Assembly: GCA_950295325.1 (NCBI GenBank)
Contig: OX485806.1
Coordinates: forward strand, 3,720,001 to 3,784,000
Reading direction: 5' to 3'
Origin: Polytrichum commune
Taxonomy: Eukaryota; Streptophyta; Polytrichopsida; Polytrichales; Polytrichaceae
Length of the DNA: 64,000 nt
A program made the translations under genes and the position numbers. Below are positions 1 through 64,000 of the stretch, one piece after another; position 1 is the stretch's first letter, and the number at the start of each line of letters is the position of its first letter. A model generated the notes under the pieces. The model was not told where the DNA came from and did not search any database. It was given only the letters and a program-made list of their open reading frames with translations.

Positions 1-126
1 AATTCAAACATGTAATTTCCACATATTACCATAGTTGATATTTAGTGTTTGAGTTCACATTTAATGTTACTCACTTTGATAGGGCCATTGATCTTTAGTG
101 TGTGCGTTCCTATTTAGTGTAGTTAC
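1..126. repeat. Right part of a palindrome-ended MITE (family M), cut by the window edge
   Basis: This stretch matches the right part of the family M element at 52400-52690: both carry 'cacatattaccatagttgat', then a run ending in 'tttagtgta'. The left part lies outside the window. No coding capacity is seen. Assignment to family M rests on this shared sequence and is fairly secure; the exact right edge is uncertain because the tandem repeat begins there. Confidence 0.55.
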
Positions 127-838
127 AGACAAACCAATTGAGTTTGAGAACTAACCGGTTGAAGTTCAAGAACTCAGGAAGAATACCGACCACTTTAGAG
201 GAATCTATAAAATATACCTCAAATTAGCAAAGAAAAACCGAAAGATCCAACATGTAATTGGTTGCACTTGGAAACACTCGCATCTTGACTGCTTATGCCC
301 AAAAATCTCCCCGTATATTGCTTCATACTATGTTAGGATTGTATTGGACCAATGAACAGGGAGAACCGACCATTAGTTACAGATGAACCGGTTGAATGTG
401 CCAAATCACCGTTTGAAGTTCAAAACTTCTGAAAAAAATTACTGATCATTTTATAGGAATCTATGGAATATACCTCAATGTGAATTGAAGGAAAACCAAA
501 AGACCACAACATGTAACTGGTTGGACTTGGAAACACTCGCATCTTGACCGCTTATGCCCAAAAATCTCCCCGTACATTGCTTCATACTATGTTAGGATTG
601 TATTGGACCAATGACCAGGGAAAACTGACCATTAGTTACAGATGAACCGGTTGAGTGTGCTAAATAACCGTTTGAAGTTCAAAACTTCTGAAAAAAATTA
701 CCGATCATTTAAAAAAATCTATGGAATATACCTCAATGTAAATTGAAGAAAAACCAAAAGACCACAACATGTAACTGGTTGGACTTGGAAACACTAGGAT
801 TTTGACCGATTATGCCCAAAATCCTCTCCGGACACTGG
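119..838. repeat. Tandem repeat, about 2.8 copies of a 259-bp unit
   Basis: The block containing 'ggttggacttggaaacactc' recurs near 256, 515 and 773, and 'attagttacagatgaacc' recurs at 372 and 631, giving a period of 258-259 bp. Copies two and three are much closer to each other than to copy one, so the last duplication is younger. No reading frame crosses it. Confidence 0.85.
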
Positions 839-1069
839 TCACAAACGCTAAGAAAGTCAAGTGCAGTTATCAAATCATTCACCACATCCCAAGTTAGTAC
901 GTAACAGATTAACTTACGTCAAATTTTTCTTCAAGGACAAATGCATAACCACCGTACCCCCATTTTGTGTCGACTGTTTAAACACAAAATATTTTTCAAC
1001 CAAAGGCCTGTGTGAGAAGTACTACAGTACACACACATAAAGTTCACTCAACTGTCTACTTACAGTTCA

Positions 1070-1452
1070 CTATGCTAAATGATGTATTTAGTGTCGCAAA
1101 TTCTACTACCATTTGCCTTGCTCAATACTAATTGTAATCCGTCCAGTAGTGTCATTGACACTAGATGTAAATCTAACATTATTTGTCATTTCTTGTAAAT
1201 AAAAATTTGGAGAATATAGATTTGCAATGTTACAATTCCTGTCTCTTGCTATATGATTATTCATCCAAATTTCAGTCTTCCATGACATAGATGTTATGAT
1301 GCATAATGTACCAAGCTAAATGTGCATGAGCTTAAAGTGAGTTGGGATGATAGTACTTGTAAACTTGTTCATAAGAAGTGTTATTAGAAAGAAAAGTTAG
1401 CATGCATAGTGACATAAAGAATCATATGATACTAAATGCAATATTTAGTACA
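1070..1452. mobile_element. MITE of family M
   Basis: It begins with a degenerate form of the family end (tatgctaaatgatgtattta) and closes with 'actaaatgcaatatttagta', an inverted match. Inside it shares 'gtgtcgcaaattct' and 'gtgtcattgacacta'-like blocks with the copies at 50280-50661 (opposite orientation) and 61568-61853. It is about 380 bp with no open frame, as expected for a non-autonomous DNA transposon. The superfamily is not assigned because I see no clear target-site duplication. Confidence 0.65.
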
Positions 1453-4400
1453 TTGTATAGGAAGGGCGGACTTTTTCTTCGTGGTTGGATATGTCTGATG
1501 GTTGTAGACAAAAAAACACTGCTCCTCCATGCATAGGAGGAACAACCAAGGAGAAAATATAAATTTATTTAGATTTGACATCGGTAGTCAGAATACAACA
1601 TATTCGGTACGCATTTGCATCCAAGCACACTTAGGCTGCATATTTTTAGCTTAAATCCTCAATAATATCAAGGTATTCAACCGATTTGATTAGTGTACAT
1701 GAGAAACAAGTTAATTCTAGATAGGGTCGCTTTTAACACAATCTTATAAAATTGAAAGTATATAGCTCAATTATGCTATTTTGTGCGTGAAAAAGCCCAT
1801 TCTTGAACATTCAAAGATTAATTATAGCCGCACTCATTGAATGGTTTTATGACACACACACACACACACTCTTTCAAAGAGAAGGAATTATCATATATGA
1901 GCGTACATGTCATTCATCCACCATAAAAACCTTGAAACAATTTCCAACATGGAGGTTACTTTAACTAGTTAATTTGACACTAGAATTAGCTTCAAAGACC
2001 CCATATTGGTGTGCTCAAAGTCATTTGAGATGAATCGACAACATACCTTAAGGGGGTCCAATTTTTTTAATCTAGGATAGGTGAGAAGTACACTTGTATA
2101 TGATAATTCCCTCTCTCCTACTCTTACCACATGTTGGAAAATAACGAATTTTCACCCTCTGTATAATTTCCAAAATGAGTTTGGAACCCACTCTCGAAGA
2201 CTAAGCCGGTCTTGGCACTAATGGCCCCTTAGAAAACGGGCCTCAAATATGCTTGGTGAGGTGGCCATGGGCCTGCCTGCTCGAGATCTTTGCCCACCCC
2301 ACATAATTGCAAAAATAAATTACCACGGGGGGGATCACACCCCCGTTACATTTTGTAACCACGTGCGATAATGGGGTATTTTATGGGGGGATATTTATGC
2401 ACCTCTCAATATTTTGTTCCTCCCTATTTGTAGATATAAAGCTACTTTGACGTATTTTTTAGCATTCTATATTTATTTGTAATTATTTAGAGAGGCTATT
2501 TTTTGGCACCATATTTTTTAAAATAAATCGTACAAGTACCAAATAGTGGACGGAATACCATAGCATTGCAAAATCGACTATGTTAGCAACAAACGTTCCA
2601 TACCTTCCATCTTGTCATTCAATCGATTTTAATTAGTTATACCAATGCTCAACCATTTAAAATCTCATTCAAAATACAACCAATAACACTTGGATACTAG
2701 TTAAAAATAAACATGGAGATAACAAAATGTACAAGCTAACATAAACAGGTTGTAAACGCGGATAGAACAAAACAAAAAATACAATCAATTATCACAAGAC
2801 ATGAAAATTTGCACAACTATATACTCCAAAACAAAAGATTGCATTAAAATGAAAAAAAAATTAAATACAAAAATTAAAAACATTTACTTTAATTGTGTTC
2901 ACAAACACATTCAACCTTGTACCAAATATTTACAATGTAGAGGGTTAGGATAAAACTATGCACCCTCCAATATATGTTAAGGTACATGTCAATATCCTCT
3001 ACAATCTTATGATAAGACTAAAAAATTTAGAGAGGTTTAACACCAATGATGACGAATAACTAAAACTAATTGTTGGCATGAGGCGGACAACCTTCAAAGT
3101 CTCCAACCACTCCAACACGTCTTCCTCCAAGGCAAAGCGCAATCCTCCGAGTCTACCATGGTGAGGTTGCTAAATGTTGTAGCACACCAATCGATCATCT
3201 ACAAAAGGTTGTTATAACAAAAGGGCAATCAATAGAATGTTGGCATATTGGACAATATTAGCAAGACAAGTAAGAGCAACAACAAAAAGTGATGAAGAAT
3301 GAACCACAAGCCAAACTTAATTCTCATAATTTCATGGCTTAAAAACTAGGTTTTAGATTTAGAAAATTAAAGATGCTCATTCAAAAATCTATCAAGACCG
3401 AATAACAAGAAATGATGCAAATTTAAGGTTTAGGAGTACATATTACCTAACTTCCTCCGAATTGGGATTGAGAGTTAACTCATCATCTTCATGCATTTGA
3501 AAAGACGAATACATGCTTATCACTTAAACCATCCAATGCTCATTAATAAATGACATCTTTGAATGAAGCAAGAGAATTTCATAGATTAAATGACACCTAC
3601 TAACTTAGAAAACATTTTCTACAACAATCATTCATAATTTGTACACTAGAAAAGAAAATTAGCTATTTTGTGGTATGGGTATAGGGTCACAACCAATATC
3701 CTACATCGCTATTAATTTCATGTAGATTTCTCAACAAACTCATTCAAAGAATTCTCATCAACCAGATCAAACTCAAAGACATCCCTCTCTACATCAAATG
3801 ACATAGTCACTGTGCAAATTATAAAATTTACATCAATCCAAATAGAATCCGAGTGGTCAAAATTGAATTTGAAGTGTCCAGAGATTTTTTCTCAAATAAT
3901 TAAGATAGATCATAAAACTAGTTCCGACAATACTTGTTTATTTACCTTTGTTCACCTCCCGATTGAGATAGTCAATGGGATGCCTGCAACTTCCCCACCT
4001 TGTACCTACCTTCCGTCTCATTTTTTGAACTCGACATATATACCACCTGCCTTGGTCAACTCCATTGAGGACACATGTAGGTTGCATATTTTTGGAAGGT
4101 CTTCCCTTAGTCCTCTTAACAACCGATTTAACTATAGTAGAGACAGTTGTCGTAGTGCTCTGCATAAAATACACTCCACAATCCATCTCAAGATCCAACA
4201 TTCTCTCTATAGAAGATGAAGCATTGATGTAATCATCAACATCTCATCATTCTACGCTCACATGCAGGTCTTGTAACTCTTCATCTTTCTACATCCCACA
4301 TTCAGGAGGACGGCGGAAATCAATAGTATGTCGTAAAAAATGGACAGTGAAAGGAGAAAATTAAAGAGGTGGAGTTTGAAATCGACTCTTACTATACGAG

Positions 4401-5950
4401 AGCGGACCAAGCCGAATCTTTGGTGCTTGTGAAACACCATGTGTGAATGCTATGGAGCAAAGAAGAAAGCTCCAAAAACTATGTCTTACCTACGGCTTTC
4501 GCGCCACTATGCTTGCCCAAACCCTAAGCAAGCCCAAGGGCCGTTGAGAAGTCGCAACATTCCTTCCCCAAAAAAAATCCACAACATTTCCCTCCATACT
4601 AACGCATTTCATTCAAATCTGGACAAAATTTAAACAATATTCATCCAAGTAGTCAAACCCATATTATTCTATTGATCCTACTACATACATTTGGGAGGAT
4701 CCAATATCTATGACCTTTTTTTCTACTAATTACTAAAATGAAGGATTTATTCACCACCTTATTTTACATATAATCATGTAGGGGACATATTTCCAATGCT
4801 ATGGTAGATCTAACAATTTATAAAATTTACCCTCAATGAATTAAATTGACCCTGTATTTTATCTCACATGGTTTCTAAAATTCCGATAGTCACCTCCCCG
4901 AGTAAATTACCTTTGCATTCTTGAAGACCTCATGTCCACAAAACCCATATTGAGTGAACCTCATCTTCAAGGTCCAAAATCCAATATATATTATCACTTC
5001 CACTTAGTAAATAAATAATTAACTCGAATTTCATTCCTAAATTGAAACTATCCATAAAACATGTAATCAACCTGGAAGTTAAAATATCAACATATCCTTT
5101 GAATTAGGGTTTAGGATATAAATTTTTGAACCTACCATTTGAAATGGCCTTTGTCATCCAAAACTTGAACTTAAAAATATGTGTCGATTCTACCAAAGTC
5201 ATTTTTATAATATTTTAATAAATGCCTTCTCCTTTCACAAGTATTCATACACATTCAAACTAATTAAGCACAATTACATGTAATCCAGCATAATTAAGTG
5301 CAAGGCCTAAGTTTCTACAGTATTCATACACATTTAAACTAATGAAGCCTAATTAAGTGCAAGTAAGTGGCAAGTAAGTGTATTGAACCTAATAAGCATA
5401 TTGAAGCAAAAACAAGTGTCATTAAGCGCATCACTCACATTTTTGAATTAAATCACAATTAAGGGCTCCACCCAACCATGGATGACGATTGGTATACCTA
5501 TTTATAATATGTATCCATTCATATTTGGATATTGAGACCATTTATAGGTGGTTTATGTGAATATTGACATGTGCCATGGGGGCAATGAAGATTGTCCCCT
5601 ACATGTAGAATTTGAGGAACCATGTGCATGATAATACTAAATTATCATGTTTTGGGATATTATTCTACATGAATTCAAATGAAATAATTTAGGGGTAAAA
5701 CAACCATTGAAAAGTGTTGGGGTTTCAAGTCCAATCAAAGATATATTATAAAATGTAAGACGCGATGTCTCCTCCTTTAGCTCAATCAAATGAATATCTC
5801 CAATTGTGTCCACTAATAAAACATCAAAACATTGAACCACTTGAAATTTGAGATTGCACAAAGTTGTCAATTTTCACAACTTGATGTTGGAACTAATGCT
5901 TAACCCTCATTTTGATGACACCAGACTCTAGTTTATGAACATGTTCAACT
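1453..5950. other. AT-rich intergenic DNA, no gene supported
   Basis: No reading frame here shows a recognisable domain or convincing splice structure. A short CA microsatellite lies near 1852-1868 and a C/G-rich patch near 2318-2350. A minus-strand frame at 3938-4201 contains a basic 'RTKGRPSKN' stretch reminiscent of the tail of MULE/FAR1-type transposases, but nothing else supports it. A relic of the 270-bp hAT-like MITE lies at 4821-4902. Confidence 0.6.
4821..4902. mobile_element. Relic of the CTCGGGGGG hAT-like MITE (right end)
   Basis: The run from 'aaaatttaccctcaatgaat' to 'cacctccccgag' parallels the right third of the 270-bp MITEs at 45483-45752 and 51501-51770, including the block before the terminal repeat and the closing 'ccccgag'. 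It is clearly more diverged than those two copies. The left end is not recognisable. Confidence 0.4.
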
Positions 5951-5954
5951 CAAC

Positions 5955-6112
5955 AATTGAGAGGAGATACAAACATGGTGTTAACACTATATTCATTAAT
6001 TTGGGATTTTTTGGGCATTTTGAGACATTTACAAACAGAAGAACATGGATAAAATGACACAAATATTGGAGATTGTTGTAAGATGCAAATACTTTGAAGC
6101 GGGCGTTCATGT
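5955..6112. repeat. Dispersed repeat, inverted match to 36305-36440
   Basis: The reverse complement of this segment, with its blocks 'cgcttcaaagt', 'gcatcttacaac' and 'atgtctcaaaatgcccaaaa', matches 36305-36440 over its whole length. It sits next to the left edge of the E-family copy and may be part of that element. No protein is evident. Confidence 0.7.
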
Positions 6113-6129
6113 CAATAACCCAATTAAGA

Positions 6130-8100
6130 ACTCATGTCAAGATGGTTTAGGTAATGATGGACGCCGTGGGTCGTTCCTTTGCAATTAGCTAAGAGGACTC
6201 ACGATGTGACAGCATGTAAATTTATATTTGCTTGAGAACTACCGTGCCTCATCAATGTACTCAGTCTTAATTTAGCAGCCTCTCTTCTCCTTATAATTTG
6301 AATATAGTTCATTGGAGTAAAACGATCTCATCCTCACTTATTTTCACTCTCAACGTAAGGCTCGTTGATTGTGAGAACAATTAAGGTAGAGAGGGTTCAA
6401 GAGGTATATCGAATCCCTTCAAAACATATATAAATAGAATATCATAAATATTTGATAGCAACTTAGTTGTTCAATAAGAGTTTAAAGTTCTCAGTTCATC
6501 AATCATGTCACTTTCACAACTTATAATAACAATGAAGAAGATCTCATGTTCTTGAGTTTTTTTTTTTTAAGCTCAAGTGTTACTACTTATAATATTATAT
6601 TATGATCTTAGTAATAAGCATTCATATAGAAATCACATATCACATACTTTAGACAAGTCTTCTCTAATTGTTTAATATCTTATCTTGTAATGATATCCAA
6701 CAACTCACAAAGTATCTTTAAGAGAAAGAAGTATTAATTGAGATAACAATTGTGGTAAGCAATTCATCACATATTAATTCATTCATATAGAATCAAACTT
6801 TGATGTGTTAGTTTTCATAGTATCTTGTCAATGTCCTTATCATTTATTTAAACATGGAATAAGTTCAAACTCAAACATATATCATATAATATGTTTATGC
6901 ATAATGATTATCACGTATATGAGTCAATTATGTAGTTTATAGTAATAAGCTTCTCTTCTTTTAAAGGAGTTTTGTAATCATTAAGAAAACTCGCTCATAA
7001 TCATTCAAGACATATATATATAAAATTCCCAATCTTAATCACTCTATCACTTATGTATATATATATATATATATATTTCCCTTTTGAGGAGTTCACTTAT
7101 ACTTCCACTTTGAAGGACAACTTGTTTTATCTATTCAAATTGTATGATTTGAAGTTCAATTCATCATCACGTTGTCTCTCAAAGTTCCATTGATTCTCCG
7201 AATATCCTTGAGCGCTTTGTTCTCACCCTCACACTAATCTTTTGAGTTTTTGCTCAAAAGAGTCTAGTACTCTTCTCTCGGTTGTTCAATCACTCAAGTT
7301 CCAAGTACCAATTAACAACTTGTAGGTCTAATTGAGAGAGAGAGAGAGAGAGAGAGATATCACACATATTTGTGAAAAATATAGTATATTGCAAAAGTGC
7401 TCCGAGAGGAGAGGTACAAAAGAACTCAAGTGTTTTTGACACTCAAATTTAAGATAGCTTCGTTGTATTAAAAATGAGGTGTAGTCTCCCAAAGTTGCTC
7501 ATTTTATATAGTCTTTTCTTCCTAACCCAAAATCTATATTTAAAGTGGTTGTTAACTCCACTTCCCTAGATAACCATCTATCTCCGACATAGGTAGATGA
7601 TATTTATCATAAATGGTTATAACCGTACTACCACTATAATGTTCGTATTTCTAAGATTCCACTATATCCTTGTCGTGGGTATACATTACAAATCCTTTTT
7701 GAGAATCAATCAAATCTTCATATTTGATTGATTCAATCTAATGATTTGTACTTTAAATCATACTAGTAGAATGTACCATATTCCTATATACTCCTTAATA
7801 CTCCTATATACTCCTCGTAATTGCTTAATATTCTTCTTTCATAATTGTCCTTGACAAAATCTCATGTACTTATACTAATGGAATGTAATTCTAGTTGTAT
7901 ATACTTCATAATATCCCTATATACTCCTCATATATGTCCTTTCATTCTTACATAATAATCCTTATCTCTAAATTCTAAGTTTTCCTTCACTAAACCACTT
8001 GGCACCTATAACCGTGGGTATGGGACCCTATACCCGCGTGTCGTCCTTGTAATTCCGTGGCAGTGGGCCCTATAACCGTAGCCGAGGTTGCTTCGCCTCC
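6130..8100. mobile_element. Dispersed element family E, copy 1 (probable LTR-retroelement non-coding region)
   Basis: Three same-orientation copies exist (also 19255-22215 and 26478-27480). They share blocks such as 'tctctcaaagttccattgat', 'gagcgctttgttctcaccct' and 'ctatctccgacatag', and each ends near a 'cccgtgggt' motif. Beyond the right edge of copies 1 and 3 lies gag-like sequence on the minus strand (8006-8302 and 27490-29560), so E is probably the region 3' of gag in a minus-strand retroelement. Microsatellites (TA)n near 7053-7076 and (GA)n near 7334-7358 are internal. No protein-coding frame is seen. LTR termini were not identified. Confidence 0.6.
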
Positions 8101-8744
8101 GAAGTGCATTCTTCGGCCGTTCCGTTGAATTTTGGTGTTCCTCTTCTACTTCCATTTGCTTGTCTTTGATGTTAGATCGAGATTTGGTGTTCCTCTTCTT
8201 ACTTCCACTTGCTTGGCTTTGATGTGATGTTGTACTCAACAAACTCACATGATAGATGTGAAGTGCAAGCCGGTGTGCTTGCGGTGCATTATGATGTGTC
8301 ATAATGCCAAAGAGATGAAGTTCAAATTGACAAGGACTCCTATGGTAAGAGGACCCCAGTTGAATTTGGTTTTAATGGACCAAATGAAAAATGGTAAGCA
8401 TAATGGTCGTGGTTCTGTTGGAGCAACTTCAAGAAACGCATGGAGAGGCTAGGAAAGATGGCCCTCCCCAAACCACATTTGTGAGATGTTGGTGATATAC
8501 AAGGATGTATTCACTAATGTGTTGCTCAATATGTTACCTCCAAGGAGTGGAAAACAACTTTGCTCAACGAGAGATTGAGTTCTTGAGGTATGTGGTGACA
8601 AATGAAGTTGGTGGACGAACATAAAGAATGTCAAGGCAATCCAAGAGGAGAATTGGAACTTGACAAAAAAAAAAGGCTTAGGTCATCGGATGGCCTAGCC
8701 AACTACTACCACCACTTCATTTGAGATTTTTCTAAGGTTGCTAG

Positions 8745-9440
8745 GACCTTAATCAACTTGTTGAAAAAATGGCTATCCCAAGATTGGGATGAGCCTTGTC
8801 ACCAAGCTTTTGGGGAGCTCAAAAGCAAGTTCTCTTTATAAGACGTGGTCAAATTCCCGCGTTTTCAAAAGCATTTTGAGGTGCATATGAAGGCGAGGAA
8901 CTTCATCATTGGCGGATGTTGATGCAAGATGCATGACCATTGCATACAAGAATATTAAGCTCGATGGTTGTCGAACATTGTTTAGCTTGTACAAGAAACG
9001 GCTATCCCAAGAGTGGGATGAGCCTTGCCACCAAGTCTTTGAGGAGCTTAAGAGCAATTTCTCTTCACCGCCTATGCTGAAGTTTGCGGAGTTTGACAAA
9101 CCTTTTGAGGTGCATACGGGGGCGAATGAGTTTATCATTGGCGGATGTTAATGCAAGATGGATGGCCATTGCATATGGGAGCATGAAGCTCCATGGTTGT
9201 CCGACCTTGTCCGACTTGTGAAAGAAATGGCTATCCCAAGAGTGGAATGATGCTTGTCACGAAGTCTTTGGGGAGCTTAAGAGCAATTTCTCTTCGCCGC
9301 CCGTGTTCAAGTTCACAAAGTGTGACATACCTTTTGAGGTGCATACGGGGGCGAGTGACTTACAAATGGCGGATTGTTGATGGAAGATGGATGGCCATTG
9401 TATATGGGAGCATGAAGCTCGATGGTTGTCAAAGAAAACA
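8745..9440 (+). repeat. 229-bp tandem triplication inside the gypsy RNase H region
   Basis: The segment around 'ggctatcccaag' starts at 8771, 9000 and 9229, exactly 229 bp apart. The downstream blocks ('gaggagcttaagagcaattt', 'ttttgaggtgcatacggggg') repeat in step. Because 229 is not a multiple of three, each copy shifts the pol frame by one base, which explains why this domain appears in all three plus frames. Confidence 0.88.
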
Positions 9441-10513
9441 ACCAACTCATGACAAAGAATTTCTTTGCCGTACTACATTGCTTGAATATGTGGCGACACT
9501 AGTGGGGTCGCACAAAACAAAGGTCTATATGGACAACGTGTCCTAAAAGTATTTTGACATACAAGCGCAAGTGAGCGCCAAATTATTGCGGTGACATGAT
9601 AGTTTGGCACTTATGAAGGTGGAATTGATCCACAAACCGGACCGTGGAAATGTGGTGCCGGATGCGCTAAGTAGATGGGAAGAGTTCCAAGCAATGACAA
9701 CCATCCAAACCTTGTGGCTAATGTGTGTTGGCGAAGAAAACTTATGATGCAAGATACAAGAGGGGTAAATTAACTACCCCAAAGCACAAAAGCCTTTAGG
9801 TGAGCTTTGCAAGAGCAAGGTGCTCAAAGAGGTTAAGTTGATGGACGGATTGTTCAAGTGTAAGCAAAGTTTGGTGTATGTGCCACAAGGCAAGTTGAGG
9901 GTATCGGTTTGGAAGGAAGAATGTGATAGTCCTATTGCCGGCCATAGAGGAGGAAGAAAAAACCGCCATAGAATGGTGTCATGGAGCTACCATAGGCAGT
10001 GCATAAAGCAAGATATAGCCTACTTTGTGAAGGCTTGGATGAAGTGCCAAGGCGGCTTCTTGCAACCATTGCCTATCCCGTCGGGGCCATGGGATAGTAT
10101 GTGCATGGATTTGATCACAAGTTTGCTGGAGTCACATGGGTATGATGCCATCTTGTTGATGGTAGAGCGGTTTGCCAAGTTGGCACACATGGTGCCGATT
10201 GTGGGAACCGCGACCGCGTTGGAGACCGCATAGCCTTTCTCAAAAGATGGTTGAGGCACCACGGGTTGCCAAGAGTGATTGTGTCGGATCAAGATCCAAA
10301 GTGCACAAGTGCATTTTCAATGCATTTCTCTAAGGAGGTCGGAATAAAACTAAGGTTTAGCACGGCCTTACATTCTCAAATGGATGAGAAAACTCAGCAT
10401 GTGAATGGAGTCTTGAAGCAATACTTGAGGAACTCGGTGGGGGTGAACCAAGAAGATTGGGTGGACTATGTGGGTCGAGCGGAGTTTGGTTGTAATGTAG
10501 CCATGCACTTGGC

Positions 10514-11073
10514 CATGGGTAGGTCACTCTAAGGCATTTTTGTGCACCACATGCGGCTGGGGGTTTTTTGTTTTGGGGCTATTTACCTTCAAGGGCTGAA
10601 TTAAAGCCTCCTTATAATTACTTAAATTTCAAAAATGGCCCATTTGTTTGCACCCTTCCATTACTTATATTGTCCAAGTCACTGCAATTTTTTGTACTCT
10701 ATATTCCTTTTAAGTAATAAAAGCTAATCTACTTCCTAACGCATTGACGAGTGTTAAGGGAAACCATGGAAACAAAGAAGGGTGCAAACAATAATATCAT
10801 TGCAAACAAAGTTATGAAGAAAACACATAGGAGACCATAGCAAACATACTAAACATATCTTCTAGGATCCTTATCTTCAGCCCCTATATTAATTTTACAA
10901 AAAATTAATGGCCCACATTTTATGTCCATCTAACTTACTTATAATGGGATTGTCTACATTTAATGGCCCCTTCATTATTTGGCCTCCTTTATAATTTTTA
11001 TTTCAAATGATTTTAATCCTCTCTATATTATGCCGCACGTCATTTTTAAAATGCACTAAGTGACCTACCCGTG
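10514..11073. mobile_element. 560-bp hAT-like non-autonomous element inserted in integrase
   Basis: The termini are inverted repeats: 'catgggtaggtcact' at the left and 'agtgacctacccgtg' at the right (one mismatch), with similarity continuing inward ('aaggcattttt' against 'aaaatgca'). The perfect 8-bp duplication CACTTGGC flanks it at 10506-10513 and 11074-11081. Removing the element and one copy of the duplication rejoins the gypsy integrase reading. The interior is AT-rich with no transposase, so it is non-autonomous. An 8-bp duplication with CA-type ends is typical of hAT. Confidence 0.85.
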
Positions 11074-11283
11074 CACTTGGCGACCAAGGGGTCGTCTTTC
11101 ATGGTGGCTTTTGGAGTGCACTCCAACCTACTAACCTAGCTCTCAAGGGGGCACAATCAACACTAGAGTTCAACCAAGATGGTAAGGACTTGGCAAGCAA
11201 AAACAAATCTTGGACATGACCAAGTTGTTGGTGGAGGATGCCCGAAGGTACTACGAAGTGCAAGTCAATGCCGGAAGACGCAA

Positions 11284-12006
11284 TGTCGCGCACCTCTCCA
11301 TGAGGAGTGCCCGAAACACCATGGGCACAAGGGGGACCCCGGAGTGACACCCGGGACTTGTGACGTTGTTGGTGAGAGGGCCCAAGTGATCCTAATGTAG
11401 GTGAGGGCCCCGGGCGTTGGGAACGCCTCCCACCCACGGAGACTAGGATGCACAAGGGTAAGGCCATCAGCTTTGCGTAGCTCATGGCATGGTGATTCTA
11501 GAATGCTCAAGATCACCTCAATCGGAGGTGTGAGCTAGGAGTTATGGCAATTTGAGTGGGCACTGTCCCGATACACCGCTCTGATACAGCAGTGCCTGGG
11601 AGTGATTCCAGGGACTGCTAAGGTTCAAAGAGGCATAACTGCGTGAATACTTGTCTGAATGGGGCAAGTTAGCAGTCCATTGGCATCTACGTGAAGCGTA
11701 AATGAAGATGGAGCGGTCACTTCTTAGCATCAGACATCAAACAAGGAAGTTATGACGGTCTAAAGCTGCTGGGGGCTTCTAGGCCCAGCGGCTAAAGGAA
11801 AGTGTCCACTTGGCCCCAACTCTTGGTAGAGAGACAAGAGGTTTCTTGACGGTGGGGTAGGGGCCCCGCGTAGAGTCCTAGAGGCTTATATGGGTGAGGT
11901 GGTGTGGCCTCACCCACCCGAGGCCGAACGGCACGGCCTCCATGGGCATTGGCCCAATGTGAGGCCATAGTTGCCTAGTATGCTTCGGGTTGTTGTAGTG
12001 TTGCTC
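11284..12006 (+). mobile_element. LTR of the TGTCGC family, copy A (3'-truncated)
   Basis: It starts TGTCGCGCACCTCTCC like copies B, C and D and matches B until 'gtagtgttgctc' at 12006, where similarity stops abruptly. About 230-250 bp of the LTR end are missing. It directly follows gypsy pol sequence, so it may be that element's own 3' LTR after a deletion, or a separate insertion. No polypurine tract is visible at 11270-11283. Confidence 0.85.
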
Positions 12007-12204
12007 GAGGGAAGCTATCTTATGAGCGATGAGCAGTGAGCGGTGAGCGGTGAGCAGTAACACATGAGCAATGAATCCAAATTTAGTAAAGACAAACGGG
12101 TTTAGGGTTTACAACCAAATTTTTGACAAATTAATTGCATATTTTCAATTGTAAATTGCCAATATTTTAAATGAAGCACAAGTGAAAGGCCCCTATTTCC
12201 ATGG
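12007..12204. other. Short non-coding junction
   Basis: A short array of 'gatgagc/gtgagc' units (about 12026-12070) follows the truncated LTR, then AT-rich DNA. No gene is seen. Confidence 0.5.
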
Positions 12205-12395
12205 ATCATTTAGAACACTTTCAATCCATTGCTGATTTTTATTATAATAATTCAAACCAATACATGTCATTTATTGACATCCTTATACATGTAGCTACAA
12301 CTAGCACTTGTACAACTACTCACATTCTACAACACCAACAAATTCAAGTAGGTGCATAACCTCATTATACATATATGTCGGTGCCATAATTGTGA
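12205..12395 (-). repeat. Duplicate of the 3' end of the MULE pseudogene
   Basis: This matches 12783-12963 at an offset of about 578 bp, including the last codons of the transposase frame (minus strand, ending 'NEVMHLLEFVGVVECE' and a stop) and the downstream 'gacatgttttggtttggatt'-like DNA. The SINE-like unit at 12490-12700 lies between the two copies. Confidence 0.75.
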
Positions 12396-12489
12396 GCCAC
12401 TCAAACTGCTCACGGGTTGAATAAAGGCCCAGAATCTACAAAAGAAAGAAAATTAGATATTAGAAATAATGAATATGTAGGTAGCTACT

Positions 12490-12700
12490 AGGTTTTGAGA
12501 CATCCGCCTGTGGATGCGAGTTGTGTAAGAGACTGGTATTAGGTCTGGATCAACCCGGGTTCGAATCCGGTTGGTTACATTGACTGGTGCTATCCCAAAT
12601 TGAGCTAGTGATAAAGCAGGAATAATCTATAGGCGGATACCAAGAAGACGTTACTACGCGAATGTGCGTAGAATCTTCTTAATTATTTTTTATTTTTAGA
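12490..12700 (+). mobile_element. tRNA-derived SINE-like element
   Basis: A perfect RNA polymerase III B-box (GGTTCGAATCC) lies at 12558-12568, in a stem-like context 'acccgggttcgaatccggtt'. A looser A-box candidate lies about 40 bp upstream ('tggatgcgagttg'). The segment ends 'gcgtagaatcttcttaatta' followed by a T-rich tail. It is too long and lacks the cloverleaf needed for a tRNA gene. Exact ends and a target duplication were not found. Confidence 0.45.
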
Positions 12701-12891
12701 AACGTGTTATTATTTATCCATGTGAATCAATCAAACCACACATGGTTGGGTCGCAGTCTAAATAAAAATGAAGTTACTGAATCATTTGAAATACTTTCAG
12801 TCCACTGTTAATTTTTATTATAATAATCCAAACCAAAACATGTCATTTATTGACATTCAAATATATGTTGCTTAATAGAACATTTGTAATA

Positions 12892-15800
12892 CTACTCACA
12901 TTCTACAATACCAGCAAATTCAAGTAGTCGCATGACCTCATTATAGGTATATGTAGGTGCATGAATGAACTTGTCACTCTCGTAATCCACCTTGCACAAA
13001 AATCTAAACACATAATAAAGATGTTTACAATACACCCATTTTCCTTTCTTTCCCAATGTATGAGAGGACATTTTCGTGAAATCTGGACATGTGCAATGCG
13101 GGATATCGCCAATTGTGACATGGTAGGTGATATCCTGCTTGGAGACAATGTTGATTATCACTCCAAAGCCCGGATATGGAATGGCAGTGACCCCAACCAC
13201 ATAGTAACCTTCCATGAGTCCAGCGCTCTTCTATTTGTTTTTGTGATCCGCCAGAGGTGCTGTTGGATTACGACGCACTGTCTTCCCAAACCTAAATGTA
13301 GGGTGGGCGTCTGGGTTTGGTGGCATAGAAAAATGCGAGCGAGGGATGGGAAGAGTTGCGATTGTTGAAAGCCTACGACGAGGAGACAATGCCTCCCTCT
13401 GCTGTAGTTGAAATCCAGCATCTTCAAGTGCCAAAACCTCCTCTCTTGATAGATTGGTACCTATCTTCACTGGCCACGTGTTGGGTACTATAGGCCAATC
13501 CAACACATATTTCTTCTTACTGCCACTCACACAACGTTTGATGTCGTCAGGACAAAACCAAAATTCATACTCCACATTGTTGGGAGAGCGAAATTCCTTC
13601 TTGAGCCCTTTGTATGTTGGAGCAGGTGTGTCATGTTTCCCAGTCCCGACTTTGGCATTGCACATAGTCCCTATAATAGCATGCAGTGCCCAACAACGTT
13701 TGGATGAGTTGGGTGGCAATCTTGCAATGTGCCACTTAGAAGCAAGACAATCAGTCTCTAACACGGATGTAGTATGAGCCACACCATGAATTGCAGAACT
13801 CAACGATTCCTCTATGCGTTGACGAGTTGCTCGGGTGTTGGGACGAGGAATGGAATAGTTCACTTTGTCGAGTCGAGTCGAGTCACAATCACCACCCGGT
13901 GGTAGGTTGAGTTTGCGTTTGGTGGAACCAAAGAGCTCTGACCCTTCCAATGCACAATCTCTCGTGTTGACGTCTTCTGCCCCTGGATAAGACTTCATGG
14001 CCTCGGCCAACATTTTTGGATCACCACACCTGGCAGCCGCTTTGAGTTTCAAGGATGCCGAATCAGAACCTTTACCATCAGACCCCCCTTTCAACCATGT
14101 CCGGTAATTTGCAATTTGCATGAAGGCACGAATCATGTCGTCCACTGTAGCTTCATATAAACAAGTCATCTTGTTGCCGGACTGTTGGAGCCATTTGTTG
14201 TGTACTATCTCTGCAAGGTTGCATGTTGGCATTTCCGCACGTTCTTCTATTGTCATATCCTATGAACAACACACAAATATGAGGATAAGAAAAATAGAAA
14301 ATATATATAACAGTGGAAGAAAAATGAATGACATTGAAGAATGAAATTTGATATGTACTTACAAATAGCATATGACCACCCCATTGTCTATAACGAAAGT
14401 GCGAAAAATCCAACTACTCTGAAAGGCCAAGGATGCCTTCTTCTGAGGCAGCTCCGGATGACAACCACCAAGAACGAATCACATGATACTTAGTCTCCGC
14501 ATCGTCCATCGTTTTTGTCGTGCACCTCTCCATGAGGAGTGGCCGAAACACCATGGGCACAAGGGGGACCCCGGAGTGACACCCGGGACTTGTGGCGCCG
14601 TTGGTAAGAGGGCCCAAGTGATCCTAGTGTGGGTGAGGGCCCCGGGCGTTGGGAACGCCTCCCACCCACAAAGACTAGGAGGCATGAAGGCGAGGCCATG
14701 AGCTATGCGTAGCTCATGGCGTGGTGATTCTAGAATGCTCAAGATCACCTCAATCGGAGGTGTGAGCTAGGAGTTATGGCCATTTGAGTGGGGTGCTGTC
14801 CCGGGACAGCGCCCTGGTACAGCAGTACCTGGGAGTGATTCCCAGGACTGCCAAGGTTCAAACAGGCATAACTTCCTCAAGACTTGCCCGAATGGGGCAA
14901 GCGAGGAGTCCATCGGCATCTACGTGAAGCGTAGATGAGGATGGAGTGGTTGGTTATTATGATCAGACATCATACAAGGAAGTTATGACGGTCTGAAGCT
15001 GCTGGGGGGGTTCTAGGCCCAGCAGCTAAGGGAAAATGTCCACTTGGCCCCAACTCTTGGTAGAGAGACAAGAGGTTGGTTGGCGGTGGGGTAGGGGCTC
15101 CGTGTAGAGTCCTAGAGCCTTATATGGGTGAGGTGGTGTGGCCTCACCCACCCGAGGCTGAACGGCAAGGCCTCCATGGGCTTTGGCCTATTGTGAGGCC
15201 ATAGTTGCCTAGTATGCTTCGGGTTGTTGTAGTGTTGCTCCGGCAACGCGATGATCAACATAGGATTGGACTTCCATGGGTGGAAGTCCACATTGGGGAA
15301 ATGGGTTACCGATTAAGGGGTGAGTCCCGAAAGCAAAGTAGGAGGGTTGGTTCCCTCCTATGAACTATTGGTCCGGGGTAAGAGGAGCTATCCATTAGCA
15401 TGGCGGAATGCGAAGGGTTAGCCACTCGTAACCTTTGCTAGAATTGAAAATTGGCAAGATTCTCAAGGGGGGGCTAGCAAGGGTTGCGACAGTTTTTGCG
15501 TCTTTGTAATCCTTGCATATTTGCTTGTGTTGAAACTGCAAGGATGGTTTGATATACTTTTGGGTCACCTTATCCAAGCTCGCAGACCAATGGAAAAGAC
15601 ATGTACGCTCACGTGCAACCATGGGTAGACTTGGATCACCATCCCCGTAAATCGCCCTCACCGCATTCCAATTAGCTTGAGCACTATCAGCTATAAACCC
15701 TTTGAAGTTTACGTTTGGTACACCAATTTCTGCCATGACAGTATTCAAATTTTCCCAAAAGAAAATTTGTGCTGCACCATCTTCAGATTGCATGTCACAA

Positions 15801-15928
15801 CACGCAATAGTCAACACTTTACAGTATCGACTGTCGTACACATGGCGAGCCATGGTCGTCCAGTCCTTCAAACGTTTGACATGGTCAAACATAATCCATG
15901 AATTCTCCATGTCCCCACCGACTTGCAT
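12892..15928 (-). pseudogene. Mutator-like (MULE) transposase pseudogene with SWIM zinc finger
   Basis: Reading leftward, the first part (15928-15497) carries a DDE-transposase core with 'GFIADSAQANWNAVR' and 'RTCLFHWSASLDK', typical of MULE enzymes that cut and paste transposon DNA. After the solo LTR at 14516-15491 the frame resumes at 14515 and runs to a donor at 14362 (gtaagt). Removing the LTR and one GTTTT copy keeps the frame open. The next exon starts at 14259. The C-terminus (12892-13215) has a SWIM-type finger, 'CTCPDF' followed by 'YCKHLYYV'. In-frame stops lie at 14414-14416 and 13231-13233. The 5' end is cut off by the inverted LTR at 15929, so no start is present. It is dead as a gene; family assignment is good. 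Confidence 0.8.
14516..15491 (+). mobile_element. Solo LTR of the TGTCGC family, copy B
   Basis: It begins TGTCGTGCACC and ends GGGTTGCGACA, with TG..CA termini inside a short inverted repeat (TGTCG/GCGACA). It is 976 bp long. The perfect 5-bp target duplication GTTTT flanks it (14511-14515 and 15492-15496). It interrupts an exon of the MULE transposase. The paired duplication marks it as a solo LTR left by LTR-LTR recombination. Confidence 0.93.
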
Positions 15929-16908
15929 TGTCGCAACCCTTGCTAGCCTCCCCTTGACAATCTTGTCAATTTTCAATTCTAGCAAAGGTTACGAGCGCTA
16001 ACCATTCGCATTCCGCCATGCTAATGATTAGCTCCTCCTACCCCGGACCTTATAGTTCATAGGAGAGAACCAACCCTCCTACTTTGCTTTCGGGACTCAC
16101 CCCTTAATCGGTAACCCATTCCTAGATGTGGACTTCCATCCATGGAAGTCCAATCCCATGTTGATCATCGCTTTGCCGGAGCAACACTACAACAACCCGA
16201 AGCATACTAGGCAACTATGGCCTCACATTGGGCCAATGCCCATGGAGGCCGTGCCGTTCGGCCTCGGGTGGGTGAGGCCACACCACCTCACCCATATAAG
16301 CCTCTAGGACTTCACGCGGGGCCCCTACCCCACCGTCAACCAACCTCTTGTCTCTCTACCAAGAGTTGGGGCCAAGTGGACATTTTCCTTTAGCTGCTGG
16401 GCCTAGAACCCCCCAGCAGCTTCAGACCATCATAACTTCCTTGTATGATGTCTGATCATAACAACCAACCACTCCATCTTCATCTACGCTTCACGTAGAT
16501 GCCGATGGACTCCTCACTTGACCCATTCAAGCAAGTCTTCAGGAAGTTATGCCTGTTTGAACCTTGGCAGTCCTGGGAATCACTCCCAGGCACTGCTGTA
16601 CCAGGGCGCTGTCCCGGGACTCAAATGGCGCCCCACTCAAATGGCCATAACTCCTAGCTCACACCTCCGATTGAGGTGTTCTTGAGCATTCTAGAATCAC
16701 CACGCCATGAGCTACGCATAGCTCATGGCCTTACCCTTGTGCCTCCTAGTCTCCGTGGGTGGGAGGCGTTCCCAACGCCCGGGGCCCTCACCCACACTAG
16801 GATCACTTGGGCCCTCTCACCAATGGCGCCACAAGTCCCGGGTGTCACTCCGGGGTCCCCCTTGTGCCCATGGTGTTTCAAGCACTCCTCATGGAGAGGT
16901 CCGCGACA
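15929..16908 (-). mobile_element. LTR of the TGTCGC family, copy C, inverted (probable 3' LTR)
   Basis: This is the reverse complement of copies A, B and D over 980 bp, from TGTCGCAACCC at the left to GGTCCGCGACA at the right. The flanks do not form a target duplication. On the minus strand it is preceded by a purine-rich 'tttggtgggggtgag' that fits a polypurine tract, and by a frame resembling the pol C-terminus. This is therefore best read as the 3' LTR of a minus-strand element whose remainder is lost. It truncates the MULE transposase. Confidence 0.88.
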
Positions 16909-16909
16909 C

Positions 16910-16980
16910 TCACCCCCACCAAACGGAGTCGATGCCCTCATCGACTATACTCTTAGTCGGCACACTAATTCTCAAGTTGC
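16910..16980 (-). pseudogene. Pol C-terminus remnant next to LTR copy C
   Basis: The minus-strand frame ends '...VDEGIDSVWWG' followed by a stop at 16910-16912, one base before the LTR. Gypsy polyproteins commonly end in a short acidic tail just before the polypurine tract, and the GGTGGGGG run overlaps the last codons. This is inference from position and composition. Confidence 0.4.
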
Positions 16981-17196
16981 CATCTTCTATGGTGCGGCAT
17001 TGTGTTTACCTTAGGGCGCGACCCCCACAATGCATCTTCAAATTTGGCATAGTCCCAAAGGTGTTGTTCCTAGGTGGTCCGTTAGCGACCTTGGATCTCT
17101 CCTCTAAGGACCTAACCTACACTAGACCCACCTACTTTGGGACTCACTTGGGTTGCCCCTCCTTTGGGGCCTCCCCTGTTAGGCTTCATTAGACTA

Positions 17197-17264
17197 ACGG
17201 ATACGTGTCGTGACGGCACGACATTATGTCGGGATTACCCTCCGTCACGACACAATAGACAACC
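17197..17264. mobile_element. Right-end fragment of the hAT-like element seen at 20195-21009
   Basis: The 68 bp from 'acggatacgtgtcgtgacgg' to 'acacaatagacaaccctg' match the terminal 70 bp of the element ending at 21009, including its terminal repeat. The left end of this copy is absent. Confidence 0.8.
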
Positions 17265-18305
17265 CTGATCACCCCTTACCTGGTTGGTGCATCTCTTACC
17301 TCGGAACCTTCTAAGGCCTCGTGCAGGTCCTTTGAAGGTCGAGTAACATCTCAAACCCTTCGGACTTCAACGGTCCGACGGGTGGTGTCACCCTACCGAG
17401 TTAAGTTTCCGATTCGGGTTTCTTGCCAAGAAGGGTTTACGATTTATTTGTATGTTTTAATTGTTAAGTGGGTTTACACTGGATAGACCACGAAATTACA
17501 ACTTAATGGGACTAGGGTGACGGACAATCTGTATGTTCAACCTGTTGCACAATCTTCATAAATTGGGGCCATTACTCCCAATATATGGGGCCAACAACAT
17601 AATAGTGGATTCGCGGGTCATTAACCCCACCTTTCCACCAACAACATTCAGAGTGGTCGTGTCGGTGATTAATCCGACTTACCACACACAAAACTTGCTA
17701 ATAAATGAAGCTACTACCACAAAACATACCAAGGGCCCCGAAAACAATGGAGTTGGATATTCCCTTGGCGGTCAAGTGGTCAAGCCACTTGACCTTACGA
17801 GATAGGTGAGTGGGTTTAGAGATGCGTACCTTAGCCGCACTCCATCCAACCCTAAATGGAAGGCTAGCGTTAGTGAATTTACCTCAATTCTCCTCGGTTG
17901 ATTTGGGCTCGATGTAGGCCGAGCCGCTACCTCCTTCCTTGCTCTACTTCCCGAGCGTCGACCTTGCCTCCTTCTTTGTAACTAGTTTGGTAGTAAGCGT
18001 ACATTAGTTAACAATTAAAATATAAAGTATTTATTCTGCATTGTAATTTGATCCTAAGCATAATATTTATACTTAGTGCACCTAATTATCTTTCCAATGA
18101 TCTAAAAATCATTTTAATCGGATAAGAATTGCAAAAGTTATGAGGGTTGGAAGTGTGAGGTCGATTCAACCGACCCTTCCAACCCACCTATCTAACTTCT
18201 AACTTCAAAAATTCATAGCATATTCCTTACTACTTGGATCTAGGCTTTCCTCATACCATTCGAAAGCTATGAACAAGTTCTAATTAGGAAAATTATGACA
18301 TCAGC
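17265..18305. other. Unassigned DNA, no gene supported
   Basis: Moderately GC-rich to about 17950, then AT-rich. The 270-bp plus frame at 17533-17805 has no recognisable domain and no start context worth trusting. The position, flanked by LTR debris, suggests degraded retroelement interior, but I cannot show it. Confidence 0.5.
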
Positions 18306-18800
18306 AGGTTAAGCTAATAGAAATTCAGCAGACTCCTTGTAACACAACAGTCAATCAAGAAGACTTAAACTATGTATCTCGCCTTCAACAATTCATATCT
18401 AATTCAAATATTATTCAAATCAAACGTTCTATATGACCCTGGGGAGATATTAAAAATATATATTTGATAAAAATATGTGATTAGAAAGGTAAGCTGAAGT
18501 GAACCCAGCAGATCCTCTGTAATGCAACAGTCAACCAAAAGTTCTCAAACTATGTGTCCCATCTTCCACAATTCATATCTAATTCAAATCATGCTCAAAT
18601 CAAATGTTCTAAGCCATTTTGGAGAACTACACAAAAGTTCTACTTGGAAAAATTATAACTTTTTAGATTTTAAATTTGTATTGGGCTCGCAGGTCTGATC
18701 CAGCAGCCGCTACCCACAAGACCACCCAGTTTTTCTACTCCATCTTTGAAAATCCATAACTAATTGTCATCTTAACCAAATCACAAATGGGAAACGGCTA
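18306..18800. repeat. Imperfect tandem repeat, unit about 180 bp
   Basis: Blocks around 'acaacagtcaa', 'aaactatgtat/gtc' and 'caattcatatctaattcaaa' recur 180 bp apart (for example 18341 and 18521), with a more diverged third partial unit to about 18790. No frame is seen. Confidence 0.7.
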
Positions 18801-20194
18801 TGGATAGCTATAGGAAATCTCTCTAAGAGAAAAATGATAAATATCTTGTTCTAGCTTATGAACTAAGCCTTCAGGATATTGGCAGATGAGGTCTACAATG
18901 CCTCCACTCAAAACTCTACCATCCAACCTACCTCTACAAAAGAAGGAATCATTTTGTTGGTGTGTTAATAAACACACATTCTAACTAGGAGAGAGAGTAG
19001 AAGAGGTTCTCAAGCCTTTTTTTTAGGCCATTAAGAATGCATGCTAAAGGATTTTTTTCTAACTACATTGAAGCAAGGTTTCGCCCAAACATTAGAGGAA
19101 GAGAGAGTCCTAGAAGGTGGAAGGAGAGGTTTTTAAACCCTCTCACAAAAGGGTTGGACCCCTCTTCCACCGGATCCATTTTTCAAACCATTTCCCAATA
19201 TTTTGGCTCGGGGGTTTTCTCGGTTGAGGTTGCCACCCTCTCGCCGAGGTGGCTCCGACGGGATGATGGACGCTATAGGTCGTTCCCTTGCAATTTAGCT
19301 CAAGAAGACTCACGGTGAGACATCACGTAAATTTATATTCGTTTGAGAACTACCGTGCCTCATTAATATGTTCGGTCTCAAATTAATAATCCCTCTCTTC
19401 TCCTTATGATATGAATATATTTATAGGAGTGAACACAATTTCATTATCTTAATTCTTATTCTCAATGTAAGGCATCATTGATAATAAGAACCGTTAGATG
19501 TAAAGAAAGCTTCAAGAGGTGTAACAATATCCTTAATAATAATATAGTTTCAATAAGTTATATGAATCCTTAAGGTTCGTAGTTCATAAACATCAATCAC
19601 ACAAATGATAATAATCTTATAATGATGAAGAAGATATAATATTCTTGAGTCTTCATTTTTAAGCTCAAGTGTTACTACTTATAATATTGTAACTTGATAT
19701 GTGTGCATATAGTAGTTGTAATTTCATGAACACATCATTAATTGTTTAGCAATGTCACGTTTAACTTCAAAGTGTTTCTTGATGACGATAGTAATTATAA
19801 CTTTCTTGAGTTACTCAAGAGAGAGAACTCTTGTCTTTGATAGTTGATCCTTCACTTGTAATGACATCCAACAACTTACAAAGTATCTTAAAAACACTTT
19901 TACAATAAAGTGTTTCTTGATGACGAGAAGTAAACCTATCTCTCTTGAGTTTTGCTCAAGAGAGAGAGAGATCTTCTCTTGAGTAGATAATCCTTCAAAT
20001 TGTAATGACATCCAACAACTCATAAAAAAACTTAAAGAAAGAAGCTTCAATAATAATTTTTGCAAGTATTCACTCAATCAATCTTTGTTAAATAATATCT
20101 TGTCAATCAATGTAAGTATAAATTATAGAGTAAGTTCAATATGCATAAGTCACCTAATCGTTATCACATATACGAGTTACACATATAGTTTATG

Positions 20195-20489
20195 CAGGGT
20201 TGTCTATCCCGCCGTTATGACGGTGTCGTGCCGTCATGACGTGTCGTGTCGTGACGGACCCCTCCGTCACAACACAATAGGGTCCACGTAGGGTCAACCT
20301 AGGGGGAAGCTAGTAGGGTGGGTAAAATACTTACCTTCTTGCCAAGGTGGCGTCTTATGTGGCAAAAAAGGCGACGTGGACGTGGATATGCCTAGCGCCA
20401 GGTAAACCATTTTGCCATTATGTTTATCATTCTGTTAAAATCAAAGTAGTAAAATATGACTTAGGAGGGTGTGGGGCGGACGGGGAGAA

Positions 20490-20530
<41 letters not shown>

Positions 20531-21009
20531 ACAGGGGTTGGGAACGGGGGCGGACGGGGGGGGGGGGGAATGGGGCAGACGGGGTCGGGAACGAAGCGGA
20601 CAGGGGCGGGAACGGGTGCGGACGGGGTCGGGAACATGGTTTTTTTTTTTTTTTTTTTTTTGACGGGGGCTGGGAACGGGGGCGGACGGGGTCGGGGACT
20701 GTTTTTTTTTTTGCGGACGGGGGTTGGGAACGGGGCGGACGGGGTCGGGAACGGGGTCGGGAACGGGGCGGACGGGCGCTAGTAATTTTTTCCCCACTTT
20801 ACCTCTACTTTGCTGACATGTCATCACACGTGGACATCTTACATCCTACGTGTCCGAAATGGGGTAATGTAATTACACACAGAATTTGGTAAAATTCAAG
20901 TCCGTCAGGATAAAGACAGCATCCGGCATAATGTCGTGACGGATACGTGTCGTGACGGCACGACATTATGCCGAGATTAGCCTCCGTCATTACACAATAG
21001 ACAACCCTG
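20195..21009. mobile_element. 815-bp hAT-like non-autonomous element with G-rich/poly-T core
   Basis: The terminal inverted repeats CAGGGTTGTCTAT and ATAGACAACCCTG match over 13 bp, and CAGGG is a common hAT terminus. The perfect 8-bp duplication AGTTTATG flanks it (20187-20194 and 21010-21017). Subterminal 'gtcgtgacgg'/'ccgtcacgac' motifs occur in both orientations near both ends, as expected for transposase-binding sites. There is no transposase frame; long open frames through the core come from poly-T and G-rich repeats only. Confidence 0.9.
20487..20790 (+). repeat. G-rich minisatellite with long T tracts
   Basis: Units such as 'ggaacgggggcggacggggt' and 'cgggaacggggcggacgggg' alternate with T runs of roughly 10 to 38 bases (20491-20529, 20639-20660, 20702-20712). 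The G-runs on the plus strand are dense enough for G-quadruplex formation. This is not coding; apparent proteins are poly-Phe/Gly or poly-Lys artefacts. Confidence 0.85.
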
Positions 21010-22215
21010 AGTTTATGTTAATGAGTTTTCTCTCAATTATTTTTTTCTCAAGAGTTTAGTATTCATCACAAAGTCTTACTCACAAATAATTGAGTTATAC
21101 ATGCAATACTTGTCAATACAATCTTAATCTTCAACTCTTTATAATTATATAATTTCTTTTTGAGGAGATTAATGATAAGTTCCGCTTGAGAGATATAATC
21201 TTATTTCCTTCAGTCAAGTTGTATAAATTGACATTTGCTTTCTCATATCAATTTCTCTCAAAGTTCCATTGATTCTCCAAAATATCTTGAGCGCTTTGTT
21301 CTCACCCTCACACTAATATTTTGAGTTCTTTCTCAGAAGTATATACTTTTCTCTCACTTGTCAATCTCTTAAGCTACAAAGTACCATTGACCACTCGTAG
21401 TTCAATTTGAGAGAGAGAGGTAAGAGAGATCACTCATGTTGTAGAAAAGATAAGTATATTGCAAAAAGTTCCTCGAGAGGAGAGTTACAAAAGCTTCAAG
21501 TGATTCTTGACACTCAAATTTAAGATAACTTCGTCGTATTGAAAATGAGGTATAAGTCTCCTAATTTGTTTCCCTTAAATAGTCTTTTCTATTCATTCCG
21601 AAATCTATATTAAGAGTGGTTGTAAACTTCCACTTTCCTAGATGACTAACTATCTCCGACATATGTAGATTATATCTACCATAAACAGTTATAACCGTTC
21701 TTCCTCCCTAATGTTTGTATTCTCAAGATTCTATTATATCCTCATTGTGGTTACATCACAATTCCCTTTTGAGGATTAATTCAAATTTCCATATTGATTG
21801 ATTCTAATGGAACATATTAGTAGAATCTTCCTTTGTCCTATATGCTTTTAATATCTTCATAATGGCTCTTCAATTAGTTCTTAACTTAATATTCCAACAT
21901 TCTTACATGTTCCATAATCATGTTCTTTAAAATGCCACATTCCTATATACTCCGTCGTAATGCCTCTTATCATAATCGTTGATCCTCAAAATCTTACAAT
22001 CCTAAATTGCTTCCATAATGCCTCTTTACATAGTCATTGAGTCTTATATCCTATATGCCCTAATATATTCTTCCTATAAGTCCTAATATACCTATATAAT
22101 GATCCCCTATTACTAAGTTCTTAATTCCCTTAACTAACTTGCTGGGAGCCCATTCCCGTGGGTTAGGAACCCTATTGTCGCGCATAAGCCGTGGAGAAGG
22201 GGCCCTAAGGTCGTG

Positions 22216-22941
22216 GCCGGTACCCTAAGCCTGAGGCCGAGAGCTTCGAATACAGGTGTCGGGGCCGAGTCCCTTGCCTTCCTCGGTACTGCAGCCCTGT
22301 TCTCCGCTAAGCTTCGCCCTCTGTTCACAGACTTCGGCCCTCTTTCGGTTAACAACTCTCTTGTGATTGATTTCCTTTTTCTAATCTCAAACAACTCTTG
22401 CTTGAATTACATTAGTTCCTCTTTGTAATGTTGTCACTTAACACGGGAAACCTAGAAATCTTTCTAATTTTTCGCCATCGAGTTGGCAAGAGGGCAAGTG
22501 GGCAAGTAGCCCCCTTGCTCTCTTTCTTTTTTGTCTTCAAAAGTCTTCAAGCCGATTTTGTCTTCTTACGCAAAACACCTCCAATAGTCTTGTGTGCCTC
22601 ACACTAACTAATAAACTAACACTTGCTTAGCTAGCATCTACTAACATTTGCTTAATAGCTAGCATCTACTAATATTTGTTTAGCTAGTTGCTTTTACTAG
22701 CTAGTTGTTTTTTTCTACTTTGCTAGTTTGTTGCTAGTTTGTTGTTTTTACTAGCTAGCATATTTTTTCTACTTTGATATCTTCTAGCACTACTTAGTTT
22801 CATTTTGACCTTCCTTCTTCTAGGCTAAATGCTAAATGAACTAATTTTCCCTAAATTCCCTATCAATTCTAACTTTTAATGCTAACATTCTAACTAAAAG
22901 TGATCCCGCAGAGTGGTGGACCACTCAAGGGGTTCACAGTA
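22216..22941. other. No gene; short 'gctagcat' repeat tract
   Basis: Degenerate units of 'gctagcatctactaacattt' and 'ctagttgcttttactagcta' run from about 22600 to 22770. The remainder is AT-rich with no supported frame. Confidence 0.5.
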
Positions 22942-23222
22942 GGCAGTTGGGAGGCCAGCATTCGGCCAAACTTAGTTAAAAGGCAAGGCAGCTGGGAGGC
23001 CAGCATTCGGCCAAGGATTGTTCGAAGGTAGGCAGCTGGGAGGCCCAACATTCGGCCAAGGATTGTTCGAAGGTAGGCAACTAGGAGGCCAACATTCGGC
23101 CAAACTTAGTTCGAAGGCAAGGCAGCTGGGAGGCCAGCATTCGGCCAAGGATTGTTCGAAGGTAGGGAGCTGGGAGGCCAGCATTCGGCCAAGGATTGTT
23201 TGAAGGTAGGCAGTTGGGAGGC
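22942..23222. repeat. 44/45-bp minisatellite, left part
   Basis: Six to seven units of the type 'ggcagctgggaggccagcat' + 'tcggccaaggattgttcgaa' + 'ggta' start at 22942, 22987, 23031, 23076 and onward. The array stops at 23222 at the edge of the LTR and resumes at 24480, so it was once continuous. Confidence 0.9.
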
Positions 23223-24479
23223 TGTGAGGCCAAACCCACCACCCTTAAGCGTCCTAGTCCGGGTGATGGTTTTGAGAATCACATGTGTCATACCAAAGCT
23301 TGTAGTAACATGGAATGTACTTCCATCTCAACAAGCTCCCAACTCACTTGAAATCATGATGTTTTATTTATGCTAGTCTCTTGAATAGGTAGAGCATTGG
23401 CCTTCTCAAGGGTCCACCCCACAACATTGGTTACACATGCCCTTGAGGATTTTCCTCTTGAAACCTTGGTCTTGGCCAATGTTTTCTCATTAGTGCTCGT
23501 GATCTCGTTGAGGCCATGGCTTGTCGGCTCCATGAGGCACATAAGTCTCTAACACAAGTATTAAAAAACACTTATATCACTTATCATCGCCTCCTCTTCC
23601 ACAAGTCCCTCACAACCCTTTCCAAGTTCACTCCTTAATGCGGCCCCTAACCCAACTAGCCTAATCCAACTAGCCTAATCCCAATTAGCCTAACTCCACT
23701 AGCTTAACCCAACTATCAATTATGTCTTAGCCCACGGCTTAAGTATCAAATCAGTTGTCTATCAACTAATTCGACCAACTACTACACTTAACTTTACTAA
23801 GTCACCTACAAGTCTCTATGAATTCTACTAATTCCAGTAACCTTCTACTAATTCCCACACAACTCTAACTCTAAATTTCAATTCTATGAGAGGAACAACA
23901 AGAGGGAGAGAGAGAGAAGGAGAGGGGAAGGGAGAGGGTAAGGAGGCCTTGTATGAACCTCTCCCCTTTATCCACACTCCCCTCTCAATACAACATGCTC
24001 ATGTGCTCACACACATGTGTGCATCCACACGTGCAAGATGGAAGAGCGCGAAGGAAGAGAGAGTGAATAGGAATCCAAGTGAGTGAAGAAGGTGAGAGAA
24101 AGGAATATATAGGGGAAGGGAAGGGGTGAGCACCCCTCAAAGCTCAAAATAAGCCCCTCGATCCTCGCCTACTTCGTAGGCTCTTATCCTATCCGCTAAG
24201 CCTTCAACTCCTAAACTAACAAGATGGATCCCAATTCAAATATTTAAACTCAAGGAGCTCCCCTTGGTCCACCACATGCTACACTCACCTAACCAAAGAA
24301 CTTCCTTCATGCCGCTAAACTTCTAATTAACTACACCACATAAGCCTAAGGCCTAAACATAACTTCACACCAAGCCTCACTCTTTTTATATTTTTGAGAA
24401 TAATCATAAAACATCAAAATGTAACTCCTAATGGTTTCAAAGGGTTAATAACACATGTGGGCACCATTTTGGGCTCACA
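23223..24479 (-). mobile_element. Solo LTR of family F inserted in the minisatellite
   Basis: It runs from TGTGAGGCCAAAC to TTTGGGCTCACA, with TG..CA ends in an inverted repeat (TGTGAG/CTCACA). It is 1,257 bp. The 5-bp duplication GAGGC flanks it at 23218-23222 and 24480-24484. Left, middle and right parts match 32845-33758, which has a primer binding site at its left edge and thereby sets the minus orientation. It is a solo LTR, because minisatellite sequence lies on both sides. Confidence 0.88.
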
Positions 24480-24662
24480 GAGGCCCAGCATTCGGCCAAG
24501 GATTGTTCGAAGGTAGGCAGCTGGGAGGCCCAGCATTCGGCCAAAGATTGTTCGAAGGCAAAGCAGCTGGGAGGCCAACATTCGGCCAAACTTAGTTCGA
24601 AGGCAAGGCATCTGGGAGGCCAGCATTCGGCCAAGGTTAGTTCGAAGGCAAGGCAGCTGGGT
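24480..24662. repeat. 44/45-bp minisatellite, right part
   Basis: Four units of the same minisatellite as 22942-23222, resuming immediately after the solo LTR. Unit sequence and length are unchanged, which supports a recent split. Confidence 0.9.
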
Positions 24663-24974
24663 TAGGCCCAGTGTGAGCCCTAAATTGCGCTCACATGGTT
24701 CCCTAATCACTAAGAATTGCTAATACCTGGAATATGTGCTTGCTTGAATTATCTAAAGGTTAAGAAATGCGAAGGGTTAAAAGTCTTGATTAGATTAAAT
24801 TAAAAGGTGAATAAGAGCTAGGAAGGGCAATAAACCTTAGAGGATTAACGGGGAGTAAAAGGCATAAGTGTTAAGTGTGAGTCTAGTAAAAAAACGTATT
24901 AAAAACAACCTAGCAATACCAATAGAATAATAGAAGGGGTCATAATAATGACCATTGTTTATTGAATAATATGT

Positions 24975-25180
24975 ACATGATAGCTCAGGAAGATGGCTAG
25001 GAGCCGGTTGGTTGATACAATTTTCCTGCCTAGAAACCAATAGCAGCACCAAGTCATGTGTAACACACTAATTGATCAGACAGGCTCAACGGGAATCGAA
25101 CCTGGACCGTCTAAATGTAGTACAAACATCCTTTCTCAACCAACCAAGGAAACATGACTTGGTGACCACCAACACAACAA
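24975..25180 (-). mobile_element. tRNA-derived SINE-like element
   Basis: On the minus strand a B-box GGTTCGATTCC lies at 25102-25092, and an A-box-like 'tggttggttgagaaagg' lies about 40 bp upstream (near 25147-25131). Spacing and order suit an RNA polymerase III promoter of a SINE. There is no tRNA cloverleaf. The 3' tail and target duplication were not resolved. Confidence 0.4.
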
Positions 25181-25387
25181 ATCACAATTTATACTATGAC
25201 CCAAGCGTGATTACTTGCTAACAACTACGGTGGGTTATTCTTAATTGTCCTACTTATCTATCTATCTATCTATGAGTTATTTATCTATGAATCTAGGGGG
25301 AGAAGAAGTCAAGTGAAGAAGAGGGAAAATGGGTTTGAAAGGGGAGAGGCCAAGGGAAAAGGTCTCAACCCGGTTTTTCTCTCGGGT

Positions 25388-26323
25388 TGTCGCGCACCTC
25401 TCCATGAGGAGTGCCCGCAACACCATGGGCACAAGGGGGACCCTGGAGTGACACCCGGGACTTGTGGCACCATTGGTGAGAGGGCCCAAGTACTCTTAGC
25501 ATGGGTGAGGGCCCCGGGCGTTGAGAACGCCTCTCACCCACGGGGACTAATAGTCATGAGGGTAAGGCCATAAGTTATGAGTAGCTTATGGCGGTGGAAT
25601 TCTAGAATGCTAAGGAACACCTCAATCGGAGGTGCTAGCTAGGAGATATGGCCATTTGAGTGGGGCGCTGTCCCGGGACAACACCCTGGGGCAGCAGTGA
25701 CCTGGGAGTGGTGCCCGGGACTGCCAAGGTTTGAAGAGCCATAACTTCCTCAGTACTTGCCCGAATGAGGCAAGTGAGGGGTCCATCCGCATCTAAGTAA
25801 AGAGTAGGTGACGATAGAGTGGTCGCTTAATAGCATCAAACATCATATGTAGAAGTTATGGTGGTCTGAAGCTGTTGGGGGGTTCCAGTCCCAGCGGCTA
25901 AGGGAAAATGTCCACTTGGCCCCAACCCTTGTAGAGAGACAAAAGGATACTTGATGGTGGGGTAGGGGCCCCGCCCAAAGTCCTAGAGGCTTATATGGGT
26001 GAGGCGGCTTAGCCGACCGACCCCCCCGGAGCATACTTGGCAATGTGCTCCGGTAGTTGTAGTGTTGTTTTGGCAACACGATGATCAACTCAAGAGTGGA
26101 CTTCCATGGATGGAAGTCCACCTTAGCCATTGGCTACCTACTAAGGGGAGAGTCCCAAATGCATGTGTAGGAGGGTTTGGTGACCTAGCCATGAGCTTGA
26201 AGGTCCGCGGTTTTGGGAGCTGACCATGCATGTGCGTGGGATGTGCAGGTTAGCGCTCGTGGCATTTGCTAGGTTGGAAAGGCGGTCAAGCTAAGTGAAG
26301 GAAAACTAGCAAGGGTTGCGACA
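25388..26323 (+). mobile_element. 5' LTR of a gypsy-type element, TGTCGC family copy D
   Basis: A full-length LTR of 936 bp from TGTCGCGCACC to GGGTTGCGACA, homologous to copies A-C. It is followed two bases later by a plant-type primer binding site, so it is the 5' LTR of a plus-strand element. The interior is lost after about 150 bp, where family E sequence begins. Confidence 0.92.
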
Positions 26324-26325
26324 TG

Positions 26326-26340
26326 TGGTATCAGAGCAGG
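26326..26340 (+). promoter_or_regulatory. Primer binding site for initiator tRNA-Met
   Basis: TGGTATCAGAGC starts two bases after the LTR end. This is the standard complement of the 3' end of plant initiator tRNA-Met used by many plant LTR elements to prime minus-strand DNA synthesis. Confidence 0.9.
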
Positions 26341-26374
26341 GTTCAAATATTTGAGCTAGCATTTTGAGGGAAAC

Positions 26375-26476
26375 ATGGCTATCAAACGTGGGGGTGACGA
26401 TGGTGAGCCCGGGAATTCCAAAAAGTTGCGACGCTCAAAACGGAACAAAGATCATGCCCTAGATCTCAATTTTTAA
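26375..26476 (+). pseudogene. Gag N-terminus fragment of the copy D element
   Basis: The first ATG after the primer binding site opens a 33-codon basic frame (starts MAIKRGGDDGEPG, contains 'KKLRRSKRNKD') that stops where family E sequence starts. Its position fits the start of gag; sequence alone would not identify it. It is truncated. Confidence 0.45.
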
Positions 26477-26477
26477 T

Positions 26478-27480
26478 CATTCAATCACACGTATATTTAT
26501 ATTTCCCTTTTGAGGAGTTCAATAATAGCTTCTGCTTTGAAAGACAACTTGCTTAATTAAGTTCGAAGTTCAATTTCAACATCGTGTTGTCTCTCAAAGT
26601 TCCATTGATTCTCCGGATATCTTTGAGCGCTTTGTTCTCACCCTCACACTAATCTTTTGAGTTCTTGCTCAAAATAGTCTACTCTTCTCTCGGTTGCTTA
26701 ATTACTAAAGTTCCAAGTCCCGCTTATCAACTTGCAAGTTCAATTGAGAGAGAGAGAGAAAGATTACACACACATTTGTGGAAAAGATAGTGTATTGCAA
26801 AAATGCTCCAAGAGGAGAGATACAAAAGAAACTCAAGTGTTTTTGACACTCAAATTTAAGATAACTTCGTTGTGTAGAAAATGAGGTAAAGTCTCCTAAA
26901 ATTGCTCCCTTTATATAATATTTTCTTCCTAATCCAAAATCTATATTTAAAGTGGTTGTTAACTTCACTTTCCTAGATAACTACCTATCTCCGACATAGG
27001 TAGATGATATCTATCATAAACGGTTATAACCGTTCTACCACTCTAATGTTCGTATTTCTAGGATTTCACTATATCCTTGTTGTGGCTACATTCCAAATCC
27101 TTTTTGAAGATCAATTAAATCTTCATATTGATTGATTGATGATCATACTAGTAGAATGTACCATATTCCTATATACTCCTTAATGCCCTTATACTCCTCG
27201 TAATTGCTTAATATTCTTCTTACATAATTGTCTGGGATAAAATCCCATATACTTATACTTATGGAATGTAATTCTCGTTCTACATACTTTATAATATCCC
27301 TATATACCCCTATATACTCCTCATATAAGTCCTTTCATACTTACATAATAGTTTCTATCTCTAAGTTCTCCTATACTAAGCCACTGGGGACCCATTGCCG
27401 TGGGTAAGGGACCCTATATCCGCACGACTTCCTTGTAATTCCGTGGTAGTGCACCTAAAGCCATGGTCGAACGTCTCTCC
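26478..27480. mobile_element. Dispersed element family E, copy 3 (right half only)
   Basis: It matches the right halves of copies 1 and 2, from the 'tttcccttttgaggagttca' block through 'gttgtctctcaaagttccat' to 'cattgccgtgggtaaggg' near 27392. Copy 3 is contiguous with a minus-strand gag at 27490 and beyond, which suggests E is the non-coding region 3' of that gag. No pol is present between gag and E. Confidence 0.6.
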
Positions 27481-27489
27481 GAAGCTCCG

Positions 27490-29560
27490 CTTCTCTTTAC
27501 CTTCCTCCAGTGCTTCCTTGGTGAAGTTTCTTCAAGTTTCTCTCAAAATTGATGCTCCTCTTGTTGTTGAGTAGTTTAGTGATGTAGCATTTAACATTTT
27601 GTTGTTGGATAGTTGAGCATTCAAAAACCTCTAATGGAGCCTTTCCTCTCCTAGCTCTAGTGGTAACCGCTAATGCCGGTGCCTCATGAATAACCTCATC
27701 TCCTAGACTCTTCAACTCATAGGTGATGACATTGGTGTGTGGAGGCCATTGACGTTGTTCCTCTCCAATCTCCATTTGAAGAGGAAGAGTGTCATCATGA
27801 GGTGACTCCACTACTCCATCCATAAATCTCACATCTTGAGAATTAGACGGACCCGGATCCGTAGGAGGAGGATGACGCCTATTGTTGAAGTTTTGTGGAC
27901 CTCCTTGCCTACCTTGTATCGGAATGTAACCACTCGCCGTTTGTAATCCTGCCGGTAGATGAGAAGTTTGTCTCGCATTACCATGGTCGTAATACAAATT
28001 CGGTGGCCTAAGCTCATTCGGTGGTCCACCTTGAGGTCTAGCTCCCCTCATGTTGTCCCTCGCTTGTTGTTGGGGATTGGCCACCGGGTAATTCACACTA
28101 ATAACCTTATCCGGTTGATGACATTCGTCCGAAGGATGGTTTCCTCCACAATTGCTACAACCATAACCTTGTCCCTCGGACCAACATTGACCTTGTACAT
28201 GCCACCTCCCACAAAATGGATGGAACTCCCTATTTTCCACGTTTTGACCACCTTGACCTCTAGGAGGAGGTCCCCTATTGTTGTCTTGTCCATATTGAGG
28301 TTGTCCTTGACCTTATTGGTTTTGTGGAGGTGGACCACCATATCTTCTTTGATCACGGGTTTGTCCACCTCTACAAAACTGACGAATGTGGCCCGGTTGG
28401 CTACATTGAACAGACCACAATCCCGATCAATGTCTACCCGATTCAACTGGAGGAGGAGGACCCAGTTGTTGGCTCTTGATCATCAAAGACATTTGATTTG
28501 TAAGACTTTGCATTTGCTTAATTATGGCCTCTTGAAATCCCAATTGGCTAGCACCCAACCTTGTCTCCACTTCGTCAATGTGAGGATCCGCTCTAGGGGC
28601 CGGTAATGCTAGAAGTGGTGCCGGTTCTCTAACCGCTAAATGATGTGGACCGGTGTCAACAATAGCATAAGGGACTTGACTTTCATAGTTGATCGGCTCT
28701 CCCGCCATCAACCTAGGTCGAATGAGAATGAATTGTGGTATCAATTCATCTTCCCGTCTCCACAATCTCTCATGATCTCTATCCAAGGTCTCCATCTCTC
28801 TAGCCGCCTGCTTGGCATCCGCCAATGTTTAAGGATGCCTCTCAAGAACACCCCTAATTGTTCCCGACTTAGAGAATCCTTGAATGAAAAATTGCTTTAG
28901 TGTGTCATCACTGAGCATGATGCCCACAAATCGTGTACACACTAAATCAAACCTCCTAATGTAGGCCAAAATTTCATCTTCCCTACCTTGCTTGAACGAA
29001 GCCAATGCCCTCAAAGTTGTGCTTTGACCAACCTCCGGTCAAACTCATTCAAAAACTCCCTTTCGAATTGCTCCCATGGTCGAAAATGTCCCTCGGCATG
29101 ATCTCTATACCACTCGTAAGCCTCACCCTCCAAAGTAGTGGGAAACCATACCAACCAATATTCCAGATTAGTCATCAAAGAACTAGCCAACCTCTCGATG
29201 TACCTCTCGATGTGCCTAGAAGGATTCTCATCCTTGGTATAAAACTTAGGAAGGTGGGAGGTCATATCCACCGCATGTAAGTTTTGTGGAACCACAATTG
29301 GTAAACATCTCGGTCTAACCAATGGATCAATGGGGTCCTCATCCAATATGGGATCATCGTCATCCCCTCGCCGTGCCATGTCAACCAGTAGATCGTCTCT
29401 TATGTCCCTATCAATGTGTATTAGAATCTCTTTTCTAGATGTATAAGTATCCGATGCTATCTCACCAATCAAATTAGAGGGAGTTGCCTCCTTCTCCACT
29501 CTATACTCCCCTTCTAAAGTCTCTAACAATGGGCTAAAACTAGGCTCAACATTCAAACAA
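27490..29560 (-). pseudogene. Ty3/gypsy gag pseudogene (capsid and two zinc knuckles)
   Basis: Reading leftward from about 29556: an acidic N-terminus; a Retrotrans_gag capsid domain ('HLPKFYTKDENPSRHIERY', 'FPTTLEGEAYEWYRDH', 'WEQFEREFLNEF', 'RALASFKQGREDEILAYIRR'); a linker; then two CCHC knuckles ('CSQPGHIRQFC' near 28390 and 'CSNCGGNHPSDEC' near 28160) that would bind the RNA genome. Defects seen: a frameshift near 29011, a TAA at 28829-28831, and further in-frame stops near 28427 and 28313. No protease, RT or integrase follows, so it may be a gag-only, non-autonomous element. Its likely primer binding site and 5' LTR lie at 32824-33758. Confidence 0.8.
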
Positions 29561-30491
29561 CTTTCTAATCTAACATCAACTTCTTCTATAACATCACTAA
29601 TCCTAGATGATCTCCTCCTACGTCTAGATCTTTCTAATCCTCATATCAAGCTTGGTTTTTGGGATCGAGTCTTATTTTGCATTCCCAAAGAATCGATCAA
29701 CCCTCACTTGACCAATCATACTCCTCACTACCTTCACTCATTAATATTATCATTTTTCTTGGTGTGAATTAAAAATTGAAGAGGTAAGGAAGAGAACTTG
29801 TAAGCCCACTTAAATAAACAATCCCAATCAAGGGATAGGCATGTTCATGTCAATCTTTGGTCGGGCTAGAGCATAACCTCTAAAACCTTCTTCCAATTGA
29901 CACTCACCACAATACCGAAAGTGAGGGGCTGACCTTCGTCATGCACCGTATTAAAGACTGAGGCATCACCCTCTTGTCTCCAACACAATGCTATAACTAG
30001 GGAATTACCGTCTACAACGGATAACGACAAAAACAACTACTAAAATTATTCCTTAATTAATTAACAATTCACTTTGAAGAAATCGTCGTACCTTAAGCAT
30101 TGCATCCCCCTACAAGTTAGCATTCCCCTCGACCGTGGCTTAATGCGATAATAACAACAAAATTTCTAAACTAACAATCTAATCTAAAGCATCAAATGTC
30201 AAAACTCCCAAGACTTGGAGACTCACCCTGAGGTGAGTATCAAAGTCTAATCTTCCTAAGATTAATTACCCCTCTAATGTCTTAGTGAACTAATCGATCA
30301 TAAGGTTCTTTTTATGTTTTTAGCAAATCCCCAAAAAGGTTGAGGACATACTTTCGCCGCGCTCCCTCCTCAAAACAAAATGCATAAAGAAAATATGCAT
30401 TTCATTCCAAGGAAATAAAGAAAATGAATTAAACTAGTAAATAGCAAAATCAACAAGTCTAAGTAAGGCACTTACCATGAGCCACTTGCTC
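29561..30491 (-). other. Untranslated leader of the gag element
   Basis: There is no supported frame between gag and the fold-back insertion. With the fold-back element removed, this joins 32773-32840 and reaches the primer binding site, as expected for the 5' leader of a minus-strand LTR element. Confidence 0.45.
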
Positions 30492-30824
30492 ATTCCCTTC
30501 GGCGGACGCTAAAGAACACCTATTGAGCTCTGTGCGCCTAAGAATCCGCGTCCCCTGGCCCACGTGTCAGTGCCCAAACCATAACCTTCTGGACCTGCCC
30601 ACGCTGTTGCCCGCACCTTGCCAGACCGGATGGAACCTTGGACAGAGTTAGCTCCAACGACATTAGTCATCCTTCGAGCCATGGATCCTCTTTCGAGCAT
30701 TGGGAACGTTCCCTATCTCCTTCCCATCGGTTTTCAACCACATTTGCTAATGTGTTATGCAAACGATATCTGCGGAATGTGTTATGCATCAAAATCTCTG
30801 GAATGTGTTATACGCCGGTTCCAA

Positions 30825-31145
30825 ATCCAAAAATGTATTATGCACTAAATCCAAATTTACAAATGTGTCATCCGTCATATTCATGTTTACGAATGTGTCA
30901 TGCACTAGATCCAAATTTACAAATGTGTCATGCACTAGATCCATATTTATAAATATGTCATGCGTCATATTCATATTTACAAATGTGTCATGCACAAGAT
31001 CCAGATTTACAAATATGTCATGCGTCATTTTCATATTTACAAATGTGTCATGCGTCATATTCAAATGTGTCATGCACTTGATCCAAATTTGTGAATGTGT
31101 CATACATCATATTCAAAATTTCAAATGTGCTATGCACTACATCCA
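30825..31145. repeat. 30-bp tandem repeat in the left fold-back arm
   Basis: About ten units of the type 'tcatgcgtcatattcatatt' + 'tacaaatgtg'. The mirror array lies at 32190-32470 with fewer units, so unit number changed after the arms were formed. Confidence 0.85.
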
Positions 31146-32189
31146 GGTGGAGGACGTTAAGTACCCCCCCACAAACTTTTCAGGGGGGGGGGGGGAATAT
31201 TCTGTCAGGGGCAACTGCCCGTCAATTTTTCTGCACCCGACCGAAAATTGCTGCCCGCCCGCCCGACTTCGAAAATACTATTGTACTTGCATTTTTGAAG
31301 GCTACTTGTCCACATATCCCATATTGAGTGCACTTCATTTTCAAGGTCTCAAATCCAATATATATGTTCACTTTCATTGAGTAAATAAGCAATTGACTGG
31401 ATTTCATTTTCAAAGTGAAACCGCCAATAAAGCACGTAATAAACTTGGAAGTCAAAAATATTACAAATTCCTCATTATCATTGAGGTTATAATTTTTGTC
31501 ACTTACAATTGAAAGGGACTTTGTCATTCTAAAGTGAAACTCAAATTGAAGATTTTTTAATTTTTAATTTTATATATATATATATATAAAATATAGTTAA
31601 TACCGACTACTATCACAAATTTTTCATACGCATTTAAACTAGTTAAGTAAGATTGCATGCAACTAAGTCTAGTAATTTTTGATTTATCACAATGTTGATT
31701 TAAAAAAGCTTAATTAGGATAAATCAAAAATTACTAGACTTAGTTGCATTCAATCTTACTTAACTAGTTTAAATGCGTATGAAAAATTTGTGATAGTAGT
31801 TGGTATTAACTATTTTTTTTATATATATATATAATTAAAAAATTAAAAAATCTTCAATTTGAGTTTCACTTTAGAATGACAAAGTCCCTTTCAATTGTAA
31901 GTGACAAAAATTATAACCTCAATGCTAATGAGGAATTTGTAATATTTTTGACTTCCAAATTTATTACGTGCTTTATTGGCGGTTTCACTTTGAAAATGAA
32001 ATCCAGTCAATTGCTTATTTAGTCAATGAAAGTGAACATATATATTGGATTTGAGACCTTGAAAATGAAATGCACTCAATATGGGATTTGTGGACAAGTA
32101 GTCTTCAAAAATGCAAGTACAATAGTTTTTTCGAAGTCAGGCGGGCAGGTAACAGTTTTCGGTCGGGTGCAGAAAAATTGACGGGGCAG

Positions 32190-32470
32190 GATCAAGTGCA
32201 TGACACATTTGAATATGACGCATGATACATTTGTAAATCTGGATCTTGTGCATGACACATTTGTAAATATGAAAATGACGCATGACATATTTGTAAATCT
32301 GGATCTTGTGCATGACACATTTGTAAATATGAATATGACGCATGACATATTTATAAATATGGATCTAGTGCATGACACATTCGTAAACATGAATATGACG
32401 GATGACACATTTGTAAATTTGGATTTAGTGCATAACACATTTTTGGATTTGGGACCGGCGTATAACACAT
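32190..32470. repeat. 30-bp tandem repeat in the right fold-back arm
   Basis: The inverted counterpart of the array at 30825-31145, with the same 30-bp unit read as 'atgacacatttgtaaatatg' on the plus strand. Confidence 0.85.
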
Positions 32471-32823
32471 TCCAGAGATTTTGATGCATAACACATTCTG
32501 CAGATATCGTTTGCATAACACATTAGCAAATATGGTTGAAAACCGATGGGAAGGAGATAGGGAACGTTCCCAATGCTCGAAAGAGGATCCATGGCTCGAA
32601 GGATGACTAACGTCGTTGGAGCTAACTCCGTCCAAGGTTCCATCCGGTCTGGCAAGGTGCGGGCAACAGCGTGGGCAGGTCCAGAAAGTTATGGTTTGGG
32701 CACTGACATGTGGGCCAGGGGACGCGGATTCTTAGGCGCACAGAGCTCGATAGGTGTTCTTTAGCGTCCGCCATTCCCTTCTCCCACGATTTCACCTCCA
32801 AGTCTTCTCTAATCCCGGTTCAC

Positions 32824-32840
32824 TCCCGGCGGACGCACCA
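32824..32840 (-). promoter_or_regulatory. Primer binding site of the minus-strand gag element
   Basis: On the minus strand TGGTGCGTCCGCCGGGA starts four bases after the LTR edge. Read on the plus strand, the sequence up to 32840 looks like a tRNA 3' end (T-arm-like 'ggttcactcccgg', then ACCA). This supports a tRNA primer other than initiator Met; the tRNA identity is not determined. Confidence 0.6.
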
Positions 32841-32844
32841 TTTA

Positions 32845-33758
32845 TGTGAGGCCATACCACCCACCCTTAAGCGTCCTAGTCCGGGTGAGGGCATGGTGAT
32901 CACATTCATATTCATCCTAGTTTAATCCTTCCTCCGTCATTCATTCCCATTACATCACACATACCTTTGGTCACACCAATTTATTCCATATCATGAATAC
33001 AAGCGTTAATAAACGTTTTTTCTATTAGTGCTCTCTTAACACCCCCTATCAACTCCCCACACAAATGCGTACCCGCTTACATGGATAGCTAATTATCTAG
33101 CCAACCCATCCTTCTCGACTTAGGGTAATAGGCATAACTGACCACCATTCTAAGCTTCTCCAAAACTAGCTGTAGTCGCTTGCCTCTAACCAGCTGCAGT
33201 CGCTGCCTCTAACCAGCTGCAGTCCAGCCTCTAACCAACTGCAGTTGTTGCCTCTAACCAGTTGCAGTCGCTGCCTCTAACCAGCTGCAGTCGCTGCTTC
33301 TAACCATTCTACTCTCTACGCTCCCTCTAACCAATTCTACTCTCTACGAAAATACACAACACACACACACACCCACAAGAAGAAAGAGGAGGAAAAATGA
33401 GAGAGGAAGAAGAAGGAAGGAGGGAGGGCACCCAAACCACAACCCCCTTAGCCTTCTCCTACTTAGTAGGACCTTATCCTATCCACTAAACCCTCACCCC
33501 CTAAACCAACAAGAACATGTTCTAATTCAAACATTTAAACCAAGGCCCTTCCCCTTGCTTCATCAAACACTACTCACTCAACCAAAACACTCCCTAATGT
33601 CACTAAGCTTCTAATTAACCACACAAAATAGGCCTAAAACATAAACCACACCAAGCCTCACTTTTTTTATACTTTTGATTGTTTCAATAACACTCCAAAT
33701 GCAATTCTAAATAAATTCTAAACATAAAACAAATATGAGCAACCATTTTGGGCTCATA
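32845..33758 (-). mobile_element. LTR of family F (5' LTR of the gag element)
   Basis: It matches the solo LTR at 23223-24479 at both ends and in the block 'cttctaattaaccacac...'. On the minus strand it starts TATGAGCCC (TG changed to TA) and ends GGCCTCACA, followed by the primer binding site. It contains a 23/24-bp minisatellite 'cagctgcagtcgctgcctct' at about 33165-33310 that the solo copy lacks. The outer flank shows no target duplication; the partner LTR is missing. Confidence 0.8.
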
Positions 33759-34187
33759 CCCGTCCCCCCCCCGGCACTCGCGCCCTTCGTCACCCCCCCC
33801 CCCGACCATCCATTCGTCCACCTACCCCCGGCTTGCGACGAAGTTTTCATCACGGAGGCGCGTCTCTTCAAATTTTGTTAGATGTAGATCTAGGCTAGTT
33901 TGAACGCATCGTTCAACGCGGCTCCTCCCAATCAAGATGTACATAGAGCATTGTATATAATATAATCACCATTTTTTACTCCTATATACTTGTATCTTGT
34001 GTTTGAATGTATCTTGTATGCTCTTGCCTCTCTTGTATCCCTTGTTGCACCCCCTCCAAAATGAATCAAATGGTTTTGTGTTTGCACCGAGAACACTCGT
34101 TTCCTTAATGCTTCGTTTGGACATAGCATGACATAAGTCGCCCCCCGTTGTCTCTCGATCCTATCCGCAGGGCTCGGAGCATAGCGT
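33759..34187. other. GC-rich, C-tract region upstream of the FCP1-like gene
   Basis: C runs of up to 10-11 bases lie at 33763-33810. A first exon of the downstream gene could lie here, but no ATG-containing frame with a clean splice donor stands out. A possible acceptor 'ctatccgcag' ends at 34170. Confidence 0.35.
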
Positions 34188-34984
34188 AGTGGCTCCCCGA
34201 CGCTCTTCTCCAAGGAGCGGAGAGGGCAACGCGGAGCCCCCCCCCGGTTTTACCAGCCCCGCCCCCGCTGCCGAAGAAACGATTCCTGGTGTTAGACCTG
34301 AACGGGGTCCTTGTCCAATGCGTTCATTGCCCTAGGGCCCCCACGGTGCCCTTTTGCAAGCCTGAGGACGCAAATTACGACGGGCCGCCCACGTTTATAA
34401 AGAGCAAGCTAGTGCACCTCCGGCCGTGGCTCCGGCGCTCCCTGCAGATCGCCCAAACAAAATGGTGGGTGGTCGTGTGGAACTCCATGAAGGCCGAGAA
34501 CACCAATGCCGTCATGGAGTTCATCTTCAAGGGCATCGAACCCCCTTGCCTGGTCCTAGCACAGGAAGCATGTAGAATATTGTACACACCGGACGGCAAA
34601 GTCGTCAAAAAACCAAACAACCCCGCTTCCCCCCAATATCTCAAGGTCTTGAAGCCCATTTTTTGGGACCAGCGACCGTCCTTGATAGGCGTCCCCTACG
34701 ATGTCCGTCCCACCCGCGAGAACACGCTCATGGTGGACGACATCGCCGCCAAGAACATGTTGAACCCGACGGCCAACTTCATAGTTTGCCCTACGTGGAC
34801 GGTCGAGAAGGTCCGGGACCGATTTTTGTTAGACCTTAGTAAATACCTGCAGGCGCTCTGGGGTAGCGGACTACCCGTAAACAATTTTGTTAGGAATAAT
34901 CCGATAGGCGAGAGATACTTGGATCCACGAGACCATTTGTACAAAGAGTTGATCTCTTACGTGAAATTTAACAAGCTCATTTGA
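34188..34984 (+). CDS. FCP1-like HAD-superfamily phosphatase domain protein (5' end uncertain)
   Basis: The open frame runs from after a stop at 34187-34189 to TGA at 34982-34984 without an ATG before the domain, so an upstream coding exon is likely. The domain starts 'PKKRFLVLDLNGVLVQ' (near 34268-34315), the HAD motif I position. The canonical DxDGT/V motif has become DLNG, with Asn replacing the second Asp. Motif II fits 'WWVVVWNSMKAEN' and motif IV fits 'NTLMVDDIAAKN'. C-terminal 'LPVNNFVRNNPIGERYLDP' resembles the tail of plant FCP1-homology proteins. FCP1/SCP enzymes dephosphorylate the RNA polymerase II CTD; activity here is doubtful because the missing Asp normally acts as acid/base. 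A phase-0 donor candidate (gtgaaa at 34961) could join the exon at 35122 and replace the last eight residues. The GC-rich base use contrasts sharply with its AT-rich surroundings. Confidence 0.7.
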
Positions 34985-35121
34985 GACATTACGTGTGTTT
35001 GTATGTGTGTGTGTGTGCCCGCCCACTTTGTGTAATATATGCTTCATATGTATCTTCATTTTCACGCGCTCTATCTCCCCCTCTTCCCTTGGGTTTTGTT
35101 TTGTTTCCATTTTGGCGCCAG

Positions 35122-35889
35122 CGTTTGGAGCCCTCTATTGAGATCGTCAGCGACTCAAACTTGGGGAGCTTCTTCTACGAGACCGTTTACGATGCCGCGT
35201 CAACCATTGACTACTCCAAGGAGCCTATTGACGCCGGTGTCGTCAATAGCCCCCCACCCAAGCAAATCTTCCGGCGATCTCCGTCCCCGTCGCCGCTCAA
35301 GGGCATAGATCGCAAATGCGTCCGGGCGTCCCCCTCTCGGCCCGGCGGCAGTATTACACCTCAACGGCGGCTGCGGATGGATGCTCGGCCTATGAAGAGT
35401 GGAACCCTTCCTATTCCTTTGCGAGACGCCTTGCCCCTCCTCGCCAACTCCGACGCGAACGCCCCCGGTGACAAGGTGAACCCCCCCCCAACATGGTAAA
35501 CGGCGCATTACAATCATCTTGCACTAAAAAAATGAACGTGTGACACGTTTGGGTCTTCCTCCCTAATCTAACACATGTATTCTTGCATTGACGCGTTGCA
35601 GGTTGCTCCCACCCGTAAACCTATGCGGTCTAGTGCGTCCATCGAGTTGGGGCGTTTCTACTCCATGACCAGAAATGCAAGACTATCCACTTCATCGTAT
35701 TCGAATTTTTCGTCGTATAATTCGGGCGGCCGACGGAATCCAATATGTGTTATGGTGGGCGGTCACCCCAACCTTGGTTATAGTCGCGGGGCGGAGATTT
35801 TCAGGAATGTTGAAGCAATTCGAGCAAAAGAAGCCGCAGCAAAAGAAAAAGATGCAAAAGAAAAAGAGGCAGTCTCCAAGGCTAGATAG
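35122..35889 (+). CDS. Probable downstream exons of the FCP1-like gene (low-complexity C-terminal region)
   Basis: Two blocks are joined by a convincing intron: exon 35122-35475, donor GTGAAC at 35476, acceptor TTGCAG ending at 35601, exon 35602-35889. Both borders are phase 0. The first block follows an acceptor 'ggcgccag' at 35121, also in phase 0. The protein is acidic, then Pro/Ser-rich ('SPPPKQIFRRSPSPSPLKG'), and ends in a charged helix ('AKEAAAKEKDAKEKEAVSKA') before a stop at 35887-35889. I recognise no domain. Same strand, spacing and GC-rich composition suggest one gene with the FCP1-like frame, but a separate gene is possible. Confidence 0.5.
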
Positions 35890-35989
35890 GCCATAGTAGG
35901 CGTAGGATTTTGGGCCATAGGCAAGATGATTTTGGGTCGCACTATCCAATGGATGTGTGGTGTTAGCATGCTATGCATTTTACATGCCA

Positions 35990-36300
35990 TACTTTGTATG
36001 TTTTATTTGCAATAATATAAGTGTCGCATGATTTCCCCTTCAATATGGTATAAGGTTTGGATTGCCCTACCTAAACCACCACAAATATGAGTTTGGAATA
36101 TTTTGTATGCAATATTATATTGGTTCACATATTTCTCCTTCAATATGATCTATGGTTTGGATTACCCTACCTAAACCATATTCATACAAGCTCTCATATT
36201 TTGTGTGCAATAATATGAATGTTTTAAGATTTCCCATTCAACGTGGCCTAAGGTTTGGATTGCTCACCCTAAACAATCACAAATATGAGTTATTAATGGG
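35990..36300. repeat. Tandem repeat, three units of about 100 bp
   Basis: The block 'aaggtttggattgccctacc' with 'cttcaatatgg' ahead of it recurs at 36054, 36154 and 36252. It is AT-rich and non-coding, just 3' of the FCP1-like gene. Confidence 0.8.
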
Positions 36301-36304
36301 GTTT

Positions 36305-36440
36305 TTGGTCTAAACACCCGCTTCAAAGTGTTCGCATCTTACAACTTTCTCCAATATGTGTTTCATTTATCCTTGTTCTTATTTATGTGAATGTCTCAAA
36401 ATGCCCAAAAAATCTCAATTTAACGAATATAGTGTTCTAA
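36305..36440. repeat. Dispersed repeat, inverted match to 5955-6112
   Basis: Matches the reverse complement of 5955-6112 from 'cccgcttcaaagtg' to 'gaatatagtgttctaac'. No coding capacity. Confidence 0.7.
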
Positions 36441-37198
36441 CTAATATTTCATTCTATATAAACTAAGGTTGCTTCACTAACACGTAAAGAAGAGATGAGG
36501 AATGTGAATGTCATACAAAGAGGCAAATACCAATAAAACTATAAGAGAATATTTGATTTGAAAGATAGAAACACTTACTCATTCTCAAGGAGTTCAACCA
36601 CTCACCCTCCTAACTACTAACTACTAATAGAAGTTGGAGACACCTAAGTTGGCGAGATAGATAACTAAGCGTCGAGAAGGATGAGGCTCTAAGGGCCCGA
36701 GACCGATGAAGTGGAAGAGTGGTGATGCTTAAGGGAGTTTTGACGCCTCTTAAATAGGTGGTCGAGGTAGGCACTCCGTGGTATTCTGCCTTGCCATGTC
36801 CACCGTCGTATTGGATCCGTTTAGGCTTTGTTGATCTTTTGCATTGGATCCGCTCAGATCCATTTTGACTTAATAGTGTCAAAATATATTTGTCAACTTG
36901 GATCTTCTTTCGTCGAAATGAATCGGCTAGGTCAAACGCGCATCCATCTAGTCCACGTTGTTTTGCTCCACTCCTTTAATCCGTTGTCATGTAGTCACTT
37001 TGGATTTAGCCCTTAGCTAAGTCAATCTTAGCCTTACCAACCACTTGAATCTTGCCCTAGCTAAGTCAATCCTTACATAGTTCTATAATATTCCGTTAAT
37101 ACTTGTCCTATTAGGATTTACTTACTAGGCTAATTTCTAGCTCCCAACTTACCTAACCGACCTCATATTTACGATCAAAAGTCTATTTACCACTAGTA
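36441..37198. other. Spacer downstream of the receptor gene, no gene supported
   Basis: AT-rich DNA with no recognisable frame or repeat. It would hold the 3' untranslated region and terminator of the minus-strand receptor gene; I see no decisive polyadenylation signal. Confidence 0.45.
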
Positions 37199-40100
37199 TT
37201 AGGTTAATTCCATAAAAGAATCAAAATAAACCTTCGCATCCTCCGATATCATTTTGAAGCCCATTTTGTTGCTCAGAAGTAGGGTTGTCAAAGAACTCAA
37301 GTTCTCCAATCCCTCCGGTATCGTTGTCAAGCTCGTACAGTTTCTCAGAAATAGGATTCTCAAAGAATTCAAGTTCCCCAATCCCTCCGGTATCGTTGTC
37401 AAGCTCGTACAGTTGCTCAGAAATAGGGTTGTCAAAGACCTCAAGTTCTCCAATCCCTCCTGAATGGTTGTCAGGCTCGTACAATCTGCCAAATCTAAGG
37501 TTGTCAAAGAACACAGGTACCCCAATCCCTCCGATATCATTGTCAACCTCGTACAGTTGGTCAGATTTAGGATTGTCAAAGAACTCAAGTTCCCCAATCC
37601 CTCCAGTATCGTTGTCAAGCTCGTACAGTTGGTCATATTTAGGGTTGTCAAAGAATTCAAGTTCCCCAATCCCTCCAAGATCGTTGTCAAGCTCGTACAG
37701 TTGCTCAGAAATAGGGTTGTCAAAGAACTCAAGTTCCCCAATCCCTCCGGTATCGTTGTCAAGCTCGTACAGTTGCTCAGAAATAGGGTTGTCAAAGAAC
37801 TCAAGTTCCCCAATCCCTCCGGTATCGTTGTCAAGCTCGTACAGTTGCTCAGAAATAGGGTTGTCAAAGAACTCAAGTTCCCCAATCCCTCCGGTATCGT
37901 TATCAAGCTCTCACATTGTCTCAAATCTAGGATTGTCAAAGAACTAAAGTTCTTCAATCCCTCCGATATCGTTGTCAAACTCGTACAGTTGGTCAAATTT
38001 AGGGTTGTCAAAGAACTCAAGTTCCCCAATTCCTCCGGTATCGTTGTCAAGCTCGTACAATTGCTAGGAATTAGGGTTGTCAAAGAATTCAAGTTTCCCA
38101 ATCCCTCCGGTATCGTTGTCAAGCTCTCCCACTATCTCAAATCTAAGGTTTCCAAAGAACTCAAGTTCCCCAATCCCTCCGGTATCGTTCTCAAGCTCGT
38201 ACAGTTGCTTAGCAATAGGGTTGTCAAAGAACTCAAGTTCCCCAATCCCTCCGGAATGGTTGTCAAACTTGTACAGTTGATCAGATTTAGGGTTGTCAAA
38301 GAACTCAAGTTCCCCAATTCCTCCGATACGCTTGTCAAGCTCGTACACCTGCTCAAATGTAGGGTTGTCAAAGACCTCAAGTTCCCCAATCCCTCCGGTA
38401 TCATTCTCAAGCTCGTACAGTTGCTCAGAAGTAGGGTTGTGAAAGAACTCAAGTTCCCCAATCCCTCCGGTATCGTTGTCAAGCTCGTACAATCTGCCAA
38501 ATCTAAGGTTGTCAAAGAACTCAAGTTCCCCAATCCCTCCAATACGCTTGTCAAGCTCGTACACCCGCTCAAATGTAGGGTTGTCAAAGACCTCAAGTTC
38601 CCCAATCCCTCCGGTATCATTGTCAAGCTCGTACAATTGCTCAGAAGTAGGGTTGTCAAAGAACTCAAGTTCCCCAATCCCTCCGGTATCGTTGTCAAGC
38701 TCGTACACCCGCTCAAATCTAGGGTTGGCAAAGAACTCAAGTTCCCCAATCCCTCCGGTATCGTTGTCAAGTTCTTACACGATTTCAAATCTAGAGTTGT
38801 CAAAGAACTCAAGTTCCCCAATCCCTCTAGTATCGTTGTCAAGCTTATACAGTTGGTCAAATTTAGGGTTGTCAAAGAACTCAAGTTCCCCAATCCCTCC
38901 GGTATCGTTGTCAAGCTCGTACACCCGCTCAAATCTAGGGTTGTCAAAGAACTCAAGTTCCCCAATCCCTCCGGTATCATTCTCAAGCTCGTACAGTTGT
39001 TTAGAAATAGGGTTCTCAAAGAACTCAAGTTTCCCAATCCCTCCGGTATCGTTGTCAAGCTCTCACACTGTCTCAAATTTAGGGTTTCCAAAGAACTCAA
39101 GTTCCCCAATCCCTCGGGAATGGTTGTCAAGCTTGTACAATTGATCAGATTTAGGGTTGTGAAAGAACTCAAGTTCCCCAATCCCTCCGGTATCGTTGTC
39201 AAGCTCGTACAATCTGCCAAATCTAAGGTTGTCAAAGAACACAAGTTCCCCAATCCCTCCGGTATCGTTGTCAAGTTCTTACACCATTTCAAATCTAGGG
39301 TTGTCAAAGAATTCAAGTTCCCCAATCCCTCCGGTATCCTTGTCAAGCTCGTACAGTTGGTCAAATTTAGGGTTGTCAAAGAACTCAAGTTCCCCAATCC
39401 CTCCGGTATCCTTGTCAAGCTCGTACAGTTGGTCAAATTTAGGGTTGTCAAAGAACTCAAGTTCCCCAATCCCTCCGGTATCCTTGTCAAGCTCGTACAG
39501 TTGGTCAAATTTAGGGTTGTCAAAGAACTCAAGTTCCCCAATCCCTCCGGTATCGTTGTCAAGCTCGTACACCCGCTCAAATCTAGGGTTGGCAAAGAAA
39601 TCAAGTTCCCCAATCCCTCCGGTATCGTTGTCAAGTTCTTACACCATTTCAAATCTAGGGTTGTCAAAGAACTCAAGTTCCCAAATCCCTCCGGTATCGT
39701 TGTCAAGCTTGTACACCAGAAGAAATATAGGGTTGTCAAAGAACTCAAGTTCCCCAATCCCTCCGGTATTGTTGTCAAGCTTGTACACCCGCTCAAATCT
39801 AGGGTTGTGAAAGAACTCAAGTTCCCCAATCCCTCTGGTATCGTTGTCAAGCTCTCACACCGTCTCAAATTTAGGGTTTCCAAAGAACTCAAGTTCCCCA
39901 ATCCCTCCGGATTGGTTGTCAAACTTGTACAGTTGATCAGATTTAAGGTTGTCAAAGAACTCAAGTTCCCCAATCCCTCCGGTATCGTTGTCAAGCTCGT
40001 ACAGTTGGTCAGAAATAGGGTTGTCAAAGAACTCAAGTTCCCCAATTCCTCCGATACGCTTGTCAAGCTCGTACACCCGCTCAAATCTAGGGTTGTCAAA

Positions 40101-41647
40101 GACCTCAAGTTCCCCAATCCCTCCGGTATCATTGTCAAGCTCGTACAGTTGCTCAGAAGTAGGGTTGTGAAAGAACTCAAGTTCCCCAATCCCTCCGGTA
40201 TCGTTGTCAAGCTCGTACAATCTGCCAAATCTAAGGTTGTCAAAGAACACAAGTTCCCCAATCCCTCCGGTATCGTTGTCAAGCTCGTACATCCGCTGAA
40301 ATCTAGGGTTGTCAGAGAACTCAAGTTCTCCAATCCCTCCGGTATCATTGTCAAGCTCGTACAGTTGTTTAGAAATAGGGTTGTCAAAGAACTCAAGTTC
40401 CCCAATCCCTCCGGTATCGTTGTCAAGCTCGTACTGCTGCTCAAATCTAGGCTAGTCAAAGAACTCAAGTTCCATAATCCCTCCGGTATCGTTGTCAAGC
40501 TCGTACAGTTGCTTAGAAATAGGGTTGTCAAAGAACTCACGTTCCCCAATCGCTCCGGTATCGTTGTCAAGCTCTCACACTGTCTCAAATCTAGGGTTTC
40601 CAAAGAACTCAAGTTCCCCAATCCCTCCGGTATCATTGTCAAGCTCGTACTCTTGGTCAAATATAGGGTTGTCAAAGAACTCAAGTTCCCCAATCCCTCC
40701 GGTATCGTTGTCAAGCTCGTACAGTTGTACAAATTTAGGGTTGTCAAAGAACTCAAGTTCCCCAATCCCTCCGGCATCGTTGTCAAGCTCGTACACCCGC
40801 TCAAATCTAGGGTTGTCAAAGAACTCAAGTTCCCCATTCCCTCCGGTATCGTTGTCAAGCTCGTACAATCTCCCAAATTTAGGGTTGTCAAAGAACTCAA
40901 GTTCCCCAATCCCTCCGGTATCGTTGTCAAGCTTGTACAGGTGCTGAGAAATAGGGTTGTCAAAGAACTTAAGTTCCACAATCCATCCGGTATCGTTGTC
41001 AAGCTCGTACAGTTGCTCAGAAGTAGGGTTGTCAAAGAACTCAAGTTCCCCAATCCGTCCGGTATCGTTGTCAAGCTCTCACACTGTCTCAAATCTAGGG
41101 TTGTCAAAGAACTCAAGTTCGCCAATCCCTCCGGTATCGTTGTCAAGCTCGTACACCGTCTCAAATCTAGGCGTGTCAAAGAACTCAAGTTCCCCAATCC
41201 CTCCGGTATCGTTGTCAAGCTCGTACAATTGCTCAAATCTAATTCCATTAAAGTGGTTATTGAAAACATTTCTTTCGGTATTTGATTCAAGAATGAACAT
41301 CCTCGCAATTGTAATACTTGTAATTTTAGTAAAGATTTCCAAAGATTTGCAGTTGTTAATAGATTTCCACAAGTCTCCAAACTCATGTCATCCCAAATTT
41401 GTAATCTCATGTCACCTTGACTAAATTGTTTTAAGTCTATCATAAAACATTTCAAGCTCAAAGCGTGTGCAGCAAGTGAACAAATGCACTTTATGTTGTT
41501 GATGACATGTAAAATCTCCTTGTCTTTGCTATGAAAACTCAATAAGCGAAGATTGCTCAGACTACCATCTTGGATTTGTTGAACCTGAGATAGGTTGTGG
41601 TTTATTCCATTGCCAAAGTAAAAACAACCTTGAAGTTTTCCCACATC
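37199..41647 (-). CDS. Receptor exon 3: leucine-rich repeat array
   Basis: The exon starts DVGKLQGCFYFG after acceptor 'aaacag'. About 120 residues of irregular LRR-like sequence ('LLKLQVLQLRGCSFLNQIP') precede the array of 24-residue repeats of the form 'LSSLTTLxLxxCTSLTTIPEGLGN'. The exon closes with 'KMISEDAKVYFDSFMELT' and a stop at 37199-37201. The TAG at 38132 replaces the Gln codon found at the same place in sister repeats ('LDLRQCESLTT'). LRRs would bind the ligand or hold the receptor inactive; variable residues sit mostly in the 'LxLxxC' strand, which is where specificity usually lies. Confidence 0.85.
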
Positions 41648-44600
41648 CTGTTTTTCATAATACATGAAAGTATTAGCAACTTATACTTGTGTAAATTTTT
41701 ATAAAAGTACTAGTACTTGACATGAGTTTGTGCTAAACATCTATGACATGCTAAAAATTTGCCAAATATCCACCCAAAATGTGATTCTAAATTGAAGGTT
41801 TTCCATCAAGCCGAAAGTTTCAAAGCATCATTTGCAATTATAATACATAAGGAAATGTCTTAATGTAGACAATGTTAGTAAAATACCGAGTAGCTTGTAA
41901 GCCCGTTTGTGTTCCAAATTCGAGTACCCGCATACTCCTTCTCAGCAATCATTTGTCCCATGGCACGCAATTGGTCGTGCATTTGCAAAATTTCATCACC
42001 GTCACCATCAAGTTCTATGGTTACCAATGCTCGATGGACCAACTTCTCCAATGCGGAAATTGGAGGGATGTTGTTATCTGTCCATATGCGTAGGGCTCTT
42101 TCTTTTGACATGCCACTAGGATGCACATCTCTACCGAAGAAGCAAGCTATGTCCAAAAACATATTTTTTTCTTCTTCAGTTAAACCATCATCGAAGCTTA
42201 CTCTCAAGGTATTCCATATCTCATCATCCTCCCCGTCCAAATTTCTTCCCCTTTCCATCCTTTGCAATGCACGTTCCCAACTTCGCAATTTTCCCTTTCC
42301 ATGTAAGTATGCCCCCATGACTTTCAAACTCAAAGGCAAGCCCTTGCAACCTTCCACAATTATGTCGTGTATATCATTAAATTGTGGTGATAATTGAGAT
42401 GCTTTCCAAGAAGAATGAATGTTGAAGAGAGTTTTTGCCGCAACATCATCTAACTTGCTCACATCAAACCTTCTACCACCCGTCCTCACACGATTTCTAA
42501 TTGCACCCCAATCACGGGTTGTTATAATAAGTGTGTTACCCTTGCTCCGGTCTAAGATGACCGTTGGTATAATGTCATCCACTTGAGCTTCATCCTTAAT
42601 ATCGTCCAAGATCAAAAGGACTTTCTTTTTGTCCAACAATTCTTTCATCAATTTGTGCGCATGTTCTAAATCCTTGGCTTCTTTGTCTTTGCCAAATTTT
42701 GTTAAAATTTCACGTAGAATATCAAGCAAACTCCTACTTTTCAACTGCCCCACAAAACATGATGCATCGTATGTGGACTTCACATCATCAAATATTGCCT
42801 TTGCCAATGTGGTCTTCCCTATTCCACCCATACCCACAATACCCAAGGTATTCACTTCTTTGAGGTGATCTTTCACCCTTGCAAGGTTGTTCTCGAGACT
42901 AACCACCGTTGGATCATTTAGTAATGTTCCATCAAACACCTATATGTACAACACATAAATATGTCAATAAACTCTATTATATCTTACCACCAAAAAAATA
43001 TGTTCAACTTCAAACATCCACAATAATAAATCAAAGCAATCAATAAATTGAGAACAACTTAAATAATGAGCTCATTGTAATGCAAGTGGCATTTACCTTC
43101 TCACTACTGTGATTTGTTTCTTCCTTGCAATCTTTCAACGTTGTTGACAGCTTTTGAAAAAGATTCCTACGTCCATCAAATTGCGGAACCATATCACTCA
43201 AATGTGTTCCCTTCATGAACATTTTTTTCAAGCCTATAAGTCTCTTGCAAATATCCGAGAATGTCGGCCTTTGTAAGGGATCCTCTCTCCAACATTCCTC
43301 GATCAATTCGGTAAGCTCCCCACAATTGATAGGTAGCTCCGGCCTTTCACCCTTCTTTATTTTTGGAAGAATTTCTCTCATTTCATGTGTGTGATGAAAT
43401 GGTACCTTCCGGGAAAGGATCTCTGAACATGTCATAGCAAAAGACCATACATCCGCTTGGAAAGGACATGCCATACGAGTGAGGTTTATTTCCCATTGCT
43501 CAGGTGACATATACCTTCGTGTACCAACAATATAGTCAGGTTTTTGTTTTTGCGGTTTGCTTGTAACTTCCATTTTAGATGTGCCATAATCAATCAATTT
43601 GACATCACTAAGAGAAGGCCTTGTACCCTTTGCTCCATCAATGGTCATGAAGCTTAAAAGCACATTGTCTGGCTTTAAGTCAAGATGGGCAACATGCATG
43701 TCGTGAAGATACCACATGCCACTTCCAATTTGAAGCATAACATCAATTGCAACAACATATGGTAAGAGTGTCTTATTGAGCTCCTCCAACATTTTTGTCA
43801 AACTCATGCCTATCAACTCCATCACCAAATACAACTCCTTACGTTCTTCATCTATTCCACAACAAAAGTATTTGATGAGGTTTGGGTGGCTCAAGCCTGC
43901 CAAGATCCCAACTTCTTTGCGAAAACCAGACAAATCCTCTGGAACAATCAATTTTTTTGTTGCACTTGGCAATCCCAACCATTTTGATTCGTACACTGAT
44001 CCGAATCCACCCCTACCCATTAGTTTCTCAAGTGTAGGTTTTGAAAAATCTTTAGGTATTTCCAAAGCATCCAATTCTGCACCTTTCACTTGTTGCAAGT
44101 CACATTCCAATCTCTTCCACAAATGCTTTGCTAATTTGTGTTCTTTGGAGTCCTCATGCACATTTTTAAGTTTGTTCAACAAGTCTTGTTCATCGCCTTC
44201 AACTTCCTTCAAAGTAGCCACATTCAAATTTGTACACATTGTGTAATTTTGTGGGTTTGGATGGTTTGTCGAGTATATCTCGTGCACTGCCTCCCAACAA
44301 CACTCCAAATCAAACAAGAGTTCCCGAAAGGCCTCTTTGTTGTTTAATTGGAAAAGAGCTGCACAACACCAATCTTTACGCCCACATTCATTTACCAATG
44401 CTCCCCCTTTTTGTATGATACGATGTTACAGTAACTCCATCACCATCATCTTGACTTCGAAGGATTGCTTGATGCATGTGATCATCTCAACAATACTATG
44501 CATGGTTGTAGAAAGCTTGGCGACAAGCTTTGTGCATTGTCGCTTATTCAATACATCATCTCCTCGAAGAATAGTTTGCATTTTGATCATTTCTTCCTCT

Positions 44601-44743
44601 TTCCATTGCAAAAATTCCCCAAACTCACATGCATGCGGTGCCTCTTTCTGAACAAGTGTCAAGAAGTATATGAAGCAAGTGCTGATGAACTGCCAAAGCA
44701 TTGACAGTTGCTTCGCCAATACTCGCCGAAGCTCGATGGCCAT
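37199..44743 (-). CDS. Protein kinase-NB-ARC-LRR immune receptor (PNL type), with two in-frame stops
   Basis: Three exons: 44743-43097, 42939-41887 and 41647-37199, with GT..AG introns at 43096-42940 and 41886-41648, both in phase 0. The start ATG at 44743 opens the longest frame. The product would be about 2,380 residues: helical N-terminus, kinase (about 240-500), NB-ARC (550-900), then 55 LRRs. Receptors of this build detect pathogen molecules in the cytosol; the kinase-NBS-LRR order is the class known from mosses. Oddities: TAA at 44426-44428 after codon 105 and TAG at 38132-38134 inside the LRRs, both with homology continuing in the same frame. Either the gene is a young pseudogene, or the stops are sequence errors or are bypassed. 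All other exon borders and motifs are intact, which argues for recent loss. Confidence 0.85.
37250..41285 (-). repeat. 72-bp coding repeat: 55 LRR units in exact register
   Basis: The anchor 'ctccggta' (plus strand) ends at 37320 in the first full unit and at 41208 in the last. The difference of 3,888 bp is exactly 54 x 72, so there is no net length change across the array. Many units differ by only a few bases, and several adjacent units around 39300-39530 are almost identical. Because 72 is a multiple of three and stop codons are rare in the unit, other frames and the antisense strand also stay open for up to 3.8 kb. Confidence 0.95.
41887..42939 (-). CDS. Receptor exon 2: NB-ARC nucleotide-binding switch
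   Basis: The exon begins VFDGTLLND after acceptor 'atatag' and ends 'NGLTSYS' before donor gtattt. All diagnostic motifs are in order: P-loop GMGGIGKTT, kinase-2 'KVLLILDDIKDE', RNBS-B 'TLIITTRDW', GLPL as 'GLPLSLKVMGAYL', RNBS-D-like 'FLDIACFFG', and MHD as 'LQMHDQLRAMG'. The Lys/Thr of the P-loop, the kinase-2 aspartates and the MHD histidine/aspartate are all present, so the ADP/ATP switch looks intact. The 351 codons have no stop, unlike the flanking exons. Confidence 0.92.
43097..44743 (-). CDS. Receptor exon 1: helical N-terminus and kinase domain
   Basis: Residues 1-105 are helical and Leu/Met-rich without a signal peptide; the TAA follows. After it the frame continues 'HRIIQKGGALVNECG' into a second helical stretch and the kinase. 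Kinase landmarks: glycine loop GRGGFGSVY (about residue 243), 'ATKKL' with the ATP-binding Lys, 'FRKEV' with the paired Glu, catalytic loop HLDLKPDNVLL (about 353), metal-binding DYG in place of DFG (about 385), 'GTRRYMSPE' activation segment (about 407-415), and 'DVWSFAM'. The catalytic Asp, Asn and Lys are present, so activity is possible. Arg before the catalytic Asp is replaced by Leu (non-RD), as in many immune kinases. The exon ends 'NHSSEK' at donor gtaaat. Confidence 0.85.
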
Positions 44744-45482
44744 GATGGAATAAAACCTACATTTTACATCAATTTTGCCAACATTTCATATTCTATGACT
44801 TTTGTAAACATACACAAATCCGACACTCCCAATTTCACTTAGTACAAACAAATTATTTTAAACGCCTCTGCAAATCACAGTCGTTAAATTCATGCTAATT
44901 GAGATTTTCTTGATCTAGGTAAAGCCCTGAAATTCTCAAAAAAAGATGGACAGTACGCCAATAGAAAATAAGCCTTCAAAAGAGCACGTTTCATTTGTTC
45001 TCCTCGTCTAATTGTGCCCATAATCAAATCTCCCTTCCTTCTAATTCTCCCAACATAAATAACATAGCCACATGTTTTTGTGGGAGTTCCCATGCAATTC
45101 AAAAACTCATTGCATGCATCACTAATCATTAACAATGACTGACATAGGAAATCTAATGAGTAGAATAGGCATCCTCTGCATACAAGTGACAAAACATGGT
45201 ATTAAGAACAAGAAACTTAGATTGTACTGTCATCTACCATGGCAAAGTTACATGACTCAAGTATTTTGCAAACACATAATGCAAAGATTTCCTATAACAT
45301 TTCAAATAATGAGCCATATATGTTGATTTCAATGCTCATTGCATTATTTATTCTTATCATAGAGGATGCAGAATAGAGTTCCATTGGAGCTATGAGTTAA
45401 CAAGTTGCTTTACATGCAGCTTAGCCTAATGAGTTTGGTTGCTTTTGCATATATTTTTTTGTACAATAATATTTCAAGTGAA
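44744..45482. other. Region upstream of the receptor gene
   Basis: This would hold the promoter and 5' leader. A 100-codon minus frame at 44890-45192 has Cys- and basic-rich sequence but no recognised domain and no clear splice link to the receptor. No confident TATA box or start site. Confidence 0.35.
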
Positions 45483-45752
45483 CTCGGGGGGTTCACTCCC
45501 TCTTATATTTTGCATACACGTGCGTTCGGGACCTATTTATTGGGGGGCTATTTACCTTGCAAAAAAGATTATAAGGTATGGTATTTTTCAAAATAAAGGT
45601 GTGATGGTATTTTACATGTAATCCTTTTTTAGTATTTTAAAACCCCCTATATTATATGTAAGTTTTTTACAAAATTTATCTACAATGAATATATTGGATC
45701 CTATTTTTTATCGCACGTTGTTCTACGATTTTTTGCCAGTGAACCCCCCGAG
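45483..45752. mobile_element. 270-bp hAT-like MITE, copy 1
   Basis: The perfect 15-bp terminal inverted repeats are CTCGGGGGGTTCACT and AGTGAACCCCCCGAG. The flanking 8-bp direct repeats are CAAGTGAA and CAAGTAAA (7 of 8). It is nearly identical in length and sequence to 51501-51770. There is no coding capacity. Confidence 0.92.
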
Positions 45753-48700
45753 CAAGTAAAATAGAAATGGAAAAGAAAAGTTCATGTCTTAGGGACTTCA
45801 AAGAACATTAATCCAAACATTCAATTTAAGGACAAGGTTATGAACAAAAATTTATTGACATTGATGGGTTTTCACTGCGGTGGAGCTTAAAAACATCCAA
45901 AATAGGGGGTGTATAAACATTATCCATAAGGGTTATTGATTGAACCTCATACAATTCATCAATCAATACTAATGCATCCCAATCATCAAGCATCCTATAT
46001 CCATGTAACATATTTAAAGTCCCTTGCCCCTTATAATCATAACCCTATGTTACTATAAAACCTATGAACTTACTTATTTTTGTTGTATACATCACTATGT
46101 TATGCCATTAAATAATATAAGGCACCCTATTATTTTTATCAGACATAGCTTTTAAAAATGAGAAAATACTTGAAGTCAACATAAATTGAATATTTGTGAG
46201 TTTAACCCCAACATCCTTACATTGAGGATGTAAGAAATGATTATTGAAGAGCAAAGTAAGACATGTGTGATTTGTGGATCATAAAACTTGATGCATGGAT
46301 GACTCCCGTTGTCCACAATAAAAGGTTTAGAACATGACCATACTTTGCGACATTTTGTCCCTCAGCAAATAGAAATCTCACTGTGACTTTGTTCAAGTAA
46401 TATAATAAATAACTTAGCTCACATACTCCCATATGGCAAAACACAAATGCAACATGAAAGTGGTCAAAGGCTCACCTTGAAGTACTCTTGAATATTCTCC
46501 TCAATAAAAATTAGTGTTGGCGCCACGTTAGCTATGCTCAATGTGGGCCTAAACACAAAGCCAACGAAAAGATCACAATGAGCACACGTGGCCACTAGTA
46601 TATGTGACATATTGTAATAAAAGTAAAAGAGCTTCAAAAATTTGCATAATCTCATATTTTGTTTCTCTATTCATAATTCGCAAAGCCGTTGTAGTTTAGC
46701 TTCCTATCATACTGTAGGTAGTCACTCCAACCCCATGTTCCTCCTAACTTGAAAAAAAGATTGATCGTCAAGAACCTCATCAACTTAATTGAGAGACTTA
46801 TGTTGAATGCAAGTGTAAAAATTGCAACATTTTCATAATGATGTCATTTTTGAAATCCTTGTAGCAGAGTATGATGTTCTTTACCCTCAACAATACAAAT
46901 TGTTGTTTTTGAATATACTCACTGCTAAACGTCACAGATATCATAAGCTACCCACTCATCGCAATGTTGTTGCTCATTCAAAGGTTGTTGGAATTTCATG
47001 TTGTAGATTTCTCAAAAACATCAATTGAAAGTGTTTTGGTCTGGCAAAATGCAAGACGGGATTGTTATTCTAAGGTATTGCTAAGCAACAGTGCAAAATC
47101 AAGCATACAAGTTTTACACTATCTATTCATCTGCAGAAAATACATGCAAGCAACATTGACTCCCAAATTTAAAGCGTTGAAAATCCTTGCATTCTAGACT
47201 AAATGTTACTCTAATAACATAGGTGATGAGCAAGGTAGGCACTTTGGTGTTAAAAACCTAAGTCTACAAGGTGGCTCATGACCATCTATGGAGGTTGGAT
47301 GCTTGATGTGAGGATGAGAAAATAGATCTAGCACCAAAGTTGCAAAAGCTAAGTGATGAAACATTTGGAAGGAAAGGTCAGGCAAGAATGCAAAAGACAA
47401 GAAGCTCCACAAATATGACCAAAGCATATTCGTTCAAGACACCACCTCAGGATTTCCGGAGGTTGTGTCGTATTTTTTAATAGGAGATCCACGTGTCTAT
47501 GAGAGGGAGCTACTTTCCAATCCTACAAAGAAGAACTATAATTTAATTATCTTGTTGCAGATCGACCAATTAGTTGCATTTAGGAAACATTCCTAAAGAA
47601 TTGCATCCTCTTGATGCTCTACATTCTCTTAAGCAAATGTTTATAAATTCCTTCAAGTTTCAAACTGAAGAATATACATGAACCTCCCATGTGTATGATT
47701 AGTCGCTCAACAATGACAGGCACCACTCAGATCAATATCCAAACGCTAAGATTTTAACCATTTAAAGATCCTAATAACGCATGTGAGATTGAACCAGTTG
47801 GCAACATGGTACTACGACACCTACTTGTACTCCCCCGGATATATGTCATTGATTCCATTCAGCATAAAAGCATGTAAATGCGACCCCTTTAAGCATCAAA
47901 TCTTTAAAAATCTCATGAACTCACGATATAGGAACACCTCAGAAGTTAAGTTTTTGGGCACAGACTGAAACCACGGATACAGACTACAAACTTTTGGTTG
48001 GAAACCACACCAAAAAACAAAATGAAAGTTGGCCTTTTGCAAAACTACATGCTGCTGGAAAAAAAAAGAACATATCCTTTAAACATAGCGGGATAGAAAA
48101 GACTAAAGTATGTGTGAAGATAAAGGATGAGAGCGTCAATGAAACCCTCATCACTCCAAAAACATCGATTGTCCAAAGGATCTCAATGGAATAAAAGACA
48201 ATGACACAATACATATAGTCCTTCTTGACTTTCACCTATGTTGTTATACAACATTCAACCTTGTAAATAATGCCTGAATAATGCAAAAGGAAGGAGGAAC
48301 TTAAATGAATCATGAGGCTAACGAAATTGGACACGTCTGGCGTTGGATCGCCATAAGCGGATCTGTAACTTGATGCCACATAAAGCTCTTAGTAAACTTG
48401 TGGTTCTCACACTCCCTGCCTCTCCAAATCCACCATGTCTAGATCCTCACACTTTTTAGAATGAATCATAAATGTCCGCCTTTACCAAGGCAATTGTTGA
48501 AGCCCAAGGTGAACTCAAAGTGCAATGTAGTCGGTCAATGTATGATTAGTCAAAGACAGCAAGGAGGAGCTCACTTTGAAGCAACCAAAATACAAAGGCA
48601 CAGGTATGGGCCAAGCCTCACACATTAGGTTCAACTTGCCGCCTTTGGAGGCTCAGCAATCTTGGATAGAGAGATAATTGTGACTAAACTAATGATGTTG

Positions 48701-50279
48701 GCGTGTCACTTGAGTTTAGTTCAAACTTGGTAAGTGGGGCCACCACATATGTGCACCTTCATTATCCACATGTGCCCCTCATTTCTCCTCCTCACAGACC
48801 CTAAAGTTTATCACGTCTATTCTCACAACCAAGGTGTACCAATTTCACCTTCTAGGTATTTCAAAACATCAGCAACAATCGGGATCAAATTCAACCCAAC
48901 CCGCATTCCTTACACCATCCTGAACCTTATCTAACCACCTTAACCGAACCGCCCACTCTAATGCTCTTAATGGTAGGAATCAAACTTCAAAAGATTGCAA
49001 GTTTAACTCGAAATGATACAACATCACCATGTACGATAACTAAGTGTTTTGAAACCTTCAAGTACGTTCCAACTTAACCACCATAGGCTCCACCAATACT
49101 CAAGTTGCACTCAAATTTTATGAAATCATCGATGTTGGCTGCATAGTCAAGACCTTGAATCAATACAACAAACATCACGTTTCCTCAAACGTTGTCAAAT
49201 GTCCAAGTATTAAAATAGTTGTTACATACAGTGGATTGTGTGCCTGCTAAACAATGAGCAACATGGATGCATGTTCTCGTGCTCAAGATCCCACGAGACA
49301 CATTTCCAATGAATTAGATCGTACTCGATACCCACAAAATTCAAAGGCCTGATAAATTTCCTACTACTTCTGAGACTACAACAAATATCCTAACTTGCTT
49401 GATGTTCCTCCATCTGCAATACAAAAACTGCTTGGTTCACTGACTGGCACAACAAACATACACGAACACTCAATCACAAAACTCAATGACCTTATCTCCA
49501 AACCCACCACCAGACTTCTAATGAAATCCACATACATTATGACATAGAATATCACACATGTCCGACTCTCAACAAATAATAGTTTGACCACCAACGACCA
49601 AAGCGTTCAACTTATAAGGCTCCGCTCATTGAGATCCCACACCTGATTTTCACAACTGTCATTAGCATTCAAGTCGAACTCATAAGCATCATATTCGAAA
49701 TAGGGAAACTAAATGGACAGCGATTCACTACGTCCCCCCCAGCAGATCTACAGTAGAGGAGCATGGCTATGGTGCTATGCCACCTTTGAAGGCACTCTAT
49801 TGCCGTTGCCCGATCTCAGAGGTCGATTCATTCCTCAACAAACCCGTAAGTAGTCCACAATCGTAACTGCAACATCAAGTTTTCTGAGAATGCTCTATGC
49901 CTCTACAATGGACTGTGTGGATTGCACAAGTAGTTGAACCACAACATATCTCGTCTACCATTTCGCACAACAGATCAACAAGCTAGTCTCACAAACAAAA
50001 CCCTCTGCCCACAAGCACAAAGATAGATCCAGGGAAGAAGACAGAATCTGCGTTCTCTATGAAGCTTCAGTTGTAAGTGCTCACTTAAGATGCAAAAGAT
50101 GGATCCAGCAACGCGGACAGCAGGCACTAGGAAGTTGGAAGTTGAGATGATTAATACTTTCGACATCACATGGGAACGAGAGCGCACTCCATCACATGCA
50201 GTGTCTGGAAAATGATTTGCAAGCCATGAGCGAGGAGTTCTAACTTAAATACAGTAGCAAAGCTAACTTCCGGACACAA
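45753..50279. other. Long AT-rich intergenic stretch, no gene supported
   Basis: Short frames occur on both strands, but none has a recognisable domain, good splice borders or a repeat partner in the window. A minus-strand run near 48300-48440 reads 'WWIWRGRECENHKFTK', faintly like a degraded retroelement protein, which I do not call. No tRNA, SINE or LTR termini were seen. Confidence 0.5.
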
Positions 50280-50661
50280 CTACACTACCAAATATGATAT
50301 TTAGTGGCATATGGTGTTTAATGTCACTGTGGTAACTTTTCAGATGACGCTTCTTATGAATAAGCGAACAAATACTGTCATGGACGATGGATGAGTTCAT
50401 CCATGGGCCATAACTCTACCGTCTCTTGTCAGCAACTTGTGATGAAATATTGTCACGGATGATTATAATTTCGATGAACAATCACTTAGTAGGTGACAGT
50501 AGCTGCATCACTGTAAATCTATAATACCAAAAAAATTTACAAGGAATTACAAATAATATTGGGTTGACATTTAGTGTCGTGACACTATACTGCAGTTTAC
50601 AATCAGTATTGAGCAAGACAATTAGAATTTATGATACTAAATATCAAATTTAGTGTGGTAG
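50280..50661. mobile_element. MITE of family M
   Basis: The left end 'ctacactaccaaatatgata' and right end 'actaaatatcaaatttagtg'+'tggtag' are inverted repeats of about 28 bp. Each end is itself nearly palindromic around 'aaatatgatattt'. The interior includes 'gttgacatttagtgtcgtga', shared in inverted form with 1070-1452 and 61568-61853. No frame. Confidence 0.8.
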
Positions 50662-50755
50662 TCGGAGGAAGGCGAATGCAACTAGGCATGCAAACAATTG
50701 TTCCCCCACTCAGTGCCTGGGGGACATGAATCAGATCAGTAAGCTCCAATTTCTA

Positions 50756-51870
50756 AGAGCTTGTGGTGGCCCTCCTTGCACGGCAACCACAATTGTGGCA
50801 TTGACCTGATCAAATATACGTAAATTATTCAATCACATAGTACAAAACATTATTCGGCCATGTGGGTCGGTTCCATGACTCTATACTATGTCAATTGAAT
50901 TCCATGGGTCCCCGAACAAAGTGGGAATAAACATTCATTAGAGCTTGTGGCGGCCCTTCTTGCACGGCAACCACAATTACGGCATTGATCTTATCAAATA
51001 TGTATAAGTTACTCAATCATGTATTTCACAACATCATTCGGCCATGTGGGTCGGTTCCGTGACCCTGGACTATGTCAATTGAATTCCATGGGGCCCCGAA
51101 ACAAAGTAAGAATCGTCATTTATTATTCGTACATTCAAGATGAACTTCGAAACATTTAAGAGCTTGTGGTAGCCCGCCTTGCACGGCAATCACAATTGCG
51201 GCATTAACCTAATCAAAGATGTATAAGTTACTCAATCACGTAGTTCACAACATTATTAAGGCATGTGGGTCGGTTTCATGACCCTGGACTATGTCAATTG
51301 AATTCCATGGGGCCCCGAAACAAAGTGGGAATTGTCATTTATTATTCGTACATTCAGGATGAACTTCGAAACATTTAAGAGCTTGTGGTAACCCGCCTTG
51401 CACGGCAATCACAATTGCGGCATTAACCTAATCAAAGATGTATAAGTTACTCAATCATGTAGTTCACAACATTATTCAGGCATGTGGGTCGGTTTCAAGA
51501 CTCGGGGGGTTCACTCCCTCTTATATTTTGCATACATGTGCATTCGGGACCTATTTATTGGGGGGCTATTTTACCTTGCAAAAAAGATTATAAGGTATGG
51601 TATTTTTCAAAATAAATGTGTGATGGTATTTTACATGTAATCATTTTTCATTATTTAAAAACCCCCTATATTATATGTAGGTTTTTTTCTAAAATTTATC
51701 TACAATGAATATATAGACCCTATTTTTTATCGCACGTTGTTCTACGATTTTCGCCAGTGAACCCCCCGAGTTTCATGACCCTGGACTATGTCAATTGAAT
51801 CCCATGGGCGCTCGAACAAAGTGGGATTATTCATTTATTATTCCTTCATTCATGATGAACTTCAAAATTT
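50756..51870. repeat. Tandem array, 184- to 219-bp units, split by a MITE
   Basis: The block 'agagcttgtggtagcccgcc' starts at 50756, 50940, 51159 and 51378. The first interval is 184 bp because it lacks the 'tattattcgtacattcagga' section; later intervals are 219 bp. Copy four is interrupted by the MITE at 51501-51770 and resumes with 'tttcatgaccctggactatg'. Confidence 0.9.
51501..51770. mobile_element. 270-bp hAT-like MITE, copy 2, nested in the tandem array
   Basis: The 15-bp terminal repeats are the same as in copy 1. Flanks are TTTCAAGA and TTTCATGA (7 of 8). The empty site can be read in the neighbouring repeat units ('ggtttcatgaccctgg'), which proves insertion into a pre-existing array and fixes the element ends. 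Confidence 0.95.
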
Positions 51871-52184
51871 GGGTGGAGTTGTACTACTGGCACTATCCAG
51901 AGGAATCACTATTCATCCCAATAATATACACAAGAGCCATTGTTCATCTTAGCATCATTCCTTGAAATTGTTATTCATAGTAGAACTATCAATGAAAATG
52001 CCAACATTATTCATAATATTCCTATTGGCATTATTCATGTTGACAATGTTCATTATTTATTCCATTGTTAGTTCTTCCAAATCTTTTAAGTTTCTTCCTA
52101 TTAAGGTAAGATAGTGGAGGCCCATGTTCGATGATATATATAGAATGGAACACAACCATGCACCTAAATAATGGGGAGTTAGAA

Positions 52185-52370
52185 GTTTTTGCACAATCTA
52201 ATTTTGATCCAAGGTATTTTACATGGGTAAAAATAGGCAACCTATACACAAAGGCAACCTAATTGTACATATCGGTGTGCATTAAATAGTCCTATTAATG
52301 CGGGTGGAGAATTATAGTGGAAATAATTAGTGTGGACCGCTCTAATTGTCTAACAGGGGTGAAAACTACA
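52185..52370. repeat. Dispersed repeat, direct match to 58590-58775
   Basis: Shared blocks include 'aaaggcaacctaattg', 'acagtcctattagtgtgggt'-like sequence and 'ggaaataattagtgtgg' in the same order and orientation. No frame and no ends identified. Confidence 0.75.
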
Positions 52371-52399
52371 TGGATTTGCCTCTGCCACAACATGAATAA

Positions 52400-52690
52400 C
52401 TACACTAAATATGATATTTAGTGTTTGATAATATTTAGTTTTGTCACCACCCTATCCTGCACAACAATAATTTTCAATTATTTGATAATTAGTGTTAGAC
52501 ATAGATGCGCCGCCACCTTCCCTTTAGCCACCTCCCTTCTCCTTTTATCATTGTTAATTTTTTTTCGTATCCTTACTAACACTAAATTCATGCATATAAC
52601 TTCCACATATTACCATAGTTGATTATTAGTATTTGAGTTTACATTGAATGTTACTTACTTTCATAGGGTTAGTGATATTTAGTGTACTAG
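52400..52690. mobile_element. MITE of family M
   Basis: Starts 'ctacactaaatatgatattt'+'agtgt', a perfect palindromic end, and closes 'gtgatatttagtgtactag'. Its right 100 bp match the start of the window (1-126). Confidence 0.7.
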
Positions 52691-53088
52691 AAAAAGAGGG
52701 TCAAAGGGACACCATCATGACACAGAGATGACACCGTTGTAACCAATCTAATAAATATTAGAGTTGAAGTGGGGTAGCCTTGGCCATGTCGAACCCATGT
52801 CATCTTGGACACGGTCTATTGCTAGAGTGGGAACACGTTTACCCTTGAATCATGGTGCATTCATCTTGCTAGGAGGACTACAAGATTCATAAGTGTTTGT
52901 GCACATTCCTCGGAGCCATTCTCCAGGCCACCGCTTTTCCATTTACTGTGGGCAAACCTATTCTACCAACGAGTATTCTTCAAAATTCAAAGTTACCTCT
53001 GGCGGTAACTTGCATGGAGTTGAAAAAAATTGACCACTCGTCAGGTTACACGATTATGGGCTTATACATGTCTTCCTCGGGTAAAAAC

Positions 53089-53326
53089 ATTACACTTAAT
53101 ATGATATTTGTTGACACTTATTATTTGGAATCATTATGCAATGCTATATTATATTTCCATTGCTAATGTAACTCTTCACCAAGTAAAGTTGTTACTGTTC
53201 TATAATGTCCAAACAACCAATTTGAAATTTGTTGGTAAAATTTGGGACATACGGTACATATATATATAAAGCATTGCGTGGATCTAAATAGTAAATGCTA
53301 CTAAATATCATATTTAGTGTAGTAAT
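53089..53326. mobile_element. MITE of family M, short copy
   Basis: Left end 'attacacttaatatgatatt', right end 'actaaatatcatatttagtg'+'tagtaat', an inverted match of about 27 bp. It is 238 bp, so internally deleted relative to the 380-bp copies. Confidence 0.75.
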
Positions 53327-54499
53327 CACTTGCTTCCTTGTAGATAGGTTTTTGGTGTGGGTTTTGATTAACAAAACCACACATGGACGACTAAATAATT
53401 GTTAGATTTAACTCTAGATGTCATTATTAGGTTAATTGAGAGGTCACAATGACTTGGGAATGAAACTAGAATGATAATACCAAGGAAAACAACTTCTTAA
53501 GTGAGTTCTAGGATTTTATTGAGTTAAGGGATAAATTATGAGGGTCACATCAATGCAGTTTATGGAATTGTTGAGTCTCTCCCTTACTACCATCGCTCAA
53601 CAGTAACATCTCTCTCTATTATGGTTTTGCAATGCAAGGAGTCACGCCTCAACAATAGTCTATAGTCTTTTGAGTAACCAACAACCACAAAAAACCAAGG
53701 CCAAGGGCACCTTGATTTGATCCATAGTCTCTCATTCATTAAATGATAATTTAATGTATCAAAACATATTATAGTTCAACCCCACGAGTTGTTCGGCTCC
53801 TTAATTTATCTTCATTTTTAATGAGACAGTGGAACCATCATCCTTACCTTTGTTAGGCAACACATCATCCCTGTAAATATCTAGTGACTACAAGCCAAAC
53901 CACGTTAATATAGACAACCTAATGATCTCTAGAATACTTCTTCAACAAGCTTATCTCAATTGAATAAGCATGTAAGTATTCAAATTGGTTCTCTTCCCAT
54001 TCCCTTGAATAGCACAAGAACATTTCTCTTATTATATTAAAATGAATTGTTGCGGTTTACAAAAGTCTAGTAACGAGGAACAAGAACTAAGTCTACCGAT
54101 TAATAACCTAAAGGATTGAGTCTACATTCCAATCACCAAAGCCAAGGAACTACTCACAAGTAGCGAGTTTCATAGAGTGTAGCACAAGCCATAGTCTTAG
54201 TACCAAGTAACAATCCAAATGTACTCAAAGATTGACCTAGCCCTTAGTAGTTATATCCTTGCCCTTGGGTTTCCTACCAAAAGATAAGAGATATCTCCTC
54301 GCTTACTCCCCAACTTGGTTCGTTTCCTAATTCCAACGCTTTGTCTTTCTCGGACTATCGTCCTTGCCACAAGTTATGGTACTTCGTCGAATTGTACGTT
54401 GAAGTTACTTCCTCCTGACCATGGTCTCGCCTAATTGACTATAATTCACGTTGTCACAAGATGAAGGTTCTCTCACAATTTATATATCATTTTCACAAG
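53327..54499. other. AT-rich spacer, no gene supported
   Basis: No recognisable frame, repeat or transposon end up to the CACTA terminus at 54500. Confidence 0.5.
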
Positions 54500-54774
54500 C
54501 ACTACAACAAAACACGTCTTTTACAACTGGGTTTTTTAACTCCTACGAGTGAGAAAATCCAAACTTTACTAACGTGAAAAACGACCAGTCGCTTCGGACA
54601 AGCAATAAAGTCTGGTCATAGTCATGTCGGACAAGACGTTCCCAATGGCAGTGAAGTTTGGGGTGCTCCGCGTGCTTCACTTCATAAAGTCATGTCCTAC
54701 TTCACTATGCCTCGTCAATATAAGCAACATAATACACGTCACCATATAACTCCCTCTAGTAATCTCGGACAAGT

Positions 54775-55226
54775 CATGTAGGTGTGTACTAACTTTTGCA
54801 CTTCACTACACAAAATCATATATGTGAAATGAAAAAAAATCTCCATATCACTCCCTCTAGTAATCTCGGACAATAACGAAGGAGATCCATAACTTTACGT
54901 AGTAAGTGCGTGTGACTTATTATAGTAAACAAATCCGGCAATGATATAGAGTTCTGACTTTATGGCGTAATATCCATTTTACTATGTGGAGTAAAGTAGT
55001 CATGTAGGGGTGTACTAACATTCGCACTTCACTACACAAAGTCATCTTACGGGTAATGAATTGAATTCTCCACGTCACTGCCCTTAGTAATCACGGACAG
55101 TAACGCATGACATCCATAACTCGGTATAATAAGTGCATATGACTGGTTTTAGTAAACATCTTCGGCAATAGCATATATTTCTCATTGTTTGGCGGATGGA
55201 CCTACTTTACTATGTGTAGTAACTTT
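54775..55226. repeat. Subterminal tandem repeat of the CACTA element, 226-bp unit
   Basis: 'catgtagg.gtgtactaac...cacttcactacacaaa' starts at 54775 and again at 55001. A third partial unit lies at about 56560-56705, inside an intron of the accessory gene. Short 'tcggacaa' and 'agtcatgt' motifs are scattered from 54595, as expected for transposase-binding subterminal repeats. Confidence 0.7.
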
Positions 55227-55720
55227 TGTATCAACCATTTTTATTTGGCTTACTTTGTGGAGTCATATGGTTGTCATATGTCATTATTGCTACTAACTGG
55301 TAGTGAACTTTATATGGCTTTGCAAAGTGACATGTTTTGGATGCATATGACTGTACTTACTACAACTAGTAACATGAGGTCAACTCATCACAGTTAGATG
55401 TTAATGGCATGCACAAAATAATTTGCTTAGTCATACTAACAATACTATGCTGAGTCATCTAATGGATGGTCGCTTCACTTTGAGATGCAAGTTGATTCTT
55501 TAAACTAACATTCATTTACGACATACAGTGAAGTGCATAATACATTCCTCCACCAAGTGCAGTCACACAAACATGGTTTCAATGTTCTACTACCAAATTC
55601 ATAAGGGTACAAATAGTATGTCATTCATGTTCCACATTTCACTACTAGCAATGATAAATACTACATTCCGAGGTTCTATAAGTCTGAATATCAACATTGC
55701 TCTACAAGTCCACACTACAC

Positions 55721-57035
55721 TCACGCAGGTGCATACAACCTAACACAATCATTTGGCCCAAGAACGTAGTGGCCTTTTGCGTTGCCGATTGTAGTGATTG
55801 GAGGGTCGTCTTCGGAGAGGGGAATACATAGGGGATAGTCATCCTTATATGTCTCCGTAAATGTGAGAGATATGTAGCCACCGCCAATCACCTTATTGTG
55901 CAACATCCCACCTGCTAGGTTCTTTATAATACCCTTTCCAATGAATGTCGTCTTCAAGTCTTCCTCTTCATGACCACAGATATGAACCACATCCCCCGCA
56001 TTCTGCATAAGTACAACAACCACATGTTAGTGTTTGAATTACATTAGGGCAAGGTCATGAGTTCAACAACAAAATATCGTTGCATGTTTCCTAGCAAGTG
56101 CGTACCAATTCGAGGCCGGTTTTGGTCTTCTTTGAAGTCTTGGTGGCAAGGGGAGGTTTATCCGCCCGGCATTTGTCCACCACATGTTTGTTCTTTAATG
56201 GGTTACTTCTCAGTTTCTCTACAACGTCGCCTTTCTTTAAAATTGGCAGAGCCTCCAATGTCAACTTCTCGCCTTCAGTCAGTCGTGTATGTTTCTGTTT
56301 AGGGGCACCATCTTTTTTGGCATTCCCACCATACGCACTGATGCCTTGGCTGCTCGATGGCGCCCGAACTGGTCGAATTGCACCGCTGGAAACCTCATTT
56401 ACCTGTGAATGTCGACTTCCATTGGGCAAATTAGACATCGCTACACCAGTTATGATTTAGTTTAGCACATACATAAGGCCATATAACTAAGTTTGGTGAT
56501 ATTATGTTCTTTGCCACCAGTCATGTCATTGTGAGTTACATTCGGGTCATTACTTCCAATAGTAATGTCGGACAATAACGAATGAAATTCATTACTGCAC
56601 CTAGTAAGCGCATTGACTACTTATAGTAAATAAATCCAGTAATGGCATATACATCTCACTTTATGGCGTAATCTCTACTTAACTATGTAGAATAAAATTT
56701 ACATAAAAGTAATTTCACAAGAATCCGCCCAAATTGCATACATGTTCAAAGTCCTCGTGCCCCGAAGAAGCTTTCTAGGACCGGGAGGGGATTTCCGGGC
56801 TCGCCACGATTGGCAAATCACCTGCACCACCAGACTCTACTACCTTGCTTGTGGGCTCCTTTGAAGCTGACCATGCAAGCGGAGATACACTTCTCCGAGA
56901 GTTGGATTTTCCCGCATCAACACTGCAAGGGTGTCCTCCACGTGGCGGTGTGCCTACCTCTCTTTCCACTGGGATCCCAAGCTTCGCCATCACCGCAAGA
57001 AGCGAGCTCTGAATGTTGTTGAACTTTTCATCCAA
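55721..57035 (-). CDS. CACTA accessory protein (TNP1/TnpA-like), partial
   Basis: At least three minus-strand blocks: 57035-56775 ('LDEKFNNIQSSLLAVMAKLG', a helical start, then Ser/Pro-rich), 56438-56106 (basic, Lys-rich: 'LTLEALPILKKGDVVEKLRS'), and 56002-55721. The intron 56105-56003 is well supported: donor gtacgc, acceptor atgcag, phase 0 on both sides. The last exon ('GDVVHICGHEEEDLKTTF', 'GKGIIKNLAGGMLHNKVIG', 'TIGNAKGHYVLGPNDCVRLY') follows the pattern of the C-terminal domain in plant CACTA second-gene proteins, which bind subterminal DNA and help transposition. The join between the first two blocks is not resolved and the true start is unknown; a 146-bp piece of the subterminal repeat lies in that gap. 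Confidence 0.5.
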
Positions 57036-57050
57036 CTGCCGAACCTCTGC

Positions 57051-58589
57051 ATGCCCTTACCTCCTCAAGACCTGCACTCCTCGTGCGACTTACATTAAGG
57101 ATCCCTCAACAATTCAAGTCCTCGTGTAAGTCCGGTTGTCAATCCAAAGCATAATTTTATAAATAAAAACAAACACTTCATATGAAAATATGATAAGACG
57201 TCCTCAATCTCGGCTAAGGCTTTATGTAAATAGGGAAGGGCTTCACACCCTGGAAATCAATAGAAACAATTGCCTTCAAATACTATATTTCACTATTTGA
57301 CTCTATTCACAAAAGTCAAGACAATTGCCACCCCAATTATTAAGCTCAGTGAATATGCTCGCTTCCCAAGAGTCGAGACTATAGGGTACTCAATTTTCAC
57401 AAGGTAAAGGGTGGAGAATGTCGGTTACTTAGGTGGCATGGTATCACTACAAACCAGAAGCCTCACCACCCAACACTGCTATCAAACTATGGTCATTCGA
57501 TAATTAAGCTTTGAAAAGAATCCCACTCCCTTCCTGAAGGTTATAGAGTAAGGATTTCAACAATCATTCATTAACAATAATGAACACCAAATCTTATTGA
57601 TAAACATTACTCTCAAAATATATTTTAGAAAACGGTATGTAATCTACTGGCCAATTCCACTCTCTTCTTGAGAGGGATCTGTCCAATAATGAGAGAAAGA
57701 ATTCCCAAGTCTCCTCTTCTTCTCCAATCATTTTTCACTTCCCCTATTAATCTCCTCCCTCAAACTATGGTCATTGCAGAGAAAATTGTCCTTTCAAGCG
57801 ATGCACCCATCCAGAGCCAGATTCATAAGTCCTGCTCAATTAATCACATGTCTATTGTTTCTCACAAATGAGTCTCAAAGCTCTGGATTAAGGTCACGGA
57901 GTTGGAGAGAACTACTTTTACTTTCTATTCAACTAAATAATTACTAATGGCCTACTTCATCATTGTGTCAAGGTTCTAACTACAATTTTGAACCTAAACT
58001 TCATCAAAGTTCAAAAATTAAACTACTCTATCCAAAAAATCGTATCACAATCTTGTATTGAGGGTCGTCATTTCCTTCCTTACAAGCACCAGCCCAACTA
58101 TTCACATCAAATTGTGCAAAAAAACGGAGCTATACTACATTTATACATATAGATATTGTACTTATAAGTGGTTGTATCCAGGTATAATACACACAGTCCA
58201 CGTATTTGGAAACATATTGTTTAAACAACACTAACATGTGCAATTTATGTATACTCGAGCCTACGCGAACACATAAATTACTTTGCTGATGAGTTGTGTT
58301 CATGGGGCCCATAGTAGATTCGAGAGTAAAATCTCTAGATGCTAGAATCTCAGTGCTAACATTAAATCTTAAGTCAAGGTAGTTGAACACAACTCATCAA
58401 TCAAGTAATGTTATGTAGGTTGGGCCTTTACCCATGCACATTATCTTGGGTCCAAATTAGAGCATAAAATTCATAACTTTGTTTATGATCCATATGTTTG
58501 GAAACCACAGTAAGAAAAAATATTATTATATTTTTCTATTGTGGTAATAAATATTCAAAATAATGTGAATGAGTGAACATAGTCATAAT
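57051..58589. other. AT-rich intergenic DNA, no gene supported
   Basis: No domain-bearing frame and no transposon termini. A missing CACTA right end would be expected here or beyond, but was not found. Confidence 0.45.
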
Positions 58590-58775
58590 TTTTACACAAT
58601 CTCAATTTGACCCAAAGTAATTTGCATGGATAAAAAGGAAACCTATATGCAAAGGCAACCTAATTGCACATACATGTGTACACTAAACAGTCCTATTAGT
58701 GTGGGTGGAGAATAAGCGTGGAAATAATTAGTGTGGGCCACTCTTATTGTCTAGTGGGGGTGGAAATAATGTGGG
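58590..58775. repeat. Dispersed repeat, direct match to 52185-52370
   Basis: Same order of blocks as the partner copy, from 'tcaatttgacccaaagtaat' to 'gtctagtgggggtggaaata'. Confidence 0.75.
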
Positions 58776-61567
58776 TCCAAGACCCTAGGTCGTCCCCTCA
58801 ATCTTTCTTGAGACTTCCGACCACCACCTCACATGAAATAAAATACTCATTTTCCAAAAAATAATAATAGCATAAAGTATAATTTTCATCCACACTAATT
58901 TCCTACAAAATTAATTACTATAGCCCCACACTAATTTTTCATCATAGTGTTGACGTGGGTTGAAAGTTGACATGGCCCACATGAATGTTTATCATGAGAT
59001 TCTAATGTGGGCTCTAGAGAATTATTATGGCCCACTAATATGACTATTTAGTATAGTGTGCCCACGATCACATGGGGCTTGTACATGATGCAGATTCAAC
59101 GTGAATGAATGGGATATATATCCACTACATTTCAACCCATTGTCTAACTTATCCAAGCATTTTGCACATATTAACACACGTTATTCATGTGGTATAGGAG
59201 GAAGGTTGCAAAGCTAGAAAGACAAAATCCTTTGTGAAGCAAACTTGTTGTTACTTATCTCAAGTTCACATCCCTAGGGTGGCACAACTTACTAAATATC
59301 CAACGAACATCGTTGCAAATCGTCCACCGGAACTCCAAAAGCATGTCTTCATGTAGAGGTATGGTGGACAACTAGCGACCATGTCAAATTCTTGATGTAT
59401 TTTTCAAGTAAAGTGGTAGTGCACTAACTTTTGATAAATAAGGTTTCTCGTGGCCTTGGATTTGGACATTTTTCTTTTGTTGTTGGAAATTCAAGTACAT
59501 TGTACACTTCATAATATCACACTTGTGGCAACCAAAGTGCACGTGGTGTTAAGGACTTGAGTAGTGTCAACATAAATGGGTGATAAAAGAGAATTAATGT
59601 AGCATGTAACATTATGGAATAACACAAATTCAGCAATGCAACAATGAAAACATGATGCGTGTGAACATGTGAACATTTGAATTTTTGATGATTTATTTCT
59701 ATGTCGAAAGTCATGATATATGGGAGGGAAATCTAACAACAAGGAGTGAGATTTACACTGCGAACCTCCGCTCCATAGAAAATTAGGATAATAAGAGAAG
59801 GAGTAACATCAAGGAGGTTGATATTACGGAGTTTAGAGTGCACATTCCTAGTACAATTCACAGTCAGGATATTTTTGCAACTTACTTTAATTTGTTTGTC
59901 AATACAAAACATAAAGTGTTTACAACTCCACCTCCGATGGTGAGAAAAAATATAAAACCTTTGAGGGATGACGAGATCCTAAGTGGATCTCAACATCCAT
60001 ATAATGTAATCATTTGCTCTCATGGCCTACAATGAACTTGCATGCCAGGCTCGCATTCTAAAATGTTTTCAAATGACCCTACGTAATATTTCATAGTATA
60101 TCTTCAAGATAAGTGGCTCTGATCATATAACAATTCGATGTGTAGAGAGAATCATATCAAAGAAGTAGTATAGGCTTTACGAAAAGCACTCTAGTTTAGT
60201 TTAGTTCGCCCATAAAATCAAACATAGTTAAGAAGGAGATTAGTTCATGTAGTATTTGAAAATAAGTTCAAACCTCCTTGGGTCCAAGCACTTTGATCTT
60301 TCACAGCATGTTTCCATTTTTCTACATTAAGATTTTTTTTTAAAAAATGTTAAAATTAGTATTTTTTGTTTAAATGAATCTATTATGTACAATTTAATAT
60401 GTTAGACTCAATAATACTAATCATAATTTATCATCAAGTTTGACACCAAAAAACAAAAAAAATAAAATCAATGTTGTCCATCGAGAGAAAAATTGGTAGA
60501 CATGCGATTGTCCCATAATTATCCAAATAATTGATCCAAATATATTTTCATTAAAAAGATTCTAGGTTCAAATTTTTGCTTGGCAACAATTAGAAATTAC
60601 TTGCTTGGCAATCAAATGAAAATGAAATACCATGCCTAAAATGGATATAACCTACTAAAACTACTCTAAGTCCATGTGGTAGAGACTAGTAATTGGTATT
60701 CAAGTAAACCTGACATATTTTGAAAATTTGGACTTGTTGTTTGCTTCAATTCTACGGCTAGATCCGTTGATACCCATATGATACACCTAAATTTCATGGG
60801 AGATGTGTAAAGCCCTAGTGATCACTTGAAATTTAGGCTACTTGAAATATGGTGGAAATTTCAAACATATATATATTTAATTAACTAATTTTAAATATGT
60901 AAAATTAAATGTCAAATACTAAAAATATCATCAAAACAACTGCTATAATAATTTCATTATCATCTTTGGAAATTCTATTGAAGGATCCTACCATTCAATC
61001 CTATCATAGGATCTTATTATAGAATTTATCATGCTATAATTAAGGATTTGGACTTAGTCCAATTCTACTTAAATTATCAATTTAATAGAGAGAAAAATAT
61101 CAAAACTTAGTTTAAATCCAAGATTCACACTGTAATTTAAATTTTGGTTGGCAAGTAAACCATGCCCAAGGGGTGGACTTCCCATTGGAAACCTAAATGA
61201 TGTGCATGAGGTCAAACCCCCTATATACAAGAAATTTATAGAGAACAATTGTATACGAACTAATAACTAGAAAATGCCTCCACTACATACATTAAATATA
61301 CATTATGAAATAAATAAGCATTTATTACATATGCAATCCACTTTCACCTTCCAATGAAAATGTTATTAGCAACATTTTCGTAAATAGGACATAACTCAAT
61401 GATTGCCAGGGGATTGCCATAGGCACATATATACGTTCTATGGTCTAAGCAATCATTTTTATAAGCCCCCCAACAAGTATCAAAGATTTCTTTAATATTT
61501 AGCACAATCTACTTCAAAAAGGGAGTGATAACATGATCAAATGCGACAACAATGACAAGATTTAACT
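58776..61567. other. AT-rich intergenic DNA, no gene supported
   Basis: Very AT-rich, especially 60300-61150. Only short chance frames. No tRNA, SINE or transposon ends recognised. Confidence 0.5.
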
Positions 61568-61853
61568 CCATTAAATATGATATTTAGTGTCACAAATTCT
61601 AGTTGTCTTGCTAAAAACTCATTGTAAACCACAGTGTAGTGTCACCAACACTAAATGTCAACCCAACAGTATTTGTGATTCCTTGTAACTTTTTATTTTT
61701 CTTTGGTGGGGGGGGGGGGGTTTGGCCAATGAATGAACTCATGCATCATCCATGACAACACTTGTTCACTTATTCATAAAAAAAGGTCATTCAAAAAGTT
61801 ACCAAAGTGACATAAAATACCATATCACAGTCAATATCGTATTTAGTGCAGTA
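61568..61853. mobile_element. MITE of family M
   Basis: Left end 'ccattaaatatgatatttag'+'tgtcacaaattct', right end 'caatatcgtatttagtgcag'. Interior shared with 1070-1452 (same orientation) and 50280-50661 (inverted), including 'gtgtagtgtcaccaacacta'. A 13-base G run lies near 61706-61719. Confidence 0.75.
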
Positions 61854-64000
61854 CTTAGATAACTTTGATTCTTTTGGCCAATTTCGGAATAAACTGTAGC
61901 TATACCCTGGTATTAATATCTCTACTATGATGTCAAATATCCACCCACATGATGTATGCGGTCTGTTTATATAGAATCATGTACACAATGACTACATGGC
62001 AAGTACAAAAAAAAACTACACCTGAAGCACAAGTGCTCACATTTTCAAAGATTGCTTGCTTATTGTCACACTCATCAAAATCCCAAAATTACCTAAATAT
62101 TAGTTATTTATACCTGATTTACATGGTCTAAAATCTCCAAATCACTGGCAAATTGGTATTTTAAGACTTTGAAAATTGAGTTGAGTTGCAAAAAAAATTA
62201 AGAGGTCAAAGTGGCCATTCTCTAAGTTCTCTTTAGATGGTCACATAGGGTGGACACCCCACCCCAACACACACACACACAAACATACACAAGCCAATTA
62301 AATCAAAAGTGGATGTAGGACCGTATTAGTTTACCCAAATGCACTCATTTAATATAAAGATCAAAGTCCACATGTTCACTTGATCTATTTATCGTCACAC
62401 CTAGGTTGTCCCGCTATGTTTCTCCTTTTTTGCAAACTCATTCCATAATGGAAGTTTCAATGTTATGAGTCACCTTATCCCCATATAAACCCACACTCAC
62501 AAGTGAGGCATAATGCCAATCAAATTTCTCAAACTTGAGATCTCATGATCAAATCAAAGTTGCTTGAAGAGAAAATTGCATGGTTCTGTGCTTGGAAGAT
62601 AGACTTGAGGTAAAATCTACCCATGTATGTTCAAGTGCTTTGAGATTGTCAATATGTATTGTGTAATACTTATTTGGCACAAATGAAAGTAATTTCATTG
62701 CAAGAGCGAAGCTTGGTCCATTTCAACACAATGATGTTGAAAGCGATAATTCAAAAATTCACTTCAATGCATTCATGGTTGTAGCAAAAAGTTAACTTCT
62801 AAAAGATTTAAGAATTTGAAAGTTGTGATAGTAATGCACTAGGCAAATGCAAGAACAAAGATTTGGATGAGAAGTCTCTCATAAATAGGGTGGGGGGGGG
62901 GTTCCTTCAATTGCCAAGGTTTGTGGTATATGTCTATCATCGGGTGAGAAGCTAAACAATGGAGAATTGTTGCTCTAAGTAGCCAAGCCTCAGGGGGTGG
63001 ACTCTTCATACCACGTACAAACCAATGTGATGGTAAGAAGGGGTATTATCTGAGGCATTCGTGCCTCGCTTAAATGTATATACGTAAGTTTCCAACTTCC
63101 CACTTCAATATTCCATGTCCATGTTGCATATAGTTGTCGAATTATATGTTCACATATTCTTGATAGTAATTGCATACAATTTCATTCATATTTTGGAATT
63201 CTCTCTCCATGTTTTTCCAATAACAAGGTTCCTATTTCTACATCATTTCAATAATCAATGTTTTAACTCTCATTTGTGTTTCATAGTTTGAAACTCTCTC
63301 TCCATGCTCTTCCAAGATCACATGCAAAGATTTATGTTGGAGAATCCAACAAGCATGAGGTACGATATAAGAACATGCTCCATCTCCACTTGCGAGGATG
63401 TGTAAAGATGTGATCAATTATGGCATGTTTGAAACCAACTTCAAAGTATATGTAGTTTATATAATAGACCAATGATACCTTGCACGTCTTTTTCAGGAAT
63501 AAATGATAATAAACTATCATAGGTGACCTCATAAGCATGCCAGATGAAATATAGCTTGCGCTCATCCTCTCCCCTCCTCATACCTGCATGGAGTGATCAA
63601 CAACATTCAGTTATAAGTATGTCATAGCCATTATCTTCTCCAGGTTTGAGTCAATCTAATGTATATTTCAAGCCTTAGATCACCTGATGGGATGATCGTC
63701 TTGCTAACTTGAGAAGTGACGAATAGGTTGGATATTGTGGCCCTACTTTTGGGTCTGCTGTACAGAATGTGGTTAGGGTGGACCGACTGAAATTACAAGT
63801 TTAGTTATGGTTTCATCGATTGGAAGTTCCTAGGCTCATGTGCACTACTATATCCACATGCATTGGTGATGAGCAAGTATTTAAGGATTCTGATCAATTC
63901 GTGGTGGGGGGATGGGCAGCAGCAAGGATACTTGAGGCAAGCTTGGAAAGCATACGGAGATCGTTGGCATGAAGCAGAATAGTGAGCAGATTTCGAGTGA
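61854..64000. other. AT-rich intergenic DNA, no gene supported
   Basis: A CA microsatellite near 62265-62281 and a G run near 62889-62900. Short frames have no recognisable domains. Confidence 0.5.

Follow-up and report, generated by a model that had tools for sequence, protein, structure and literature searches.

In mosses, the closest described genes are those of the PNL (PK-NBS-LRR) class of Physcomitrium patens, in which a kinase, a TNL-type NB-ARC and an LRR are combined and for which a phase-0 intron between the kinase and the NBS is described as a mark of the class (PMC3352924). PpC24 and further kinase-NLs are known in the same moss; the transcripts of PpC24 are reported to carry a stop where the NBS ends, with 8594 LRR-like sequences counted by homology to the PpC24 domains (PMC3991678). 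Kinase-NLRs also occur in monocots, e.g. Tsn1, and Chia et al. described large receptor repertoires in mosses, reporting in addition that the kinase domain of a P. patens NLR gives a modest and variable response in N. benthamiana, which bears on the class and not on the allele considered below; further N-terminal domains were assayed in that study by transient expression and ion leakage (PMC11218826).

The window analysed here is a stretch of 64 kb of Polytrichum commune DNA, and all positions are those of the window (Table 1). On the minus strand, which is the coding strand of the gene that holds the repeat array, successive frames encode a kinase, an NB-ARC and an LRR domain, and from the sequence we predict a three-exon gene (44743..37199) having 2382 codons before the final stop, where the phase-0 intron 2 joins the LRR in frame with the NBS. 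The Pfam matches include PF00069 Pkinase (9.2e-40), PF00931 NB-ARC (5.9e-35), WHD_ROQ1 (1.1e-6) and many LRR families, with the best solved match of the NB-ARC region being Roq1 (5e-39). We take Roq1 to be a TNL, making the NB-ARC presumably TNL-type. By eye, the stretches GMGGIGKTT, LLILDD, GLPL and MHD can be read in the translation, which we take to be the NB-ARC motifs, and the kinase shows HLDLKPDN (non-RD) and LIDYG. Coding on the plus strand was rejected, since the kinase, NB-ARC and LRR matches all lie on the minus strand; the plus-strand open frame of 1273 codons is a by-product, present because the unit consensus is stop-free in two of the three opposite frames.

Table 1. Predicted gene, LRR array and related features, by position in the window
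Feature	Position	Strand	Basis
Predicted exon 1: N-terminal region and protein kinase (Pfam Pkinase about 43244-44029)	43097..44743	-	Pfam and gene model; ATG at 44743 predicted
In-frame TAA in N-terminal region, codon 106 of 2382	44426..44428	-	frame reading, gene model
Predicted intron 1 separating kinase from NB-ARC; phase 0, GT-AG, 157 nt	42940..43096	-	gene model from sequence alone
Predicted exon 2: NB-ARC (about 42190-42894) and winged-helix domain	41887..42939	-	Pfam, solved-structure match and gene model
Predicted intron 2 separating NB-ARC from LRR; phase 0, GT-AG, 239 nt	41648..41886	-	gene model from sequence alone
Predicted exon 3: entire LRR domain in a single exon	37199..41647	-	gene model
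Two degenerate LRRs ahead of the homogenised array	about 41362-41219	-	frame reading
LRR array, 55 units x 72 bp / 24 codons, consensus LTTIPEGLGNLSSLTTLDLSNCTS	37259..41218	-	Tandem Repeats Finder, in-register cutting, Pfam LRR families, structure model
Units 12-17, similar to the block of units 36-41 (432 bases, 24 of them different)	39995..40426	-	block comparison
Units 25 and 26, identical neighbours	39347..39490	-	unit comparison
Units 36-41, partner block of units 12-17	38267..38698	-	block comparison
In-frame TAG in unit 43, codon 2072 of 2382	38132..38134	-	frame reading, gene model
Adjacent units 48 and 49 of identical sequence, one base away from unit 47	37691..37834	-	unit comparison
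Stop codon closing the LRR frame, behind a short C-terminal tail	37199..37201	-	frame reading

The gene matches the known moss kinase-NLR class. As far as the PNL class is described in PMC3352924, the likeness, which is one of architecture, extends to the N-terminal kinase, the TNL-type NB-ARC (by domain matches), the predicted phase-0 kinase–NBS intron and the in-frame C-terminal LRR, while the homogenised array of 55 units and the two in-frame stops are what is found here; with stops at codons 106 and 2072, the intact frame of a working PNL / Pkn-NLR gene is not present. A literature search by title and abstract, with most subscription journals outside its scope, gave no description that we recognised of such a regular array in a moss NLR. 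Within the 64-kb window, tblastn with the kinase, the NB-ARC, the N-terminal region, the LRR region ahead of the array and six array units gave no second copy outside the gene at E 1e-3, the in-array matches of the six units having been filtered out. In a pattern search of viral contigs none of 37 candidates was confirmed as a relative, and in that of bacterial and archaeal genome contigs 2 of 93 were confirmed, both in bacterial MAGs and distant (36-37% identity), with 0 and 3 motif starts vs 47 in the frame of the window, too few for a spacing to be judged.

Among the solved matches listed for the kinase region, the closest are 6lba (1.8e-36) and 6ka4 (2e-35), followed by MAP3K9 (5.7e-25). 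The first two, named 'Protein kinase family protein' and 'F22L4.1 protein' in the table of matches, are presumably the Arabidopsis MLKL proteins (AtMLKLs). On this identification the gene shares with plant MLKL an MLKL-type kinase domain, whereas the kinase here is fused to the NB-ARC and the LRR. A literature search pairing 6KA4 with MLKL found no papers. For the N-terminal region, where plant MLKL would have the HeLo / DUF1221 four-helix domain, no meaningful Pfam or solved match was obtained, with a collinear stretch having an insignificant score of -3.5, and the structure model gives three helices at low confidence (mean pLDDT 63.6).

The explanation that we favour, with moderate confidence, is that the repeats make up the LRR domain of a kinase–NB-ARC–LRR receptor of the moss PNL / Pkn-NLR class, with its units having been reshuffled by exchange and the allele now being likely dead or shortened. 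The evidence from the array itself is as follows. Tandem Repeats Finder returns one array (37268-41241, period 72, 55.2 copies, 86% matches, 1% indels, score 5569), and with the DNA cut every 72 bases downward from 41218 to 37259 all 55 units are in register with 24 codons each; a chance origin of the 72-bp array is excluded. Any two units differ on average at 10.2 of the 72 bases (range 0 to 20) and each unit has between 2 and 12 differences to the consensus, with 51 of the 55 sequences being distinct (the identical pairs are 14 = 28, 15 = 39, 25 = 26 and 48 = 49). AlphaFold, run on the single sequence, models 41650-38135 as an LRR solenoid (mean pLDDT 77.8, pTM 0.50, the first ~100 residues being unreliable), which in unit 1 has a helix at unit positions 6-10 and a strand at 16-18. 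The 50 Foldseek matches listed are mostly LRR proteins, with the TM-score being 0.16-0.34 by query length and, among these matches, up to 0.74 (SHOC2) by target length.

It is noted that the 55 units of exactly 72 bp, the anchors at 37320 and 41208 lying 3888 = 54 x 72 bases apart, the small differences between units and the assignment to a plant immune receptor, which the Pfam and solved-structure matches support as an NLR-type LRR domain, had all been given in the initial annotation and are confirmed. Three corrections apply: the coding strand is the minus strand, the frame is not fully open (the TAG in unit 43) and two degenerate LRRs precede the array. The initial annotation had also singled out the zero net length change. 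In the 3.96 kb of the array there is indeed no frameshift, and the units show no indel among them vs a count of 163 parsimony steps; were the indel-to-substitution ratio 0.05, 0.10 or 0.15, which are assumed values, the probability of zero indels would be 3e-4, 8e-8 and 2e-11, respectively, which is given supporting weight only. Since whole-unit exchange together with the removal of frameshifts is expected to give a constant unit length, the exact 24-codon units stand but their constancy is not remarkable in itself.

We now consider how the units vary, noting that the units are not independent, so that the p-values and intervals are approximate, and that all of them come from one array. At the nine scaffold codons pN/pS is 0.23, while at the exposed codons 18, 20 and 21 (the x of LxLxxC) pN is 0.50 and pN/pS is 1.67 (bootstrap pN 0.451-0.527, pS 0.211-0.373), where the choice of the exposed codons follows the LxLxxC motif of the initial annotation and the variation had already been viewed before the test. 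The exposed positions are thus far more variable than the scaffold, in answer to the check proposed there for the LxLxxC positions. Over all codons pN/pS is 1.03, and over the whole cassette (codons 18-24) it is 0.81 (pN 0.285, pS 0.352); because the latter is below 1, the case for diversifying selection rests on three codons. Among unique variants, the ratio of exposed to scaffold missense is 17:4 for those shared among units and 1:13 for the private ones, with the stop counted as scaffold (Fisher p = 2e-5). It seems that exchange holds the units alike and that variation near the exposed residues persists and spreads, which would be expected if selection keeps cassette diversity.

The synonymous sites are not saturated overall (pS 0.139), and their diversity in codons 6-16, the core, is between one fifth and one tenth of that around the variable cassette: pS is 0.037 (0.014-0.062) in the core vs 0.352 (0.289-0.411) in codons 18-24, with the intervals of the bootstrap (100 resamples) not overlapping. 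Similarly, unit pairs with the same amino acid differ in 393 of 13977 cases (2.8%) in codons 6-16 and in 1976 of 13230 (14.9%) elsewhere, and among the six leucine codons the number of differences per pair is 0.04-0.08 for codons 1, 8, 11 and 14, 0.20 for codon 17 and 0.67 for codon 19. Synonymous variants of the core are of 7 kinds, each in 1-2 units, and those elsewhere are of 14 kinds, in 1-15 units (p = 0.021); at codons 7, 10, 12 and 13 pS is 0. The core is of low diversity but not invariant, having 27 distinct sequences in the 55 units, the commonest in 17 of them. Note also that the core synonymous contrast could partly reflect a constraint at the DNA level.

The linkage between codons falls off, for the most part, by about 12 codons, with the mean z being 1.57 at 1-3 codons, 0.59 at 4-7, 0.32 at 8-11 and 0.03 at 12-15. 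In the farther bins the mean z ranges from -0.13 to 0.48, and a few single pairs exceed 3. No linkage is seen across the core within a unit (mean z -0.10, none of 32 pairs above 3), and across the unit boundary the mean z is 0.54 (2 of 32 pairs above 3); a few distant pairs are linked, one example being codon 17 and the following unit's codon 14 (z 5.3). Of 528 site pairs, 195 show the four-gamete pattern. The low synonymous diversity of the core together with the mostly short-range linkage fits short-tract exchange that reshuffles older cassettes.

At the scale of whole units, adjacent units are no more similar than random pairs over the 55 units (10.26 differences at lag 1 vs 10.23), by which neighbour-by-neighbour slippage was rejected as the main mode, despite two identical neighbour pairs. 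The six-unit blocks 12-17 and 36-41, at lag 24, have a permutation p of 0.007 (0.037 by unit-level local alignment), and the shorter blocks of 2, 3, 4 and 5 units have p = 0.31, 0.14, 0.07 and 0.02. A regular higher-order period was rejected, with lag 24 being the best (single p 0.0035) but the family-wise p being 0.069 over 39 lags. Weak higher-order blocks exist, to a modest degree, with the pair 12-17 / 36-41 alone standing out. The unit tree tends towards a star shape, with terminal branches making up 70% of its length and with support above 0.8 at 27 of 48 nodes. The reading that fits best is of an array old enough for most of its block structure to be gone, with a young core. On this history, the fairly recent homogenisation proposed in the initial annotation agrees with the pS of 0.139; the duplication of single neighbouring units is not the main visible mode; the expectation of higher-order blocks in the annotation finds some support in the six-unit pair, which is however the best of several lengths; and of the star-like divergence with saturated synonymous sites that it had set against recent growth, only the first half is seen.

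A simpler explanation is that the array was born by plain unequal crossover under ordinary LRR constraint, with the exposed codons being merely less constrained, without diversifying selection or reshuffling. The long terminal branches of the unit tree are in its favour, as are the values of pN/pS over all codons and over the cassette, which come close to the pattern of accelerated horizontal evolution of protein repeats, where high pN/pS among units goes together with some homogenisation as here; by contrast with the general pattern, as far as it is described in PMC5120217, the signal here is partitioned among core, scaffold and cassette. For relaxation alone one would expect, however, a pN/pS no higher than 1 at the exposed codons, where 1.67 is observed; moreover, the synonymous contrast and the excess of exposed changes among the shared variants are not readily explained by it, and neighbours are only as alike as random units. 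We regard this simpler explanation as unlikely, though with some chance of being right.

The state of the allele is a separate part of the argument. The kinase, the NB-ARC and units 1-42 are free of frameshifts and stops, while the TAA is the one break in the open frame running from 44785 to 43040. Directly after the TAG stands a tryptophan, where 51 of the 55 units have a cysteine. The array has a single stop, where 4.7 would be expected from all 355 changes and 2.5 from the 87 unique changes, and this shortage is weak evidence for coding. The private variants, which are few (35 in total), lie close to random placement, with scaffold missense being 12 vs 10.1 expected, exposed missense 1 vs 3.3 and stops 1 vs 1.8. 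That these variants look unselected, together with the two stops, we take as a sign of recent loss of constraint; and since the 12 units past the TAG have no indels and a scaffold pN/pS of 0.28, the loss, if real, is recent. Most likely, the allele is either a pseudogene of recent origin or a receptor shortened so that it ends in unit 43. The suggestion of the initial annotation that the array could be a fast source of new specificities thus probably does not carry over to the present allele, where two nonsense codons argue against a working source.

Outside the five most variable codons, the amino acid changes per unit number 2.36 in units 44-55, 1.25 in units 1-12 and 1.68 in units 13-42, and the exposed pN/pS is lower in units 44-55 (1.12 vs 1.74), both comparisons being descriptive. 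An edge effect would mimic the higher divergence of units 44-55.

If the gene were a living shortened receptor, translation would start at a downstream ATG (e.g. 44239) and end in unit 43, leaving the kinase, the NB-ARC and 42 complete LRRs, which is consistent with the open frames of just these parts and with units 44-55 appearing as if less selected. Against this, private variants look unselected across the whole array, units at an array edge can diverge more without any stop, and the TAA interrupts an otherwise open frame. We consider the living shortened receptor doubtful, without setting it aside. It is very improbable that the structure is an assembly artefact, by collapse or expansion of the repeats or by base errors creating the stops: long similar repeats are hard to assemble, but the 51 distinct units would anchor long reads, and the array and the frames of the kinase and the NB-ARC are all free of frameshifts. 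Least probable of all is selection at the DNA or RNA level holding the core, e.g. as a small-RNA target repeated 55 times, which would account for the very low synonymous diversity and for the four codons with no synonymous difference, but core synonymous variants do arise and stay rare, as homogenisation alone would give.

In the explanation that we favour, where exchange and selection are both inferred from this single array, the growth of the array and the likeness among its units would have been brought about by unequal exchange and short-tract gene conversion. Selection would remove frameshifts and scaffold changes and keep older recognition cassettes (codons 18-24), while exchange would reshuffle the retained cassettes among unit positions. 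In the intact ancestor, the ligand is predicted to have bound on the concave face of the LRR, with signalling probably via the NB-ARC switch and the kinase module related to plant MLKL. The last step would be the gain of the nonsense codons, giving a recent pseudogene or a receptor cut short in unit 43.

A more speculative extension, which we hold to be quite unlikely as a whole, is suggested by the variable lymphocyte receptors of lampreys, which are composed of LRR modules, are diversified by gene conversion and are assembled somatically from separate genomic cassettes. By analogy, the LRR domain of this plant intracellular receptor might be a built-in cassette library, where the 33-bp core of low diversity would serve as the template for exchange among the 55 units, short-tract conversion would reshuffle some 25 triplets (residues 18, 20 and 21), and the death of alleles by nonsense would be the cost, making it a germline analogue of the VLR. 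In both, the LRR modules share a frame and vary at their exposed residues, whereas the VLR arises by somatic assembly of cassettes and the array here is known from one germline sequence.

Finally, we note that the likeness of the kinase to plant MLKL suggests a cell-death output for this NLR class. As it stands, what we describe is one probably inactivated allele. If orthologous arrays show the same quiet core with old, reshuffled cassettes, the bryophyte NLRs would be a readable record of the recombination of specificities, and in that case the order and number of the units would serve as markers.

It is noted that the region from 30501 to 32772 is an imperfect palindrome of 2.27 kb, where tandem subrepeats of 30 bp lie within each of both arms, and that its structure resembles that of a foldback transposon or of a locus for hairpin RNA. 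The two 45-bp tandem arrays are separate and have the core GAGGCC(C)AGCATTCGGCCAA in common. Tandem Repeats Finder also reports, at 20492-20768, a T run of 38 bases followed by G-rich repeats, e.g. GGGAACGGGGCGGACGGGGTC.

Palindrome arm pairs and tandem arrays (the latter from Tandem Repeats Finder)
Feature	Positions	Detail
Palindrome arm pair	30501-31084 / 32189-32772	584 nt, 93%
Palindrome arm pair	31218-31570 / 31833-32185	353 nt, 96%
Palindrome arm pair	31573-31693 / 31713-31833	121 nt, 95%
Tandem array	120-821	period 259 bp
Tandem array	8754-9430	period 229 bp
Tandem array	22939-23222	45-bp
Tandem array	24480-24671	45-bp
Tandem array	50756-51501	periods 184/219 bp

In the Pfam scan of 10 open frames, an NLI-interacting-factor-like phosphatase domain (1.4e-9) was found in the plus-strand frame 34289-34984, with no Pfam match in the remaining nine.

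For the kinase (43040-44425, minus strand) of the predicted kinase–NB-ARC–LRR gene, the nearest among the solved structures listed are the plant chains 6lba/6ka4, which we take to be AtMLKLs. This closeness suggests that this NLR class may have an MLKL-like output module.
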